DNA of 64,000 bases. It comes from Nocardioides jiangxiensis. GTDB taxonomy: Bacteria > Actinomycetota > Actinomycetes > Propionibacteriales > Nocardioidaceae. The translations under genes and the position numbers were made by a program. Shown here piece by piece: positions 1 to 64,000 of the stretch. The stretch covers positions 1,674,001 through 1,738,000 of the forward strand of contig NZ_JAUQTA010000001.1 in assembly GCF_030580915.1 (NCBI RefSeq), in the 5' to 3' direction. The notes beneath the pieces were generated by a model that was given only the letters and a program-made list of their open reading frames with translations, was not told the origin of the DNA and searched no databases. The first letter of the stretch is position 1, and every line of letters begins with the position of its first letter.

Positions 1-121
1 CGGCGATCACGAGGATCCAGCCGAGTGCGTTGTCGTCGACGAACGAGATGTCGACCTGGACGACGTCGAGCACGAAGACGAGTCCGGCGACCAGCAGGAC
101 GATTCCGAGTCCGATGTACAT
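1..121 (-). CDS. DUF6458-like small membrane protein (3' end outside window)
   Basis: The minus strand reads an ATG at 121 followed by 40 codons that run off the left edge. The protein starts MYIGLGIVLLVAGLVFVLDV and continues with a short polar stretch and a second hydrophobic start (GWILVIA). This two-helix pattern is that of the small actinobacterial DUF6458 membrane proteins, whose role is unknown. A GGAG lies about 8 bases upstream of the ATG and supports the start. The assignment rests on the N-terminal half only. Confidence 0.7.
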   Translation of the reverse strand, partial: MYIGLGIVLLVAGLVFVLDVVQVDISFVDDNALGWILVIA

Positions 122-380
122 GAGTGTCACTCCTTCGGGTGAGGTGCTCTTTCCGGTGCCCCGAGGAGGCATAGTCCATTCGGGTCATTTGGATGACCCG
201 TCCGGGTCAGATCGCGTCGTGGATGGCGACAGGACGCCACTGGAGAGCGCAAGATTCTCCTGACCCCGCGGTGACCCGAGACGCCGCGGGGTCATCCCAT
301 TTCCGGACGCCGGCGTACGCCTGTGGACGACGCGGCGCGGACGGCGCCCCGGTGTCGGCGCCGCGTGACATCCTGCGGCC
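122..380. other. Intergenic region between divergent genes, with a perfect hairpin
   Basis: No coding frame is convincing here. At 181-200 there is a perfect inverted repeat: 8-base arms CGGGTCAT and ATGACCCG around a 4-base loop, followed at once by a further GGGTCAG. The region must hold the promoters of the small membrane protein (leftward) and of recC (rightward). The hairpin could be an operator or a mRNA structure. There is no T-run to suggest a terminator. Confidence 0.5.
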
Positions 381-3300
381 GTGACCCTGTTCCTCCACCG
401 CGCCGAGCGCACCGACCTGCTGGCGGACGGCCTGGCGGATCTCCTGGGCGGCTCGCCGCTCGCGGACCCGTTCGCCCGCGAGCTCGTCGTCGTGCCCGCG
501 CGGGGCGTGGAGCGGTGGCTGACGCAGCGCCTCGCGCACCGGCTGGGCACGGGCGCGGCCGGCGGCGACGGTGTCTGCGCGGGCGTCGACTTCGCCAGCC
601 CGCGCTCGCTGGTCAGCCTGCTGCTGGGCCGCGAGAAGGACGATCCGTGGGACGCGGACCGCCTGGTCTGGCCCCTGCTCGAGGTGGTCGACGAGGCCGC
701 CGGCGAGGAGTGGTGCGCGGTCCTGACGGCGCACCTCGGCCTCGACGGGCCAGCCGACGACGTGCGCCGCACGCGGAGGTACGCGGTCGCCCGCCGCCTC
801 GCGGGCCTGCTCAGCTCCTACGCGGTCCAGCGCCCCCAGCTCGTCACCGACTGGCGTGAGGGACGCAGCACCGACGGGCTCGGCGGCGAGCTCCCCGACG
901 ACCTCCTCTGGCAGCCCGAGCTGTGGCGCCGGCTGGTGGCCCGCGTCGGTGGTCCGGCGCCGGACGAGCGGCACGCCCGCATCGTGGAGGCGCTCCGCGA
1001 GGGTGACATCGACCGGCCCGGTCGCCGGCTCGAGCTGCCCCCACGCCTCTCGCTCTTCGGTCACACCAGGATCGCGTGCACCGAGCGCGACCTCATCGCC
1101 GCGCTCGCCGAGCACCGCGACGTGCACCTCTGGCTGCCGCAGGCCTCCGCGACCGCGTGGGAGCGGCTCGCCCCCGCTGCGGCTGAAGGCGCCGTGCCCC
1201 GCGACCTCGACGAGTCGGGCCTCCTCGTCGAGCATCCCCTCCTCGCCTCGCTCGGACGCGACTCCCGCGAGCTGCAGCGCACCCTGGCGACGGCAGGTGC
1301 GGTCGAGGTCCCGGTGGCCGGCACGGCAGGCGGGCACGACTCCGTGCTCGGATGGTTGCAGCACGACCTGCGCCACGACGCGATCCCCGACGCCTCCACG
1401 CGACTCGCGCGGCGCCGTAGGGCCGACGACCGGTCGGTGCAGGTGCACGCATGCCACGGAGCGGCGCGCCAGGTCGACGTGCTCCGCGAGGTCCTGGTCG
1501 GCCTGCTGGCCGACGACCCCACGCTCGAGCCGCGCGACATCCTCGTCATGTGCCCCGACGTCGAGGCCTTCGCGCCGCTCATCGCCGCAGCGTTCGGCAT
1601 GGCTGAGGTCGGGGAGCAGGGGCACCCCGGGCACCGGCTGCGCGTCCGCCTGGCCGACCGGGCGCTGTCGTCCACCAACCCGCTGCTGGGCCTCGCCGCG
1701 ACCCTCGTCGAGCTCGCGGGCGGGCGGCTCACCGCGACCGAGGTCCTCGACCTCGCGGGCGCCGCGCCGGTGCGGGCTCGGTTCGGCTTCGAGGACGACG
1801 AGATCGACCGGATCCGGGGCTGGATCGCCGAGTCGGGCGTGCGGTGGGGGTTCGACGCCGGTCACCGGGGACGCTACGGCCTCGACCTCGGGGCCAACAC
1901 CTGGGCGGCCGGCCTCGACCGCGTGCTGCTCGGCGTGGCCGTGGCCGGAGACGACCACCGGTTCGTCGGGTCGGTGCTCCCGCTCGACGACGTGGGCTCC
2001 GGCGACATCGACCTCGTCGGCCGCTTCACCGAGCTGCTCGACCGCGTGCACGCGTTCGCGGCTGCGGCCGACGCGGCGCGCAGCCTGGGTGACTGGGCAC
2101 GGGTTCTGCGCGACGGGGTCTCGTCGCTCGCCCGGGCCGAGGAGCCGTGGCAGGCGACCGAGCTCGAGCGCGAGCTCGGTCGGCTCGACGACGGTGCTGC
2201 CACGCACCTCGGCCTCGCCGACGTACGGGCGCTGCTCGCCCAGCGGCTCGGGGGCCGGCCGACCCGGGCCAGCTTCCGCACCGGCACGCTCACGGTCTGC
2301 ACGATGGTGCCCATGCGGTCCGTGCCGCACCGCGTGGTCGCGCTGCTCGGGCTCGACGACGGCGTGTTCCCGCGCACCACGATCACCGATGGCGACGACG
2401 CGCTCGCCCGACGTCCCGTGACGGGGGAGCGCGACGCACGCGCCGAGGACCGCCAGCTGCTCCTCGACGCGGTCATGGCGGCGACCGAGACCCTCGTCGT
2501 CACCTACACCGGCGCGGGTGAGCACACGGGCTCGCCCCGTCCACCGGCCGTGCCCCTCGGCGAGCTGCTCGAGGCGGTCGCGCTCACCACCGACGACGAC
2601 GTCAGCGACCTCCACGTCCACCACCCGCTCCAGCCGTTCGACGAGAAGAACCTCGTCGCCGGCGCACTGGTGCCGGCCCGTCCGTTCAGCTTCGACGCCG
2701 CCTCGCTCGTGGGTGCCGAGGCATCGCGAGGCGACCGGGCCGACGTCGGTGCCCTCTGCGACGGGCCGCTCGCCGGCCTCGCTCCAGCGGCCGGTCCGGT
2801 CGAGGTCGGGCTGGCGGAGCTGCAGGCGTTCTTCCAGCACCCGGTGCGCGGGTTCCTGCGGGACCGGCTCGGCCTCGCGGCTCCGCTCGCCGCGGACCCG
2901 CTCGCCGACGCGGTGCCGATCGAGCTCGACGCCCTCGAGCGCTGGGCAGTCGGCGACCGCCTCGTGCGCGACGTGCTGGCCGGGATGAGCCCGGCCGACG
3001 GCATGACCGCCGAGCTCCTGCGCGGCCTGCTCCCGCCCGGCGCGCTGGGCCAGCGCGAGCTGGCGGCGGTGGTGCGGGCGGTGCAGCCGCTCGTGACGCA
3101 GGCGATGCACCTCAGGTCGGGCGAGCCGCGTGCCGTCGACATCGACGTCGCCCTGCAGGTGCAGGGCAGGGACGTGCGGCTGACCGGCACGGTGGCCGAC
3201 GTCTTCGGGCCCGACCTCGTCACGGTCACCTACTCCAGCCTCGGAGCGAAGCAGCGCTTCGGGGCCTGGCTCGACCTGCTCGCGCTGTCGGTGGCCCACC

Positions 3301-3758
3301 CCGACCACATGTGGCGCTCGCACGCCCTCGGCAAGCACCGCTCCGGAGCCCAGCGCGCGCTTGCCGGCCCGCTCGACGACCACGCCGAGGAGTGGCTGCG
3401 CGACGTGGTCGACGTCTGGCTCCGCGGCCAGGCCGAGCCGCTGCCCCTGCCGCCGAAGACCGCGCTCGCCTACGCCGAGGAGTCCGCGCGCCTGCGTCGC
3501 GGCGCCGATGCACGCCCGGACGAGGCCGCGGCACGGAAGTGGGTCACGGACCCCTACAACGACCTCGGCATCCCGGGCGAGGACGCCGACGCCTGGCACG
3601 TGCGCGCCTTCGGTGCCCACGCGGCGTACGAGGTGCTGACTGGCGAGCCGCGGCCCGACGAGCGGTGGGACGACGAGGAGCGCCACCGCCTCGGCCAGTA
3701 CGCCTGGCGGCTCTGGGGTCCCCTCGTCTCCGGCGCCGAGCTGGTGAGGGCGCTGTGA
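381..3758 (+). CDS. recC: RecBCD exonuclease V, gamma subunit RecC
   Basis: Encodes a 1125-residue RecC, the Chi-recognition and scaffold subunit of the RecBCD helicase-nuclease that processes double-strand breaks in the cytoplasm. The N-terminus carries the typical RecC motif VVPARGVERWLTQRLA around residues 31-46, and the length fits the family. The GTG at 381 gives the family-type start (MTLFLHRAERTDLLADGL). Its stop overlaps the GTG start of recB (GTGA), and recD follows with an ATGA overlap, so the three subunits are very likely co-translated. Gene order recC-recB-recD is sensible for an actinobacterium, some of which use AdnAB instead. Confidence 0.95.
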   Translation: MTLFLHRAERTDLLADGLADLLGGSPLADPFARELVVVPARGVERWLTQRLAHRLGTGAAGGDGVCAGVDFASPRSLVSLLLGREKDDPWDADRLVWPLLEVVDEAAGEEWCAVLTAHLGLDGPADDVRRTRRYAVARRLAGLLSSYAVQRPQLVTDWREGRSTDGLGGELPDDLLWQPELWRRLVARVGGPAPDERHARIVEALREGDIDRPGRRLELPPRLSLFGHTRIACTERDLIAALAEHRDVHLWLPQASATAWERLAPAAAEGAVPRDLDESGLLVEHPLLASLGRDSRELQRTLATAGAVEVPVAGTAGGHDSVLGWLQHDLRHDAIPDASTRLARRRRADDRSVQVHACHGAARQVDVLREVLVGLLADDPTLEPRDILVMCPDVEAFAPLIAAAFGMAEVGEQGHPGHRLRVRLADRALSSTNPLLGLAATLVELAGGRLTATEVLDLAGAAPVRARFGFEDDEIDRIRGWIAESGVRWGFDAGHRGRYGLDLGANTWAAGLDRVLLGVAVAGDDHRFVGSVLPLDDVGSGDIDLVGRFTELLDRVHAFAAAADAARSLGDWARVLRDGVSSLARAEEPWQATELERELGRLDDGAATHLGLADVRALLAQRLGGRPTRASFRTGTLTVCTMVPMRSVPHRVVALLGLDDGVFPRTTITDGDDALARRPVTGERDARAEDRQLLLDAVMAATETLVVTYTGAGEHTGSPRPPAVPLGELLEAVALTTDDDVSDLHVHHPLQPFDEKNLVAGALVPARPFSFDAASLVGAEASRGDRADVGALCDGPLAGLAPAAGPVEVGLAELQAFFQHPVRGFLRDRLGLAAPLAADPLADAVPIELDALERWAVGDRLVRDVLAGMSPADGMTAELLRGLLPPGALGQRELAAVVRAVQPLVTQAMHLRSGEPRAVDIDVALQVQGRDVRLTGTVADVFGPDLVTVTYSSLGAKQRFGAWLDLLALSVAHPDHMWRSHALGKHRSGAQRALAGPLDDHAEEWLRDVVDVWLRGQAEPLPLPPKTALAYAEESARLRRGADARPDEAAARKWVTDPYNDLGIPGEDADAWHVRAFGAHAAYEVLTGEPRPDERWDDEERHRLGQYAWRLWGPLVSGAELVRAL

Positions 3759-6700
3759 GAGGCCCGATCGCCGACCGGTTCGACATCAGGGGTCCGCTGC
3801 CCACGGGCACGACCCTCCTCGAGGCCAGTGCCGGCACCGGCAAGACGTGGACCATCGCCGCCCTCGTGACGCGGTTCGTGGCCGAGGGTGAGGCGCGCCT
3901 GGAGGAGATGCTGGTCGTGACCTTCGGTCGGGCCGCGAGCCAGGAGCTGCGCGAGCGCGTCCGGGCGCAGCTGGTCTGTGCCGAACGGGCACTGGCGGCT
4001 CCGGCCGCTGTCGCTGCCGGAGAGGACGAGCTCGTCGACCTTCTCCTCGACGCCCCGCCGGGCGAGGTCGCGCTGCGGGCGCGACGGCTGCGGCAGGCAC
4101 TAGCCGACTTCGACGTCGCGACGATCGCGACGATCCACCAGTTCTGCCAGCAGGTGCTCCGCGGGCTCGGCGTCGCGGGCGACTCCGATGCCGGGGCACA
4201 GCTCGTCGAGGACCTCGACGAGCTCCTCGTCGAGGTGGTCGACGACCTGTACCTCCGGGCGTACGCCGGCTCCGACAGCACGCCCGCCTTCTCCCGCAAG
4301 GAGGCCCTCGCGCTCGGGCGGGCGGCCGTGGTGGACCCGCGCGCCCGGCTCGAGCCGTCGGGGGCCGAGCCCGGCTCGCCGCCGGCGCTCCGGGTCTCCT
4401 TCGCCCAGGCGGTCCGGGGTGAGTTCGAGCGCCGCAAGCGCCGCCTGGGCCTGCTCGGCTACGACGACCTGCTGGGCCAGCTCGCCGACGCCCTCGTCGC
4501 GCCCGACGGCGTGGTCAGCCCGGCAGCCCAGCGGATGCGGGCGCGCTGGAAGGTCGTGCTGGTCGACGAGTTCCAGGACACCGACCCGGTGCAGTGGCAG
4601 GTCTTCGACCGGGCCTTCTCCGGCCACGCGACGATGGTCCTCATCGGTGACCCGAAGCAGGCGATCTACGCCTTCCGGGGCGGCGATGTCACCACCTACC
4701 TGGCAGCCGCGGAGACCGCCGACGCGAAGGCGACGCTCGGGGTCAACTGGCGCTCCGACTCCGGCCTCCTCGATGCGCTGCAGGTGGTGCTCCGCGAAGC
4801 CGCGCTCGGCGACGAGCGCATCGTCGTCCACGACGTCGAGGCCCACCACCGTGGCAGCCGGCTCGAGGGGGCAGGAGCGCCCTTCCGGCTCCGCACACTC
4901 CGCGCCCAGGAGCTCGGCATGTCCGAGCGGCGCAGCCCGGCAGTGGCCGCGATCCGGGCCCACCTCTGGCCCGACGTCGCGCGCGACATCAAGCGCCTGC
5001 TGACCTCGGGCGCGCGATTCGAGGGACGACCGCTGGCACCGGCCGACGTCGCGGTGCTCGCCCACAAGCACAGCGACCTGGCAGCCATCCAGGCAGCGCT
5101 CGCCGACCTCGGCGTACCTGCGGTGGTGGCGGGCAACGGCAGTGTCTTCGCGACGCCGGCCGCGCTCGAGTGGCTCACCCTCGTCGAGGCGCTCGAGCAG
5201 CCGCACCGCGCCGCGCGGGTCCGGTCGGCGGCCCTGACGTCGTTCCTCGGGCACACGGCGGCCGACCTGGCGGCGGGCGGTGATGCCCTGACCGACGACG
5301 TCGCGGACACCCTCCGCACGTGGGCGGAGCTGGCCACGAGCCGCGGCATCGCGGCGGTCATGGAGGCCGCGCTCACGGGTGGCCTCACCGCTCGGGTGCT
5401 CGGCTGCGTGGGCGGTGAGCGGCTGCTGACCGACCTGCGCCACATCGGCCAGGTGCTGCACAAGGTCGCGGGCGAGGAGCGCCTCGGCCTGGTCGCGCTG
5501 GCGGGGTGGCTTCGCGACCAGATCGCCGACGACCGTCCTGACGCGGCCGGTGAGCGGACCCGTCGCCTCGACTCCGACGCCGCTGCGGTCCAGCTGGTGA
5601 CGATCCACGGGTCGAAGGGCCTGCAGTACCCCGTCGTCTACCTGCCGTCGCTGTGGGACAGGTTCCCCCGCGACCCGGCTGTCGCCCTCTTCCACGACGA
5701 CGAGGGCGCGCGCTGCCGCAACGTCGGCGGTGCCGGCGCCGACTGGGCGGGCCACGTCGCACGGCACCTGCGCGAGGAGGCGGGTGAGGCGCTCCGGCTG
5801 CTCTACGTCGCCCTGACGCGGGCCCAGTCGCAGGTCGTCGCGTGGTACTCCCCGGCCCCGCGCAACGCACCGACCTCCGCGCTGCACCGGCTGCTGCTCG
5901 GCCGCCGTCCCGGCACGGCGGCGGTCCCCGACAGCCACGAGATCGAGCTGGCCGACGTGCTCGTCTCCAAGCTCGACTGGTACGCCGCCAACGGTGGCCC
6001 GCAGTGGGAGCCCGCCGTCTGGGCGTCCGTCGCGGACGAGCCCCTTCCTGCCTCGGACGCCGCGCTGGCGGTGCGCCGCTTCGACCGCTCGATCGACACG
6101 GCCTGGCGCCGCACGTCGTACTCCGCGCTGACAGCGGTCGAGTCGACCTCCGCCCCGGCCGCGACCGACCTGAGCGAGCCGGAGTCCGTGCCACGCGACG
6201 ACGAGCCGGCGGCTGCGCTCGACCTCGCCCCGACCGTCGTGGAGGTGCCGCCGCCGGCCGGCCAGGAGGGTCCGCCGATGCCGATGCGCAGCCTGCCGAT
6301 GGGAGCGACGTTCGGATCGCTGGTGCACGCGGTGCTCGAGCATGCCGACCCGGCTGCCCCGGAACACGACGGCGACCTGCGGGCGGAGCTGCTGAGCCAC
6401 ATCGAGGAGCAGCTGACCTGGTGGCCCGTGAGCCTCGACCGGGAGCAGCTCGCCGACGCGCTCGTCGCGGTCTGCGACTCCCCCCTCGGTCCGCTGGCGG
6501 GCGACCTGCGCCTGCGCGACATCGGGCGGGCGGACCGGCTCTGCGAGCTCGACTTCGAGGTGCCGCTCGCCGGTGGTGACCTCGCTCCGTCCGCGTCCGC
6601 GTCCGCGGGCCCGCGGCTCGCTGACCTCGCTCCGCTCTTGGAGAAGCACCTGCCGGAGGGCGATCCGGTGCGGTCCTACACCGTGGCCCTCGCAGACCCG

Positions 6701-7126
6701 GCACTCGGCGGGCAGCTCCTCCGGGGGTACCTGACCGGCTCGATCGACGTCGTGCTGCGCGTCGGTGAGGCCGAGACCCTGCGGTTCCTCACCGTCGACT
6801 ACAAGACCAACTGGCTGGGCCGTCCGGGCCACGACCTCCGGGTCGACGACTACCGGCCATCGGCGCTGGAGGCGGCGATGGGCCACTCCGACTACCCGCT
6901 CCAGGCACTGCTCTACGTCGTCGTGCTCCACCGCTACCTGCGCTGGCGCCTTCCCGGCTACGACCCGGAGCGTCATCTCGGCGGTGTCCTCTACCTCTAC
7001 CTGCGCGGCATGGTCGGCGCCACCACCCCGCGTGACGGCGACCGTCCGTTCGGCGTCTTCGCGTGGCAGCCGCCGGTGGCGCTGGTCGAGGCGGTCTCGG
7101 ACCTGCTCGACGGGAGGCGCGCATGA
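3755..7126 (+). CDS. recB: RecBCD exonuclease V, beta subunit RecB (helicase-nuclease)
   Basis: 1123-residue SF1A helicase-nuclease. Walker A is ASAGTGKT near residue 25, Walker B is LVDEFQDTDPVQW, motif III region IGDPKQAIYAFRGGD, motif V TIHGSKGLQYPVVY and motif VI LLYVALTRAQ. The C-terminal PD-(D/E)XK nuclease is visible as TVDYKTNW near residue 1015, followed by the Q-motif YPLQALLYVVVLHRYLR. The open frame extends upstream inside recC, but the start is taken as the GTG at 3755 that overlaps the recC stop, because the protein then begins just before the helicase domain as in other RecB proteins. Confidence 0.95.
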   Translation: MRGPIADRFDIRGPLPTGTTLLEASAGTGKTWTIAALVTRFVAEGEARLEEMLVVTFGRAASQELRERVRAQLVCAERALAAPAAVAAGEDELVDLLLDAPPGEVALRARRLRQALADFDVATIATIHQFCQQVLRGLGVAGDSDAGAQLVEDLDELLVEVVDDLYLRAYAGSDSTPAFSRKEALALGRAAVVDPRARLEPSGAEPGSPPALRVSFAQAVRGEFERRKRRLGLLGYDDLLGQLADALVAPDGVVSPAAQRMRARWKVVLVDEFQDTDPVQWQVFDRAFSGHATMVLIGDPKQAIYAFRGGDVTTYLAAAETADAKATLGVNWRSDSGLLDALQVVLREAALGDERIVVHDVEAHHRGSRLEGAGAPFRLRTLRAQELGMSERRSPAVAAIRAHLWPDVARDIKRLLTSGARFEGRPLAPADVAVLAHKHSDLAAIQAALADLGVPAVVAGNGSVFATPAALEWLTLVEALEQPHRAARVRSAALTSFLGHTAADLAAGGDALTDDVADTLRTWAELATSRGIAAVMEAALTGGLTARVLGCVGGERLLTDLRHIGQVLHKVAGEERLGLVALAGWLRDQIADDRPDAAGERTRRLDSDAAAVQLVTIHGSKGLQYPVVYLPSLWDRFPRDPAVALFHDDEGARCRNVGGAGADWAGHVARHLREEAGEALRLLYVALTRAQSQVVAWYSPAPRNAPTSALHRLLLGRRPGTAAVPDSHEIELADVLVSKLDWYAANGGPQWEPAVWASVADEPLPASDAALAVRRFDRSIDTAWRRTSYSALTAVESTSAPAATDLSEPESVPRDDEPAAALDLAPTVVEVPPPAGQEGPPMPMRSLPMGATFGSLVHAVLEHADPAAPEHDGDLRAELLSHIEEQLTWWPVSLDREQLADALVAVCDSPLGPLAGDLRLRDIGRADRLCELDFEVPLAGGDLAPSASASAGPRLADLAPLLEKHLPEGDPVRSYTVALADPALGGQLLRGYLTGSIDVVLRVGEAETLRFLTVDYKTNWLGRPGHDLRVDDYRPSALEAAMGHSDYPLQALLYVVVLHRYLRWRLPGYDPERHLGGVLYLYLRGMVGATTPRDGDRPFGVFAWQPPVALVEAVSDLLDGRRA

Positions 7127-8922
7127 CGACAGGGATCTGGGAGTCCGACGACGTCTGGGACGTGCGCCGGGCGGTCACGACCGCCGCCGGCGCCCACCGC
7201 GACCTGGCGGCGTACAACGAGGCGGGGGTGCTGGAGGCTGCCGACGTCCACGTGGCACGTCGCGTCTGCGCGGTCGCCGGCGACACCGACCCCCGCAGTG
7301 CGCTCGCCGTCGCGCTGGCGGTCCGGGCGGTGCGCCACGGATCGGTCTGCCTCTCCCTCGACGACGTCGCCGAGCTCGCGCCCGAGCTCCCCTGGCCCGC
7401 CACGGAGGACTGGCGCACCGCGCTGTCGACGAGCCGCGTCTGCGCCGCGGGCGTGCTGGCGGTCGAGCACGGGCTGGTCTACCTCGACCGCTACCGGGCC
7501 CAGGAGCAGCAGGTGGCCGACGACCTCGTCGCCCGGGTGTCGCGCCCCGCGCCCGCGGTCGACGACCGCCTGCTCGCCGCCGCCCTCGACCGCCTCTACC
7601 CCGATGACCGTTACGCCGAGCAGCGCGCTGCCTGCGCGGGTGCGGCGACGCGCTGGACGACGGTCCTCACGGGTGGTCCCGGCACGGGCAAGACGACGAC
7701 GGTCGCCCGGATCCTGGCGGTGCTGACCGAGCAGCTCGGCCCCGACGCACGGATCGCGCTGGCGGCTCCGACCGGCAAGGCGGCTGCTCGTCTCCAGGAG
7801 CAGGTCCTCGCCGCGGGCCGCGACCTCCCGACCACGGATGCGGCCCGCCTCGAGGGCCTCCGGGCGACGACGATCCACCGGCTGCTCGGCTTCCGCCGCG
7901 ACAACCACACGCGCTTCCGCCACGACCGGTCCCACCGGCTGCCGCACGACCTCGTGGTCGTCGACGAGACCTCGATGGTGTCGCTGACGATGATGGCGCG
8001 GCTGCTCGAGGCGGTCCGGCCGGATGCGCGACTGGTCCTGGTCGGCGACCCCGACCAGCTCGCGTCGGTCGAGGCGGGTGCCGTCCTCGACGACCTGGTC
8101 ACCGGCTTCCGTGACACACCCGACTCACCGGTGGTGGAGCTCGGCACGGTGCACCGCTTCGGTGCGACCATCGGCGAGCTCGCCGCAGCCCTCCGCGTGG
8201 GCGACGCCGATGCGGCGATCGCGGTGCTCCGCGCCGGTCACGACGCCGTCGGCTGGGTCGACTCCGACGATCCCGCCGACGCCGAGCGCGCGATCCGCGA
8301 GTCGGCCCTGCCAGCGGCGCGGGCGGTCCGCGAGGACGCGGTCGCGGGTGAGGCCGCGGCGGCGCTCCAGGCCCTCGACCGGCACCGTCTGCTCACGCCG
8401 CACCGCGACACGGTCCGCTGGTGGAACTCCCGGATCGAGCAGTGGCTGCGCGAGGCGGAGCCGGAGGCCGCCGACCTGCTCCGCGACCGCATGTACGCCG
8501 GGCGACCGCTGCTGGTCACGCGCAACGACGCCGGCCTCGGCGTCCACAACGGTGACACCGGCGTCGTGGTCCGCGGTGGCGGGGGCCGGGTGCGCGCTGT
8601 CCTGGCGGGGGCATCGGGGCCCATCGAGCTCGCCCCGGGGCGGCTGGCGGACGTCGAGACGATGCACGCGATGACCATCCACAAGAGCCAGGGAAGCCAG
8701 GCCCACGAGGTCACCGTGCTGCTTCCCGACGCCGACTCGCGGCTCCTGACGCGCGAGCTGCTGTACACCGCGGTGACCCGTGCTCAAGGTGGTGTGCGTC
8801 TCATCGGGAGCGAGGAGTCGTTGCGGGCGGCGCTGGCACGGCGAGCCCAGCGTGCAAGCGGATTGCAGCGAAGGCTCGCCGGGTCGTTAGATTCTGCGGA
8901 GACAACCCGTACCCGGAGGTAA
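7123..8922 (+). CDS. recD: RecBCD exonuclease V, alpha subunit RecD (5'-3' helicase)
   Basis: 599-residue SF1B helicase, the fast 5'-3' motor of RecBCD. Walker A GGPGTGKTTT lies near residue 184, Walker B VVDETSMV near residue 278, the GDPDQLASVEAG motif after it, and the C-terminal TIHKSQGSQ and YTAVTRAQ motifs close to residue 547. The ATG at 7123 overlaps the recB stop (ATGA). The TAA stop at 8920-8922 overlaps the Shine-Dalgarno sequence of the next gene, so the lipoprotein gene downstream probably shares the transcript. Confidence 0.95.
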   Translation: MTTGIWESDDVWDVRRAVTTAAGAHRDLAAYNEAGVLEAADVHVARRVCAVAGDTDPRSALAVALAVRAVRHGSVCLSLDDVAELAPELPWPATEDWRTALSTSRVCAAGVLAVEHGLVYLDRYRAQEQQVADDLVARVSRPAPAVDDRLLAAALDRLYPDDRYAEQRAACAGAATRWTTVLTGGPGTGKTTTVARILAVLTEQLGPDARIALAAPTGKAAARLQEQVLAAGRDLPTTDAARLEGLRATTIHRLLGFRRDNHTRFRHDRSHRLPHDLVVVDETSMVSLTMMARLLEAVRPDARLVLVGDPDQLASVEAGAVLDDLVTGFRDTPDSPVVELGTVHRFGATIGELAAALRVGDADAAIAVLRAGHDAVGWVDSDDPADAERAIRESALPAARAVREDAVAGEAAAALQALDRHRLLTPHRDTVRWWNSRIEQWLREAEPEAADLLRDRMYAGRPLLVTRNDAGLGVHNGDTGVVVRGGGGRVRAVLAGASGPIELAPGRLADVETMHAMTIHKSQGSQAHEVTVLLPDADSRLLTRELLYTAVTRAQGGVRLIGSEESLRAALARRAQRASGLQRRLAGSLDSAETTRTRR

Positions 8923-8924
8923 CC

Positions 8925-9680
8925 ATGAGGCGCTCCCTGCGCGTGACCGCACTGTCGGCCGCGGTCGCCGGCGCCCTCGCGGCCGCCGGTTGTGGCGGTG
9001 GCGGTGGTGGGGAGGCCCACGAGCCGACCAGCTCCTTCGGCAAGCAGACCGCTGCCCAGATCGCTGAGGCCGCCCGCGGCGACATGGGCGGCGTCCGGTC
9101 GCTGACGGTCGACGGCCACGATGCGGAGCGGACCTTCCACGCCAGCCTGGCCGACGACGGCAGCTGCGTCGGCTGGGTGAAGGCCGGTGGCGGCACCGCG
9201 AGGTTCATCGAGAACACGCAGGGCTCGTTCGTCCGCGGCGACGACACCTACTGGCTGGCCCAGGCCTCGACGGCATCCGACAAGGCTCGCGTGAAGCAGG
9301 CGCTGAAGGTGTGGGACGGCCGCTGGGTCCGCAGCCCGCGCGGCGAGGCTGACCTGCGCACCGGTTCCTACTTCCTGCCGGAATGCGACTTCGTGTCGTT
9401 CGTGCCGGCCCTGACGGCGGCCGACCGCACGCTCGCCACCAAGGGCGAGGAGCGCACGATCAACGGCGTCGAGGCGGTCTCCCTCGTCGCCGACCAGTCC
9501 GGCGTCACCTCGACGATGTGGGTCGCCACCGACGCGCCCCACCGCGTGGTGGAGCTGACCCAGACCGGCAGCGACGCCGCGACGTACGAGCTCAGCCACT
9601 ACGACGAGCCCCTCGACATCACGACCCCCGACCCCGACGAGGTGTACGACCTCGCGGCAGCGAACAAGAAAGCGGAGTAA
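8925..9680 (+). CDS. Predicted secreted lipoprotein, unknown function
   Basis: 251 residues. The N-terminus has a positively charged start, a hydrophobic run and a lipobox ending AAAGC near residue 23, followed by a Gly-rich linker, so it should be exported and lipidated. The mature part resembles the LppX/LprAFG-like or outer-membrane-carrier fold only in general layout (beta-rich, small hydrophobic core residues, two cysteines); I do not recognise a specific family. GGAGGT at 8915-8920 fixes the ATG at 8925. It sits 2 bases after recD and 3 bases before the acyl-CoA dehydrogenase. Confidence 0.85.
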   Translation: MRRSLRVTALSAAVAGALAAAGCGGGGGGEAHEPTSSFGKQTAAQIAEAARGDMGGVRSLTVDGHDAERTFHASLADDGSCVGWVKAGGGTARFIENTQGSFVRGDDTYWLAQASTASDKARVKQALKVWDGRWVRSPRGEADLRTGSYFLPECDFVSFVPALTAADRTLATKGEERTINGVEAVSLVADQSGVTSTMWVATDAPHRVVELTQTGSDAATYELSHYDEPLDITTPDPDEVYDLAAANKKAE

Positions 9681-9683
9681 CCC

Positions 9684-10823
9684 ATGAAGCGCACCATCTA
9701 CACCCAGGACCACGAGGACTTCCGCGGTGCGGTTCGCACCTGGCTCGAGCGGGACGTCATCCCCAACGGCGAGGAGTACATCGCCAACAAGGCCCTGCCG
9801 CGTGAGTTCTGGCTGAAGGCCGGCGAGAACGGCTTCCTCGGCCTCGCCCTCGACGAGGAGTTCGGCGGCGCCGGCGACTTCCGCTACAACGCCGTCCTCG
9901 CGGAGGAGCTGGCCAAGGTCAACGCCGCCCTCCCGACCTGCGTCGGCATCCACTCCGACATCACCGCGCCGTACATCAACGAGCTCGGCACCCCGGAGCA
10001 GAAGGAGCGCTGGCTCCCGGGCGTCGCGTCGGGTGAGATCCTCCTCGCCATCGGCATGACCGAGCCCGGCGGTGGCTCCGACCTCGCCGCGCTGAAGACC
10101 ACTGCGGTCCGCGACGGCGACGAGTGGGTCATCAACGGCTCGAAGACCTTCATCACCAACGGCTACTCCTGCGACATCGTCATCGCGGCGGCCCGCACCG
10201 CCCCGGAGCTCGGCCCGAAGGGCATCACGCTCTTCGCGATCGAGGCGACCAAGGAGGGCTTCTCGCGCGGCCGCAAGCTCGACAAGGTCGGCATGGAGGA
10301 GTCCGACACCGCCGAGCTCTTCTTCGAGAACGTCCGCGTCACCGACGCCGAGATCATCGGCCAGCTCAACATGGGCTTCATCCACATGATGCAGAAGCTC
10401 CCGCAGGAGCGCATCGCCTGCGCGGTCGCCAACACGGCGCACGCCAAGCAGATCCTCGAGGAGACCATCCAGTACGCGCACGAGCGCCAGGCCTTCGGCC
10501 AGTCGATCGGCAAGTTCCAGCACCTCAAGTTCAAGATGGCCGAGATGGTCACCGAGATCGAGGTGCTCGAGGCGTACATGGACAAGTGCGTCGAGGCCCA
10601 CGACAAGAAGGAGCTGACCCCGGTCGAGGCCGCCAAGGCCAAGTGGTTCTCCTCCGACGTCCAGGGTCGCGTCCTCGACGAGTGCGTCCAGATCCACGGT
10701 GGCTACGGCTTCATGAACGAGTACCGCGTGGCCCGCGCCTGGCGCGACGCCCGTGTGACCCGCATCTGGGCCGGCTCCAACGAGATCATGAAGGAGCTCA
10801 TCGGCCGCGAGCTCGGCTTCTGA
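9684..10823 (+). CDS. Acyl-CoA dehydrogenase, LCAD-like
   Basis: 379-residue flavoprotein that would oxidise acyl-CoA to 2-enoyl-CoA in beta-oxidation. The order of motifs is standard: AIGMTEPGGGSDLAALKTTA, the FAD-binding WVINGSKTFITNG, helix G with QERIACAVAN and ILEETIQYA, RQAFGQSIGKFQ, and the C-terminal IHGGYGF and AGSNEIMKELIGRELGF. The usual C-terminal catalytic Glu of the MCAD type is replaced (WAGSNEI), while a Glu is present in helix G (LEET, near residue 259), as in long-chain and isovaleryl-CoA dehydrogenases. Substrate chain length cannot be read from sequence. Confidence 0.92.
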   Translation: MKRTIYTQDHEDFRGAVRTWLERDVIPNGEEYIANKALPREFWLKAGENGFLGLALDEEFGGAGDFRYNAVLAEELAKVNAALPTCVGIHSDITAPYINELGTPEQKERWLPGVASGEILLAIGMTEPGGGSDLAALKTTAVRDGDEWVINGSKTFITNGYSCDIVIAAARTAPELGPKGITLFAIEATKEGFSRGRKLDKVGMEESDTAELFFENVRVTDAEIIGQLNMGFIHMMQKLPQERIACAVANTAHAKQILEETIQYAHERQAFGQSIGKFQHLKFKMAEMVTEIEVLEAYMDKCVEAHDKKELTPVEAAKAKWFSSDVQGRVLDECVQIHGGYGFMNEYRVARAWRDARVTRIWAGSNEIMKELIGRELGF

Positions 10824-10833
10824 TCCCTTCCGT

Positions 10834-10896
10834 CGAAACCCGGGTTTTGGTGCGCCGAAACCCGGGTTTTGGTGTCTTCAGACCCGGGTCATGGTG
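10834..10896. repeat. Three tandem 22-base units with a palindromic core
   Basis: Two identical 19-base units CGAAACCCGGGTTTTGGTG occur at 10834-10852 and 10856-10874, and a degenerate third at 10878-10896, all on a 22-base period. Each of the first two carries the perfect 12-base palindrome AAACCCGGGTTT. The array starts 11 bases after the acyl-CoA dehydrogenase stop. It may act as a terminator or mRNA-end structure, or be a REP-like intergenic repeat. Confidence 0.75.
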
Positions 10897-10941
10897 AGGT
10901 GCTGCGGCATTTCCGGTTGCGGCGACGACCACACTGGAGTC

Positions 10942-11529
10942 ATGAGGATCTTCGCCGCCATCGTGCCTCCGGAGGAGGTGACCGCCCATCTCGACGACTT
11001 CCTGGACGTACGCCGGGAGGCGGCTGCCTTCCGCTGGACCCGTGCCGAGCAGGGGCACCTGACCCTCGCCTTCGCCGCCGAGGCACCCGAGCGCGCGCTC
11101 GACGAGATCAGCGAGCGCCTCGACCGTGCGGCCGCGAGGCACAGCCCGTTCGTCCTGCGCATCGGTGGAGGCGGTGCCTTCCCCAACCCGGCCCGCGCCA
11201 AGGTCCTGTACGCCGACGTGGTCCCGGCCGATCCGGATGACCTGGCCATGCCGGCCGCGCTCGACGAGCTCGGCCATCTGGCACGGAGCGCGCGATCGGC
11301 GCTCGCCAAGGCGGGAGCTGCCGTCGACGGCCAGCGCTTCCGCCCGCACCTCACCCTGGCCCGCCTGGGTCATCCGGAGGAGGTCAGCAACTGGGTGCGG
11401 CTGCTCGACGCCTACGAAGGACCGGCGTGGACCGTCGACGAGATCGAGCTGGTCGCCTCCCACCTGGGCGAGGGGCCGCGGCGTACACCTCGGTATGAGT
11501 CGCTGGAGACCTTCTCGCTGTCGGGTTGA
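10942..11529 (+). CDS. thpR: RNA 2',3'-cyclic phosphodiesterase (2H/LigT family)
   Basis: 195-residue member of the 2H phosphoesterase superfamily, which opens 2',3'-cyclic phosphate ends of RNA. Both catalytic HxT motifs are present: GHLTLAF near residue 39 and PHLTLARL near residue 136, at the spacing normal for ThpR. The frame is open further upstream, but only the ATG at 10942 gives the conserved MRIFAAIVPP start. The GTC-ATG context has a GGAG just upstream. The gene lies alone, after the 22-base repeats. Confidence 0.88.
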   Translation: MRIFAAIVPPEEVTAHLDDFLDVRREAAAFRWTRAEQGHLTLAFAAEAPERALDEISERLDRAAARHSPFVLRIGGGGAFPNPARAKVLYADVVPADPDDLAMPAALDELGHLARSARSALAKAGAAVDGQRFRPHLTLARLGHPEEVSNWVRLLDAYEGPAWTVDEIELVASHLGEGPRRTPRYESLETFSLSG

Positions 11530-11571
11530 GTGCGTGGCCTCCCGTCAAATACATCAACGAGCGCACTCAAC
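11525..11571. repeat. 10-base inverted repeat around the thpR stop
   Basis: GTTGAGTGCG at 11525-11534 is matched by CGCACTCAAC at 11562-11571, separated by 27 bases that hold CGTCAAATACATCAACG. The left arm contains the thpR stop codon. The loop is long for a terminator and there is no T-run. It could be a regulator site for the following gene or a small mobile palindromic repeat. Confidence 0.55.
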
Positions 11572-11589
11572 GCGGCCGACAGGGGCAGG

Positions 11590-12228
11590 ATGGGCGGCAT
11601 GGAGATCGCGGTCCTCGGCACAGGCATGGTCGGCAAGACACTCACGGCGGGGTTCCAGCGGGTCGGCCACACGGTCACCGTCGGCACCCGCGACCCGGAG
11701 GTCACGGCGGCCCGCGAGGAGTGGACCGACAGCCGCCTGGCGACGTACGCCGACGCGGCGCGCGGTGCGGACCTGGTCGTCCTGGCGGTCGGTGGCAACG
11801 TCGCAGAGGAGGTCCTGGCACAGGCCGACCTGGAGGACGGTGCGATCGTCCTCGACCTGACCAACCCGCTCGACTTCAGCAACGGCTTCCCGCCGACGCT
11901 GACCGTGAAGGACACCGACTCGCTGGCCGAGGTTCTCCAGCGGGCGCACCCGACGGCGCAGGTGGTGAAGGCCCTCAACACGGTCAACTGCGCCCTGATG
12001 GTGACGCCGCAGCAGCTCGCCGACGGTGACCACACCATCTTCATCGCCGGTGACGACGCCGCCGCGCGGGCGCACGTCCACAGCCTCCTGCAGGACCTGG
12101 GATGGGTGGACATCGTGGAGTTCCCGAGCCTCGAAGCGGCCCGCGGCCTGGAGATGTACCTGCCGTTGTGGCTGCGCCTCATGCAGCAGCTCGGCACCCC
12201 GCAGTTCAACCTCAAGCTCGTGCGCTGA
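11590..12228 (+). CDS. NADP-binding reductase of the F420-dependent NADP oxidoreductase type
   Basis: 212 residues. The N-terminal Rossmann motif AVLGTGMVGKTLTAGF is followed by VTVGTRDPE, where the Thr-Arg after the second strand is typical of NADPH binding in the F420H2:NADP oxidoreductase (Fno/NpdG-like) group. The central part (LVVLAVGG, VLDLTNPLDF, VVKALNTVN) also fits that group, as does the C-terminal LEMYLPLWLRLM. The ATG at 11590 has AGGGGCAGG directly upstream; a second ATG at 11599 would shorten it by three residues. The true substrate is unknown; many members are not proven F420 enzymes. Confidence 0.82.
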   Translation: MGGMEIAVLGTGMVGKTLTAGFQRVGHTVTVGTRDPEVTAAREEWTDSRLATYADAARGADLVVLAVGGNVAEEVLAQADLEDGAIVLDLTNPLDFSNGFPPTLTVKDTDSLAEVLQRAHPTAQVVKALNTVNCALMVTPQQLADGDHTIFIAGDDAAARAHVHSLLQDLGWVDIVEFPSLEAARGLEMYLPLWLRLMQQLGTPQFNLKLVR

Positions 12229-12262
12229 GACGTCGGGAAACGCTCGCGCAACACGTTCGGGC

Positions 12263-12268
12263 TAAGGT
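12263..12268 (+). promoter_or_regulatory. -10 box of a predicted leaderless promoter (ACT-domain gene)
   Basis: TAAGGT lies exactly 6 bases before the ATG at 12275 and no Shine-Dalgarno sequence is present, so transcription should begin at or next to the start codon. Confidence 0.55.
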
Positions 12269-12274
12269 CGCAGC

Positions 12275-12889
12275 ATGCCGTTCCTGCTTCGAGTCGAGCT
12301 CCCCGACGTCCCCGGTTCCCTGGGGAAGGTCGCGTCCGCCATCGGTGAGGCCGGAGGCGACATCGAGGCCATCGAGATCGTCGAGCACCGCGCCGACGGC
12401 ACCGCGGTCGACGATGTGCTGCTCGAGACCACGGCGATGCCCGACACGATCGTGTCGGCGTGCAACGCGCTCGACGGCGTCCGCGTCGTCTGGATCAGCC
12501 GCTACGCCGCAGGCGGCAACCTCTTCCTCGACCTCGAGGCCGTGGAGGAGCTGACGGCCAACCCGGCCGGTGCCCTCGACCGTCTCGTTGACCTGTTGCC
12601 GGCGACGTTCCGCGCCGACTGGGGCGTGCGCCTGCGCCGCAACGGCAACGGCACCACCGCGGTGCTCCACGGGACCGCCGCCGCGCCCGAGTCGCTCGAG
12701 TGGTCCGAGATCGTCCGGGCCGCGCGCGTCGACTCCCCGGACGAGAACAACGTGCTCGCTGCGGCTCCGCTGCTCGAGGACGAGATCGTGGTCATCGGCC
12801 GTCGTGGCGGCCCCGAGCTGCTCGACTCGGAGGTCGCCCGCCTGGGCCACCTCACCGCCCTCGCGGTGAGCATCGCGAGGAGCGCCTGA
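12275..12889 (+). CDS. ACT-domain protein, possible amino acid sensor
   Basis: 204 residues. An N-terminal ACT domain is clear: FLLRVELPDVPGSLGKVASA followed by GGDIEAIEIVE within the first 50 residues, the pattern that binds amino acids in allosteric enzymes. The remaining 130 residues (SLEWSEIV, DEIVVIGRRGGPELLDSEVARL, LTALAVSIA) look like a GAF-type sensory fold, but no catalytic domain is present. It may be a stand-alone amino acid sensor. The start is set by the leaderless-type -10 box and the canonical ACT beginning. Confidence 0.8.
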   Translation: MPFLLRVELPDVPGSLGKVASAIGEAGGDIEAIEIVEHRADGTAVDDVLLETTAMPDTIVSACNALDGVRVVWISRYAAGGNLFLDLEAVEELTANPAGALDRLVDLLPATFRADWGVRLRRNGNGTTAVLHGTAAAPESLEWSEIVRAARVDSPDENNVLAAAPLLEDEIVVIGRRGGPELLDSEVARLGHLTALAVSIARSA

Positions 12890-12902
12890 CCCGGCTGACC
12901 CG

Positions 12903-12940
12903 GCCGACCTGCCTGGCCCGCCGGCCGGCCGGGCGTCGGC
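12903..12940. terminator. Convergent terminator hairpin
   Basis: Arms GCCGAC (12903-12908) and GTCGGC (12935-12940) enclose a very GC-rich inner palindrome (GCCCG, CCGGCCGG, CGGGC). It lies between the stops of the ACT-domain gene and rskA and could serve both strands. There is no T-run. Confidence 0.5.
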
Positions 12941-13597
12941 TCAGAGCGAGTCAGCCGGCATCGCGAGCAGGAGCGGTGAGGTCGGGGCATCCGATCCCGC
13001 CATCGGCTCCATGCTGATCTGCAGCTCGCCCTCCCGCATCGGGACGACGACGCTCTCGGCCTCCTGGAACATCGCGACCGATGTGACCCGGCCGTGCGTC
13101 GCCCACCAGACCTCGTAGGCCATGCCTGCACCGGGATCGGTCAGGTCCCGTCCGTCGACGGCCACCATGTGCAGCCGGTGCGACATGCCGATCCGCACGG
13201 CGCCCATCGTCGTGGGCATGTCATGGGTCCGCACGTCGGCGGCGGCAAACACGTCGGACGCCGACATCGGGTCGTCGCCGCGTTGGGCGACGACGACACC
13301 ACCACCGACGGCGAGCAGTGCGGCCGCGGCGATCACGGCGCCCCGCAGCCGCCGGCCCGGTCGGCGTACGGGTCGGGTCCCGGCGGCGATGCCCATGATC
13401 CGCTCGCGGAGCTCCGCGGGCGGGGCGGTCGGGCGGTCGGAGAGGGCTGCGGCGGCTGGCCGCAGGTCCTCGACCTCCTCCCTGCAGGTCACACATGCCG
13501 TGAGGTGCTCGTCGAACGCAGCGCGCTCGGCCGGATCGAGGGCGTGCAGCAGGTAGGGACCGATCAGGGAGTGCACGTCGGGGTCATGGGCCTTCAT
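12941..13597 (-). CDS. rskA: Anti-sigma-K factor RskA
   Basis: 218-residue membrane anti-sigma factor. The cytoplasmic N-terminus carries the zinc-binding anti-sigma motif HLTACVTC (HxxxCxxC) near residues 31-38. One membrane helix follows (AVIAAAALLAVGGGVVVAQ), and the C-terminal extracytoplasmic part has the RskA fold sequence MSHRLHMVAVDG and AYEVWWATHG. The start ATG overlaps the sigK stop by one base (TGATG), so the pair is translationally coupled. In mycobacteria RskA holds SigK at the membrane until it is cleaved; the same role is expected here. Confidence 0.92.
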   Translation of the reverse strand: MKAHDPDVHSLIGPYLLHALDPAERAAFDEHLTACVTCREEVEDLRPAAAALSDRPTAPPAELRERIMGIAAGTRPVRRPGRRLRGAVIAAAALLAVGGGVVVAQRGDDPMSASDVFAAADVRTHDMPTTMGAVRIGMSHRLHMVAVDGRDLTDPGAGMAYEVWWATHGRVTSVAMFQEAESVVVPMREGELQISMEPMAGSDAPTSPLLLAMPADSL

Positions 13598-14175
13598 CAC
13601 GCCTCCTCGAGGCAGTCGCGGAGCCGGGCCAGGCCGTCGCGCATGCGGGTCTTGATGGTCGACAGTGGCCGTCCCATGCGGGCCGCGACCTGGGGGTAGG
13701 TGAAGCCCTCGTAGTAGGCGAGCGTCACCGACTCGAGCTGCAGCGGGGTCAGGCCCTCGAGGCATCGGCGTACGTCGGCCCACTCGGCTGCCGTGACCAG
13801 ATCTGCCTCGGGGCCCGGCACCTCGTGGAGCTCGCGACGGGCGGCCCTCTCCTCGCGGGCACGGCTGGCCTCGACCGACCGGACCACGTCGATCGCACGC
13901 CGGTGCGCGATCAGCGCCAGCCAGGTGCGCAACCCGCCGCGCTCCGACCGGTACTGCGCCGCTCCGCGCCAGGCCTCGAGGAAGACCTCCTGGGTGACCT
14001 CCTCGGCGCGCGCCGGATCGTGGAGCACCTGCAGGGCGGCTCCGTGGACGGCCGCCGCGAACCGGTCGTAGAGCTCGCCGAACGCGTCGAGGTCGCCCGC
14101 TGCGACGGCCGCCATCAGCTGCTGCGGCTGGGCGTGCGCCGACGGGACGGAACGGAGGAGCCCACGCCGTGGCAT
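13597..14175 (-). CDS. sigK: ECF sigma factor SigK
   Basis: 192-residue ECF sigma factor. Region 2 is seen as LDAFGELYDRFAAAVHG and VTQEVFLEAWRGAAQY, region 4 as LTPLQLESVTLAYYEGFTYP and PLSTIKTRMRDGL. It forms an operon with rskA. Two cysteines at residues 138 and 188 are exactly 50 apart, the same spacing as the redox-active Cys133-Cys183 pair I recall for Mycobacterium tuberculosis SigK. The start ATG at 14175 has GAGAGGAG upstream. A promoter matching that of the divergent oxidoreductase lies 50 bases upstream, pointing to autoregulation. Confidence 0.93.
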   Translation of the reverse strand: MPRRGLLRSVPSAHAQPQQLMAAVAAGDLDAFGELYDRFAAAVHGAALQVLHDPARAEEVTQEVFLEAWRGAAQYRSERGGLRTWLALIAHRRAIDVVRSVEASRAREERAARRELHEVPGPEADLVTAAEWADVRRCLEGLTPLQLESVTLAYYEGFTYPQVAARMGRPLSTIKTRMRDGLARLRDCLEEA

Positions 14176-14222
14176 CGACAGGCTCCTCTCGGGCGGCCGG
14201 TAGGGGTGGAGGTTCACAGTCT

Positions 14223-14281
14223 GGGTTCGGAGCAGGAGGGGCGCCGGACGGGCCGTCCGGCGCGGGTTCTGCTCCGAACCC
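14223..14281. promoter_or_regulatory. Divergent SigK-type promoters embedded in one palindrome
   Basis: Leftward (sigK-rskA): CCGTCC at 14251-14246 and CCGAAC at 14230-14225, spacer 15. Rightward (oxidoreductase): CCGTCC at 14253-14258 and CCGAAC at 14274-14279, spacer 15. The two -35 boxes lie back to back, one base apart, and 13-base arms (14223-14235 and 14269-14281) make the region a near-perfect palindrome. The same CCGTCC-N15-CCGAAC arrangement occurs a third time at 15832-15858. It is close to the mycobacterial SigK consensus (CCATCC, CCGAAT) as I recall it. Confidence 0.8.
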
Positions 14282-14286
14282 GCTAG

Positions 14287-15822
14287 GTGACCACCTTCTC
14301 GCACTCTCCCACCTCCTCCCGCGTGATGGCCGCCTGTGGCGGTCTCGCTGCCGGTGCGCTCGGCCTCGGCTTCGCCCAAGGCCTCGCGGCGGTCCTGCAC
14401 GCGAGCCCGTCGCCCCTGATCGCCCTCGGGGACCGCTTCATCGACCTGACGCCGCGGCCGTTGAAGGAGTGGGCGGTGGAGCAGTTCGGCACCGCCGACA
14501 AGACGGTGCTGCTGGGCAACATGCTGGTCGTCACGGCGCTGCTCCTGGCGGCTGTCGGGATCGCCGCGCGGCGGCACCGCCTGCTGGGGGTGGCCGGGTT
14601 CGTCGTCCTCGGGGTAGTCGACGCGCTGGCCCTGCTCGGCGGGCGAGGCGGCGCCGACCCGTCGGCGTACGTCGCACTCGTGGCCGGCCTGGCGCTCGGG
14701 TGCGCGGCGCTCTGGTGGCTGATCGGCCAGGCCGGGATGGCGCCTGTGGCGGAGGCCGAGGCTCCGCCGGGCTTCGACCGGCGGCGGTTCCTGCTGCTGG
14801 CGACGGTGATGGGCGGTGCCGGTGTCGTGGCCGGGGCAGGCCTGCCCCGCCTGGTGCCCGCTGCCACCGGCCGCGGCGGGGTCGTCCTGCCGCGCGCTGC
14901 GGATCCGGCCGGCCCGCTGCCGCGTGGTGTCGACTTCCGGCTGCCGGGTCTCACGCCCCACCTCACCCCGAACGACGACTTCTACCGGATCGACATCGCC
15001 CTCATCTCGCCGCGCCTCAACGTCGACGACTGGAAGCTGCGGGTCCGCGGCCTCGTCGACGAGCCGCTCGAGCTGAGCTATCGCGACCTGCTCGCGATGC
15101 CCCTCGTCGAACGCCGGGTGACCATCGCCTGCGTCTCCAACCCGGTCGCCGGGGAGTACATCGGCAACGCCACCTGGCTCGGCGTCCGCGTCGCCGACGT
15201 GCTGGAGCGGGCCGGCGTCCGTGCCGGAGCGGACGCCGTGCAGTCGCGCGGAGCCGACGGCATCACGATCGGTACGCCGCTCGCGGCGCTGACCGACGGG
15301 CGGGACGCCCTGCTCGCCATCGGGATCAACGGCCAGCCGCTCCCGATCGACCACGGCTTCCCGGTGCGGATGATCGTGCCCGGGCTGTACGGCTACGTGT
15401 CGGCCACGAAGTGGATCACCGAGCTGGAGGTGACGCGCTTCGCCGACTTCTCGGCGTACTGGACCGACCGGGGGTGGGCACCGCAGGGGCCGATCAAGAC
15501 CGGCTGCCGGATCGACCTGCCCGGCGATGACGTGACGGCCGGTGACGTGACCGTCGCGGGCGTGGCATGGGCCCAGCACCGCGGCATCGGCAAGGTCGAG
15601 GTGCGCGTCGACGACGGCGCGTGGCAGGTGGCCGAGCTGGCCACGGCCGATGGCATCGACACCTGGCGGCAGTGGCGGTGGACCTGGCCGGCGGCGCCCG
15701 GCACGCACCGGCTGCAGGCTCGTGCCACCGACCTCGCGGGTGCGACGCAGACCAGCGCCGTGGCGGATGTGGCCCCGGACGGCGCCACCGGCTACCCGAC
15801 CATCCACGTCCGTGTCGGATGA
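14287..15822 (+). CDS. Membrane-anchored molybdopterin oxidoreductase (sulfite oxidase-like)
   Basis: 511 residues. Five hydrophobic segments (about 15-37, 74-93, 99-118, 128-147, 168-186) are followed by an extracytoplasmic oxidoreductase molybdopterin-binding domain. IACVSNPVAGEYIG supplies the expected Mo-ligand cysteine at residue 282. A Mo-co dimerisation (Ig-like) domain follows at about 400-505. The GTG at 14287 is 8 bases after the SigK-type -10 box, so the mRNA would be leaderless; an ATG at 14326 is the alternative. Co-regulation with sigK suggests a role in envelope redox chemistry. Whether the substrate is sulfite, methionine sulfoxide or something else is unknown. Confidence 0.88.
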   Translation: MTTFSHSPTSSRVMAACGGLAAGALGLGFAQGLAAVLHASPSPLIALGDRFIDLTPRPLKEWAVEQFGTADKTVLLGNMLVVTALLLAAVGIAARRHRLLGVAGFVVLGVVDALALLGGRGGADPSAYVALVAGLALGCAALWWLIGQAGMAPVAEAEAPPGFDRRRFLLLATVMGGAGVVAGAGLPRLVPAATGRGGVVLPRAADPAGPLPRGVDFRLPGLTPHLTPNDDFYRIDIALISPRLNVDDWKLRVRGLVDEPLELSYRDLLAMPLVERRVTIACVSNPVAGEYIGNATWLGVRVADVLERAGVRAGADAVQSRGADGITIGTPLAALTDGRDALLAIGINGQPLPIDHGFPVRMIVPGLYGYVSATKWITELEVTRFADFSAYWTDRGWAPQGPIKTGCRIDLPGDDVTAGDVTVAGVAWAQHRGIGKVEVRVDDGAWQVAELATADGIDTWRQWRWTWPAAPGTHRLQARATDLAGATQTSAVADVAPDGATGYPTIHVRVG

Positions 15823-15831
15823 CGCGGTGAC

Positions 15832-15858
15832 CCGTCCGCCCGCCACCGGGCTCCGAAC
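15832..15858 (+). promoter_or_regulatory. Third SigK-type promoter
   Basis: CCGTCC at 15832-15837, a 15-base spacer and CCGAAC at 15853-15858 match the two promoters at 14223-14281 in both hexamers and spacing. It lies 36 bases before the start of the Met-rich lipoprotein gene. Confidence 0.75.
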
Positions 15859-15894
15859 CCGAGATGACCGTCCCACCGACCGAAGGGCCCAGCC

Positions 15895-16164
15895 ATGACC
15901 TCCACCGCATTCCGCCGCCTGCTCGCCGCCGCAGCCACGACCGGCGTACTCCTGACGGCAGCCGCCTGTGGGAGCGACGACAGCTCGATGACGCCGTCCG
16001 ACACCTCGAGCCCGATGACCGATCACATGTCGGAGTCGCCGATGAGCGAGTCGCCGATGACGGAGAAGTCCGACGGCATGACGGACGGGAAGTCCGACTC
16101 GATGATGGACGACGAGTCGATGTCGCCGAGCGACGACATGACGGACGGCATGAGCGACAAGTGA
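15895..16164 (+). CDS. Small Met/Ser/Asp-rich lipoprotein
   Basis: 89 residues. A signal peptide ends in the lipobox TAAAC with the lipidated Cys at 25. The 65-residue mature chain is low in complexity: 11 Met, 13 Asp and many Ser, arranged in repeats such as SESPM and DGMTDG, with no predicted fold. GAAGGG upstream supports the ATG. It is transcribed from its own SigK-type promoter, in the position where related SigK loci often carry other secreted proteins. Possible roles are a sacrificial methionine antioxidant or a metal-binding tether; neither is shown by the sequence. Confidence 0.8.
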   Translation: MTSTAFRRLLAAAATTGVLLTAAACGSDDSSMTPSDTSSPMTDHMSESPMSESPMTEKSDGMTDGKSDSMMDDESMSPSDDMTDGMSDK

Positions 16165-16168
16165 GACC

Positions 16169-16208
16169 GTCGGGGCCCGGCACCGCTGGTGCGGAGCCGG
16201 GCCCCGAC
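16169..16208. terminator. Bidirectional terminator hairpin
   Basis: Perfect 13-base arms GTCGGGGCCCGGC (16169-16181) and its complement (16196-16208) with a 14-base loop. It sits between the convergent Met-rich lipoprotein gene and the secreted Cys-containing protein gene. There is no T-run, as is usual in high-GC actinobacteria. Confidence 0.75.
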
Positions 16209-16225
16209 GCGCCCATCGTGCGGGT

Positions 16226-16801
16226 TCAGGCCTTCGGCACCCAGTTCACGGTTGCCTTGCCGGTGTAGTCCTGACCGTAGGTCTTGTCGTGCTCGTAGCT
16301 CAGGTAGGACTTGACGCCGACGATCCGCCGTCCGCTCGGGAAGCACGAGCGCGGGATCTTCACCTGCACGTAGTCGTAGGTGGTGCTGCTCGAGAACGCG
16401 ATCTGGCCGGTGTCGCAGTGGTTGGTGTAGTTCGGGTACCGGAGGTAGGCCCCGTTGCCGTAGACGTCGGATCGCTGCATGTCCATCTCGAACTCGCGAC
16501 CGGCCGAGTCGTAGAGCCGGGTGTTGAAGCCGAGGGTCACGCGGCTGCAGGGGATTCCGGTGCTGCAGCGGTTCGCCCAGGCCCGCACCTTGAGCCGCAG
16601 GACGACGTAGTCGCCCATGCTGTAGCTCGCGGTCGTCACGTCGGTGCGTGCCCGCTCGGCACTCGTCGGCGTGCCGTTCCACGCGATGTCGTTGGTCGCG
16701 TCGCTCACGGTCGCTGCCTGCGCCGGCGTGGCGGTCAGGGCGAGCGTGGTCGTGGCCAGGGCGACCGCGCCCAGACGGCGCAGTGTCTTCAGTCGATGCA
16801 T
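16226..16801 (-). CDS. Secreted protein with four cysteines, unknown function
   Basis: 191 residues. A Sec signal peptide with the cleavage motif TPAQA-A is followed by a beta-rich domain containing four cysteines (RCSTGIPC, NHCDTG, RSCFPS) that could form two disulfides outside the cell. Repeated patterns such as YVVLRLKVRAW and DYVQVKIPRSC suggest a beta-sandwich. I do not recognise the family. The start at 16801 is chosen because it begins the signal peptide and has GGGGGAA upstream; the frame is open to 16858. Confidence 0.8.
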   Translation of the reverse strand: MHRLKTLRRLGAVALATTTLALTATPAQAATVSDATNDIAWNGTPTSAERARTDVTTASYSMGDYVVLRLKVRAWANRCSTGIPCSRVTLGFNTRLYDSAGREFEMDMQRSDVYGNGAYLRYPNYTNHCDTGQIAFSSSTTYDYVQVKIPRSCFPSGRRIVGVKSYLSYEHDKTYGQDYTGKATVNWVPKA

Positions 16802-16905
16802 CGGTTCCCCCGAGATCCGTGGCGCGGCATCCGTGTCGCCGACGCCTTCAGGGGACATTAGACACGGGAGGCGCGGTGTTTTTCACCGGTTCGTGGCGCG
16901 GTCGC

Positions 16906-16911
16906 TAGCCT
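16906..16911 (+). promoter_or_regulatory. -10 box of a predicted leaderless promoter (menB)
   Basis: TAGCCT lies 7 bases before the menB ATG at 16919, with no ribosome binding site between. Confidence 0.5.
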
Positions 16912-16918
16912 TCGGTCC

Positions 16919-17863
16919 ATGAGTGCGATCGAGGGCGTCAGCGAGATCTTCGACCCGGCGGACTGGGACGAGGTGCCCGGGTTCGAGGACCTGACGGACC
17001 TCACCTACCACCGGGCCAAGGAGCACGGCACCGTCCGCATCGCCTTCGACCGGCCGGATGTCCTCAACGCGTTCCGCCCCAACACGGTCGACGAACTGCT
17101 CCGCACGCTCGAGCACGCGCGCACCAGCGCCGACGTCGGCTGCGTGATCCTCACCGGCAACGGCCCGTCCGCGAAGAACGGCAAGTGGGCGTTCTGCACC
17201 GGAGGCGACCAGCGGATCCGTGGCAAGGCCGGTTACCAGTACGAGGACAAGACCATCGGCGCGGGCGACACCGGCGCCGAGGAGCCGTCGGTCATCGACC
17301 GTGCCAAGCTCGCGCGCCTGCACATCCTCGAGTGCCAGCGGCTGATCCGGTTCATGCCCAAGGTCGTCATCTGCGTCGTCCCCGGCTGGGCCGCCGGCGG
17401 TGGCCACTCGCTCCACGTCGTCTGCGACCTGACCCTGGCCTCGCGCGAGCACGCGCGGTTCAAGCAGACCGACGCCGACGTCGGCTCGTTCGACGGCGGC
17501 TACGGCTCGGCGTACCTGGCCCGGCAGGTGGGCCAGAAGTTCGCCCGCGAGATCTTCTTCCTCGCCGACGAGTACGACGCCGAGCAGATGCACCAGATGG
17601 GCGCCGTCAACCGCGTCGTCGAGCACAGCCAGCTCGAGAAGGTCGCGCTGGAGTGGGGCCGCAAGATCAACGGCAAGTCCCCGACGGCGCAGCGGATGCT
17701 GAAGTACTCCTTCAACCTCCTCGACGACGGCCTGGTGGGCCAGCAGCTCTTCGCCGGCGAGACCACCCGACTGGCGTACATGACCGACGAGGCCCAGGAG
17801 GGTCGCGACCAGTTCCTGGAGAAGCGCGAGCCGGACTGGTCGCCGTACCCCTGGTACTACTGA
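16919..17863 (+). CDS. menB: 1,4-dihydroxy-2-naphthoyl-CoA synthase
   Basis: 314 residues, crotonase fold. It closes the second ring of the naphthoquinone in menaquinone synthesis. The oxyanion-hole region WAFCTGGDQRIRGKAGY and the second signature VVPGWAAGGGHSLHVVCDLTLAS are characteristic of MenB, as are DADVGSFDGGYGSAYLARQVG and the C-terminal EGRDQFLEKREPDWSPYPWYY. The extended N-terminus (about 20 residues) is usual in actinobacterial MenB. No other men genes lie in the window. Confidence 0.96.
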   Translation: MSAIEGVSEIFDPADWDEVPGFEDLTDLTYHRAKEHGTVRIAFDRPDVLNAFRPNTVDELLRTLEHARTSADVGCVILTGNGPSAKNGKWAFCTGGDQRIRGKAGYQYEDKTIGAGDTGAEEPSVIDRAKLARLHILECQRLIRFMPKVVICVVPGWAAGGGHSLHVVCDLTLASREHARFKQTDADVGSFDGGYGSAYLARQVGQKFAREIFFLADEYDAEQMHQMGAVNRVVEHSQLEKVALEWGRKINGKSPTAQRMLKYSFNLLDDGLVGQQLFAGETTRLAYMTDEAQEGRDQFLEKREPDWSPYPWYY

Positions 17864-17889
17864 GCCGAGGTACGCCGGAGCCGACGCGC

Positions 17890-18375
17890 TCAGCTGGACC
17901 GGCCGGGCACGAGTGCCCGTGCGGCCGCCTCGGCATGGAGGCGGCGCAGCGTCTTGCGCTGGTCCCGGGCCTGGTCGCGCAGCCGCCGGAGCTCGGCCCG
18001 GTCCAGCCGGGGCTCGTGGTCGGCGACGGCGAGCAGAGACTCCCAGCCGGCGTGCTTGCCGGAGACGGCGATGACCATCGCCTCCAGCTCGGTGAGGTCG
18101 GTCATCGCGGTGCGGTGCAGCAGGTCGCCGTTGGGCTTGAGGCGCGCGATCCGTTCGCCTGTCTTCGTGGCCAGGTTGAAGACCGGGTTCTCGTGGACGC
18201 CGAGCGCCTTCATCATCCGGCGCAGCGACTTCCGCTCCTCGACGAGCTCACGCTGGATCCGGCGCACCTCGGCGGCGGCTGGCTCGGGCAGCCCCTTGGC
18301 GGCCCGGTCGAAGAGGTCCACGCCGGCGGAGGAGCCGGCGAGATGGGTCCGCATGTAGCGCGCGAGATGGCTCAT
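17890..18375 (-). CDS. Hypothetical helical protein
   Basis: 161 residues, almost entirely alpha-helical and highly charged (LVEERKSLRRMMKALGVHENP, RLKPNGDLLHRTAM, RLRDQARDQRKTLRRLHAEA). The arrangement of long helices resembles ferritin-like or regulator-type bundles, but I see no metal-binding residues and do not recognise the family. The start ATG at 18375 has GGCAGG directly upstream. It is divergent from the zinc-finger protein gene. Confidence 0.75.
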   Translation of the reverse strand: MSHLARYMRTHLAGSSAGVDLFDRAAKGLPEPAAAEVRRIQRELVEERKSLRRMMKALGVHENPVFNLATKTGERIARLKPNGDLLHRTAMTDLTELEAMVIAVSGKHAGWESLLAVADHEPRLDRAELRRLRDQARDQRKTLRRLHAEAAARALVPGRSS

Positions 18376-18522
18376 GCCTGCCGGGTACCCGGACTGGGGA
18401 ACGGAAAACCGGAGCAAGATCCCGCCGATGCGTGCATGATCACGGCCCGACTGTGGTGATTTGGTGCCCGATGTCCGGTCTTGCTCGATACCGTCACTCC
18501 ACAGTCCGTGGAACGCTGAGAG

Positions 18523-19227
18523 GTGGACGTGGCAGGGCAGAGCGAGGTGACCCCGGCGCTCCTGGGTGAGCTGTGGGACCTGGTCGAGGAGTGGTCGTCG
18601 GCGGCCATCCAGCGAGCGCGCGATGCGGCGAGCACCGGGTCGAGCGAGGTGGCCGACGCGGAGATCCGCATCGCGATCGCCCATGCCGCCGAGCTGCGTG
18701 CGGTGGTCGAGCGACACCTCGCCGATGCCGAGCCCGTGCCGGGGGTGCAGACGGTTCGGGAGGAGGAGGCGGCTCCGGCCCGGACGCCCGGCACGCTGCA
18801 CGAGCCGCCGCGCGCCCAGGTCTGCCCCGAGTGCTTCGTGATGGTCCCGCTCGACCAGCTCGAGGAGCACGACCTCACCTGCGAGCGGCACCACAAGATC
18901 GAGCGCATGGAGCAGGCGGGCCTGGGTGACCCGTCTGTGGACGACACGGCGCCGGAGGAGGCGGCCGCAGCGCCCGGCGACGAGGAGCCGCCGACGGTCG
19001 ACGAGCCGCTGCTCGTTGCGGCCGCGCCGGCAATGTCGACGATGTCGGCCGCGCCGGCCGTCCTGGAGCCCGCTTCGGGTGCCGTCGTGGCGCCGCCGGC
19101 GTCCGACCACACCTGCAACTCGGCAGACTTCGAGCGGCCGCTCTGTGACACGTGCGGCGGTCTGCACTGGTACTGCTCGATCTGCGGTGCCCAGCGCGAC
19201 GCCTGCCGTCCGGCCGCCGCCCGCTGA
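18523..19227 (+). CDS. Hypothetical protein with two zinc-binding motifs
   Basis: 234 residues, GTG start. After a helical N-terminal segment comes a CPEC-x14-H-x3-C type finger (CPECFVMVPLDQLEEHDLTC) at about 105-124. A long acidic, Ala/Pro-rich linker follows, then a C-terminal cysteine cluster CDTCGGLHWYCSICGAQ near residue 210 that looks like a zinc ribbon. The architecture suggests a protein- or nucleic-acid-binding adaptor. I do not recognise the family. The start is uncertain by a few codons. Confidence 0.75.
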   Translation: MDVAGQSEVTPALLGELWDLVEEWSSAAIQRARDAASTGSSEVADAEIRIAIAHAAELRAVVERHLADAEPVPGVQTVREEEAAPARTPGTLHEPPRAQVCPECFVMVPLDQLEEHDLTCERHHKIERMEQAGLGDPSVDDTAPEEAAAAPGDEEPPTVDEPLLVAAAPAMSTMSAAPAVLEPASGAVVAPPASDHTCNSADFERPLCDTCGGLHWYCSICGAQRDACRPAAAR

Positions 19228-19240
19228 CTCCTTCCGCCTC

Positions 19241-20071
19241 CTACGCCTCGACGCGTACGTCGACCGCCGCCACCTCGAGCTCGCGCTGCATGCCCTCGAG
19301 CATGGCGCTGAACTCCGCATGGCTCGGTGCCGGGATCGGGTCGGAGCCGGGGGCACTCGCCAGGACGTCGAGGAAGCTGCCGAGCGACGCGCCGCTCGCG
19401 ACGGGAAGGTGAGCGGAGAAGATCTGGCTCGGCTGGAGGCGCCGGACGCCGTCGAGCACCGGCGAGAACCGGTCGCGGTCGAGCATCGTCGACCACGGCG
19501 AGTCCATCAGCGACCACGCGAGCATTCCGCCGACGAGTGCCTCCTGCGGGATCTGCTCCGCGTCCTGGGTGGGTTCCGGGATCAGTGCGCCGAAGGAGTC
19601 GACGCAGAAGAGGCCGCCGCTTGCCTCGTCCAGGAAGCCGACCGTCATCGGGTTGTCGTAGAGGGGCGGGGCCACGGCGCGGAGCGTGCGGTCCCCGACC
19701 GCGATCCGGTCGCCGGGCCGGATCGCGTGGACGCGCTCGAGAGGCACCGACCACCACGTCGCCATCCGCATCGCGCTCATCGCATGGGTCACCAGCGTCG
19801 CCTGCGGTGCCGCCTCCAGGATGCGCCGGATGGAGCCGGTGTGGTCCGCGTCGTCGTGGGTCAGCCAGACCCAGCGGAGCCTGTCGAGTCCGACGACGTC
19901 ATCGACCGCCGCGAGCAGGTCGTCGGAGTCCTGGCCGATCCCGGTGTCCACGAGCACCGGCTCGGCGGCGTTCAGGAGGAAGGCGTTGACGGTCAGGAAC
20001 CCGTTGCCGCCGACGGGAAGGCTGGTCGGCAGTACGTGGACGTCGGGTGATGCCTGGTAGGGGGTTTGCAT
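19241..20071 (-). CDS. Metallo-beta-lactamase fold hydrolase
   Basis: 276 residues. The metal-binding motif THDDADHTG (HxDxDH) lies near residue 91, preceded by the strand LVDTGIG; later ligands are GGLFCVDSFGALIP and IFSAHLPV. The motif set resembles the ODP/flavodiiron-like branch (diiron, oxygen-reducing, when fused to flavodoxin) as well as generic MBL hydrolases. No flavodoxin domain is attached, so the activity cannot be named. The gene stands between the zinc-finger protein and the frameshifted TPR gene. Confidence 0.85.
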   Translation of the reverse strand: MQTPYQASPDVHVLPTSLPVGGNGFLTVNAFLLNAAEPVLVDTGIGQDSDDLLAAVDDVVGLDRLRWVWLTHDDADHTGSIRRILEAAPQATLVTHAMSAMRMATWWSVPLERVHAIRPGDRIAVGDRTLRAVAPPLYDNPMTVGFLDEASGGLFCVDSFGALIPEPTQDAEQIPQEALVGGMLAWSLMDSPWSTMLDRDRFSPVLDGVRRLQPSQIFSAHLPVASGASLGSFLDVLASAPGSDPIPAPSHAEFSAMLEGMQRELEVAAVDVRVEA

Positions 20072-20134
20072 TGCAGCCTCCGTGGGTCGGGTGATCTCAC
20101 CCCGAAGGCGTTCATTTCCACGCGATCCGTTCAG

Positions 20135-21814
20135 TCAGGAGTGAACGCTCCACCGGACGGCGTCGCCGGGGTCAGGCTCGAAGGCGCAGTAGAGGCCGGT
20201 CCGGATCCTTTGGTCGAGGACGCGGCCTGCTTCCGGGAGGGCCTCGCCGATCCGCTCGATCGTCGTGCGCACGGCACGGGTGACGTTGAGCCTGGCGCGC
20301 TCGGCCGCCGAGGCGACGAGGCGCCCGCGCCCACCGAGGCCGAAGGCGGTGAGGAGCTCCGTCGTCAGCGCGGCACACTCGTCCTCGAGCGTCGCGGCGC
20401 GGTCGTCCTCACCCGCAGCGAGTGCGTCGCCGATAGCGGTGCGAAGCGCCTCGACCCGTGACCGGTACGCCGAGCGAGCGGCCACGTCGGCCACCTCGCC
20501 GGCACTTCCCAGGCGGCGCCGGTCGAGGCCCTCCGCCACGCCCTCGACACGGTCGACCAGGTCGAGGGCGTGCTTCTCGCAACCGGGCGCTCCGAGCAGC
20601 TCTGCCAGGTAGCGGACGCCCTTCGTGGTCCGCAGCCTCACGACGACCCCCGCGGAGGCGGCCAGCCACGTATCGCCGTCTCGGTAGAGCCGCGCGGCTT
20701 CCGGCGGCGGTGCGCCGGTCAGCTCGGCGTACCGGTCGAGGAGGGAACGAGCCGTCGGCGGGAGGGTGATGTCGAGACCCGTGAGCATGGACCTCGCTCG
20801 CCGGGCCTCGACGTCGGCAGCCGCCCGGTTCCCGGCTCGCTCGTGGAGGGTGATCAGGTCGAGGGTGAGCATGAGCCGCTGCACCGCCAGCCGTGCCTCC
20901 AGCGCGTCGACGGTGTTCTCGACGAGGCTGATCGCGTCGGCCGGCTGTCCGCCCGCCGCGAGGACGAGGGCGTTGGCGCGGGTGGCTCGCGCTGCGAGTG
21001 CGGGCTCGCCGAGGCCGAGCCCGCGGTCGGCCATCTCGCGGCAGGCGTCCGCGGCTGCCAGCAGGTCGCCGGCGGCGACCTCCGCCTCCACGACGATGCT
21101 GAGCAGGTCGGTGCCGCGCAGTCGATCCGCACCGACCAGCCGCAGCCCGCGCCGCGCGGTGGCGGCGGCGAGACCGGCATCGCCGCGAGCCAGGTGGAGG
21201 CGCGCGGTGGGGAGCAGGGCCTGGAGGTGGGCGTCCTTGCCCAGAAGGAGGGTCTCCGCCTCCGCCAGCCTGCCCTCCCGGGTGCGCAGGTCCGCCAGTG
21301 CGATCGCAGGGTGCCAGGCAGCGGCTCCGGTCGCGGTCTCGAAGGTGTGGAGCGAGCGCGTCAGCAGTGCGTCGGCCTCCGACCACCGCCCGAGCTCGAT
21401 GAGGGCGGTCGCCTGCACGCTCTCGCAGTGTCCGGTGATGAAGGTCGGACCCAGCGAGCCCTGGCCGAGGATTCCCACGCGCCGGAGGTCGTCCACCCAC
21501 CAGCCGGCCCGCTCGAAGTCGGCCGCGTAGTAGCAGGCCGTGAAGAAGGAGCAGACCCCCATGGTCGCGGCTCCGCGGTTGGCGGCGGGTCCGCACCAGA
21601 GGGCGTTCGCCTCGTCGAGCATGGCCATGCCCTCGGCGATCCGGCCGGCCTGGACGCGGGCCAGGCCACCGTCGGCGAGCGCCTTCGCCTCCAGGTCCAC
21701 GTCGCCGAACGCCCGTGCGCAGGCCAGCGCACGTTCCGCGCGGGCGAAGAGCTCGTCGGGATCGTCGACGTCGCAGCCCAGCCCCGCGAGCGCGACCCAC
21801 CCTGCTCGATGCAC
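20135..21814 (-). CDS. TPR-repeat regulator, C-terminal main part (frameshifted gene)
   Basis: 559 residues in this frame. It is mostly TPR-like helical repeats (LEAKALADGGLARVQAG, ALIELGRWSEADALL, RLHLARGDAGLAAATARRG). It ends in the C-terminal domain known from actinobacterial AfsR/adenylate-cyclase-type ATPases: TTKGVRYLAELLGAPG, then GGRGRLVASAAERARLNVTRAV and RIRTGLYCAF. The nominal GTG at 21814 is not a natural beginning: the upstream frame (21815-22065) encodes the missing N-terminus. Restoring one base near 21800 joins them into a 643-residue protein. Either a real loss-of-function or a sequencing error. Confidence 0.8.
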   Translation of the reverse strand: MHRAGWVALAGLGCDVDDPDELFARAERALACARAFGDVDLEAKALADGGLARVQAGRIAEGMAMLDEANALWCGPAANRGAATMGVCSFFTACYYAADFERAGWWVDDLRRVGILGQGSLGPTFITGHCESVQATALIELGRWSEADALLTRSLHTFETATGAAAWHPAIALADLRTREGRLAEAETLLLGKDAHLQALLPTARLHLARGDAGLAAATARRGLRLVGADRLRGTDLLSIVVEAEVAAGDLLAAADACREMADRGLGLGEPALAARATRANALVLAAGGQPADAISLVENTVDALEARLAVQRLMLTLDLITLHERAGNRAAADVEARRARSMLTGLDITLPPTARSLLDRYAELTGAPPPEAARLYRDGDTWLAASAGVVVRLRTTKGVRYLAELLGAPGCEKHALDLVDRVEGVAEGLDRRRLGSAGEVADVAARSAYRSRVEALRTAIGDALAAGEDDRAATLEDECAALTTELLTAFGLGGRGRLVASAAERARLNVTRAVRTTIERIGEALPEAGRVLDQRIRTGLYCAFEPDPGDAVRWSVHS

Positions 21815-22065
21815 GCAGGCTCGTCGGCGATCAGCCGAGCCGCCCGCGAGAACCAGGCCTGGGCAGCGGTGCGGTTGCCCGTGAAGGTCTGGGAGATCCA
21901 GCCGAGTCGTGCAGAGGCGACCGCGGCCCGGCGGTGGTCCCCGGTGGCGGTGGCTTCCTGCAGGGCAGCCGAGAGGATCCCGATCGACTCCTCGACCCGG
22001 CCTTCCTCGATGATCGACATGGCGCGATCGATGTCGTGCACGACCGGCCCGTTCGTCGGACCCAC
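21815..22065 (-). pseudogene. Detached 5' part of the TPR regulator gene
   Basis: From the GTG at 22065 this frame encodes about 84 TPR-like residues (MSIIEEGRVEESIGILSAAL, RAAVASARLGWISQ, RAARLIADEPACIEQ). It then loses homology at 21801-21799, where the main frame takes over with GWVALAGLGCD. A missing base in the GG (CC on the plus strand) at 21800-21801 explains the break. The start has a TACACT box 6 bases upstream (22077-22072) and no Shine-Dalgarno, so it would be leaderless. Confidence 0.7.
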
Positions 22066-22150
22066 GCGAGCAGTGTAGGACCGCGCGGAGGAGCCCAACT
22101 GACGAACGCAGCTTCCCGCTGGCCGGGAGGAAGGTGCGTCCTGCGGAAAG

Positions 22151-22198
22151 GCGACGACCGCACCCTCCTCCCTGGTGGGAAGAAGGTGCGGTCGTCGC
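22151..22198. terminator. Long terminator hairpin after aceF
   Basis: 22-base arms (22151-22172 and 22177-22198) with a 4-base TGGT loop. The outer 14 bases pair perfectly (GCGACGACCGCACC with its complement) and the inner part includes G-T pairs. It begins 7 bases after the aceF stop on the minus strand and separates the pdh operon from the TPR gene. Confidence 0.85.
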
Positions 22199-22204
22199 GA
22201 ACCG

Positions 22205-23509
22205 TCAGAGGACCAGGCGGCGGACGTCGCTGACGAGCGTGCCCAGGTGCGCGGTGAACCGCGCTGCGAGCGCGCCGTCGATGACCCGGTGGTCGTAGGA
22301 GAGCGACAGCGGGAGCATGAGCCGCGGCTCGAACTCCGTGCCGTTCCAGACCGGTGCCATCTTCGAGCGGACGACGCCCAGGATCGCGACCTCGGGAGCG
22401 TTGACGATCGGGGTGAACGACGTGCCGCCGATGCCACCCAGGCTGGAGATCGTGAACGTGCCACCCTGCATGTCGGTCGCCGCGAGCTTCCCCTCGCGAG
22501 CCCGCGACGACAGGTCGGCCAGGTCGTGCGAGAGCTCGGTGATGCCCTTGCGGTCGACGTCCTTCACGACCGGGACGACGAGGCCCTCGGGGGTGTCCAC
22601 GGCGACGCCGATGTTGATGTAGTCCTTGTAGACCAGGTCGTCGCCGGCGAGCGAGCTGTTGAGCTCGGGGTACTTCCGCAGCGCCGACGCGGAGGCCTTG
22701 AGCAGGAACGCCAGCAGCGTGACGCGGTAGCCCTCGGTCTTCGCGACCGCGTCGAGCTCCTTGCGGTAGGCGTCGAGGTCGGTGATGTCGGCCTCGTCGT
22801 TGTGGGTCACGTGCGGGACGTTGAGCCACGACCGGTGCAGGAACGGCCCGGAGATCTTCTTGATCCGGGGGAGCGGCACGGTGCGGATCGGACCGAACTT
22901 CGCGAAGTCCACCGGCGGGATCGGCGGGATGCCCGAGCCGCCGGACGACGCCGCAGCCGCGGGGGCCGCGCCGCCGGCGTAGTGCGCGAGCAGGTCCTGC
23001 TTCGTGACCCGGCCGCTGACACCGGTGCCCTTGACGGCGGAGAGCTCCACCTCGAGCTCGCGGGCCAGGCGGCGTACCAGCGGGGTGGCGCGGAGGCCGT
23101 CGGAGTCGCCGGAGGAGACCGGCGCGGACGGCGTGGACGGGGCGGTGGGGGCCGGTGTCGCGGTCTCGGCGGGCTCGACCGCCGACGGTGCGGGAGCGGC
23201 GGCCTGCGGGGCCTCGGTGGGCGAGGCAGCCGGCGCGGCCGGGGCCTCCTCCTTCGCGGCGGGCGCCTCGGCAGGGGCGTCGCCGCCCTCGATGACGGCG
23301 ATGACCGAGCCCTGGCTGACGGTGTCGCCGACCTTGACGGTCAGCGAGGTGATGGTGCCGGCAGAGGGCGCCGGGATGTCCATCGTCGCCTTGTCGGTCT
23401 CCAGCGTGATGAGCGGGGCCTCCACCTCGACGGTGTCGCCCACGCTCACGAGGACGTCGATGACGGGTACGTCGGTGTACTCGCCGATGTCGGGAACCTT
23501 GATCTCCAT
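22205..23509 (-). CDS. aceF: 2-oxo acid dehydrogenase E2 (dihydrolipoamide acyltransferase)
   Basis: 434 residues. One N-terminal lipoyl domain (ETDKATMD, lipoylated Lys at residue 40), then a long Ala/Pro-rich linker. A peripheral subunit-binding domain follows (ATPLVRRLARELEVELSAVKG, GRVTKQDLL), then the catalytic acyltransferase domain ending in SYDHRVIDGA, the HxxxDG active site. GAGGAG upstream supports the ATG at 23509. It lies 11 bases downstream of aceE and so is most likely the pyruvate dehydrogenase E2. No E3 gene is in the window. Confidence 0.94.
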   Translation of the reverse strand: MEIKVPDIGEYTDVPVIDVLVSVGDTVEVEAPLITLETDKATMDIPAPSAGTITSLTVKVGDTVSQGSVIAVIEGGDAPAEAPAAKEEAPAAPAASPTEAPQAAAPAPSAVEPAETATPAPTAPSTPSAPVSSGDSDGLRATPLVRRLARELEVELSAVKGTGVSGRVTKQDLLAHYAGGAAPAAAASSGGSGIPPIPPVDFAKFGPIRTVPLPRIKKISGPFLHRSWLNVPHVTHNDEADITDLDAYRKELDAVAKTEGYRVTLLAFLLKASASALRKYPELNSSLAGDDLVYKDYINIGVAVDTPEGLVVPVVKDVDRKGITELSHDLADLSSRAREGKLAATDMQGGTFTISSLGGIGGTSFTPIVNAPEVAILGVVRSKMAPVWNGTEFEPRLMLPLSLSYDHRVIDGALAARFTAHLGTLVSDVRRLVL

Positions 23510-23520
23510 GTCGTCGCTCC

Positions 23521-26178
23521 TCAGGCGAGAGCCGGCGCGGGCCGGTCGGGGTCGATGCCGTACTTGGTGATCGCCTCGGCGACGACCGAGCGCTCGACCG
23601 CGCCCTCGTCCGCCAGGCGCTGGAGGGCCGAGACCGCCACGAAGTGACGGTCTACCTCGAAGTGTCGTCGCAGGTTGACGCGGAAGTCGGAGCGACCGAA
23701 GCCGTCGGTGCCGAGTGCCGTGAACGAGCCGGGCACGAAGGCGCGGATCTGGTCGGCGTACGACTTCATGTAGTCGGTGGCCGCGATGACCGGCCCCTTG
23801 CGGCCGGCGAGCGCCTGCGCGACGTAGGGCACCTTCGGCTCCTCGAGGGGGTGGAGGGTGTTCCAGCGCTCGGTCTCGAGCCCGTCGCGACGCAGCTCGG
23901 TGAAGCTCGGGACGCTCCAGATGTCGGCCTCGATGCCCCAGTCGTCGCGGAGCAGGTCGGCGCCGGCGATGACCTCGCGCAGGATGGTGCCGGAGCCCAT
24001 CAGCTGCACCTGGGCCGCCTTCTTGCCGCGCTTGGCCGGGGCCTCGCGCAGCGGGTACATGCCGCGGAGGATGCCCTCCTCGACGCCCTCCGGCATGGCC
24101 GGGTGCTCGTAGTTCTCGTTCATGAGCGTCAGGTAGTAGAAGACGTCCTCCTGGTCGGCGTACATCCGCTTGAGGCCGTCGGCGATGATCACCGCGAGCT
24201 CGTAGCCGTACGTCGGGTCGTAGGAGACGCAGTTGGGGATGAGCGCCGACTGCAGGTGGCTGTGGCCGTCCTCGTGCTGGAGGCCCTCGCCGTTGAGCGT
24301 GGTCCGGCCGGCGGTGCCGCCGAGCAGGAAGCCGCGTGCCCGCATGTCGCCGGCAGCCCAGGCGAGGTCGCCGATGCGCTGGAAGCCGAACATCGAGTAG
24401 TAGATGTAGAAGGGGATCATCGGCGCGTCGTTGGAGGAGTACGACGTGGCCGCCGCGATCCACGACGAGATCGCGCCCGCCTCGTTGATGCCCTCCTCGA
24501 GGATCTGACCGGCCTGGTGCTCCTTGTAGAACATCACCTGCTCGGCGTCCTGCGGCGTGTAGAGCTGGCCCTCCTGGCTGAAGATGCCGATCTGCCGGAA
24601 GAGGCCCTCCATGCCGAAGGTGCGCGCCTCGTCGGGAACGATCGGCACGATCCGCTTCCCGATCTCCTTGTCGCGCAGGAGCGTGGTGAGGATCTGGACG
24701 AAGGCCATCGTCGTGGAGACCTCGCGGTCGCCGGTGCCGGCCAGCTGCTTGGCGAACGCCGAGGCGGGCGGCACCTGCAGCGCGGACGACGTACGCCGAC
24801 GGGCCGGGAGGTAGCCACCGAGGGCCTCGCGCTGCTTGTGCAGGTAGGTGTGCTCCGGCGACCCCTCCGGGAAGGTGACGTAGGGGTAGTCGAGGAGGTT
24901 CTCGTCGGCGACCGGGATCTGGAACCGGTCGCGGAAGACCTTCAGTGCCGGCTCGGCGACCTTCTTGGCCTGGTGGGCGATGTTCTGCGCCTCACCGGCC
25001 TTGCCGAGGCCGTAGCCCTTGACCGTCTTGGCCAGGATCACGGTGGGGCTGCCGACGTGGGAGGTGGCGGCGGCGTAGGCGGCGTACACCTTCTGCGGGT
25101 CGTGGCCGCCGCGGGTGAGGCGCCAGATCTCGTCGTCGGTCATGTCCTTGACCATGGCGCGCAGCTCCTCGGAGACCCCGAAGAAGTGCTCGCGGACGTA
25201 GGCGCCGTCCTTGGCCTTGAAGTTCTGGTACTCGCCGTCGACGCACTGCATCATGCGGCGCTTGAGGGCACCGGTGTGGTCCTTGGCCAGGAGGCGGTCC
25301 CAGCCGGAGCCCCAGATGACCTTGAGGACGTTCCAGCCGGCGCCGCGGAAGACGCCCTCCAGCTCCTGGATGATCTTGCCGTTTCCGCGGACGGGGCCGT
25401 CGAGGCGCTGCAGGTTGCAGTTGATGACGAAGACGAGGTTGTCGAGCTTCTCGCGCGACGCCATCGCGATCGCGCCGAGCGACTCGGGCTCGTCGCACTC
25501 GCCGTCGCCGAGGAAGGCCCAGACCTTGCGGTCGGCGGTGTCGGCGAGGCCGCGCGCGTGGAGGTACTTGAGGAAGCGGGCCTGGTAGATCGCCATGAGC
25601 GGGCCGAGGCCCATCGAGACGGTCGGGAACTGCCAGAAGTCCGGCATCAGCCACGGGTGCGGGTACGACGACAGGCCGTCGCCGCCGGTCTCCTGGCGGA
25701 AGTTGTCGAGCTGCTCGGCGGTCAGCCGGCCCTCGAGGAAGGCGCGGGAGTAGATGCCCGGCGCGAGGTGGCCCTGGATGTAGAGCAGGTCGCCGCCGTG
25801 CTCGTCGGCGGCACCGTGCCAGAAGTGCTGGAAGCCGATCTCGTAGAGCGTCGCGGCGGACTGGAAGCTGGCCAGGTGGCCACCGAGCTCGGTGGACTCC
25901 TTGTTGGCGCGGAGCACCATCATCATCGCGTTCCAGCGGATCGCGGAGCGGATCTTCAGCTCGAGGTCGAGGTCGCCGGGGTGCTGGGCTTCCTCGTCGG
26001 TGTGGATCGTGTTGACGTACGGCGTGGTCGCGGGGAACGGGACACGGGCACCGAGGCGGTTGGCTTCCTCGACGAGCTGCTCGAGGAGGAACTGGGTGCG
26101 CGTCTCACCCTCGAACTCGACGACGGCGGCGAGAGCGTCGCGCCATTCCTGAGTCTCGGCGGGATCGATGTCGGACAT
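23521..26178 (-). CDS. aceE: Pyruvate dehydrogenase E1 component, homodimeric type
   Basis: 885 residues, matching the single-chain AceE family. It decarboxylates pyruvate with thiamine diphosphate and passes the acetyl group to lipoyl-E2. The ThDP motif is GDGECDEPESLGAIAMASRE, ending in FVINCN. Other family sequences are YPHPWLMPDFWQFPTVSMGL and AAATSYSSNDAPMIPFYIYY. The neighbouring aceF, LysR regulator and lipoate-ligase-like gene form a functional group. A T-N11-A palindrome lies about 90-100 bases upstream. Confidence 0.96.
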   Translation of the reverse strand: MSDIDPAETQEWRDALAAVVEFEGETRTQFLLEQLVEEANRLGARVPFPATTPYVNTIHTDEEAQHPGDLDLELKIRSAIRWNAMMMVLRANKESTELGGHLASFQSAATLYEIGFQHFWHGAADEHGGDLLYIQGHLAPGIYSRAFLEGRLTAEQLDNFRQETGGDGLSSYPHPWLMPDFWQFPTVSMGLGPLMAIYQARFLKYLHARGLADTADRKVWAFLGDGECDEPESLGAIAMASREKLDNLVFVINCNLQRLDGPVRGNGKIIQELEGVFRGAGWNVLKVIWGSGWDRLLAKDHTGALKRRMMQCVDGEYQNFKAKDGAYVREHFFGVSEELRAMVKDMTDDEIWRLTRGGHDPQKVYAAYAAATSHVGSPTVILAKTVKGYGLGKAGEAQNIAHQAKKVAEPALKVFRDRFQIPVADENLLDYPYVTFPEGSPEHTYLHKQREALGGYLPARRRTSSALQVPPASAFAKQLAGTGDREVSTTMAFVQILTTLLRDKEIGKRIVPIVPDEARTFGMEGLFRQIGIFSQEGQLYTPQDAEQVMFYKEHQAGQILEEGINEAGAISSWIAAATSYSSNDAPMIPFYIYYSMFGFQRIGDLAWAAGDMRARGFLLGGTAGRTTLNGEGLQHEDGHSHLQSALIPNCVSYDPTYGYELAVIIADGLKRMYADQEDVFYYLTLMNENYEHPAMPEGVEEGILRGMYPLREAPAKRGKKAAQVQLMGSGTILREVIAGADLLRDDWGIEADIWSVPSFTELRRDGLETERWNTLHPLEEPKVPYVAQALAGRKGPVIAATDYMKSYADQIRAFVPGSFTALGTDGFGRSDFRVNLRRHFEVDRHFVAVSALQRLADEGAVERSVVAEAITKYGIDPDRPAPALA

Positions 26179-26228
26179 GGGTGGCCCTTCGATGATGTGT
26201 GAGCGGTGTCACCCATCCTTCCGGGCCG

Positions 26229-26251
26229 GATGTCATGCGTCCAATGACATC
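26229..26251. promoter_or_regulatory. Inverted repeat in the aceE upstream region
   Basis: GATGTCAT (26229-26236) and ATGACATC (26244-26251) with a 7-base spacer, about 50 bases upstream of the aceE start. It may be an operator separate from the LysR-type site nearby. Confidence 0.5.
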
Positions 26252-26263
26252 TGGGCCTTGGAT

Positions 26264-26282
26264 CCATGCCTCCAGTGCATGG
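26264..26282. promoter_or_regulatory. LysR-type T-N11-A site upstream of aceE
   Basis: CCATGC-N7-GCATGG. With its flanks (GAT and GTC) it matches the site at 27182-27206 in all but one paired position. It lies at the 3' end of the LysR gene and 86 bases upstream of the aceE start codon. Confidence 0.6.
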
Positions 26283-26283
26283 G

Positions 26284-27180
26284 TCAGTCCCCGAGCCGTG
26301 CGGCGATCTTCTTCGCCTGCTCGAGCGTGTGGTCGCGGAAGTGCTCCGACGGCGCGGCCAGCTTGCGGCCCTCGAGCCAGGCCAGGCAGATCTCGCGGCT
26401 GGCGGCGAGGTTGCTGACCCGCAGGTGGGGCGAGGCAGGTACGCCGACGTGCGGCTCGGGGATGAGCGCGACGCCGAGGCCGGCGGAGACGAGGCCGCGG
26501 AGGGTCTCGACCTCCTCGCCCTCGAAGCCGATCCGCGGGGTGAAGCCGGCCTTCGCGCAGAGCTCCTCGGTGATCGCCCGGAGGCTGAAGCCCGGTCGCA
26601 GCGCGATGAAGGTGTCGTCGGCGACCTCCTCGAGGCGGATCACCCGGCGGCGGGCCAGCCGGTGGTCCGGCGGCACGACGACGCGCAGCGGCTCGAGGAG
26701 CAGCCGGCGGCTGTGGATCTGCGGGTGGTCGGGGCGGTCGGCGGTGATGGCGAGGTCGACGGCGCCGTCGAGCAGGTCGCTGACCAGGCCCTCGTCGCCG
26801 TGCTGGCGCAGGTCGAAGCGGACGTTGGGGCGCTCGACGCGGAAGCCGCGGATCAGCTCCGGAACGAGCCAGGTGCCGAGGGTGTGCAGGAACGCGACCG
26901 GGACCAGGCCGCCGTCGGGGCGCGCCATGTCGTCGACGGCGCGCACGCCGCGGTCGAAGGCGTCCACGATGTCGCGGGCATGGCCGACCAGCTCGCGACC
27001 CGCAGGGGTCAGCGTCAGGCCGCGTCCGACCCGCTGGAAGAGCTGGGTGCCGACCTCGCGCTCGAGCCGGGACAGCGCCCGCGACATCGCCGGCTGCGTG
27101 CGGTGGGACCGCTCCGCGACCTCCGTGACGGTGCGGCCGTCAGCGACGGCGATGAATGCGCGGATCGTGTCGATCTCCAT
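26284..27180 (-). CDS. LysR-family transcriptional regulator
   Basis: 298 residues. The N-terminal winged helix is canonical (TIRAFIAVADGRTVTEVAER, QPAMSRALSRLEREVGTQLF), followed by the LysR substrate-binding domain (VAFLHTLGTWLVPELIRGF, AVDLAITADRPDHP). It lies between the lipoate ligase-like gene and aceE on the same strand. Matching T-N11-A palindromes occur just before its own start and before aceE, suggesting autoregulation and control of the pyruvate dehydrogenase genes. The inducer is unknown. Confidence 0.92.
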   Translation of the reverse strand: MEIDTIRAFIAVADGRTVTEVAERSHRTQPAMSRALSRLEREVGTQLFQRVGRGLTLTPAGRELVGHARDIVDAFDRGVRAVDDMARPDGGLVPVAFLHTLGTWLVPELIRGFRVERPNVRFDLRQHGDEGLVSDLLDGAVDLAITADRPDHPQIHSRRLLLEPLRVVVPPDHRLARRRVIRLEEVADDTFIALRPGFSLRAITEELCAKAGFTPRIGFEGEEVETLRGLVSAGLGVALIPEPHVGVPASPHLRVSNLAASREICLAWLEGRKLAAPSEHFRDHTLEQAKKIAARLGD

Positions 27181-27181
27181 G

Positions 27182-27206
27182 GACCCATGCTCTCAACGCA
27201 TGGGTC
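27182..27206. promoter_or_regulatory. LysR-type operator at the LysR gene start
   Basis: Perfect 9-base arms GACCCATGC (27182-27190) and GCATGGGTC (27198-27206) with a 7-base spacer give the T-N11-A pattern of LysR boxes. It covers the 24-base gap between the lipoate ligase-like stop and the LysR start. Confidence 0.65.
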
Positions 27207-27867
27207 ATCCGCCAAGCAGCTCCTGGAGGATCGCCTCGCGCACTGCGTCGAGCCGGCCGCCCACCCCGACGGCGACGTCGGCCAGCTCGGCGGCGGCACG
27301 GTGCTGGTCGTCGGGGTCGAGGTCGACGAGGTCGAGGACGTCCCACGGGTCCCAGTGGTCATAGACGATGCACTGGAACCGCGCGCCCGCACGGGTCCGT
27401 CGCTGCGAGATGCCGACCGCCTTGCGGCCCTCGACGAGGACCTCGCCCGGCCCGAGCGCGGCGAAGCAGACCAGCCGGCCCCACGTCGTCTTCTCCAGTC
27501 CGCCCTCGTACAGCGACGCGTCGAAGTCCGCGGCCCGGAGCGCGCGCATCCACGCCTCGCCCAGCCAGTACGCCGACGCCCGGACGTCCTCGCTCCAGCG
27601 GGCGTCGGAACGGGGGAGCACGACGTCGAGCCAGAGGCAGCGGAGCGGGTCGACGTAGACGGCACCCCCTCCGCTGCGCCGGCGCACGACGCTGACGCCG
27701 GCTGCAGCGGCCGCAGCCGTGCGCGCAGTCGACTCGTCCTGCGAGCTGCCGAGCACGAGCGAGCGCTGTGCGGGCCGGAAGAGCCAGACCTCCGCCTCGG
27801 TCAGGTCGTCGGGGATCTGGCGGTCGTGGAAGTCGGCCACGGAGCCCGTGACCTCGATGATGCGCAC
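27205..27867 (-). CDS. Lipoate-protein ligase / octanoyltransferase family protein
   Basis: 220 residues. The BPL/LplA/LipB fold is shown by VVRRRSGGGAVYVDP (residues about 60-74), the lipoyl-AMP binding motif, and by the Lys in EGRKAVGISQRR, the catalytic position. It is short for LplA (about 330) and lacks the C-terminal accessory domain, so it may work as a transferase of the LipM/LipL kind. Placement beside aceE-aceF suggests it lipoylates the AceF lipoyl domain. Its stop falls inside the LysR operator. Confidence 0.85.
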   Translation of the reverse strand: MRIIEVTGSVADFHDRQIPDDLTEAEVWLFRPAQRSLVLGSSQDESTARTAAAAAAGVSVVRRRSGGGAVYVDPLRCLWLDVVLPRSDARWSEDVRASAYWLGEAWMRALRAADFDASLYEGGLEKTTWGRLVCFAALGPGEVLVEGRKAVGISQRRTRAGARFQCIVYDHWDPWDVLDLVDLDPDDQHRAAAELADVAVGVGGRLDAVREAILQELLGG

Positions 27868-27935
27868 GCGACGATTCTGCCCGGGAGGTCGTGGCCCGGG
27901 TCACAGGCCGCCAGCGTCGTGGACGACCGCACGAC

Positions 27936-27941
27936 TAGGGT
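27936..27941 (+). promoter_or_regulatory. -10 box of a predicted leaderless promoter (aldo/keto reductase)
   Basis: TAGGGT is 6 bases upstream of the ATG at 27948 and there is no Shine-Dalgarno sequence. Confidence 0.55.
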
Positions 27942-27947
27942 GAACGC

Positions 27948-28880
27948 ATGAGCAGCGGTCTGATCTACGGCTGCATGGGGCTGGGCCGCTGGGACGGCGA
28001 GGCGCTCGACGCCGCCGACCGGGCCCGGGCGGAGGCGGCGGTCGAGGCGGCACTCGCCGCGGGCATCACGCGGTTCGACCACGCCGACATCTACGGGCAC
28101 GGCACCGCCGAGGCGGTCTTCGGCGCCGTCCTCGCCCAGGCACCCGGGCTGCGCGACCGGATCCAGATCCAGAGCAAGTGCGGCATCCGGCTGGGCACGG
28201 CCGACAGCCCCCAGATGTACGACCTGCGGGCGCACACGGTCCGGGCCCGGGTGCACGAGAGCCTCGAGCGCCTGGGCACCGGCCACCTCGACCTCCTCCT
28301 GCTGCACCGGCCCGACCCGCTCACGCCCCCCGAGGAGATCGGTGCAGTCCTGACTGCGCTCCACGACGAGGGCGTGGTCCACGCCGTCGGCGTCTCCAAC
28401 ATGAGCGCCGTCCAGATCACCGCGCTGCAGCGCCACACCGGGCCGCGTCTGGTCGCCAACCAGCTGGAGATGGGCCTGCACCGCCGGGCCTGGCTCGAGG
28501 GAGCCGTCCTGGTCAACACGCCGGCATCGGCCGAGGTCGGCTTTCCGCACGGCACCGTCGAGCACTGTCGTGCCGAGGGCATCGAGCTGCAGGCCTGGGG
28601 CGCCCTGGCCAACGGACGCTTCACGGGCCTCCCGCAGGATCCGGGCGACGAGGCCGTCGCGGACCTCCTGCGCCGGCTCGCGGAGGACCAAGGCACGACC
28701 CCGGAGACGGTGCTGCTCTGGTGGCTGCAGCAGCACCCGGCCGGCGTCGTACCGGTGATCGGCACGACCAGTCCGGAGCGCATCGCGTCCTGCAGCGGTG
28801 CCGTCGACGGATCCGCGCGGCTGTCGCACGAGGAGTGGTACGGGCTGTGGGTGACCGCCCGCGGTGGCCAGCTCCCCTGA
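27948..28880 (+). CDS. Aldo/keto reductase
   Basis: 310-residue NADPH-dependent TIM-barrel reductase. The catalytic set is visible: FDHADIYG (Asp, Tyr), QSKCGI (Lys) and LLLHRPD (His). Overall it resembles the YdhF-type oxidoreductases (GITRFDHADIYGHGTAE, ALHDEGVVHAVGVSNMS, VVPVIGTTSPERI). The physiological substrate cannot be inferred. It converges with the MFS transporter gene, with only 18 bases between the stops. Confidence 0.9.
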   Translation: MSSGLIYGCMGLGRWDGEALDAADRARAEAAVEAALAAGITRFDHADIYGHGTAEAVFGAVLAQAPGLRDRIQIQSKCGIRLGTADSPQMYDLRAHTVRARVHESLERLGTGHLDLLLLHRPDPLTPPEEIGAVLTALHDEGVVHAVGVSNMSAVQITALQRHTGPRLVANQLEMGLHRRAWLEGAVLVNTPASAEVGFPHGTVEHCRAEGIELQAWGALANGRFTGLPQDPGDEAVADLLRRLAEDQGTTPETVLLWWLQQHPAGVVPVIGTTSPERIASCSGAVDGSARLSHEEWYGLWVTARGGQLP

Positions 28881-28898
28881 GGGCCGGCCTCCAGCGCG

Positions 28899-30098
28899 TC
28901 AGGCCGTCCGGGCGTCCCGGCCCGCGGCGAGCGGCCGCGTCGCGCCGACCAGCAGAGTGCTCGGGGCCAGCAGTGCGGCCACCGCCAGCAGGGCCTGCTG
29001 CGGCCCCACGTGCTCGGCGAGCAGGCCCAGCAGCGGCGGGCCGGCGAGGAAGGCGCTGTAGGCGATCGTCGACGCGACGCTGACCCGTGCCGCCGCCCGC
29101 GCCGGGTCGTCCGCCGCCGCGCTCAGGCCGACCGGGAACCCGAGCGCGGCCCCGACGCCCCAGAGCACGACCCCGGCCACCGCGGCGGCGGGATGGCTGC
29201 CGGCTCCGACCACGGCGACTCCCATGGCGGCGAGCACCGTCGTGCACGTCAGCACGGCCACGCGCCCGAAGCGGTCGAGGAGCACGGTGCCGAGCACCCG
29301 GGTGACGGTCATGCAGGCCACGAAGAGGCCGAAGCCGGCGACGCCGAGCCAGTGCGGTGCGGCGTACCCGTCGATGAGGCCGAGGGCGAGCCAGTCGTTG
29401 GCGCTGCCCTCCGAGATCCCACAGGCGAAGATCATCAGGCCGATCAGCAGGGTGCGGGGTTCCCGCCAGGCAGCCAGCGTGGAGGCGGTCGAGGCGGTCT
29501 CCGCCGCCTCGACCGCGCGGGGCAGGAAGCGGTCGACGGTGAGCAGGACGAGGACCAGTCCGACGAGAGCCGTGAGCCCGAGGTGCCACGCCACCGGTAC
29601 GCCGAGGGCGGTCGCGGCCGCTCCGGCCCCGGCTCCGGCGACGGTCCCCAGGCTGAACCCGGCGTGGAAGCGGGGCATGATCGCGCGGGCCAGCCGGTGC
29701 TCGACAGCGGCCGCCTCGACGTTCATGGCGACGTCCCAGCTGCCGCTGCCCAGCCCGTAGGCCATCAGGCCGACCACGGTGAGGGGGACGCTGGCGAGGA
29801 CGTCCACCGCGCAGGCGGCAGTGGTCAGGCCCACCAGACCGATGGTCACGCCGCACCGCAGGACCGCCGCCGCACCCCACCGGGTGATCAGCGCTCCGCT
29901 GCTGGGCAGCGTCAGCACGGAGCCGACCGCGATCGAGAGCAGCAGCAGGCCCAGCTCGCCGTTGCCGAGGCCGAGCGCGGAGCGGGTGTCAGGGATGCGC
30001 GAGGCCCACGACGCGAAGGCGAAGCCGTTGAGGAAGAACGCCACCATCACCGCTCCGCGAGAGCGGGCGGCGGTCAGGTCGGACGTCGTCGCGGTCAC
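28899..30098 (-). CDS. MFS transporter
   Basis: 399 residues with about 12 hydrophobic segments. Conserved points are FASWASRIPDTRSALGLGNGELG at the N-terminus, the loop GALITRWGAAAV, and MAYGLGSGSWDVAMNVEAAAVE after helix 4. The last is typical of the sugar-efflux-like or YbjJ-type MFS group. GTG start at 30098. It follows glpX by 20 bases on the same strand and may belong to a zwf-glpX-MFS transcript. The substrate is unknown. Confidence 0.88.
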   Translation of the reverse strand: MTATTSDLTAARSRGAVMVAFFLNGFAFASWASRIPDTRSALGLGNGELGLLLLSIAVGSVLTLPSSGALITRWGAAAVLRCGVTIGLVGLTTAACAVDVLASVPLTVVGLMAYGLGSGSWDVAMNVEAAAVEHRLARAIMPRFHAGFSLGTVAGAGAGAAATALGVPVAWHLGLTALVGLVLVLLTVDRFLPRAVEAAETASTASTLAAWREPRTLLIGLMIFACGISEGSANDWLALGLIDGYAAPHWLGVAGFGLFVACMTVTRVLGTVLLDRFGRVAVLTCTTVLAAMGVAVVGAGSHPAAAVAGVVLWGVGAALGFPVGLSAAADDPARAAARVSVASTIAYSAFLAGPPLLGLLAEHVGPQQALLAVAALLAPSTLLVGATRPLAAGRDARTA

Positions 30099-30117
30099 GG
30101 CGTCATCGTGGCCGGGT

Positions 30118-31110
30118 TCAGGGCGCGGGGGAAACGGGGGCGGTCCGGTACTCGGAGGTGATCCGGCGGATGGTCCCCGAGCGGGAGCGCATGACCAGGG
30201 AGTCGGTCGCGGCTCCGCCGTGGCGGTAGCGGACCCCCTTCATCAGCTCGCCGTCGGTGATCCCGGTGGCGGCGAAGAAGCAGTCGTCGCCAGCGACGAG
30301 GTCGTCGGTGTGGAGCACGGTGTCGGGATCCAGGTCGTGACCGGCGTCGAGGGCGCGCTGACGCTCCTCGTCGTCGGCCGGCCACAGGCGCCCCTGGATC
30401 GTGCCGCCCAGGCACTTCATCGCACAGGCCGTGATGATGCCCTCCGGGGTGCCGCCGATGCCGAGCATCAGGTCGACGCCGGTGTCGGGACGCGCGGCCA
30501 TGATCGCGCCGGCAACGTCGCCGTCGGAGATGAACTTGATGCGCGCACCCGCGGCCCGGATCTCGTCGGCCAGCGCCGCGTGCCGCGGCCGGTCGAGGAT
30601 CACCACGGTGATGTCCTCGACGGCCATCTGCTTGGCGGCGGCGACGCGGCGTACGTTCTCGGTCGCGGAGAGCCGGATGTCGACGACGCCGGCGGCCTCG
30701 GGGCCGGTGACCAGCTTCTCCATGTAGAAGACGGCCGAGGGGTCGAACATCGCGCCGCGCGGGGCGACGGCGAGGACCGCGACGGCGTTGTTCATGCCCT
30801 TGGCGGTCAGCGTGGTGCCGTCGACGGGGTCCACCGCGACGTCGCAGGCGGGGCCGTGGCCGGTGCCGACGTGTTCGCCGTTGAAGAGCATCGGGGCGTC
30901 GTCCTTCTCGCCCTCGCCGATGATGACGGTGCCGTCCATGTCGACGCTCGCGAGCATCGCGCGCATCGCGTTGACGGCGAGGCCGTCGGCGCCGTTCTTG
31001 TCGCCGCGGCCCACCCAGCGACCTGCGGCGATGGCGGCCGCCTCGGTCACCCGGACCAGCTCGAGGGCGAGGTTGCGATCGGGTGCGGCGTGGGCGGGAG
31101 TGAGCGGCAT
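30118..31110 (-). CDS. glpX: Fructose-1,6-bisphosphatase, class II
   Basis: 330 residues, gluconeogenic phosphatase of the lithium-sensitive, metal-dependent GlpX family. Signature motifs are [29 protein letters not shown] and [15 protein letters not shown]. The start at 31110 is the first ATG giving the family N-terminus ([21 protein letters not shown]); the frame is open to 31641 inside zwf. It lies 38 bases downstream of zwf, so carbon could be directed to glucose-6-phosphate and on into the Zwf/Entner-Doudoroff route or storage. Confidence 0.95.
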
Positions 31111-31148
31111 GGCGGGGTCCTCGGGATGGTGGGTGGTGCGCGGCAGGG

Positions 31149-32627
31149 TCAGCGGTCGCGTTCGTGCCAGCTGCGGCCGTCGCGCTCGATGAGCGTCGCG
31201 GCCGCGACCGGTCCCGGGGTGCCGGCCGGGTACGGGCGGACCCGGCTGCCCACGGCCTCCCACGCCTCGAGGATCGGCTCGGCCCACGCCCATGCGGTCT
31301 CGACCTCGTCGCGGCGCATGAAGAGCGTCGGGTTGCCGCGCACGACGTCCATCAGCAGCCGCTCGTAGGCCTCGGGGGCACGCCGCTGGAACGCGGAGGC
31401 GTAGTCGAGGTGCAGCGACACCGGGCGCAGCCGGATGCCGCCCGGGCCGGGCTCCTTCGCGGTCAGCTGGAGCTTCATGCCCTCGTCCGGCTGCAGGCCG
31501 ATGACCAGGCGGTTGGCTGCGGCGGTGCCTTCCGCGTGGGGGAACATCGGGTGCGGCACTGCCTTGAACTGGATGACGATCTCGGAGTAGCGCTCGGGCA
31601 TGCGCTTGCCGGTCCGCAGGTAGAAGGGGACGCCGGCCCACCGCCAGTTCTGCACCTCGACACGGAGCGCGGCGAAGGTCTCGGTGCCGCTGCCCGGGCA
31701 GCTGCTGTCCTCGGCGTACGACGGCACGGCTGCGCCGTCGACCAGGCCGGCGGTGTACTGCCCGGCGACGGTCACCTGCGGGACGTCGGCGGGCCCGATC
31801 GGCTTGAGCGCCCGCAGCACCTTGAGCTTCTCGTCGCGCACCGTCTCGCGGTCGACGGTCGTCGGGGGCTCCATCGCGACCAGGCAGAGCAGCTGGAGCA
31901 GGTGGTTCTGCACCATGTCGCGCAGGGCGCCCGAGCCGTCGTAGTAGCCGCCTCGCGTGCCCACGCCGAGGGACTCCGCGACGGTGATCTGCACGTGGTC
32001 GATGGCACCGCTGTTCCAGATCGGCTCGAAGATCGAGTTGGCGAACCGGGTGACCAGCAGGTTCTGGACCGACTCCTTGCCGAGGTAGTGGTCGATGCGG
32101 AAGATCTGCGACTCCTCGAAGACGGCGCCCACGGCGTCGTTGATCTCACGGGCGGATGCGAGGTCGCGGCCGATCGGCTTCTCGAGCACGACGCGTGAGT
32201 GCTCGTTGATGAGGCCGTGGCGGTCGAGCGCGGCGGCGATGGTGCCGAAGAGGGAGGGCGCACACGCCAGGTAGTAGACGCGGACCCGGTCGGGGTCGAC
32301 GCCCTCGCGCGCGATCCGCTCGACGAGCGGCTGCCACTCGTCGTCGCAGCCGACGTCGAGGCTGACGTGCTGCAGGCCGTCGACGAACGCGGCGAGCGCG
32401 GCGTCGGAGACGGCGTGGCCCAGGAAGGCGGGGAGGTCCCCGGCCACCTTCGCGCGGTAGCCCGCGTCGTCGAGCCCGGCCCGCGAGCACGCGATGACCG
32501 CCGTGCCCGGGGCGAGGTGCCCGTCCTGGAACTGGTGGTACAGCGCCGGGAGGAGCTTGCGGAGCGCGAGGTCGCCGGTGCCGCCGAAGACGACGATGTC
32601 GCAGGGGGCCGGGGTCTGGCTGCCCAT
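31149..32627 (-). CDS. zwf: Glucose-6-phosphate 1-dehydrogenase
   Basis: 492 residues. The N-terminal nucleotide motif is [20 protein letters not shown] and the substrate-binding signature RIDHYLGKE lies near residue 180. Further markers are [10 protein letters not shown] and the C-terminal [19 protein letters not shown]. It oxidises glucose-6-phosphate to 6-phosphogluconolactone, feeding both the pentose phosphate pathway and the edd-eda genes 3-5 kb away. It is divergent from pgm. Confidence 0.96.
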
Positions 32628-32666
32628 GGAGGTTCTCCAGTGAGGAAGGTGGCAGTGGTCACGCCG

Positions 32667-32695
32667 ACACTAGGACACCTTTTGTGCAGTTACAA
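32667..32695 (-). promoter_or_regulatory. Predicted zwf promoter with an internal CAAAAG element
   Basis: On the minus strand TTGTAA (32695-32690), a 17-base spacer and TAGTGT (32672-32667). The spacer contains GCACAAAAGGTGTC, similar to elements at edd, glgX and pgi. Confidence 0.6.
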
Positions 32696-32708
32696 GCCCA
32701 CTTACGTC

Positions 32709-32738
32709 TTGATCTGGCCAAAACTGGATGGCTACCGT
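32709..32738 (+). promoter_or_regulatory. Predicted pgm promoter
   Basis: TTGATC at 32709-32714, an 18-base spacer and TACCGT at 32733-32738. The same TACCGT -10 box is found in the predicted edd promoter. Confidence 0.5.
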
Positions 32739-32793
32739 TTGCCCACGGGCGTCGTGCCCGCGGTGCCCCTCCGCAGAAAGCGAAGCAACCTCC

Positions 32794-34431
<1,638 letters not shown>

Positions 34432-34453
34432 CCCGGAGCGCGGGCCGGACGCC

Positions 34454-35419
34454 TCAGGAGATCAGGGCGCCGACCTCGCGCGCCGCGAGGTCGGCCGCGC
34501 CGACCATCCCGGCGTCGTTGCCCAGCGAGGCGGCGACCACCGGGGGCACGGGGGCAGGGCCGCGGGGGCTGACCAGGTCGGCGTAGGCCTCGCACAGGGG
34601 GTCGAGCACGAGGACGCCGGCATCGCCGAGACCGCCACCGACGACGATCACCGACGGGTCGAGGACGGCGACCAGGCTCGCGATGCCGGCACCCAGCCAG
34701 GCTCCCGCCTCGGCGAGCACGCGACGCGACAGGGGGTCGCCGGCCAGAGCCGCCTCGGTCACCATCGACCCGTCGAGCCTGCCGGCGTCGCCTCCGGCCC
34801 GTGCCGCGAGCGCCTCCGAGCCGGGAGCGCCGGCGGCGACGAGGGCGCGGGCACTCCTGGTCATCGCCGAGCCGGAGCCGTAGCTCTCCCAGCAGCCGCG
34901 CTTGCCGCAGCCACACGGGAGTCCGTCGGGCACGACCCGCAGGTGGCCGACCTCCAGTGCCGTGCCGGCGCCACCTCGGTGGAGCTGCCCGCCGAGGACC
35001 GCGCCACCGCCGATCCCGGTCCCGGCGGTGATCATGAGGACGTCGTCGTAGCCGGTCGCCGCGCCGAAGCGGTACTCCGCCCAGGTGGCGGCGTTGGCGT
35101 CGTTCTCGAGCGTGGTGGGGAGGCCGGTGCCCTCGCGGACGAGGGCAGCCAGCGGCCGCGACGGGAGCGCCAGGTTGGGCGCGGTCAGGATGTCGTCGCG
35201 CGTCCGGTTGACGAAGCCCGGCACGCCGAGGCCGACCGCGACCACCGGGTGGCGCCCGGCCAGGTCACGCACCACGTCGGTCACGGCCTGCGCCATCGCG
35301 TCGCCGTCGTGGGCGGGCGTCGGCTGGCGCAGCCGGTCGATGATCGTGCCGGTGCTGGTGTCGATGACCCCGGCGGCGACCTTGGTGCCCCCGATGTCGA
35401 CGCCGATCGCGAGGGTCAC
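34454..35419 (-). CDS. glk: ROK-family glucokinase
   Basis: 321 residues. ATP-binding IGVDIGGTKVAAGVID at the N-terminus, catalytic ENDANAATWAEY, LEVGHLRV (ExGH) and the zinc motif CGCGKRGCWE are all present, and there is no N-terminal DNA-binding domain, so it is a sugar kinase. The GTG start at 35419 overlaps the eda stop (GTGA), making edd-eda-glk a coupled operon that phosphorylates glucose and drives the Entner-Doudoroff route. Confidence 0.9.
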   Translation of the reverse strand: MTLAIGVDIGGTKVAAGVIDTSTGTIIDRLRQPTPAHDGDAMAQAVTDVVRDLAGRHPVVAVGLGVPGFVNRTRDDILTAPNLALPSRPLAALVREGTGLPTTLENDANAATWAEYRFGAATGYDDVLMITAGTGIGGGAVLGGQLHRGGAGTALEVGHLRVVPDGLPCGCGKRGCWESYGSGSAMTRSARALVAAGAPGSEALAARAGGDAGRLDGSMVTEAALAGDPLSRRVLAEAGAWLGAGIASLVAVLDPSVIVVGGGLGDAGVLVLDPLCEAYADLVSPRGPAPVPPVVAASLGNDAGMVGAADLAAREVGALIS

Positions 35420-36042
35420 TGCTGAGCTCCGAGGAGGGAGGCCGCGCGGGCGAGGTCCTCGATCGCGTCCCAGTCGGCGGCTGCGAGCGCGGCGGCGGGC
35501 GTGAGCCACGAGCCGCCGACGCACCCGACGTTCGGCAGCGCGAGGTAGTCGGGAGCGGACGCCGGGGTGATGCCACCGGTCGGGCAGAAGCGCACCTGGG
35601 GGAGCGGCCCCCCGATCGACTTCAGGTACGCCGCTCCGCCGGCCGCCTCGGCCGGGAAGAACTTGAGCTCGGTCAGGCCGCGCTCGTAGGCCGCCAGCAC
35701 CTCGCTGACCGTGGCGACGCCCGGGAGGAACGGCACGCCCGTCTCGTTCATCGCGTCGAGGAGCGGCGGGGTGCTGCCGGGCGAGACGAGGAAGCCGGCG
35801 CCGGCCTCGACCGCGAGCGCGGCCTGCTTGGGCTCGACGATGGTGCCGGCGCCGATCAGCACCTCGGGCACCTCCTCGGCGATCGCCCGGACGGCGTCGA
35901 GGGCGACCGGCGTCCGCAGGGTCAGCTCCACGACCGGCAGGCCGCCACGGGCGAGGGCCCGGGCCAGCGGGACGGCGTGCGCGAGGTCCTCGACCACGAC
36001 GACGGGGACGACCGGCACGCGGTCGAGCAGGGAGGTGGTCAT
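35416..36042 (-). CDS. eda: 2-keto-3-deoxy-6-phosphogluconate aldolase
   Basis: 208 residues, class I aldolase that cleaves KDPG to pyruvate and glyceraldehyde-3-phosphate. The Schiff-base lysine is in LKFFPAE near residue 127; [20 protein letters not shown] and CPTGGITP are the other family signatures. ATG overlaps the edd stop and its own stop overlaps the glk start. KDPG-specific enzymes are also called dgoA/kdgA, but the edd partner fixes the role. Confidence 0.94.
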
Positions 36043-37943
36043 GCGGTCTCCTCGACGAGGCTGGCGGTGCGGGTGGCGTGGGCGGGAAGGACGGGAGCGG
36101 GGACGGCGAAGACGCTGGCACCAGTGTCCGCCGTTCCCACATGGTGGCGGAACATGCTGAACAGGTCACGGCCCGTGCCGACCCACTCCGCGTCGGAGAG
36201 CGGACGACCGGCAGGCTCGCGGAGGGCCAGCTCGGCGGGGTCGACGTGCCAGGTCACGGTGCCGGTCTCGCCGTCGACGGTGACCAGGTCGCCGTCGCGG
36301 ACGAGGGCGATCGGCCCGCCGTCGGCGGCCTCGGGGGTCATGTGGATCGCGGCGGCCACCTTGCCCGAGGCACCGGACATGCGGCCGTCGGTGACGATGG
36401 CGACGCGGTGCCCCTTGTCCTGCAGGGAGCTGAGGACGGGGGTCAGCTTGTGCAGCTCGGGCATGCCGTTGGCGCGCGGCCCCTGGTACCGGACAACCGC
36501 GACGACGTCGTCGTGGAGCTGGCCGGACTGGAAGGCCTCGAGCAGCTCGGACTGGTCGTCGAAGACCCGGGCCGGCGCAGTGACGACCCGGTGCTCCGGA
36601 GCGACGGCGGAGGTCTTGATGACGCTCGTACCGAGGTTGCCGCGCAGGATGCGCAGGCCGCCGTCGGCCGCGAACGGCGCATCGGCCGGGCGGAGCACGT
36701 CGGTGTCGAGACTCGTGGTCGGGCCGTCGACCCACTCCAGCTCGCCGTCGCGCAGGCGCGGCTCCTGGGTGTAGCGGCGCAGGCCCGGGCCGGCGACGGT
36801 GAGCACGTCCTCGAAGAGCAGGCCGTGGTCGAGCAGCGTGCGGATCGTGAACGCCAGGCCGCCGGCGGCCTGGAAGTGGTTCACGTCGGCCGAGCCGTTG
36901 GGGTAGATCCGGGTCAGCAGCGGTACGACCGCCGAGAGGTCGGAGAGGTCGTCCCAGGTCAGCGTGATGCCGGCCGCGGCCGCGATCGCCACCAGGTGCA
37001 TCGTGTGGTTGGTGGAGCCGCCCGTCGCGAGCAGCGCGATGCAGGCGTTGAGGACGGCCTTCTCGTCGACGACCTCGCCGATCGGCGTGAACTCCTCACC
37101 GGCCCAGGTGATCGCTGCGGCACGCTCGGCGGCGGCGTCGGTGAGGGCGGCGCGCAGCGGCGTGCCGGGGTTGACGAAGCTCGCGCCCGGCAGGTGCAGG
37201 CCGAGCACCTCCATGAGCAGCTGGTTGGAGTTGGCGGTGCCGTAGAAGGTGCACGTACCGGCCGAGTGGTACGACGCCGCCTCGGCCTCGAGCAGCTCCT
37301 CGCGGCCGACCTTGCCCTCGGCGAAGAGCTGGCGGACCCGCGACTTCTCGCCGTTGGGGATGCCCGAGGTCATCGGGCCTGCCGGCACGAAGACGGTGGG
37401 CAGCTGGCCGAAGGAGAGCGAGCCGATCAGCAGGCCCGGGACGATCTTGTCGCAGACGCCGAGCATGAGCGCGCCGTCGAACATGTCGTGCGAGAGCGCG
37501 ATCGCCGCCGACATGGCGATCACGTCGCGGCTGAAGAGGGAGAGCTGCATGCCGTCGCGGCCCTGGGTGATGCCGTCGCACATGGCGGGGACGCCGCCGG
37601 CGAACTGGGCGATCGCGCCCGCCCGGGCGGCTGCGGCCTTGAGCTGGGCGGGGTAGGTCTCGAAGGGCTGGTGGGCCGAGAGCATGTCGTTGTACGCCGA
37701 CACGATGGCGAGGTTGGGCTTGCGGCTCTTGCGCAGCGCCGTCTTGTCGTCGGGGAGGGCGGCGGCGAAGCCGTGGGCGAGGTTCGCGCACGCGAGCTGC
37801 CCGCGCGCCGGACCGATGATCGCCGCCGCCCGGATCCGCTCCAGATAGGTACGCCGCCCCTCGCTGCTGCGTGCGGTCAGGCGCGCGAGCACCTGCTGCA
37901 GGACGGGATGGGTCGGCGGTGCGGTCGGGTCGGGGCCGGTCAT
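36039..37943 (-). CDS. edd: 6-phosphogluconate dehydratase
   Basis: 634 residues, the [4Fe-4S] IlvD/Edd family enzyme that makes KDPG. Cluster and substrate motifs are [46 protein letters not shown] and [12 protein letters not shown]. The size and the AHQPFETYP motif separate Edd from dihydroxy-acid dehydratase. GAAGGAGCG precedes the ATG at 37943; the frame is open to 38000. First gene of edd-eda-glk. Confidence 0.95.
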
Positions 37944-37971
37944 GAAGCGCTCCTTCGAGGTCAGGACATCG

Positions 37972-38034
37972 ACGGTAGCCCTACATTTGTCCTCTGGCAA
38001 CCTACTTCGGGCACTTCAAGTACAAAAGTGTCAC
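37972..38034 (-). promoter_or_regulatory. Predicted edd promoter and upstream CAAAAG element
   Basis: On the minus strand TTGCCA (38000-37995), a 17-base spacer and TACCGT (37977-37972). Upstream, 38020-38034 reads GTACAAAAGTGTCAC on the plus strand, related to the glgX and pgi element; the spacer carries ACAAATGTAG, a partial inverted copy. Confidence 0.55.
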
Positions 38035-39044
38035 GGTGTGCGCGGAGGACCGGTCGACGTCCGGATGACGAGCTCGTGCGGCTCGACGTGGTCCTCGACC
38101 GCCGTGTGCGACAGGCGGCGCAGGATCATGTCGGCGGCCCGCTCGCCCTGGCCGGCGACGTCCTGGCGCACGGTGGTCAGGCCCATGACCTCGGCCAGCG
38201 GGTGGTCGTCGATGCCGACGATCGACACGTCGCCTGGGACGGACAGGCCGGCGGCCCGTGCTCCCTGGAGGGCGCCGAACGCGATCTCGTCGGAGAAGCA
38301 GAGGATGGCCGTCGGCGGCTCGTCGAGCGCGAGCAGCCGCTGGGTGCCGGCTGCGCCCGCCGTGGGCGCGAAGGGGACGGAGATGACGTAGTCGTCGCGC
38401 AGCGGCAGGCCGGCAGCCTCGAGGCCCTGGTGGAAGCCCTCGAGCCGGAGGGTGTCGGGGGCCCAGTGCTCGTCGCCGTAGATCGTCGCGCGGATCATCG
38501 CGATCCGTCGGTGGCCGAGGCCCACCAGGTGCTCGACCGCCGTCATCGCGATGGCCCTGTCGTCGACCTCGACGTGGGCGAAGTCCCGGATGCGGCCACC
38601 CGCGACGACCACCTCGACGCCGAGGAGGTCGAGGCGGTCGACCTCCTCCTGGGGAAGCGGAAGCGCGATGAGCACGACGCCGTCGACCTTGCGTCGCGTG
38701 GGGAGGTCCTGGAAGAAGCGGCGCCGGACCTCGGTGTCGCTGACCTGGTAGAGCAGGACGTCGAGGTCGGCAGCCCGCAGTCGACGCTCGATCGCCGCGA
38801 GCATCTCGCCGTAGAACCACTTCTCCGTGGCGGGTACGACGACCCCGACGCGACCGGTCTGGCCGCTCGAGAGGCGTGACGCCTCCGGCGAGATGACGTA
38901 GGCGAGCTCGTCGGCGATCGCCAGGATCCGCGCGCGGGTGGCCTCGCCGACGCCGGGCAGCCCGCGCATGGCACGCGACACCGTTGCCACCGAGACCCCG
39001 GCCCGACGCGCGACGTCGGCCATGTTGATCTCGGAACGCTCCAC
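38031..39044 (-). CDS. LacI-family transcriptional regulator
   Basis: 337 residues. The DNA-binding domain is classical: NMADVARRAGVSVATVSRAM near the N-terminus, then the hinge SPEASRLSSGQTGRVGVVVP and a periplasmic-binding-protein-like effector domain ending IDDHPLAEVMGLTTVRQDV. The GTG at 39044 is preferred because TGAGG lies 6 bases upstream; a TTG at 39056 and an ATG at 39023 are alternatives. It is divergent from the alpha-glucoside operon, where a LacI-type operator is found, and lies upstream of edd. Confidence 0.92.
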   Translation of the reverse strand: MERSEINMADVARRAGVSVATVSRAMRGLPGVGEATRARILAIADELAYVISPEASRLSSGQTGRVGVVVPATEKWFYGEMLAAIERRLRAADLDVLLYQVSDTEVRRRFFQDLPTRRKVDGVVLIALPLPQEEVDRLDLLGVEVVVAGGRIRDFAHVEVDDRAIAMTAVEHLVGLGHRRIAMIRATIYGDEHWAPDTLRLEGFHQGLEAAGLPLRDDYVISVPFAPTAGAAGTQRLLALDEPPTAILCFSDEIAFGALQGARAAGLSVPGDVSIVGIDDHPLAEVMGLTTVRQDVAGQGERAADMILRRLSHTAVEDHVEPHELVIRTSTGPPRTP

Positions 39045-39117
39045 CACGCGCCTCAATCTAGACGCCTCCTGCCGCGAGTTTGGGCGTTGCTGCTTCCGGT
39101 TACTGCTGGGTGGGTCC

Positions 39118-39180
39118 TTGACAGCCCAGTGTGGCTCCCGTCACGATCTAACGCAAACGTTTACGTGACCGTGATCACGG
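39118..39180. promoter_or_regulatory. Promoter and operators of the alpha-glucoside operon
   Basis: A consensus -35 box TTGACA lies at 39118-39123; the -10 is unclear. At 39151-39166 is a LacI-type operator, ACGCAAACGTTTACGT, with a perfect AAACGTTT core and 14 of 16 positions symmetric. A second, perfect palindrome CCGTGATCACGG follows at 39169-39180. Both are just upstream of the first GH13 gene and the LacI gene is divergent, which fits direct repression. Confidence 0.7.
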
Positions 39181-39204
39181 TCTTTCCGAGGAAGGGCGAT
39201 CCCC

Positions 39205-40902
39205 TTGCTGCAGTCCACGACCACCGCCCCTGTGACCCTCACGGGGCCTGACGACGTGGCCCCCGAGCACGGCCCGTGGTGGGCCGACGCCGTCGTCTAC
39301 CAGGTGTACATCCGCTCGTTCGCCGACGGGGATGGTGACGGCATCGGCGACATCGCCGGCCTGCGGAGCAAGATCCCGTACCTCGCCGAGCTCGGCGTCG
39401 ACGCGATCTGGATCAACCCCTGGTACCCCTCGCCCCAGGCGGATGCGGGCTACGACGTCGCCGACTATCGCGACATCGAGCCGGCCTACGGCACGCTCGT
39501 CGAGGCGGACCTGCTGATCGCCGAGGCGCATGCTGCCGGGCTGCGGGTGATCCTCGACATCGTCCCCAACCACACCTCCGACCAGCACGCCTGGTTCCGT
39601 GCGGCGCTGGCCGGTGACGAGGCGGCGCGGGCGCGCTACATCTTCCGCCCCGGGCGCGGGGAGGCCGGCGAGCTCCCGCCCAACAACTGGGAGAGCATCT
39701 TCGGCGGTCCCGCCTGGCGGCGTACGACGGATGCGGATGGCGCGCCGGGCGACTGGTACCTCCACTTCTTCGCCCCCGAGCAGCCCGACCTGAACTGGGA
39801 GAACCCCGAGGTCCGTGCCGAGTTCGAGGACATCCTGCGCTTCTGGTTCGACCGTGGCGTCGACGGCTTCCGCATCGACGTGGCGCACGCGCTGGTGAAG
39901 GAGGAGGGCCTGCCCGACGCCGGCGACCACGACCCGTCCGCCCCGCACGCCTATGAGCACCCGGGCTTCGACCGCGAGGGCGTCCACGACATCTACCGCG
40001 ACTGGCGCCGCATCGCCGACTCCTACGACCCGCCGCGCGTCTTCGTCGCCGAGGCCTGGGTGCAGAGCAACGAGCGGCTGGCCCGCTACCTCCGCCCCGA
40101 CGAGCTGCACACCGCCTTCCAGTTCGACTTCCTGCGTGCCCCGTTCGACGCGGGCTACATGAAGGAGGTCGTCGACGACGCGCGCGCCGCGTCCGCCCTG
40201 GCCGGCGGGACGAGCACGTGGGTGCTCTCCAACCACGACGTCGTCCGCCACGTCACGCGCTACGCCCGCAGCCAGCCGGACTCCATGGTGGAGTCCTCGT
40301 GGGACCGCCTCCGCTGGGCCGACGAGAAGGCCGACCTGGACCTCGGCGTACGCCGGGCACGGGCGGCCGCACTCTTCATCCTGGGCCTGCCCGGCACGGT
40401 CTACGTCTACCAGGGAGAGGAGCTCGGCCTCCCCGAGGTCGAGGACGTCCCGGCCGAGGCGCGCCAGGACCCGACCTTCCGGCAGTCCGACAACGGCGAC
40501 GTCGGCCGCGACGGCTGCCGCATCCCGATCCCCTGGGGCGGCGACGGGGCCGCCGCCGGCTTCAGTCCTGCCGGCACGACCGCGACCCCGTGGCTCCCGC
40601 AGCCGGAGGGCTGGTCCGCCTACAGCGCCACCGACCAGGAGGCCGACCCGGCCTCCGTGCTCCACCTGTACCGCCGCGCACTCCGCTTGCGGCGGGCCCA
40701 CCTGGCCGGAGTCACCGGCTTCGCGTGGGTGCACACGTCCGACGACGTCGCCGCGTTCCGGCACGGCGACGTCGAGGTCTGGCTCAACACCGGCTCCATC
40801 CCGGTCACGCTGCCCGCCGGCGAGGTCCTCCTCGCCTCCTCGCCCGGAGCCGCCGACGGCTCCCTGGCTCCCGACAGCGCCGCCTGGCTCCGTCGTTCCT
40901 GA
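39205..40902 (+). CDS. GH13 alpha-glucosidase, copy 1
   Basis: 565-residue GH13 enzyme. Region I DIVPNHTS, nucleophile Asp in GFRIDVAHAL, acid-base Glu in FVAEAWV and LSNHDVVRH are intact. No signal peptide, so it acts on imported sugar. TTG start with GAGGAAGGG 7 bases upstream; the second copy at 46204 has the same start context. As first gene of the ABC operon, next to a PfkB kinase, it probably cleaves sucrose- or trehalose-like alpha-glucosides. Codons 44-155 are nearly identical in DNA to copy 2. Confidence 0.92.
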   Translation: MLQSTTTAPVTLTGPDDVAPEHGPWWADAVVYQVYIRSFADGDGDGIGDIAGLRSKIPYLAELGVDAIWINPWYPSPQADAGYDVADYRDIEPAYGTLVEADLLIAEAHAAGLRVILDIVPNHTSDQHAWFRAALAGDEAARARYIFRPGRGEAGELPPNNWESIFGGPAWRRTTDADGAPGDWYLHFFAPEQPDLNWENPEVRAEFEDILRFWFDRGVDGFRIDVAHALVKEEGLPDAGDHDPSAPHAYEHPGFDREGVHDIYRDWRRIADSYDPPRVFVAEAWVQSNERLARYLRPDELHTAFQFDFLRAPFDAGYMKEVVDDARAASALAGGTSTWVLSNHDVVRHVTRYARSQPDSMVESSWDRLRWADEKADLDLGVRRARAAALFILGLPGTVYVYQGEELGLPEVEDVPAEARQDPTFRQSDNGDVGRDGCRIPIPWGGDGAAAGFSPAGTTATPWLPQPEGWSAYSATDQEADPASVLHLYRRALRLRRAHLAGVTGFAWVHTSDDVAAFRHGDVEVWLNTGSIPVTLPAGEVLLASSPGAADGSLAPDSAAWLRRS

Positions 40903-40928
40903 TCGACCCGCACACAAAGGAAGTCCCC

Positions 40929-42206
40929 ATGCGTCACGCCCGCATTGCAGCCTCCATCGCTGCGCTCAGCACCATCGCGCTTCCCCTCTCCGCCTGTGGC
41001 GGCGGCAACGGATCCACGTCCAACGACGCGTTCGCCGCACACCTGAAGGACCGCGGTCCGATCACGTACGTGCAGGGCAAGGTCAACGACAACGCGACCC
41101 ACGCGATCATCGACCAGTGGAACAAGCTCCACCCGGACGAGAAGGTCACCCTCAAGGAGCAGACCGACGAGGCCGACCAGCAGCACGACGACCTGGTCCG
41201 CAACTTCGATGCCAAGAACCCCGAGTACGACGTCGTGTCGGTGGACCTGGTCTGGACCTCGGAGTTCGCGGCGAAGGGCTACCTCCAGCCCCTCAAGGGC
41301 GACATGGCCATCGACACCGACGGCCTGCTCGACTCCGCCGTCGAGGGTGCGCAGTACAACGGCGTGCAGTACGCCGCTCCGCAGACCAGTGACGGCGGCA
41401 TGCTCTACTACCGCTCCGACCTGGTGAAGACGCCGCCGAAGACCTGGAAGGAGCTCTTCGACGACTGCGCCATCGCCAGGAAGGCGCACATCGACTGCTA
41501 CGCCGGCCAGTTCAACAAGTACGAGGGCCTCACCGTCAACGCCTCCGAGGCGATCAACGGAGCCGGTGGCGCGATCATGGCCGAGGACGGCAAGACCCCC
41601 ACGGTCGACAGCCCCGAGGCGGCCAAGGGCCTCCAGGTCCTCGTCGACGGATTCAAGAGCGGCGACATCCCGAAGTCGGCGATCACCTACTCCGAGGAGG
41701 AGGGCCGCACCGCGTTCGAGTCCGGCAAGCTGCTCTTCCTGCGCAACTGGCCCTACGTCTACGGCCTGGCCGCCTCCGAGGCCAGCTCCAAGGTGAAGGG
41801 CAAGTTCGACGTCGCGCCGCTTCCCGGCCTCGACGGCGTGGGTGCCTCGACCCTGGGCGGCCACAACGCCGCGATCAGCGCCTACTCCGACCACAAGGCG
41901 ACTGCGATCGACTTCCTGAAGTTCCTGGAGTCGGCGGACATCCAGAAGGAGTACATGGAGAAGGGCTCGCTCGCCCCGATCCGTGCCGAGGTCTACAAGG
42001 ACCCGGCACTGGTGAAGAAGTACCCCTACCTCCCCACCCTGCTGACCTCGATCGAGAACGCGGTGCCGCGCCCGCGCACCCCGTTCTACCCCGCCGTCAC
42101 CAAGGCGATCCAGGACAACGCCTACGCCGCGCTCAAGGGCGACAAGACCGCTGCCGAGGCGGTCAAGGACATGGCGGCGGCGATCAAGGCCGCGTCCGGC
42201 CAGTGA
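40929..42206 (+). CDS. ABC sugar transporter, substrate-binding lipoprotein
   Basis: 425 residues, family 1 extracellular solute-binding protein. Signal peptide with lipobox LSAC (Cys at about 23). Binding-protein features are ITYVQGKVND, EYDVVSVDLVWTSEFAAKGYL, and FESGKLLFLRNWPYVYGL. It resembles the ThuE/AglE-type binding proteins for trehalose, sucrose or maltose. AAAGGAAG precedes the ATG at 40929. The two permeases and the ATPase follow directly. Confidence 0.93.
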   Translation: MRHARIAASIAALSTIALPLSACGGGNGSTSNDAFAAHLKDRGPITYVQGKVNDNATHAIIDQWNKLHPDEKVTLKEQTDEADQQHDDLVRNFDAKNPEYDVVSVDLVWTSEFAAKGYLQPLKGDMAIDTDGLLDSAVEGAQYNGVQYAAPQTSDGGMLYYRSDLVKTPPKTWKELFDDCAIARKAHIDCYAGQFNKYEGLTVNASEAINGAGGAIMAEDGKTPTVDSPEAAKGLQVLVDGFKSGDIPKSAITYSEEEGRTAFESGKLLFLRNWPYVYGLAASEASSKVKGKFDVAPLPGLDGVGASTLGGHNAAISAYSDHKATAIDFLKFLESADIQKEYMEKGSLAPIRAEVYKDPALVKKYPYLPTLLTSIENAVPRPRTPFYPAVTKAIQDNAYAALKGDKTAAEAVKDMAAAIKAASGQ

Positions 42207-42230
42207 CCTGCTGAGACCCGGAGAACTCCC

Positions 42231-43241
42231 ATGAGCAGCAACGCATCCGGGTCCCCGGCGAGCGCCCCGGCCCGACGACGCCTGCCGCGTCGTCGGGCCC
42301 GGGGGAGCTCCCTGGACCCGCACGAGACCAGGCGCGCCCTGCTCCTGGTCGCCCCGGCGGTCGCGGTGCTGGCGCTGGTGATCGGGTACCCGGTCGTCCG
42401 CGCCGTCTGGATGTCGTTCCAGGCCGACCAGCACCTCGATGCCAACGGCACCTTCGTCCAGGGCGGGTTCGCCGGCCTCGACAACTACAAGCACTGGCTC
42501 CTCCAGCGCTGCGGCGACGTGGCCTGCCCGCCGGGCAGCACGGGGTCGTCGTTCTGGGAGGTCGTCGGCATCACCCTCTTCTTCACCGTGGTCACGGTGT
42601 CGATCGAGCTGGTCCTCGGCTTCTGGTTCGCCGTCATCATGAACGGCAAGTTCCGCGGCCGTGGCCTGGTGCGCGCCGCGGTCCTCATCCCGTGGGCGAT
42701 CCCCACGGCCGTGACCGCCAAGCTCTGGTACTTCATCTTCAGCTACGACGGCATCGCCAACCACCTCTTCGGCGCGCACGTCGTGTGGTTCGGCGACAAG
42801 TGGGCGGCGCGGAGCGCGATCATCGTCTCCGACGTCTGGAAGACGACGCCCTTCATGGCGCTGCTGATCCTGGCCGGCCTCCAGCTGATCTCCGACGACG
42901 TCTACGAGGCGGCGAAGGTCGACGGGGCCAGTGCCTGGCAGCGCTTCTGGTCGATCACCGTCCCGCTGGTCAAGCCGGCTGTCGTCGTCGCGCTGCTCTT
43001 CCGCACGCTCGACGTGCTCCGGATGTACGACCTGCCCGCGATCATGACCGGCGGTGGTGCAGGTGACGGCAACGACACCACGACGCTCTCGATCCTGGTG
43101 ATCAACGAGATCCGGAACGGCTTCAACAGTGCAGCAGCGCTGTCGACGCTCACGTTCCTGCTCGTCTTCGGCGTCGCGTTCCTGTTCATCAAGTTCCTCG
43201 GGGCCAGCGCCACCGGGGCCGAGCCGAAGGCCAAGCGATGA
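42231..43241 (+). CDS. ABC sugar transporter permease 1 (MalF/ThuF type)
   Basis: 336 residues with a basic Arg-rich N-terminal tail and about six membrane helices. The EAA loop that contacts the ATPase is seen as VYEAAKVDGASAWQRFWSIT followed by VPLVKPAVV. The stop overlaps the next permease (ATGATG at 43238). Expected to form the heterodimeric channel with permease 2. Confidence 0.93.
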   Translation: MSSNASGSPASAPARRRLPRRRARGSSLDPHETRRALLLVAPAVAVLALVIGYPVVRAVWMSFQADQHLDANGTFVQGGFAGLDNYKHWLLQRCGDVACPPGSTGSSFWEVVGITLFFTVVTVSIELVLGFWFAVIMNGKFRGRGLVRAAVLIPWAIPTAVTAKLWYFIFSYDGIANHLFGAHVVWFGDKWAARSAIIVSDVWKTTPFMALLILAGLQLISDDVYEAAKVDGASAWQRFWSITVPLVKPAVVVALLFRTLDVLRMYDLPAIMTGGGAGDGNDTTTLSILVINEIRNGFNSAAALSTLTFLLVFGVAFLFIKFLGASATGAEPKAKR

Positions 43242-44074
43242 TGACCTCCTCCCGCTGGCGCACCGTGCGCACCTACCTCGGCGTCGCCGTCATCGTCGTC
43301 TGGGGACTCGCGCCCTTCTACTGGATGCTGGTCACGGCCTTCCGCGACCTGCAGTTCACCTTCGACGCGACGCCGTGGCCCACGCACGTGACGATGGACA
43401 ACTTCCGGACGGTCTTCGACACCAGCCGCAACCACTTCGGGCGCTCGCTGCTCAACAGCGTGCTGATCGGTGTGGTCACCACGGCCATCGGCCTGGTGGT
43501 CGGCATCTTCACGGCGTACGCGATGGCGCGTCTCCGCTTCCCGGCCAAGAACGCGATCCTCGCGGTGATCCTCGCCGCGTCGATGTTCCCCGGCGTCGCA
43601 CTGGTGACCCCGCTCTTCCAGCTCTTCCGCAACATCGGCTGGTACGGCAGCTACCAGGCGATGATCATCCCCGACATCTCCTTCGTCCTGCCGCTGACGA
43701 TCTACACGCTGACGGCGTTCTTCCGGGAGATGCCGTGGGAGCTCGAGGAAGCCGCGCGCATCGACGGCGCGACCAAGCGCCAGGCGTTCACCAAGATCAT
43801 GCTCCCGCTGGCCGCACCCGGCGTCGTGACCACCGCGATCCTCGCCTTCATCGCGGCATGGAACGAGTTCCTGATCGCGAGCCAGCTGAGCAACGACAGC
43901 ACCCAGCCGGTCACGGTGGCGATCGCCAGCTTCACGGGCAGCAAGCCGCACGTCGAGCCGTACACCGCCGTGATGGCGGCCGGCACGGTCGTGACCATCC
44001 CCCTCATCCTCATGGTCCTCGCCTTCCAGCGGCGGATCGTCGACGGCCTGACGGCCGGCGGCGTCAAGGGCTGA
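43238..44074 (+). CDS. ABC sugar transporter permease 2 (MalG/ThuG type)
   Basis: 278 residues, six predicted helices. The EAA loop is LEEAARIDGATKRQAFTKIM followed by LPLAAPGVV. Starts at the ATG at 43238, overlapping permease 1; the next ATG at 43241 is equally possible. Pairs with permease 1. Confidence 0.93.
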   Translation: MMTSSRWRTVRTYLGVAVIVVWGLAPFYWMLVTAFRDLQFTFDATPWPTHVTMDNFRTVFDTSRNHFGRSLLNSVLIGVVTTAIGLVVGIFTAYAMARLRFPAKNAILAVILAASMFPGVALVTPLFQLFRNIGWYGSYQAMIIPDISFVLPLTIYTLTAFFREMPWELEEAARIDGATKRQAFTKIMLPLAAPGVVTTAILAFIAAWNEFLIASQLSNDSTQPVTVAIASFTGSKPHVEPYTAVMAAGTVVTIPLILMVLAFQRRIVDGLTAGGVKG

Positions 44075-44104
44075 CCCGTACCCCCTCGAAGGAGACGATT
44101 TCTC

Positions 44105-45184
44105 ATGGCACGAGTGACTTTCAGCGGCACCCAGCGCTGGTACCCCGGGTCGGACTCGCCGGCGGTGCCCGGCATCGACCTGGACATCGAGGACGGCGAG
44201 TTCATGGTGCTCGTCGGCCCGTCGGGCTGCGGCAAGTCCACGACCCTGCGGATGCTCGCGGGCCTGGAGGAGGTCAACGCCGGCACGATCCACATCGGCG
44301 ACCGCGACGTCACCACGATGGCGCCGAAGGACCGCGACATCGCGATGGTCTTCCAGTCCTACGCGCTCTACCCGCACATGACGGTGGCCGACAACATGGG
44401 CTTCGCGCTGAAGATGGCGAAGGTGCCGAAGGAGGAGCGCGAGAGGCGCGTGGCCGAGGCCGCGAAGATGCTCGGCCTGACCGAGTACCTCGACCGCAAG
44501 CCGAAGGCGCTCTCCGGCGGCCAGCGCCAGCGTGTGGCGATGGGCCGCGCGATCGTCCGCAAGCCGCAGGTCTTCTGCATGGACGAGCCGCTGTCCAACC
44601 TCGACGCGAAGATGCGCGTCCAGACCCGCACCGACATCGCCAAGCTCCAGCGCGAGCTCGGCGTCACCACGGTCTACGTCACCCACGACCAGGTCGAGGC
44701 GATGACCATGGGCGACCGGGTCGCGGTGATGAAGGACGGCGTGATCCAGCAGGTCGACACCCCGCTGGCGCTCTACGACAAGCCTGCGAACCTCTTCGTC
44801 GCCGGCTTCATCGGCTCCCCGCAGATGAACCTGCTCGAGGGCGTGGCGGTCAACGGGGAGGTCAAGGTCGGGGGCTACACGATCCCCGTCGACCCGACGG
44901 CGGCGAAGCAGATGGAGGGCAACGTGGTGGTCGGTGTGCGTCCCGAGAGCTGGCGCATCGTCGGCGCGGGCGAGGGCATCCCGGTCACGGTCAACGTGAT
45001 CGAGGAGCTGGGCGCGGACGCGTTCGTCTACGGCACCTGCGAGGCCGAGGGGACGCCCCACGACGTCATCGTCCGGGTCGCGGGTCGCGACTCGACGCAG
45101 AAGGGCGACGTCCTCCACGTCACCACCGACCCCGCCAATGTCCACGTCTTCGACAAGGAGACCGGTGTCCGCCTCTCCGCCTGA
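44105..45184 (+). CDS. ABC sugar transporter ATP-binding protein (MalK/UgpC/MsmX type)
   Basis: 359 residues. Walker A GPSGCGKST, Q-loop AMVFQSYALYPHMTV, signature LSGGQRQR, Walker B FCMDEPLSNLDAKM and switch VYVTHDQVEA are all intact. The C-terminal 120 residues form the TOBE/OB regulatory domain found in sugar importers. GAAGGAG upstream of the ATG. Having a dedicated ATPase inside the operon is worth noting, since many actinobacterial sugar systems share one multitask MsiK. Confidence 0.94.
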   Translation: MARVTFSGTQRWYPGSDSPAVPGIDLDIEDGEFMVLVGPSGCGKSTTLRMLAGLEEVNAGTIHIGDRDVTTMAPKDRDIAMVFQSYALYPHMTVADNMGFALKMAKVPKEERERRVAEAAKMLGLTEYLDRKPKALSGGQRQRVAMGRAIVRKPQVFCMDEPLSNLDAKMRVQTRTDIAKLQRELGVTTVYVTHDQVEAMTMGDRVAVMKDGVIQQVDTPLALYDKPANLFVAGFIGSPQMNLLEGVAVNGEVKVGGYTIPVDPTAAKQMEGNVVVGVRPESWRIVGAGEGIPVTVNVIEELGADAFVYGTCEAEGTPHDVIVRVAGRDSTQKGDVLHVTTDPANVHVFDKETGVRLSA

Positions 45185-46115
45185 CCACCTCGAGAACCGG
45201 CTGCCCGAGCCGGTCCTGGTCATCGGTGAGGCACTGGTCGACCTGATCCGCCGACCCGGGCAGCGCACCGTTGCCCGGGTGGGCGGCAGCCCGCTCAACG
45301 TGGCGGTCGGGCTGAGCCGGCTCGACGTACCGGCGGCACTGCACACCTCGCTCGGCGTCGACGACGACTACGGCGCGATGATCGAGGTCCACCTGGCCGA
45401 GAACGACGTCACGCTGGTCGCTCCCGCCACGGCCCGGCGTACGTCGACGGCGACGGCGATCATCGACGACGAGGGGGCGGCCAGCTACGAGTTCGACCTG
45501 GAGTGGGCTCTCGAGCCCGTCGAGGTCGGCGCGCCGCGGCTCGTGCACACCGGCTCGATCGGTGCCCTGCTCGCACCGGGCGCCGCAGTCGCGATGGACG
45601 CAGTGCGTCGGCTGCGCCCGTCGGCGACGGTCTCCTACGACCCGAACGTCCGGCCCGCGCTGATGGGCGACCGCGACTCCGCACGTGCCCGGATCGAGGA
45701 GCTCGTCGGACTGGCCGACGTGGTCAAGGCCAGCAGCGAGGACCTCGCCTGGCTCTACCCGGGCGAGGACCTCGACGCTGTCGCGGCACGGTGGCTCGCC
45801 CTCGGCCCGGCGCTCGTGGTCGTGACGCACGGCGCCGACGGGTCCTACGCCGTCACCGTCGGTGCCGCCGCGCGGGTGCCCGTCCCCGACGTCGCCCTCG
45901 TCGACACGATCGGCGCGGGCGACTCGTTCATGGCAGGCCTGCTCGCCGCGCTCTCCGACGCGGACCTCCTCGGCCGGGAGCACGAGAAGCGGCTGCGGGC
46001 ACTGGACGAGGACGCGCTGCGGAGCCTCCTCGGCTTCGCCGCGGCCTGCGCCGCCGTGACGGTCTCGCGCCCCGGCGCCGATCCGCCACGGCGTGACGCG
46101 CTCGCCGTGGGCTGA
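45165..46115 (+). CDS. PfkB-family carbohydrate kinase (fructokinase-like)
   Basis: 316 residues, ribokinase fold. N-terminal signature VGGSPLNVAVGLSRLD, the YDPNVRPALMGD motif and the C-terminal catalytic DTIGAGDSFMAGLL are intact. The GTG at 45165 has AAGGAG 6 bases upstream and overlaps the ATPase gene by 20 bases. In an operon with an alpha-glucosidase, phosphorylation of the released fructose is the simplest role, pointing to sucrose or a sucrose isomer as substrate; other sugars are possible. Confidence 0.9.
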   Translation: MSASPPDHLENRLPEPVLVIGEALVDLIRRPGQRTVARVGGSPLNVAVGLSRLDVPAALHTSLGVDDDYGAMIEVHLAENDVTLVAPATARRTSTATAIIDDEGAASYEFDLEWALEPVEVGAPRLVHTGSIGALLAPGAAVAMDAVRRLRPSATVSYDPNVRPALMGDRDSARARIEELVGLADVVKASSEDLAWLYPGEDLDAVAARWLALGPALVVVTHGADGSYAVTVGAAARVPVPDVALVDTIGAGDSFMAGLLAALSDADLLGREHEKRLRALDEDALRSLLGFAAACAAVTVSRPGADPPRRDALAVG

Positions 46116-46203
46116 CCAGCGCATCCTGGACTCTTCCCCACTCCCGCGGGGCGACCCCACACCTGTCGCCCGGCACCGCCACGACACCTGGAGGGCGATC
46201 CCC

Positions 46204-47901
46204 TTGCTGCACGACGACACCACCGTGACCGGGACGTCCCCCGACGTCCCGACCTCCCTGCGATCCACGGCCCCGTGGTGGGCGGACGCCGTCGTCTACC
46301 AGGTGTACATCCGCTCGTTCGCCGACGGGGACGGTGACGGCATCGGCGACATCGCCGGCCTGCGGAGCAAGATCCCGTACCTCGCCGAGCTCGGCGTCGA
46401 CGCGATCTGGATCAACCCCTGGTACCCCTCGCCCCAGGCGGATGCGGGCTACGACGTCGCCGACTATCGCGACATCGAGCCGGCCTACGGCACGCTCGTC
46501 GAGGCGGACCTGCTGATCGCCGAGGCGCATGCTGCCGGGCTGCGGGTGATCCTCGACATCGTCCCCAACCACACCTCCGACCAGCACGCCTGGTTCCGTG
46601 CGGCGCTGGCCGGTGACGAGGCGGCGCGGGCGCGCTACATCTTCCGCCCCGGGCGCGGGGAGGCCGGTGAGCTCCCGCCGAACAACTGGCAGAGCGTCTT
46701 CGGGGGGCCGGCCTGGACCCGGTCGACGAACACCGACGGCACACCCGGTGAGTGGTACCTCCACCTCTTCGCCCCCGAGCAGCCCGACCTCGACTGGGAG
46801 AACCGCGAGGTCCGCGCCGAGTTCGAGGACATCCTGCGCTTCTGGTTCGACCGTGGCGTCGACGGCTTCCGCGTGGACGTCGCGCACGGGCTGGTCAAGG
46901 ACCAGGGCTTCGCGGACGCCGAGGGACCGGTGGGCCTGCTGCGCAACGACCACACCCACCCGGCGTGGGACAACGACGGGGTCCACGAGATCTACCGCGG
47001 GTGGCGCCGGGTTGCGGACTCCTACGACCCGCCGCGGATCTTCGTCGCCGAGGCGTGGGTCGCGGGCAGCGAGCGGCTCGCGCAGTACCTGCGGCCGGAC
47101 GAGCTGCACACCGCCTTCCAGTTCGACTTCCTCGGGGTGCCCTTCTCGGCGGCGGCCATGGCGCCCGTCGTCGACAGCGCCCGGGAGGCGGTCGCGGAGG
47201 CCGGGGGCACGACGACCTGGGTGCTCTCCAACCACGACGTCGTCCGCCACGTCACGCGCTACGCCCGCAGCCAGCCCGACCACTACATCGACTCGGCCTG
47301 GGACCGCCGCCGCTGGGCCGACGAGAAGCCCGACCTCGCCCTCGGCGTACGCCGCGCACGGGCGGCCACCCTCTTCGTCCTCGCCCTGCCCGGCACGGTC
47401 TACCTCTACCAGGGTGAGGAGCTCGGCCTCCCCGAGGTCGAGGAGATCCCCGGCGAGGCGCGCCAGGACCCGGTCTTCGCGATGAGCACCGACGGCGACG
47501 TCGGCCGAGACGGCTGCCGCGTCCCGCTGCCGTGGGGCGGTGACGGAGAGGCGGCCGGCTTCAGCCCGCCGGGTGCGACGGCCGCGCCGTGGCTCCCGCA
47601 GCCGCAGGGCTGGGAGCGGTTCAGTGCAGCCGCCCAGGACGGCGACCCGGCGTCGGTACTGACCCTCTACCGCACCGCGCTGCGCCTCCGCCGGGCCCAC
47701 CTCACGGGGGCGACGGACTTCGCCTGGGTGCACCGCTCCGAGGACGTGGTCGCCTTCCGGGTCGGGGCCGTCGAGGTGTGGACCAACACGGGCGACTCCC
47801 CGGTGGAGGTCCCCTCCGGCGAGGTGCTGCTCGCCTCGGTCGACGGCTTCACGGACGGTCTCCTTCCCGCCGCCGCGACCGTGTGGCTGCGGACGTCATG
47901 A
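46204..47901 (+). CDS. GH13 alpha-glucosidase, copy 2
   Basis: 565 residues, same length and TTG start (46204, GAGGGCGAT upstream) as copy 1. Catalytic regions are intact: DIVPNHTS, GFRVDVAHGL, FVAEAWV, LSNHDVVRH. Copies diverge in the C-terminal half and in the loop after DVAHGL (here KDQGFADAEG, in copy 1 KEEGLPDAGD), which shapes substrate choice. DNA from 46333 to 46667 is identical to 39334-39668. The two copies may split different disaccharides. Confidence 0.92.
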   Translation: MLHDDTTVTGTSPDVPTSLRSTAPWWADAVVYQVYIRSFADGDGDGIGDIAGLRSKIPYLAELGVDAIWINPWYPSPQADAGYDVADYRDIEPAYGTLVEADLLIAEAHAAGLRVILDIVPNHTSDQHAWFRAALAGDEAARARYIFRPGRGEAGELPPNNWQSVFGGPAWTRSTNTDGTPGEWYLHLFAPEQPDLDWENREVRAEFEDILRFWFDRGVDGFRVDVAHGLVKDQGFADAEGPVGLLRNDHTHPAWDNDGVHEIYRGWRRVADSYDPPRIFVAEAWVAGSERLAQYLRPDELHTAFQFDFLGVPFSAAAMAPVVDSAREAVAEAGGTTTWVLSNHDVVRHVTRYARSQPDHYIDSAWDRRRWADEKPDLALGVRRARAATLFVLALPGTVYLYQGEELGLPEVEEIPGEARQDPVFAMSTDGDVGRDGCRVPLPWGGDGEAAGFSPPGATAAPWLPQPQGWERFSAAAQDGDPASVLTLYRTALRLRRAHLTGATDFAWVHRSEDVVAFRVGAVEVWTNTGDSPVEVPSGEVLLASVDGFTDGLLPAAATVWLRTS

Positions 47902-47929
47902 CGGGTATCGCAGGTATGCGGGGCCGGCC

Positions 47930-49150
47930 GTGAGGTTCATCTTCAGCCCGCCCGCGGACGGCGCGGCCGGGCTGCTGGACCTGCCGTGGGAGGACCCCCT
48001 CGAGAGCTGGCAGGACGAGCGGCTGGTGGAGGTGCCGACCGCCGGCATCCATCGGCACGTGGTGCGCTTCGTCGAGACCCCGGAGGGCACCTTCGTCCTC
48101 AAGGAGCTCCCCGACGAGCTGGTCCGCCGCGAGTACCGGGTGCTGCGCGAGCTGGCCGACGTGAGCATCCCGGCGGTCGAGGTCGTGGGTGCGTGCCTCG
48201 ACCGGGTCGGCCAGGACTCGATCCTGGTCACGCGCTTCCTGAGCTACTCCGCGACGTACCGGCGCCTGCTGAGCACGATGCACGCCGGCCCGCAGCTGGA
48301 CGCCCTCATCGGGGGCATGGTCGAGCTGCTCGTGCGGCTGCACCTGGCCGGCTACCTCTGGGGTGACTGCTCGCTCTCCAACACGCTCTTCAAGCTCGAT
48401 GCCGGCGACCTCGAGGCCTACCTCGTCGACGCCGAGACGATGGAGCACCACCCGGCGCTGACGGCGGGGCAGCGGAGCCTGGACCTCGACTTCGCCCACG
48501 AGCGGATCGGCGGCGAGCTGATGGACCTGGAGGCGGGCGGCCTGCTCGCCGAGGACATCGACCCGGTCGACACCGCCGACAGCGTGCGCGAGCGGTACCA
48601 CGCGCTCTGGAACGAGGTGAACCGCGAGGACGTCGTCGCCAAGGACGAGCAGCGCTACCTCATCGGCGAGCGGATGCGACGCATCGAGGAGCTCGGGTTC
48701 GACGTCGACGAGGTCGAGCTGCTCCCCGCCGAGGACGGCTCCATGGTCCGGGTCCGCACGCGCGTGGCCGACCCCGGTCGCTGGCGGCGCCTGCTGCTGC
48801 GCCGCACCGGGCTGGACGTGCAGGACCAGCAGGCCCGGCGGCTGCTGGCCGACATCGCCAGCTTCCGGGCCTGGCTCGAGCAGGAGTCGGGCCAGCCGGT
48901 CTCCGAGGCCGCGGCGGCGAGCCGCTGGGTGCTCGACTGCTACAACCCGATCGTGTCGGCGATCCCGGCGGAGCTCCGCGGCAAGCGCGACGAGGCGGAG
49001 GTCTTCCACGAGGTGCTCGAGCAGCGCTGGCTGCTCTCTGAGCGCGCGGGCCACGACGTCAGCACCTCGGAGGCGGCCCGGCACTACTTCCAGGTGGTGC
49101 TGCCGGACCTCCCGACGGCTTCACTGCCGGTGATCCCCGAGCACGACTGA
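47930..49150 (+). CDS. DUF4032 protein with a kinase-like N-terminal region
   Basis: 406 residues. The N-terminal half has a protein-kinase-like (LPS/Kdo-kinase type) pattern: FVLKELPDELVRREYRVLREL gives the Lys and Glu, and HLAGYLWGDCSLSNTLF with AYLVDAETME gives the catalytic loop and metal Asp. The C-terminal half matches the DUF4032 type (EAAAASRWVLDCYNPIVSAIP). Function unknown; phosphorylation of a sugar or small metabolite is possible. GTG start, 29 bases after copy 2, so probably in the alpha-glucoside operon. Confidence 0.8.
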   Translation: MRFIFSPPADGAAGLLDLPWEDPLESWQDERLVEVPTAGIHRHVVRFVETPEGTFVLKELPDELVRREYRVLRELADVSIPAVEVVGACLDRVGQDSILVTRFLSYSATYRRLLSTMHAGPQLDALIGGMVELLVRLHLAGYLWGDCSLSNTLFKLDAGDLEAYLVDAETMEHHPALTAGQRSLDLDFAHERIGGELMDLEAGGLLAEDIDPVDTADSVRERYHALWNEVNREDVVAKDEQRYLIGERMRRIEELGFDVDEVELLPAEDGSMVRVRTRVADPGRWRRLLLRRTGLDVQDQQARRLLADIASFRAWLEQESGQPVSEAAAASRWVLDCYNPIVSAIPAELRGKRDEAEVFHEVLEQRWLLSERAGHDVSTSEAARHYFQVVLPDLPTASLPVIPEHD

Positions 49151-49173
49151 CGTCGCTGCACACCGGCCGGGAG

Positions 49174-49216
49174 CGCCGAGACGGGGCTCGTGCCCGGCAC
49201 GAGCCCCATCTCGGCG
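49174..49216. terminator. Bidirectional terminator hairpin
   Basis: Arms of 19 bases with one mismatch: CGCCGAGA-C-GGGGCTCGTG pairs with CACGAGCCCC-A-TCTCGGCG around a short CCCGG loop. It lies between the convergent DUF4032 gene and glgM and marks the end of both operons. Confidence 0.85.
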
Positions 49217-50380
49217 TCAGAGGAGCGAGCGGTAGAGGGCTGCGGTCTGCTCCGCGATCGGGGCCCAGCCGAACTGGTCGCGCGCCCGGTTCATCCCGGC
49301 GAGGCCCATGCGCGCGGCGAGCGCCGGGTCGGCGACGAGCCGGTTCGCTGCGGCGGCCAGGCCTGCCTCGAAGCCGTCCGGGTCCTCGGCGTCGTAGTCG
49401 ACCAGCATGCCCGTCTCGTCGTCGACGACGACGTCCGGGATGCCGCCGACGCGGCTGGCGACGACCGCGGCGCCGCACGCCATGGCCTCCAGGTTGACGA
49501 TGCCGAGCGGCTCGTAGACCGACGGGCAGCAGAAGAAGAGGGCATGGCTCAGCACCTGCCGGACGTCCTCGGGAGGCAGCATCTGAGAGACCACGAAGAC
49601 GCCGGTACGCCGCGCGTGCAGCTCAGCGATGGCCGCGTCGGTCTCCGCCTCCAGCTCGGGGGTGTCGGCGGCGCCGGCGAGCAGCACCAGCTGCAGCTCC
49701 GGGTCGAAGTCCAGCGCGGCACGGAGCAGGTGGGCGACGCCCTTCTGCCGCGTGATCCGGCCGACGAACGCGGCGTACGGTCGGGCGGGGTCGACGCCGA
49801 TCCGGTCGAGGACGCCGCGGTCGGGGTCGGGGAAGTAGAGCTCCGCGTCGATCCCGTTGTGGATCACGTGGATCCGGGCGGGGTCGACGGCGGGGTAGGC
49901 CCGCTGGACGTCCTCGCGCATCGCCGCGCTGACCGCGACGATCGCGTCGGCCGACTCGTAGGCGGTCCGCTCGGCCCACGACGACAGGGCGTAGCCGCCG
50001 CCGAGCTGCTCCGCCTTCCACGGCCGGTCCGGCTCGAGCGAGTGCGCGGTGATCACGTGCGGGACGCCGTAGAGCAGCTTCGCCCAGTGGCCGGCCATCG
50101 CGGCGTACCAGGTGTGGGAGTGGACCAGGTCCGAGCCGGAGACCGCGGCTGTCATGGTGAGGTCGGTCGAGAGCACACGCAGCGCCGGGTTGGCGTCGGC
50201 GAGCCGCTCGTCCTTCTCGGAGTGGGCGGTCGCGCCCGGCCGTGGCTCGCCCATGCACTGCACGTCGACGTCGACGAGCGCCGCGAGCTCGCGGGCGAGG
50301 AAGGTGACGTGGACGCCGGCCCCGCCGTAGACGTCGGGCGGGAACTCCCGGGTCAGGATGCTCACGCGGAGGTCGCTCAT
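49217..50380 (-). CDS. glgM: GT4 glycogen synthase / alpha-maltose-1-phosphate synthase
   Basis: 387 residues, GT-B fold. Motifs are [16 protein letters not shown] at the N-terminus, [15 protein letters not shown] and the GT4 signature [19 protein letters not shown]. The length equals that of mycobacterial Rv1212c (GlgM) as I remember it. With glgE in the same operon it most likely makes maltose-1-phosphate from ADP-glucose and glucose-1-phosphate, rather than only extending glycogen as classical GlgA. The ATG overlaps the glgC stop. Last gene of the glg operon. Confidence 0.9.
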
Positions 50381-51585
50381 ACGACCTGCCCCTTTCCGAT
50401 GACGACGACGCCACCCGGGCTCACGTGGAACCCGCGACGCCGGTCGTCGTCGTGGTTGATGCCGATGAGGGTGCCCGGCGGGACCACGACGTTCTTGTCG
50501 ATGATGGCGTTGCGGATGATCGCACCCTTGCCGATGCGGACGTTGTCCATCAGGACCGACCGCTGCACCGTCGCGCCGTCCTCGATCCGGGTGTTGGTCG
50601 CGAAGACAGAGCTCTCGGTCGTGGCGCCGGAGATGATCGAGCCCGCGCTCACGATCGAGTCGCGGACCGTCGCGCCGTGCACGAACTTCGGACCGGGCAG
50701 CTGTGCCTGGTAGGAGTAGATCGGCCACTGGTCGTTGTAGAGGTTGAAGATCGGCTCCGCGGAGACCAGGTCCAGGTGGGCCTCGTGGTAGGAGTCGATG
50801 GTGCCGACGTCGCGCCAGTAGCCGCGGTCGCGGTCGGAGGCGCCGGGCACCTCGTTGTCCTTGAAGTCGTAGACGGCGGCCAGGCCCTTCGCGACCAGGG
50901 CGGGCACGATGTCGCCGCCCATGTCGTGCCGCGAGGTCGGGTCGGCCGCGTCGGCCTCGAGCGCCTCGATGAGGGTGTCGGCGGTGAAGACGTAGTTGCC
51001 CATCGAGGCGAGCACCTCCTCGGGGGAGTCGGGCAGACCGGGCGGGTCGGCCGGCTTCTCCAGGAACTCGCTGATCGTGCTGCCGTCCCCGGCGACGGTC
51101 ATCACGCCGAACTGGTCGGCCTGGCTGCGCGGCACGCGGATGCCGGCGACGGTCACTCCTGCACCGGAGGCGACGTGCGCGTCGACCATCTGGCGGGCGT
51201 TCATCCGGTAGACGTGGTCGGCGCCGAAGACCACGATGATGTCCGGGTTCTCGTCGGTGATCAGGTTCATCGACTGGTAGATCGCGTCGGCGCTGCCCTG
51301 GTACCACTGCTTGCCGCGCCGCTGCTGCGCCGGCACCGGCGTGACGTAGTTGCCGAGCATGCTCGACATCCGCCAGGTCAGCGAGATGTGGCGGTCGAGC
51401 GAGTGCGACTTGTACTGGGTGAGGACCGCGCACTTGAGGAAGCCCGAGTTGATCAGGTTCGACAGCGCGAAGTCGATCAGCCGGTAGCTGCCCGCGAAGG
51501 GCACCGCGGGCTTGGCCCGGTCCTCGGTCAGCGGCATCAGCCGCTTCCCCTCGCCACCGGCGAGGACGATGCCCAGCACCTTCAT
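50377..51585 (-). CDS. glgC: Glucose-1-phosphate adenylyltransferase
   Basis: 402 residues. N-terminal pyrophosphorylase signature [20 protein letters not shown], substrate motif [18 protein letters not shown] and [19 protein letters not shown], then a left-handed beta-helix with repeats such as [15 protein letters not shown] and [15 protein letters not shown]. Makes ADP-glucose for GlgM. ATGA overlaps with both glgB upstream and glgM downstream. Confidence 0.96.
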
Positions 51586-53789
51586 CGCACGTCTCCTTCG
51601 TCGTCGGGTGATGCACTGTCCAGGGGCGCGGCGACGGGCGTCAGCCAGACGACGCCGAGCGGGGGCACGACGACGTCGGCCGACGCCGGCTGGCCCTGCC
51701 AGGGCCGTGACGCGGCCTCGACGGAGCCGAGGTTGCCCACGCCGCTTCCTCCGTACGGCGTGGCGTCGGTGTTGAGCACCTCGCGCCACGTGCCCGCGGC
51801 GGGCAGGCCGACCCGGTGCGCGTGGAGCGGCACGGCCGACAGGTTCGCGACGACCGCGAGCGGCTGACCGTCGGCGGACCAGCGCAGGAACGCGAGCACG
51901 TTGCGCTCGGCGTCGTGTGCCTCGAGCCAGGTGAAGCCGGCCGGGTCGTGGTCGACCTCGAAGAGCGCGGGGGTGGCGCGGTACGTCGCGTTGAGGTCCG
52001 CGACCAGGCGGCGTACGCCGTCGTGCTCGGGGCGGTCGAGCAGCCACCAGTCCAGCTCGCGCTGCTCGGCCCACTCGGTCTCCTGGGCGAGCTCGCCGCC
52101 CATGAAGAGCAGCTGCTTGCCGGGGTGGGACCACTGCAGGGCGAGGAGGGAGCGGAGGTTCGCGCGGCGGCGCCACGGGTCACCCGGCATCTTCGTGAGC
52201 AGGGAGCCCTTGCCGTGCACGACCTCGTCGTGGCTGAGTGGCAGGACGAAGTTCTCCGAGAAGGCGTAGACCAGGCTGAAGGTCAGCTCGTCGTGGTGGT
52301 GGCTGCGGTGCACCGGGTCGTGCGCGAAGTACTGGAGCGTGTCGTGCATCCAGCCCATGTTCCACTTGAAGCCGAAGCCCAGGCCGCCGGCGTCGGTGGC
52401 GCGCGTGACGCCTGGCCACGAGGTCGACTCCTCGGCGACGGTGAAGGCGCCCGGCACCGCGCGGTAGACCGTGGCGTTGAGCTCCTGGAGGAACTGCACG
52501 GCCTCGAGGTTCTCCCGCCCGCCGTGCACGTTGGGCAGCCACTGCCCGTCCTCGCGGGAGTAGTCGAGGTAGAGCATCGAGGCGACGGCGTCGACCCGGA
52601 GGCCGTCGGCGTGGAACTCCTGGAGCCAGTAGAGGGCGTTGGCGACGAGGAAGTTGCGCACCTCGGGGCGGCCGAAGTCGAAGACGTAGGTGCCCCAGTC
52701 GGGGTGCTCGCCGCGGCGCGGGTCGGGGTGCTCGTAGAGCGGTGTCCCGTCGAAGCGGGCCAGCGCGAAGGCGTCCTTCGGGAAGTGCGCCGGCACCCAG
52801 TCGAGGATCACGCCGACCCCCGCGTTGTGCAGCGCGTCGATGAGCCGACGGAGGCCGTCCGGGTCGCCGAAGCGCGCGGTCGGCGCGTAGTAGGAGGTGA
52901 CCTGGTAGCCCCACGAGCCACCGAACGGGTGCTCCATGACCGGCAGCAGCTCGACGTGGGTGAACCCCAGCTCCCGGACGTACGCCGTGAGGTGCTCGGC
53001 CAGCTCGTCGTAGCTGTAGGAGCTGCCGTCGGGATGCCGGCGCCACGAGCCGAGGTGCACCTCGTAGACCGACATCGGCTGGCGGTCCGGACGCGCGGTG
53101 CGCGCGGCCATCCAGGCGTCGTCGGTCCAGACGTGGCCGGACTCGAAGGCCACCGACGCGGTCAGCGGCGGCACCTCGGTACGCCGGGCGAGCGGGTCCG
53201 CCTTGTCGGCCCATTCACCGTCGGGCCCGAGGATCGCGAACTTGTAGCGGAAGCCCGGCTCGAGCCCCGGCACGAAGAGCTCCCAGACGCCCGAGCCGCC
53301 GAGCCGGCGCATCGGGTGCTCCGCGCCGCTCCAGCCGTTGAAGTCCCCGGTGACGCGCACGCCGCGGGCGCCGGGCGCCCAGACCGCGAACGCTGTGCCG
53401 GACGCCCCGCCGGAGGTGACCTGTCGCGCGCCGAGCACCTCCCAGAGTCGCTCGTGCCGGCCCTCGGCGACCAGGTGCAGGTCGAGGTCGCCCACGGTCG
53501 GCCAGTGCCGCCACGGGTCGTCGACCAGCTGCGGCTGGCTGCCGGACCACACCACCTCGAGCCGGTAGTCCTCGACGGGAACGTCGAGCGCCGCCTCCCA
53601 GACCCCCGCATGCACGTGGGCGAGCGGGACCCGGAGGTCGCCCGCCACCAGCGTCACGCTCGCGGCCAGCGGCTTGAGTGCCCGGACGACGGCGCCGTCG
53701 TCGGTGACGTGGACGCCGAGCAGCCGGTGCGGGTCGTCGTGGTGGCCGGAGACGAGCGCGTCGACCTCGGCGTGGAGGGCGGTGCTCAT
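51582..53789 (-). CDS. glgB: 1,4-alpha-glucan branching enzyme
   Basis: 735 residues, GH13_9. Two N-terminal beta-sandwich (CBM48-type) domains precede the catalytic barrel. Active-site regions are [14 protein letters not shown] (nucleophile Asp), [13 protein letters not shown] (acid-base Glu) and [12 protein letters not shown]. In the GlgE pathway it branches the linear glucan. Translation is coupled by ATGA overlaps to glgE before and glgC after. Confidence 0.96.
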
Positions 53790-55867
53790 GCGTCACCTCC
53801 CGTCGGCCGGTGGACGTGCAGGACGTGGGCGGGCTCCACCGCGGGGTCGAGACGCACGTAGTTGGTGCCACCCCAGGTCCAGGTCTGGCCGCTCAGCAGG
53901 TCGGTCACCTCGAAGCCCCGGTCGGCAGGGAGGCCGAGGGCGTCGAGGTCGAGGTGCACCAGCGTCTCCCGCGTGTGGTGGGGGTCGAGGTTGGCCACGA
54001 CGACCACCGCGTCGCCGCCAGCGGGGTCGGCGAGGTCGTGCTTGCTGAAGCAGAGGACGGCGTCGTCGTCGGTGTGGTGGATCGTCACGTTGCGCAGCTG
54101 TCGGAGGGCGCGGTGCTCCCGGCGGATCGCGTTGAGCCGGGTCAGGTACGGCGCCAGCGTCTGCGCCGACGCCTCTGCGGCCGCCCAGTCGCGGGGCCGG
54201 AGCTGGAACTTCTCGGAGTCGAGGTACTCCTCCGCTCCGGGACGCAGCGGCTGGTGCTCGCACAGCTCGTAGCCGGCGTACACGCCCCAGCTGGGGGAGC
54301 CCGTCGCGGCCAGCACCGCGCGCACCTTGAACGCCGCCGGCGTGCCGCTCTGCAGGTAGAAGGGGTTGATGTCGGGGGTGTTGACCCAGAAGCTCGGCCG
54401 CAGGGCGGCGCTGGTCTCGCGGGAGACCTCGGTCAGGTAGGACTCGAGCTCGGCCTTCGTGTTGCGCCAGGTGAAGTACGTGTAGGACTGGTGGAAGCCG
54501 ACCGTGGCCAGCGCCCGCATCATCGGCGGCGCGGTGAACGCCTCGGAGAGGAAGACCACGTCGGGGTCGGTGGCGCGGATCCGGGCGAAGAGGTCGGCCC
54601 AGAAGTGCACCGGCTTGGTGTGCGGGTTGTCGACGCGGAAGATCCGGATGCCGTGCGCCATCCAGTGGCGCAGCACGCGCTCGGCCTCGGCGAGGATGCC
54701 CGGGTAGTCGTTGTCGAAGTTGATCGGGTAGATGTCCTGGTACTTCTTCGGCGGGTTCTCGGCGTAGGCGATCGACCCGTCCGCGCGCGTCGTGAACCAC
54801 TCGGGATGCGCCTCGACCCACGGGTGGTCCGGCGCCGCCTGCAGGGCGAAGTCGAGGGCCACTTCCAGGCCGACCGCGGCGGCGTCGGCCACGAAGGCGT
54901 CGAAGTCCTCGATAGTCCCGAGGTCAGGATGCACGGCGTCGTGTCCGCCGTGACGCGACCCGATCGCCCACGGCGAGCCGACCCAGTCCGCGGGGTGCGG
55001 CCCCGCCGGCTCCTGGACGACGTTGTTCGGCCCCTTCCGGTTGACCTCGCCGATCGGATGGATCGGCGGCAGGTAGAGCACGTCGAAGCCCATCGCCGCG
55101 ACGGCAGGCAGGCGCTCGGCCGCCGTACGGAAGGAGCCGGAGACGAGGGAGCCGTCCTCGGCGCGGTGGGCGCCCTCGGACCGCGGGAAGAACTCGTACC
55201 AGCTGGTGACCAGGGCCCGCTCGCGGTCGACGAAGAACGGATGCGGCTCGTCGCTGCCGCACAGGTCGCGCAGCGGGAACGCGTCGATCGCGTGGCGGAT
55301 CTCGGCCGACTCGGCCGCGGCCAGCCGGACTCCGGGAGCGACCGTGGTGTCGGCGAGCAGCCTGCGCACCTTGCGTACCGCGGCGCGCGTCGGGGCGTCG
55401 GCCTTCACCTCCTTCTCCCAGCGCTCGAGCAGCAGCGCGCCTTCGGTGAACATCAGCTCGACGTCGACGCCGGCCGGCACCTTGACCGACGTCGCGTGAA
55501 GCCAGGTGGCGAGCGGGTCGCTCCAGGACTGCACCTCGAACGTCCAGGCACCGACGAGGTCGGGCGTCACGACGGCGGAGAGCCGCGCGGCGTCCGGTCC
55601 GGTCGCGCGCATGCGCACGGGCGCGCGCCGCTTGCGCCTGGGGTCGGTGAGGACGACGTCGGCGCCGTAGCGGTCGTGGCCCTCGCGGAAGACCAGCGCC
55701 GACACCTCGAACGGCTCGCCGACCGCTGCCTTCGTGGGGAACCGTCCGCCGTCGATGACGGGGGAGACGTCCATGACCGGGATCCGGCCGACGCGTCGCC
55801 CGCCGCCCGCAGCAGGGGCGGCGTCCTTGCGGACGTGGCGCCCGCCGGTGATCGCGCTGTTGCTCAT
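53786..55867 (-). CDS. glgE: Alpha-1,4-glucan:maltose-1-phosphate maltosyltransferase
   Basis: 693 residues, GH13_3. Characteristic GlgE sequences: [55 protein letters not shown], nucleophile Asp in [13 protein letters not shown] and Glu in [11 protein letters not shown]. It adds maltosyl units from maltose-1-phosphate to alpha-glucan and is essential in mycobacteria. The start at 55867 overlaps the glgX stop; the frame is open to 56023 inside glgX. The first 25 residues are a basic, Gly-rich tail. Confidence 0.95.
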
Positions 55868-57999
55868 GCGTGGTGCTCCGCATCTGCTTGGAGGAGGACG
55901 AGGGAGTGCGAGGCGAGCGTGATCGTCCGGCCCGCGAAGACCTCGGTCCCGACCGGGAGGAGAGGGTCCGTCGACAGGACGACCGTGCCTGCCTGGATCC
56001 ACTTGTTCGGGGGCAGGTCGCACGCACAGTCGTGCTCGGAGCCGTTGAGCCAGAGCAGGAACGACGCGTCGCGCAGCACCTCGCCGCGCGGTCCCGGCGC
56101 GCGCAGCGGGGAGCCCGAGACGAACATGCCGATCACCCGGAGGAGGTCGTCGTGCCAGTCGTCGGTGGTCATCTCGCGGCCGGTCGGGTGGATCCAGGCC
56201 AGGTCGGGCGGCCCGCCGGGCACGGTCGGCCGGCCCTCGAACCAGTGCCGCTGCCGCAGGGCCGGGTGCTCGCGCCGGATCCGGAGGGCGGCCCGTGTGA
56301 TCTCGAAGAGGTCGAGCCAGGCGTTGTCTGCGGACCAGTCGACCCAGGAGATCTCGTTGTCCTGGCAGAACGCGTTGTTGTTGCCCCCCTGCGTGCGGCC
56401 GCGCTCGTCACCGGCGGTCAGCATGGGCACGCCGTTGGAGAGGCAGAGGCTGGCGATCAGGTTCGCCGCGAGGCGGTGGCGCGTCGCGAGCACGTCCTCG
56501 TCGTCGGTCTCGCCCTCGACGCCGCAGTTCCAGGACCGGTTGTCGTCGGTGCCGTCGCGGTTCTCCTCGCCGTTGGCCTCGTTGTGCTTCTGGTCGTAGC
56601 TGACCAGGTCGCGCAGCGTGAACCCGTCGTGGGCGGTGATGAAGTTGACCGAGGCGTACGGCGAGCGCCCGTCGTCGGCGTACAGGTCCGCGGAGCCGGC
56701 GAGCCGGGTCGCGACCGTGCGGATGCCGTCGGAGCGTCCTCGCCAGAAGTCCCGCATGGTGTCGCGGTACTGGTCGTTCCACTCGACCCACGGCGGCGGG
56801 TACTGACCGACCCGGTAGCCGTCCATGGAGGCGTCCCAGGGTTCGGCGATGAGCTTCACGTGGCGCAGCACCGGGTCCTGGCTGATGGTCGTGAGCAGGT
56901 GACCGTGCATGTCGACCTCGTACCCAGACCGGGTGATCGCTGACATGAGGTCGAAGCGGAAGCCGTCGACGTGCATGTCGGTCACCCAGTAGCGCAGCGA
57001 GTCGAGGATCAGGCGCAGGGCGCTCGGGTCGCTGCTGTTGACCGTGTTGCCGCAGCCGGTGACGTCCCAGTAGGTGTCGTCGAAGCCGCCCTCGTCGGCG
57101 GGGGCGCCCCGGCGATAGAAGCTCCGGTCGTCCAGGCCGCGCCACGACAGCGTGGGTCCGGAGGGGCCGCCCTCCGCGGTGTGGTTGTAGACCACGTCGA
57201 GGATGACCTCGATGCCCGCGGCGTGGAGGCTGCGGACCATCTCCTTGAACTCGCGGACCTGCTGGCCCCGGTCCCCGCTGGCCGAGTAACCGCCGTGCGG
57301 GGCGAAGAACCCGATCGTGTTGTAGCCCCAGTAGTTGGTCGCGCCGCGGTCGAGCAGGGCGGTCTCGGAGACGAAGTGGTGGATCGGCAGCAGCTCGACA
57401 GCGGTGACACCGAGGTCGTGGAGGTAGCCCGTCACGACGTCGTGCCCCAGGGCGGCGTACGTGCCGCGGAGGTCGGGCGGGATCCGGTCGTGGAGCTGGG
57501 TGAACCCGCGGGTGTGGAGCTCGTAGATGACGGTGTCGCGCCAGCGGTGCCGGAGGGGGGCGTCGCCCTGCCAGTCGAACTCGTCGTGCACGACCACGCC
57601 GAGGGGCACCGACCCGGCGGAGTCGAGGTCGGAGCGCTGCCCGGGGTCGTCGAGGTCGTGGCTGAAGATCGACGGCCCGTTCTCCAGGGTGCCCGACACG
57701 GCGCGCGCGTACGGGTCCAGCAGGAGCTTGGCAGGGTTGAAGCGGTGACCGGCCTCCGGCTCCCACGGCCCGTCGGCCCGGAAGCCGTAGCGTGTGCCGA
57801 CGGCGACCCCCGGCACGGCGCCGTGCCAGATCCCGAGGGTCTGCTCGGTCAGCCGGTGGCGGGTCTCGGTGCCGTCGTCGTCGACCAGACAGACCCACAG
57901 GTCGGTCGCGGAGGGAGCATGGACGGCGAAGTTGGTCGCCTCGTCGGACCACGTCGCGCCGAGCGGCCAGTTGCGGCCGGGCCAGATCGGTGCAGTCAT
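55864..57999 (-). CDS. glgX: Glycogen debranching enzyme
   Basis: 711 residues, isoamylase-type GH13_11. N-terminal CBM48 (WPLGATWSDEATNFAVHAP), then DVVYNHTAEG, nucleophile Asp in DGFRFDLMSAI, Glu in KLIAEPWDAS and ITAHDGFTLRDLVSY. It removes branches and so feeds glucan back to catabolism. First gene of glgX-glgE-glgB-glgC-glgM, all joined by ATGA overlaps. The promoter carries an element also present at pgi. Confidence 0.95.
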   Translation of the reverse strand: MTAPIWPGRNWPLGATWSDEATNFAVHAPSATDLWVCLVDDDGTETRHRLTEQTLGIWHGAVPGVAVGTRYGFRADGPWEPEAGHRFNPAKLLLDPYARAVSGTLENGPSIFSHDLDDPGQRSDLDSAGSVPLGVVVHDEFDWQGDAPLRHRWRDTVIYELHTRGFTQLHDRIPPDLRGTYAALGHDVVTGYLHDLGVTAVELLPIHHFVSETALLDRGATNYWGYNTIGFFAPHGGYSASGDRGQQVREFKEMVRSLHAAGIEVILDVVYNHTAEGGPSGPTLSWRGLDDRSFYRRGAPADEGGFDDTYWDVTGCGNTVNSSDPSALRLILDSLRYWVTDMHVDGFRFDLMSAITRSGYEVDMHGHLLTTISQDPVLRHVKLIAEPWDASMDGYRVGQYPPPWVEWNDQYRDTMRDFWRGRSDGIRTVATRLAGSADLYADDGRSPYASVNFITAHDGFTLRDLVSYDQKHNEANGEENRDGTDDNRSWNCGVEGETDDEDVLATRHRLAANLIASLCLSNGVPMLTAGDERGRTQGGNNNAFCQDNEISWVDWSADNAWLDLFEITRAALRIRREHPALRQRHWFEGRPTVPGGPPDLAWIHPTGREMTTDDWHDDLLRVIGMFVSGSPLRAPGPRGEVLRDASFLLWLNGSEHDCACDLPPNKWIQAGTVVLSTDPLLPVGTEVFAGRTITLASHSLVLLQADAEHHA

Positions 58000-58054
58000 G
58001 CCGATGGGGTGTCCTCGCTGTCGGGCGGCGTGACCAGCATCACGTCACTGCTTG

Positions 58055-58073
58055 CAAGAGTACAGACTTTTGC
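58055..58073. promoter_or_regulatory. Regulatory element at the glgX promoter
   Basis: GTACAGACTTTTGC at 58060-58073 is identical to 60961-60974 at pgi-gap. On the minus strand it reads GCAAAAGTCTGTACTCT, with TACTCT (58061-58056) placed as a -10 box for glgX. It lies in the glgX/ROK-regulator intergenic region. Confidence 0.65.
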
Positions 58074-58127
58074 CACGTTCGACTACCTAAGTGTCGGTTC
58101 ATCGGTCGAGATCCGCACCGGTTTGTG

Positions 58128-58133
58128 TAATCT
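58128..58133 (+). promoter_or_regulatory. -10 box of a predicted leaderless promoter (ROK regulator)
   Basis: TAATCT is 7 bases before the ATG at 58141 with no ribosome binding site. Confidence 0.5.
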
Positions 58134-58140
58134 CCGGGCT

Positions 58141-59316
58141 ATGGCGCAGCACGCGGTGACCCCGACGGCGGGAGCGATCCTCGAACTCATCCGACGGGGC
58201 GAGGTCACGACGCGTGCCGAGGTCGCCGCGGCCACCGGGCTCTCGCGCACGGCCGTGACGGCTCGCCTCAGCGCCCTCCTCGCCTCCGGTCTGGTCGTCG
58301 AGGGCCCCGAAGGCCCGTCCACCGGTGGCCGCCCGCCGGTCCGGCTGCAGTTCAACGCCGCTGCGGGCGCCGTGCTCGCCGCAGCCCTCGGCCGCAGCCG
58401 CACCCAGATGGCCGTGTGCGACCTCGAGGGACGGGTCCTGGCGTCCTCGGAGTTCGACCACGAGGATGGCCATACCCCGGACGAGCTGATGCCACGCGTG
58501 CGCGCCGCGCTCGATGCCCTGATGGTCGAGGCCGGCGTCTCGGCTGACCGGGTGCGCGGCGTGGGCCTGAGCCTGCCGTGCACCATCGACCCGGCCACCG
58601 GGATGAGCCTCTCCTCGCCGGTCATGCGTGGATGGGACGGTGTGCCGCTCGGCCGCTGGTTCGAGGACTTCGACTGCCTCGTGCACGTCGAGAACGACGC
58701 CAACGCGCTCGCCCTGGCCGAGACCCACGGCCACGCGCTCCGGTGGCCCGACCTCGTCGTGCTCAAGGCCTCCACCGGCCTGGGCGCCGGTGTCCTCGTC
58801 GGTGGACAGCTGGTCCGCGGCTTCCGCGGGGCAGCCGGGGAGATGGGCCACACCAAGGTCGCTGCCGCCGACGGTCGCGTCTGCCGCTGCGGCGACGTCG
58901 GCTGTGTCGATGCGGTCGCCGGTGGCTGGGCGATCGTGCAGGACAGTGTCGAGGCGGGAGAGCCCGCGGCCCACATCCGCGACCTCGTCGCCCGTGCGCT
59001 CGACGGCGACGCCTCCGCGCGGCGCCGGATCCGCGAGAGCGGCCGCCGTGTCGGCGAGGTGCTCGCCGGCGTGGTCAACCTGCTCAACCCGGGTGCGCTC
59101 GTCATCGGCGGCGACCTCGCGGCGGCGTACGACATCTTCGTGGCCGGCCTCCGCGAGACCCTGTACGCCGGTGCGACGGCCGCGGCCTCCACGGCGCTCG
59201 AGATCGTCCCCTCCACGCACGGTGCGGACTCCGGGATCGTCGGATGCGCGCAGGCCGCGGTCAGCGACGTGCTCCGCCCCGACAGTGTCGACGCGATGCT
59301 GCGCCGCCACGCCTGA
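58141..59316 (+). CDS. ROK-family transcriptional regulator
   Basis: 391 residues. An N-terminal winged helix (AILELIRRGEVTTRAEVAAA, TGLSRTAVTARLSALLASGL) is followed by a ROK sugar-kinase-like domain with VENDANALALAE, GEMGHTKV and the zinc motif CRCGDVGC. The layout matches NagC/Mlc-like glucose-responsive regulators. It sits between glgX and pgi, and an identical 14-base element occurs in both flanking promoters, so control of glycogen and pgi/gap genes is a good working idea. Confidence 0.92.
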   Translation: MAQHAVTPTAGAILELIRRGEVTTRAEVAAATGLSRTAVTARLSALLASGLVVEGPEGPSTGGRPPVRLQFNAAAGAVLAAALGRSRTQMAVCDLEGRVLASSEFDHEDGHTPDELMPRVRAALDALMVEAGVSADRVRGVGLSLPCTIDPATGMSLSSPVMRGWDGVPLGRWFEDFDCLVHVENDANALALAETHGHALRWPDLVVLKASTGLGAGVLVGGQLVRGFRGAAGEMGHTKVAAADGRVCRCGDVGCVDAVAGGWAIVQDSVEAGEPAAHIRDLVARALDGDASARRRIRESGRRVGEVLAGVVNLLNPGALVIGGDLAAAYDIFVAGLRETLYAGATAAASTALEIVPSTHGADSGIVGCAQAAVSDVLRPDSVDAMLRRHA

Positions 59317-59331
59317 CCCTTCCGGAGCGGG

Positions 59332-62053
<2,722 letters not shown>

Positions 62054-62077
62054 GCCGGTCCCGGCTCGACGGCCGGC

Positions 62078-62277
62078 TCACTGGGGCTGGGTGAAGAACC
62101 CGTCCGGGTCGTAGCTGCGCCGCACCTGCTGCAGGCGCGGCCAGCTCGCCCCGAAGTACGCCGTGCCCGGGTCGGGCAGCGAGGCGTCGGCGTAGGTGAC
62201 GTAGGCGTGGTCCCCGACGCAGCGGCGGCGCCGGTCACCAGCAGGGCCCGGCGGCTCAGACCCGCCAGGGTCAGTGC
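62078..62277 (-). pseudogene. Remnant of a Tat-exported FAD-linked oxidase (BBE type)
   Basis: On the minus strand, 62277-62215 encodes a Tat-like signal (LTLAGLSRRALLVTGAAAAS). It is joined after about 62210 and in another frame to HAYVTYADASLPDPGTAYFG, then WPRLQQVRRSYDPDGFF and stop. That is the usual C-terminal BBE end of FAD-linked oxidases. The middle of the gene, more than 400 residues in relatives, is missing, and no good start codon is left. This is an internal-deletion remnant. Confidence 0.65.
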
Positions 62278-62657
62278 CCGTCGATCCGGCAGGCGTCGGT
62301 CGCGCCCGGGAGCCGGTAGCGGTTGCGCGCCACCCAGCCGTAGACCACGGCGGCCACCACCCGGACCAGCGGCAGCGTCATCAGCCAGCCCGCGAGCCGG
62401 TACGGCGCGGCGCACGTGCGCAGCGCGGCCGCGATCGCCTGCGCGCCGGACGCAGTCGCCCGACCGGAGACGTCGAGCCACCAGGCCGCCGTCGTGACGT
62501 CGTCCTCGGTCAGCTGGAGGGCCTCGAGGTCCTGCGACTGCCACGGCGCGACCGTGCACGTGCCGTGGCGCTCGAGCCAGCGTGCGCACGTGGTGCAGAA
62601 GCCGCAGTCGGCGTCGTACAGGACGGTGCCCGCGAGGCGCGTCAACGGCGGGATCAT
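62271..62657 (-). CDS. DCC-family thiol-disulfide protein (DUF393)
   Basis: 128 residues. The family motif DADCGFCTTCARWL carries the DxxCxxC pair near residues 17-25, followed by the conserved VAPWQSQDLEALQL and a C-terminal helical part (YRLAGWLMTLPLVRVVAAVVYGW, NRYRLPGATDACRIDG). DCC proteins are thioredoxin-like with unknown substrates. It is divergent from the sirtuin gene, 34 bases away. Confidence 0.88.
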   Translation of the reverse strand: MIPPLTRLAGTVLYDADCGFCTTCARWLERHGTCTVAPWQSQDLEALQLTEDDVTTAAWWLDVSGRATASGAQAIAAALRTCAAPYRLAGWLMTLPLVRVVAAVVYGWVARNRYRLPGATDACRIDGH

Positions 62658-62678
62658 GCTCCGAGCGTACGTGCGGCT

Positions 62679-62684
62679 TAGAGT
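62679..62684 (+). promoter_or_regulatory. -10 box of a predicted leaderless promoter (sirtuin)
   Basis: TAGAGT lies 7 bases before the ATG at 62692, without a Shine-Dalgarno sequence. Confidence 0.5.
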
Positions 62685-62691
62685 GCCGGTC

Positions 62692-63390
62692 ATGCGCATC
62701 GTGGTCCTGACCGGCGCCGGCGTCTCCGCGGAGAGCGGCGTGCCGACGTTCCGTGACGCCGACGGCCTCTGGGAGGGGCACCGGGTCGAGGACGTCGCCA
62801 CCCCCGAGGGGTACGACGCGGACCCGGCGCTCGTCCACGCCTTCTACGACGCGCGCCGCGCCGCGCTCGCCGACGTGGTGCCCAATGCGGCCCACCTCGC
62901 GCTCGGCCGTCTCGAGTCGGTGCTCGGCGACGACCTCACCATCGTCACCCAGAACGTCGACGACCTCCACGAGCGCGGCGGCGCCCACCATGTCGTCCAC
63001 ATGCACGGTGAGCTGCTGTCGGCGCTGTGCCGCGCCTGTGGCCACCGCTTCCCGTGGATCACCGACCTCGGCGATCGTCCGGCCTGTCCCGGCTGCGGGG
63101 TGAGCGAGCTCCGCCCGGACATCGTGTGGTTCGGCGAGATGCCCTACGAGATGGACCGCATCTCCCACGCCCTCGCGGCGGCCGACCTCTTCGTCTCGAT
63201 CGGCACGTCCGGTGCGGTCTACCCGGCGGCGGGTTTCGTCATCGAGGCCCGGGCTCGTGGCATCCGCAGCCTGGAGCTCAACCTCGAGCCGTCGGAAGGC
63301 ACCCACTGGTTCGACGAGGCACGCCAGGGCAAGGCCGGCGACCTCGTGCCGCGCTGGGTCGACGAGGTCATCGCTTCCCTCGGACTCTGA
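62692..63390 (+). CDS. cobB: NAD-dependent protein deacylase, sirtuin class III
   Basis: 232 residues. NAD-binding VLTGAGVSAESGVPTFRDA, catalytic TQNVDDLHERGG with His in HMHGEL, and a four-Cys zinc site (CRACGH, CPGCG). The YxxR motif in FYDARRAAL is the mark of class III sirtuins, which prefer succinyl and malonyl lysine over acetyl. Likely to adjust enzymes of central metabolism, but targets are unknown. Confidence 0.93.
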   Translation: MRIVVLTGAGVSAESGVPTFRDADGLWEGHRVEDVATPEGYDADPALVHAFYDARRAALADVVPNAAHLALGRLESVLGDDLTIVTQNVDDLHERGGAHHVVHMHGELLSALCRACGHRFPWITDLGDRPACPGCGVSELRPDIVWFGEMPYEMDRISHALAAADLFVSIGTSGAVYPAAGFVIEARARGIRSLELNLEPSEGTHWFDEARQGKAGDLVPRWVDEVIASLGL

Positions 63391-63396
63391 GCCACG

Positions 63397-63570
63397 TCAT
63401 CGCATGACGGCGGTGACCACCGCGTTGCCGAGCGGATCGCCGTCGTGCAGCGGGCCGCCGGTGCTGATCAGCCGTAGCTCGGGTCGCCTGGTCTGCGGGA
63501 AGACCGTGGCGGCCGGGAAGGTGCCGCGGGCGTAGTAGTCGATCCCGGTCACGTGGCAGGCACGCCATGC
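63397..63570 (-). pseudogene. Sortase-like C-terminal remnant lacking the catalytic Cys
   Basis: The minus strand encodes HVTGIDYYARGTFPAATVF, then PELRLISTGGPLHDGDPLGN and a stop. This matches the C-terminal part of class E/F sortases, where the equivalent of ISTGG reads ITCGG with the catalytic Cys. Upstream the frame is not convincing and no N-terminal sortase half is found. The gene is probably dead. The rest of 63571-63819 shows nothing I can support. Confidence 0.45.
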
Positions 63571-63819
63571 GGCGAAGGGACGGCGAGGGTGTCGTACGCA
63601 AACCCCTTGGGGACGAACAGCCAGTGCTGCGGCTCAGCTCGCCGATGTGGATCCCGTGCACCTGGCGTTGGAGGAGACGCCCCAGGAGCCCGACCAGCCG
63701 TGCAGGGAGCGGTCGGACGACGGGACCCTTGCGCCGGCGAATCTCGGGGCCGCCGTGGCTGAGGAGTTCCCGGGTTCCCAGCGGCCGGATATCCGGTCGG
63801 CGCGGGCAGGCGCCGTCGT

Positions 63820-63825
63820 TAGGCT
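63820..63825 (+). promoter_or_regulatory. -10 box of a predicted leaderless promoter (right-edge gene)
   Basis: TAGGCT is 6 bases before the ATG at 63832 with no ribosome binding site. Confidence 0.5.
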
Positions 63826-63831
63826 TCGGTC

Positions 63832-64000
63832 ATGACTGACGCGCCTGCTGCCCACGTTGACGCCCGGGGACTCCTCGACGCGATCACGGGGCGCGAGGCG
63901 TGGGCGGCGATCCGGCTGCGCGACTCCGCGACGGTGACGCTCGTCGGCGGTCCCCGCTCCGAGGTCGCCAGCATCCTCGACATCCCGCTCGAGACGGGCG
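63832..64000 (+). CDS. Unidentified protein, 5' end only
   Basis: 56 codons are visible from the ATG at 63832 to the window edge, beginning MTDAPAAHVDARGLLDAITG. Codon use matches the neighbours and the start fits the local leaderless pattern. Too little is present to name a family. Confidence 0.6.
   Translation, partial: MTDAPAAHVDARGLLDAITGREAWAAIRLRDSATVTLVGGPRSEVASILDIPLETG

What the first reader, a model, noticed from the sequence alone, without database searches (positions are those of the whole stretch)
13597..16164. Candidate envelope redox module: SigK with Cys pair, RskA, membrane molybdo-enzyme, Met-rich lipoprotein
SigK has two Cys 50 residues apart (138, 188), the same spacing as the redox-sensing pair I recall in M. 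tuberculosis SigK. Its apparent targets are a sulfite-oxidase-family enzyme and a lipoprotein that is 17% methionine. One family of extracytoplasmic molybdo-enzymes (MsrP/YedY) repairs methionine sulfoxide. A working idea is that the lipoprotein is an oxidisable methionine sink or sensor regenerated by the enzyme, with SigK responding to redox state. No MsrQ-like haem partner is seen; the five-helix domain of the enzyme would have to take electrons another way.
Basis: inference. Interest (0 to 1): 0.82.

Follow-up and report, generated by a model that had tools for sequence, protein, structure and literature searches.

The report
Methionine-rich SigK/RskA envelope stress module
An actinobacterium carries a small self-regulated gene set in which the membrane sensor of a stress sigma factor and a surface lipoprotein are both packed with methionine, next to a sulfite-oxidase-like molybdenum enzyme; this suggests, but does not prove, a system that senses and absorbs oxidation at the cell surface.

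Summary
In detail: SigK (Cys138/Cys188 aligned with M. tuberculosis SigK), RskA, a membrane molybdoenzyme and a 17% Met lipoprotein, with SigK-type promoters before sigK, enzyme and lipoprotein.

The enzyme has the sulfite-oxidase, not the MsrP, class and fold; the active-site tyrosine is Trp, and its membrane helices lack conserved haem histidines. The Cys pair is common and, in M. tuberculosis, its oxidised form stabilises the inhibited complex.

New here: the extracytoplasmic domain of RskA is itself Met-rich (about 10%, against 2.5% in ordinary RskA). Among 111 SigK-RskA loci, all 14 with a short FAS1-less lipoprotein after the enzyme reach 7.5% Met there, and none of 53 with the usual FAS1 (MPT83-like) lipoprotein. 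The tree needs only three lipoprotein switches, too few for a test. Seven relatives keep the Met-rich RskA without an adjacent lipoprotein.

Best reading: a variant of the mpt83-sigK-rskA cassette in which RskA senses, and the lipoprotein absorbs, methionine oxidation at the envelope. It resembles MrpX/MsrPQ systems in working, not in its parts. Copper binding and a mere relic are the main rivals. The enzyme's reaction is unknown.

The parts
12941..13597 (-). rskA: anti-sigma-K factor, 218 aa; cytoplasmic zinc-finger-like N-terminus, one predicted TM helix, Met-rich ectodomain (11 Met of 111)
   Evidence: Pfam RskA_C 35 bits, zf-HC2 34 bits; ectodomain Met; model with a confident beta-sandwich from about 121 to 218
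13597..14175 (-). sigK: ECF sigma factor, 192 aa, Cys138 and Cys188
   Evidence: PDB 4nqw_A E 1.2e-38 with both Cys aligned; NCBIfam SigK model 212.7 bits, below its cut-off 226
14225..14251 (-). SigK-type promoter of sigK-rskA (CCGTCCG-N14-CCGAAC)
   Evidence: G000:C1:1688225-1688251; the M. tuberculosis SigK consensus CCATCC/CCGAAT is recalled
14253..14279 (+). SigK-type promoter of the enzyme, ending 7 bases before the GTG start (likely leaderless)
   Evidence: G000:C1:1688253-1688279; same distance from the -10-like element in L004, L005, L091
14287..15822 (+). membrane-anchored sulfite-oxidase-family molybdoenzyme, 511 aa: four long helices, a twin-arginine fifth helix (165-189), Mo domain with Cys282, C-terminal beta domain
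15832..15858 (+). SigK-type promoter of the lipoprotein
   Evidence: G000:C1:1689832-1689858; also seen in L004, L005
15895..16164 (+). short Met-rich lipoprotein, 89 aa, mature 65 aa with 11 Met, no FAS1 domain
   Evidence: no Pfam family; 6 proteins at E 0.001 or better; UniRef's name for the N. phosphati one begins 'Pentapeptide MXKDX repea'

Best explanation
An autoregulated envelope-oxidation module, a variant of the actinobacterial mpt83-sigK-rskA cassette. Shown by sequence: SigK-type promoters before sigK-rskA, the enzyme and the lipoprotein; the lipoprotein occupies the slot where relatives carry a FAS1 (MPT83-like) lipoprotein; in my sample Met enrichment of the RskA ectodomain goes with that replacement. 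Inferred: oxidants (HOCl-like or other methionine-oxidising species) oxidise the Met-rich outer domain of RskA; this changes its fold or protease access, SigK is freed and makes more RskA, enzyme and lipoprotein; the Met-rich lipoprotein soaks up oxidant. The molybdoenzyme acts on a sulfur or S-oxide compound at the outer face of the membrane; whether it reduces the oxidised lipoprotein is open (I give that 0.2). The SigK Cys pair would be a separate cytoplasmic brake.
For: Promoters. RskA ectodomain Met: 14 of 14 short-lipoprotein loci at 7.5% or more, 0 of 53 FAS1 loci. The enrichment is confined to the ectodomain: 10.4% and 9.9% Met in the two main lineages against 2.5% in 85 ordinary RskAs, while the cytoplasmic part is 0.3-0.7% in all three groups. 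The most-used Met columns mostly differ between the two lineages: 7 ectodomain columns reach 0.8 in each and only column 159 is in both (1.00 and 0.83, against 0 of 85), which fits selection for Met content more than one inherited site; weaker sharing exists at 142, 176, 196 and 124. On the SigK tree the Nocardioides-genus clade of 11 (starred 99) lies next to a group of 5, four of them FAS1 loci with the same divergent gene order (support 93); lipoprotein type needs 3 changes. Precedents: HprS senses HOCl through two periplasmic Met (PMC10151825, passages); BcrS/AbcS controls a Met-rich peptide and MsrPQ (PMC8315932, abstract and passages); extracytosolic RskA mutations alter SigK output (PMC7509140, introduction).
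Against: No expression, oxidation or binding data. Kinship: the tree offers 3 independent pairs on all branches and 1 on starred branches; the starred one agrees, and the others must, as the two traits coincide in all 67 rows, but no test is possible; the Fisher p of 1e-14 ignores kinship. The 7.5% line was set after seeing the data and L257 stands exactly on it (9 of 120), with a lipoprotein of only 3.7% Met. Intermediates exist: the FAS1 loci next to the Nocardioides clade have 4.0-5.6%, L265 5.8%, and L258-L260 (enzyme, no lipoprotein seen or contig cut) 5.4-6.5%. Seven loci (L084-L090) keep a Met-rich RskA with no lipoprotein after the enzyme; the search for one elsewhere in those genomes was insensitive (it found the known G190 copy only at E 0.2). 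L025 has the enzyme, no lipoprotein and 0.8% Met. The lipoprotein evolves fast (23 nonsynonymous against 12 synonymous codons to N. jejuensis). The enzyme is not of the MsrP class.
Confidence: 0.48

Rival explanations
1. A copper(I)/silver(I) module: the Met-rich lipoprotein buffers Cu(I) at the surface and the Met-rich RskA ectodomain senses it; the molybdoenzyme protects oxidised metal-binding Met.
For: Met-rich motifs are classic Cu(I) ligands (recalled). MsrPQ is induced by copper and restores the Met of CusF in E. coli (PMC9302797, abstract). The Nocardioides-lineage RskAs have His125 (1.0), His143 (0.89) and His140 (0.72) among their Met.
Against: The most-used Met columns mostly differ between the two lineages and no His column above 0.6 is shared. 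None of the neighbouring genes that I classified is a copper gene, nor were the readable other SigK-pattern sites; I made no dedicated copper search. The Foldseek hit of the RskA model to a Cu chaperone is insignificant (E 0.02, probability 0.20, TM 0.14).
Confidence: 0.2
2. One reading: an MsrP-like enzyme regenerates the oxidised lipoprotein, and the SigK Cys pair is the redox sensor.
For: Same cast as MrpX/MsrPQ; all under one promoter type.
Against: Enzyme class and fold; Arg234 and His356 are of the sulfite-oxidase type where E. coli MsrP has Glu and Asn; no His in TM2-4 of the window protein and none conserved there in 184 relatives; the Cys pair is widespread and its oxidised form stabilises SigK-RskA (PMC7509140).
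Confidence: 0.12
3. The enzyme oxidises sulfite or another sulfur oxyanion; the lipoprotein is a FAS1-less remnant of an MPT83-like protein whose Met-rich tail has no function of its own.
For: Sulfite dehydrogenases are the nearest solved structures. FAS1 lipoproteins at the same slot have S/D/E-rich linkers with some Met, e.g. L112 and L026. Fast evolution; absence in L084-L090.
Against: Trp stands at the SorA Tyr236 position in 155 of 184 relatives, Tyr in 29, and 28 of these 29 are outside my SigK table (as are 92 of the 155). Frame, promoter and Met content are kept in three Nocardioides, Met-rich tails recur in lineages apart on the SigK tree, and RskA Met is high with them.
Confidence: 0.2

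Closest known systems
mpt83-sigK-rskA cassette (ECF18/ECF19; M. tuberculosis SigK/RskA; PMC7509140)
   Same: SigK and RskA relatives, Cys pair, SigK-type promoters, a surface lipoprotein as target
   Different: FAS1 domain of the lipoprotein missing, Met-rich tail instead; RskA ectodomain Met-rich; a membrane molybdoenzyme under the same promoter type
Brucella BcrS/AbcS-BcrXQP (PMC8315932) and Azospira yedYZ-mrpX (its sigma pair SigF/NrsF is recalled)
   Same: ECF sigma and anti-sigma controlling a Met-rich secreted peptide and a molybdoenzyme of the wide sulfite-oxidase superfamily
   Different: Other ECF family (BcrS is ECF16), MsrP with MsrQ, MXKDX-repeat peptide; here a lipoprotein, a sulfite-oxidase-like membrane enzyme and no MsrQ over cut-off
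Sco3746-type five-TM Moco proteins (Tooke et al. 2017, PMC5449189, passages)
   Same: Five TM helices, twin arginine at helix 5, C-terminal Moco domain
   Different: Sco3746 has TM His predicted to bind two haems b; none is conserved here
SorA / sulfite oxidase
   Same: Fold, Mo-Cys, Arg234, C-terminal domain
   Different: Trp at the SorA Tyr236 position, membrane anchor, no haem subunit seen beside it
HprSR (PMC10151825, passages)
   Same: Sensing by outer-face methionines
   Different: Two-component system with two Met, not an anti-sigma factor with about eleven

Membership tests
SigK/RskA (ECF18/19) system | SigK relationship and Cys pair | tested here: met
   4nqw_A E 1.2e-38, both Cys aligned; the NCBIfam SigK model is the best, though under its cut-off, 212.7 of 226
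SigK/RskA (ECF18/19) system | RskA next to sigK | tested here: met
   RskA_C and zf-HC2 over cut-off; RskA_N 20.2 bits, under its cut-off 27
mpt83-sigK-rskA cassette | FAS1 (MPT83-like) lipoprotein | tested here: not met
   No Pfam family in the lipoprotein; the own-genome paralogue locus has one, Fasciclin 107.8 bits
MsrP | NCBIfam MsrP equivalog score | tested here: not met
   49.3 bits, cut-off 207; Foldseek 3.0e-11 against SorA 1.5e-25
MsrPQ | MsrQ haem subunit in the genome | tested here: not met
   The one Ferric_reduct protein (L279) gives 26.4 bits to MsrQ, cut-off 130
MsrP | Methionine sulfoxide reduction | not testable with these tools
   Needs an assay
SorA/SorT/SoxC sulfite dehydrogenase | NCBIfam equivalog scores | tested here: not met
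   118.8, 79.4 and 92.7 bits, cut-offs 600, 570 and 420
Sulfite oxidase | Active-site Tyr (SorA Tyr236) | tested here: not met
   Trp397 in the window; 155 Trp and 29 Tyr of 184
Sco3746-type haem-Moco protein | Conserved His in TM helices 2-4 | tested here: not met
   None in the window protein; 33 of 184 rows have any His there, none conserved
MrpX/BcrX Met-rich peptide | Homology to MXKDX family models | tested here: inconclusive
   No Pfam or NCBIfam match over cut-off; the N. phosphati protein bears the MXKDX name in UniRef; low complexity

The most novel reading that the evidence does not exclude
RskA of this type is a direct methionine-oxidation sensor: an anti-sigma factor whose outer beta-sandwich has gained about ten methionines, at largely different positions in separate actinobacterial lineages, each time in company with a Met-rich sacrificial lipoprotein in place of the FAS1 one. 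Sensor and sink would share one chemistry, in a Gram-positive envelope without MsrPQ.
Probability: 0.38. Interest if true: 0.82.

Novelty: new variant of a known kind. Interest (0 to 1): 0.62.

Why it matters
In what I read of PMC7509140 the role of the SigK cysteines is called 'to-be-determined' and the first protease that cuts RskA unknown, so the signal of SigK/RskA looks open. A natural subtype whose sensor domain and target lipoprotein are both methionine-rich points to a testable signal (methionine oxidation or Cu(I)) and offers models outside the pathogens. It would add a Gram-positive, MsrPQ-less counterpart to the Met-rich-peptide/MsrPQ hypochlorite defence, and asks what a sulfite-oxidase fold with Trp in place of the active-site Tyr does.

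Tried and rejected

Counting limits: loci came by similarity to the enzyme or RskA, so the counts are not frequencies. One search kept 80 of 229 enzyme relatives. One search listed 150 rows and left more unlisted; I read the 30 with loci and 60 more. (82 rows in the latter) gave 30 loci each, and 20 larger stretches were added. In one search loci were merged if their SigK core was identical, and needed a SigK hit of 100 bits, an RskA within 300 bases and an ectodomain of 90 residues. L016 fell out there because its rskA is split in the assembly; its lipoprotein and the two rskA pieces were looked at apart. The Nocardiopsis-lineage set holds 9 loci and 26 proteins, some unnamed and placed by their rank in that list; P0007, P0011, P0016 and P0043-P0050 were left out. 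The 7.5% Met line was chosen after seeing the data.

Literature: ten searches. By title and the start of the abstract, no listed paper links SigK or RskA with this molybdoenzyme or a Met-rich ectodomain; I opened only the five papers cited, as passages, abstract or single sections. Melnyk 2015 (Azospira) is not held and is cited through PMC8315932. The SigK consensus CCATCC/CCGAAT is recalled (one search found no paper).
Full report
What is there. On the minus strand sigK (13597-14175) and rskA (12941-13597) overlap; on the plus strand follow a membrane molybdoenzyme (14287-15822) and a short lipoprotein (15895-16164). The nearest relatives found, N. jejuensis (L004) and N. phosphati (L005), have the same order, with lipoproteins of 53 and 60 mature residues that are 17% Met.

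Regulation. The pattern CCRTCCG-N14-16-CCGAAY occurs 7 times in the 3.0 Mb genome, the reversed pattern once. Three of the 7 sites are before sigK, the enzyme and the lipoprotein, and a fourth is before the FAS1 lipoprotein of a second SigK locus in the same genome (L002, L205). The enzyme's site ends 7 bases before its GTG start, and that distance is kept in L004, L005 and L091, so a leaderless message is likely (inference).

The usual form of the cassette. Among 172 fetched enzyme loci, 56 had a SigK gene within 4.5 kb; of these, 35 had a FAS1 lipoprotein within 1.5 kb after the enzyme, 5 a Met-rich short one and 16 neither there. Another 35 enzyme loci had the FAS1 lipoprotein without a SigK found. 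The own genome has three sulfite-oxidase-family genes, all alignable over nearly the whole enzyme, membrane part included. One of them sits with a FAS1 lipoprotein, a SigK without the Cys pair and an RskA.

The Met-rich form. After adding RskA-profile searches of 396 genomes of the phylum and of 120 genomes of the family of L007's genome, Nocardiopsis, I tabulated 111 distinct SigK-RskA loci. FAS1 type: 53 loci, ectodomain Met median 2.4%, maximum 5.6%. Short lipoprotein after the enzyme: 14 loci (4 Nocardioides genus, 9 of the Nocardiopsis lineage, and L262 of another family), Met 7.5-11.4%. Enzyme but no lipoprotein: 10 loci, 7 of them at 10.6-12.4% (L084-L090), the others 0.8, 5.4 and 6.5%. 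Enzyme cut by the contig end: 2, at 6.2 and 8.1%. No enzyme found on the stretch: 32, maximum 5.8%. Cytoplasmic parts stay at 0.3-0.7% Met in every group and SigK at about 1-2%. The lipoproteins look like the S/D/E-rich linker of the FAS1 lipoproteins without the FAS1 domain; that they arose by loss of the domain is inference from slot, signal peptide and composition.

How independent. On a SigK tree of 111 rows the Nocardioides-genus Met-type forms one starred clade of 11, next (support 93) to 5 rows of which four are FAS1 loci with the same divergent order and 4.0-5.6% Met; the Nocardiopsis lineage forms another starred clade of 9; L262 lies apart. Lipoprotein type needs 3 changes, RskA Met 4. 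The tree gives three independent pairs, one of them on starred branches; that one agrees, and since the two traits coincide in all 67 rows with either lipoprotein the others cannot differ, but this is too few for a sign test. In the two large lineages 7 ectodomain Met columns each reach 0.8, and only Met159 is in both, against 0 of 85 ordinary RskAs; columns 142, 176, 196 and 124 are partly shared. This favours selection for methionine content over one metal site inherited in common.

The enzyme. The A2 profile and the model (mean pLDDT 86.2) fall with sulfite dehydrogenases (SorA E 4e-40 by profile, 1.5e-25 by Foldseek) rather than MsrP (3.5e-13 and 3.0e-11). Cys282 is in 184 of 184 relatives, Arg234 in 182, His356 in 183, Arg361 in 184; the position of SorA Tyr236 is Trp in 155 and Tyr in 29. 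Of the Tyr forms 28 are outside my SigK table, as are 92 of the Trp forms; all 21 Met-type enzymes examined have Trp. So the SigK-linked enzymes probably do not run the textbook sulfite reaction unchanged, but this is inference. The membrane domain has no conserved His, unlike Sco3746 (PMC5449189, passages).

Mechanism and its limits. In M. tuberculosis the oxidised Cys pair stabilises SigK-RskA and reduction releases SigK (PMC7509140), so the pair would oppose activation by oxidation in the cytoplasm. A signal from outside is better placed in the RskA ectodomain, where mutations are known to alter output (same paper). Methionine sensing has a precedent in HprS and a functional parallel in BcrS/AbcS-BcrXQP. 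Copper remains possible because MsrPQ and copper stress are linked in E. coli. None of this is an experiment on the present proteins.

Verdict. A real module with one promoter type; a variant of a known cassette, functionally parallel to Met-rich peptide systems of proteobacteria; the Met-rich RskA is the most unusual part.

Noticed in passing
L002 (around G000:C1:1358106-1359650): Second SigK-RskA locus in the same genome, with a FAS1 lipoprotein, a paralogous enzyme and a SigK lacking both Cys: a natural internal control.
   Followed up: yes
window 14253-14290: The enzyme's promoter ends 7 bases before its start codon, also in L004, L005 and L091: a likely leaderless mRNA.
   Followed up: partly
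window 16226-16858 (-): Predicted secreted protein with no family over cut-off, between the lipoprotein and menB; no blastp match in the 82 other loci compared, and not at that place in L004 and L005.
   Followed up: partly
window 16919-17863 (+): menB (1,4-dihydroxy-2-naphthoyl-CoA synthase, 562.7 bits) follows the module here; a very similar frame follows it in L004 and L005.
   Followed up: partly
enzyme family, position 397 of the window protein: Trp/Tyr switch at the sulfite-oxidase active-site tyrosine; 28 of 29 Tyr forms are outside my SigK table.
   Followed up: partly
L279 (G000:C1:2185982): Ferric-reductase-type membrane domain fused to a flavohemoprotein-like reductase; weak MsrQ score (26.4 bits), not near the module.
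   Followed up: partly
L016 95-840 (-): rskA of Allosalinactinospora is split over two frames in the assembly; the outer piece is Met-rich too.
   Followed up: no
L091 3076-3462 (+): Lipoprotein made of near-perfect repeats of MTESPMDDE, a sign of recent repeat expansion.
   Followed up: no
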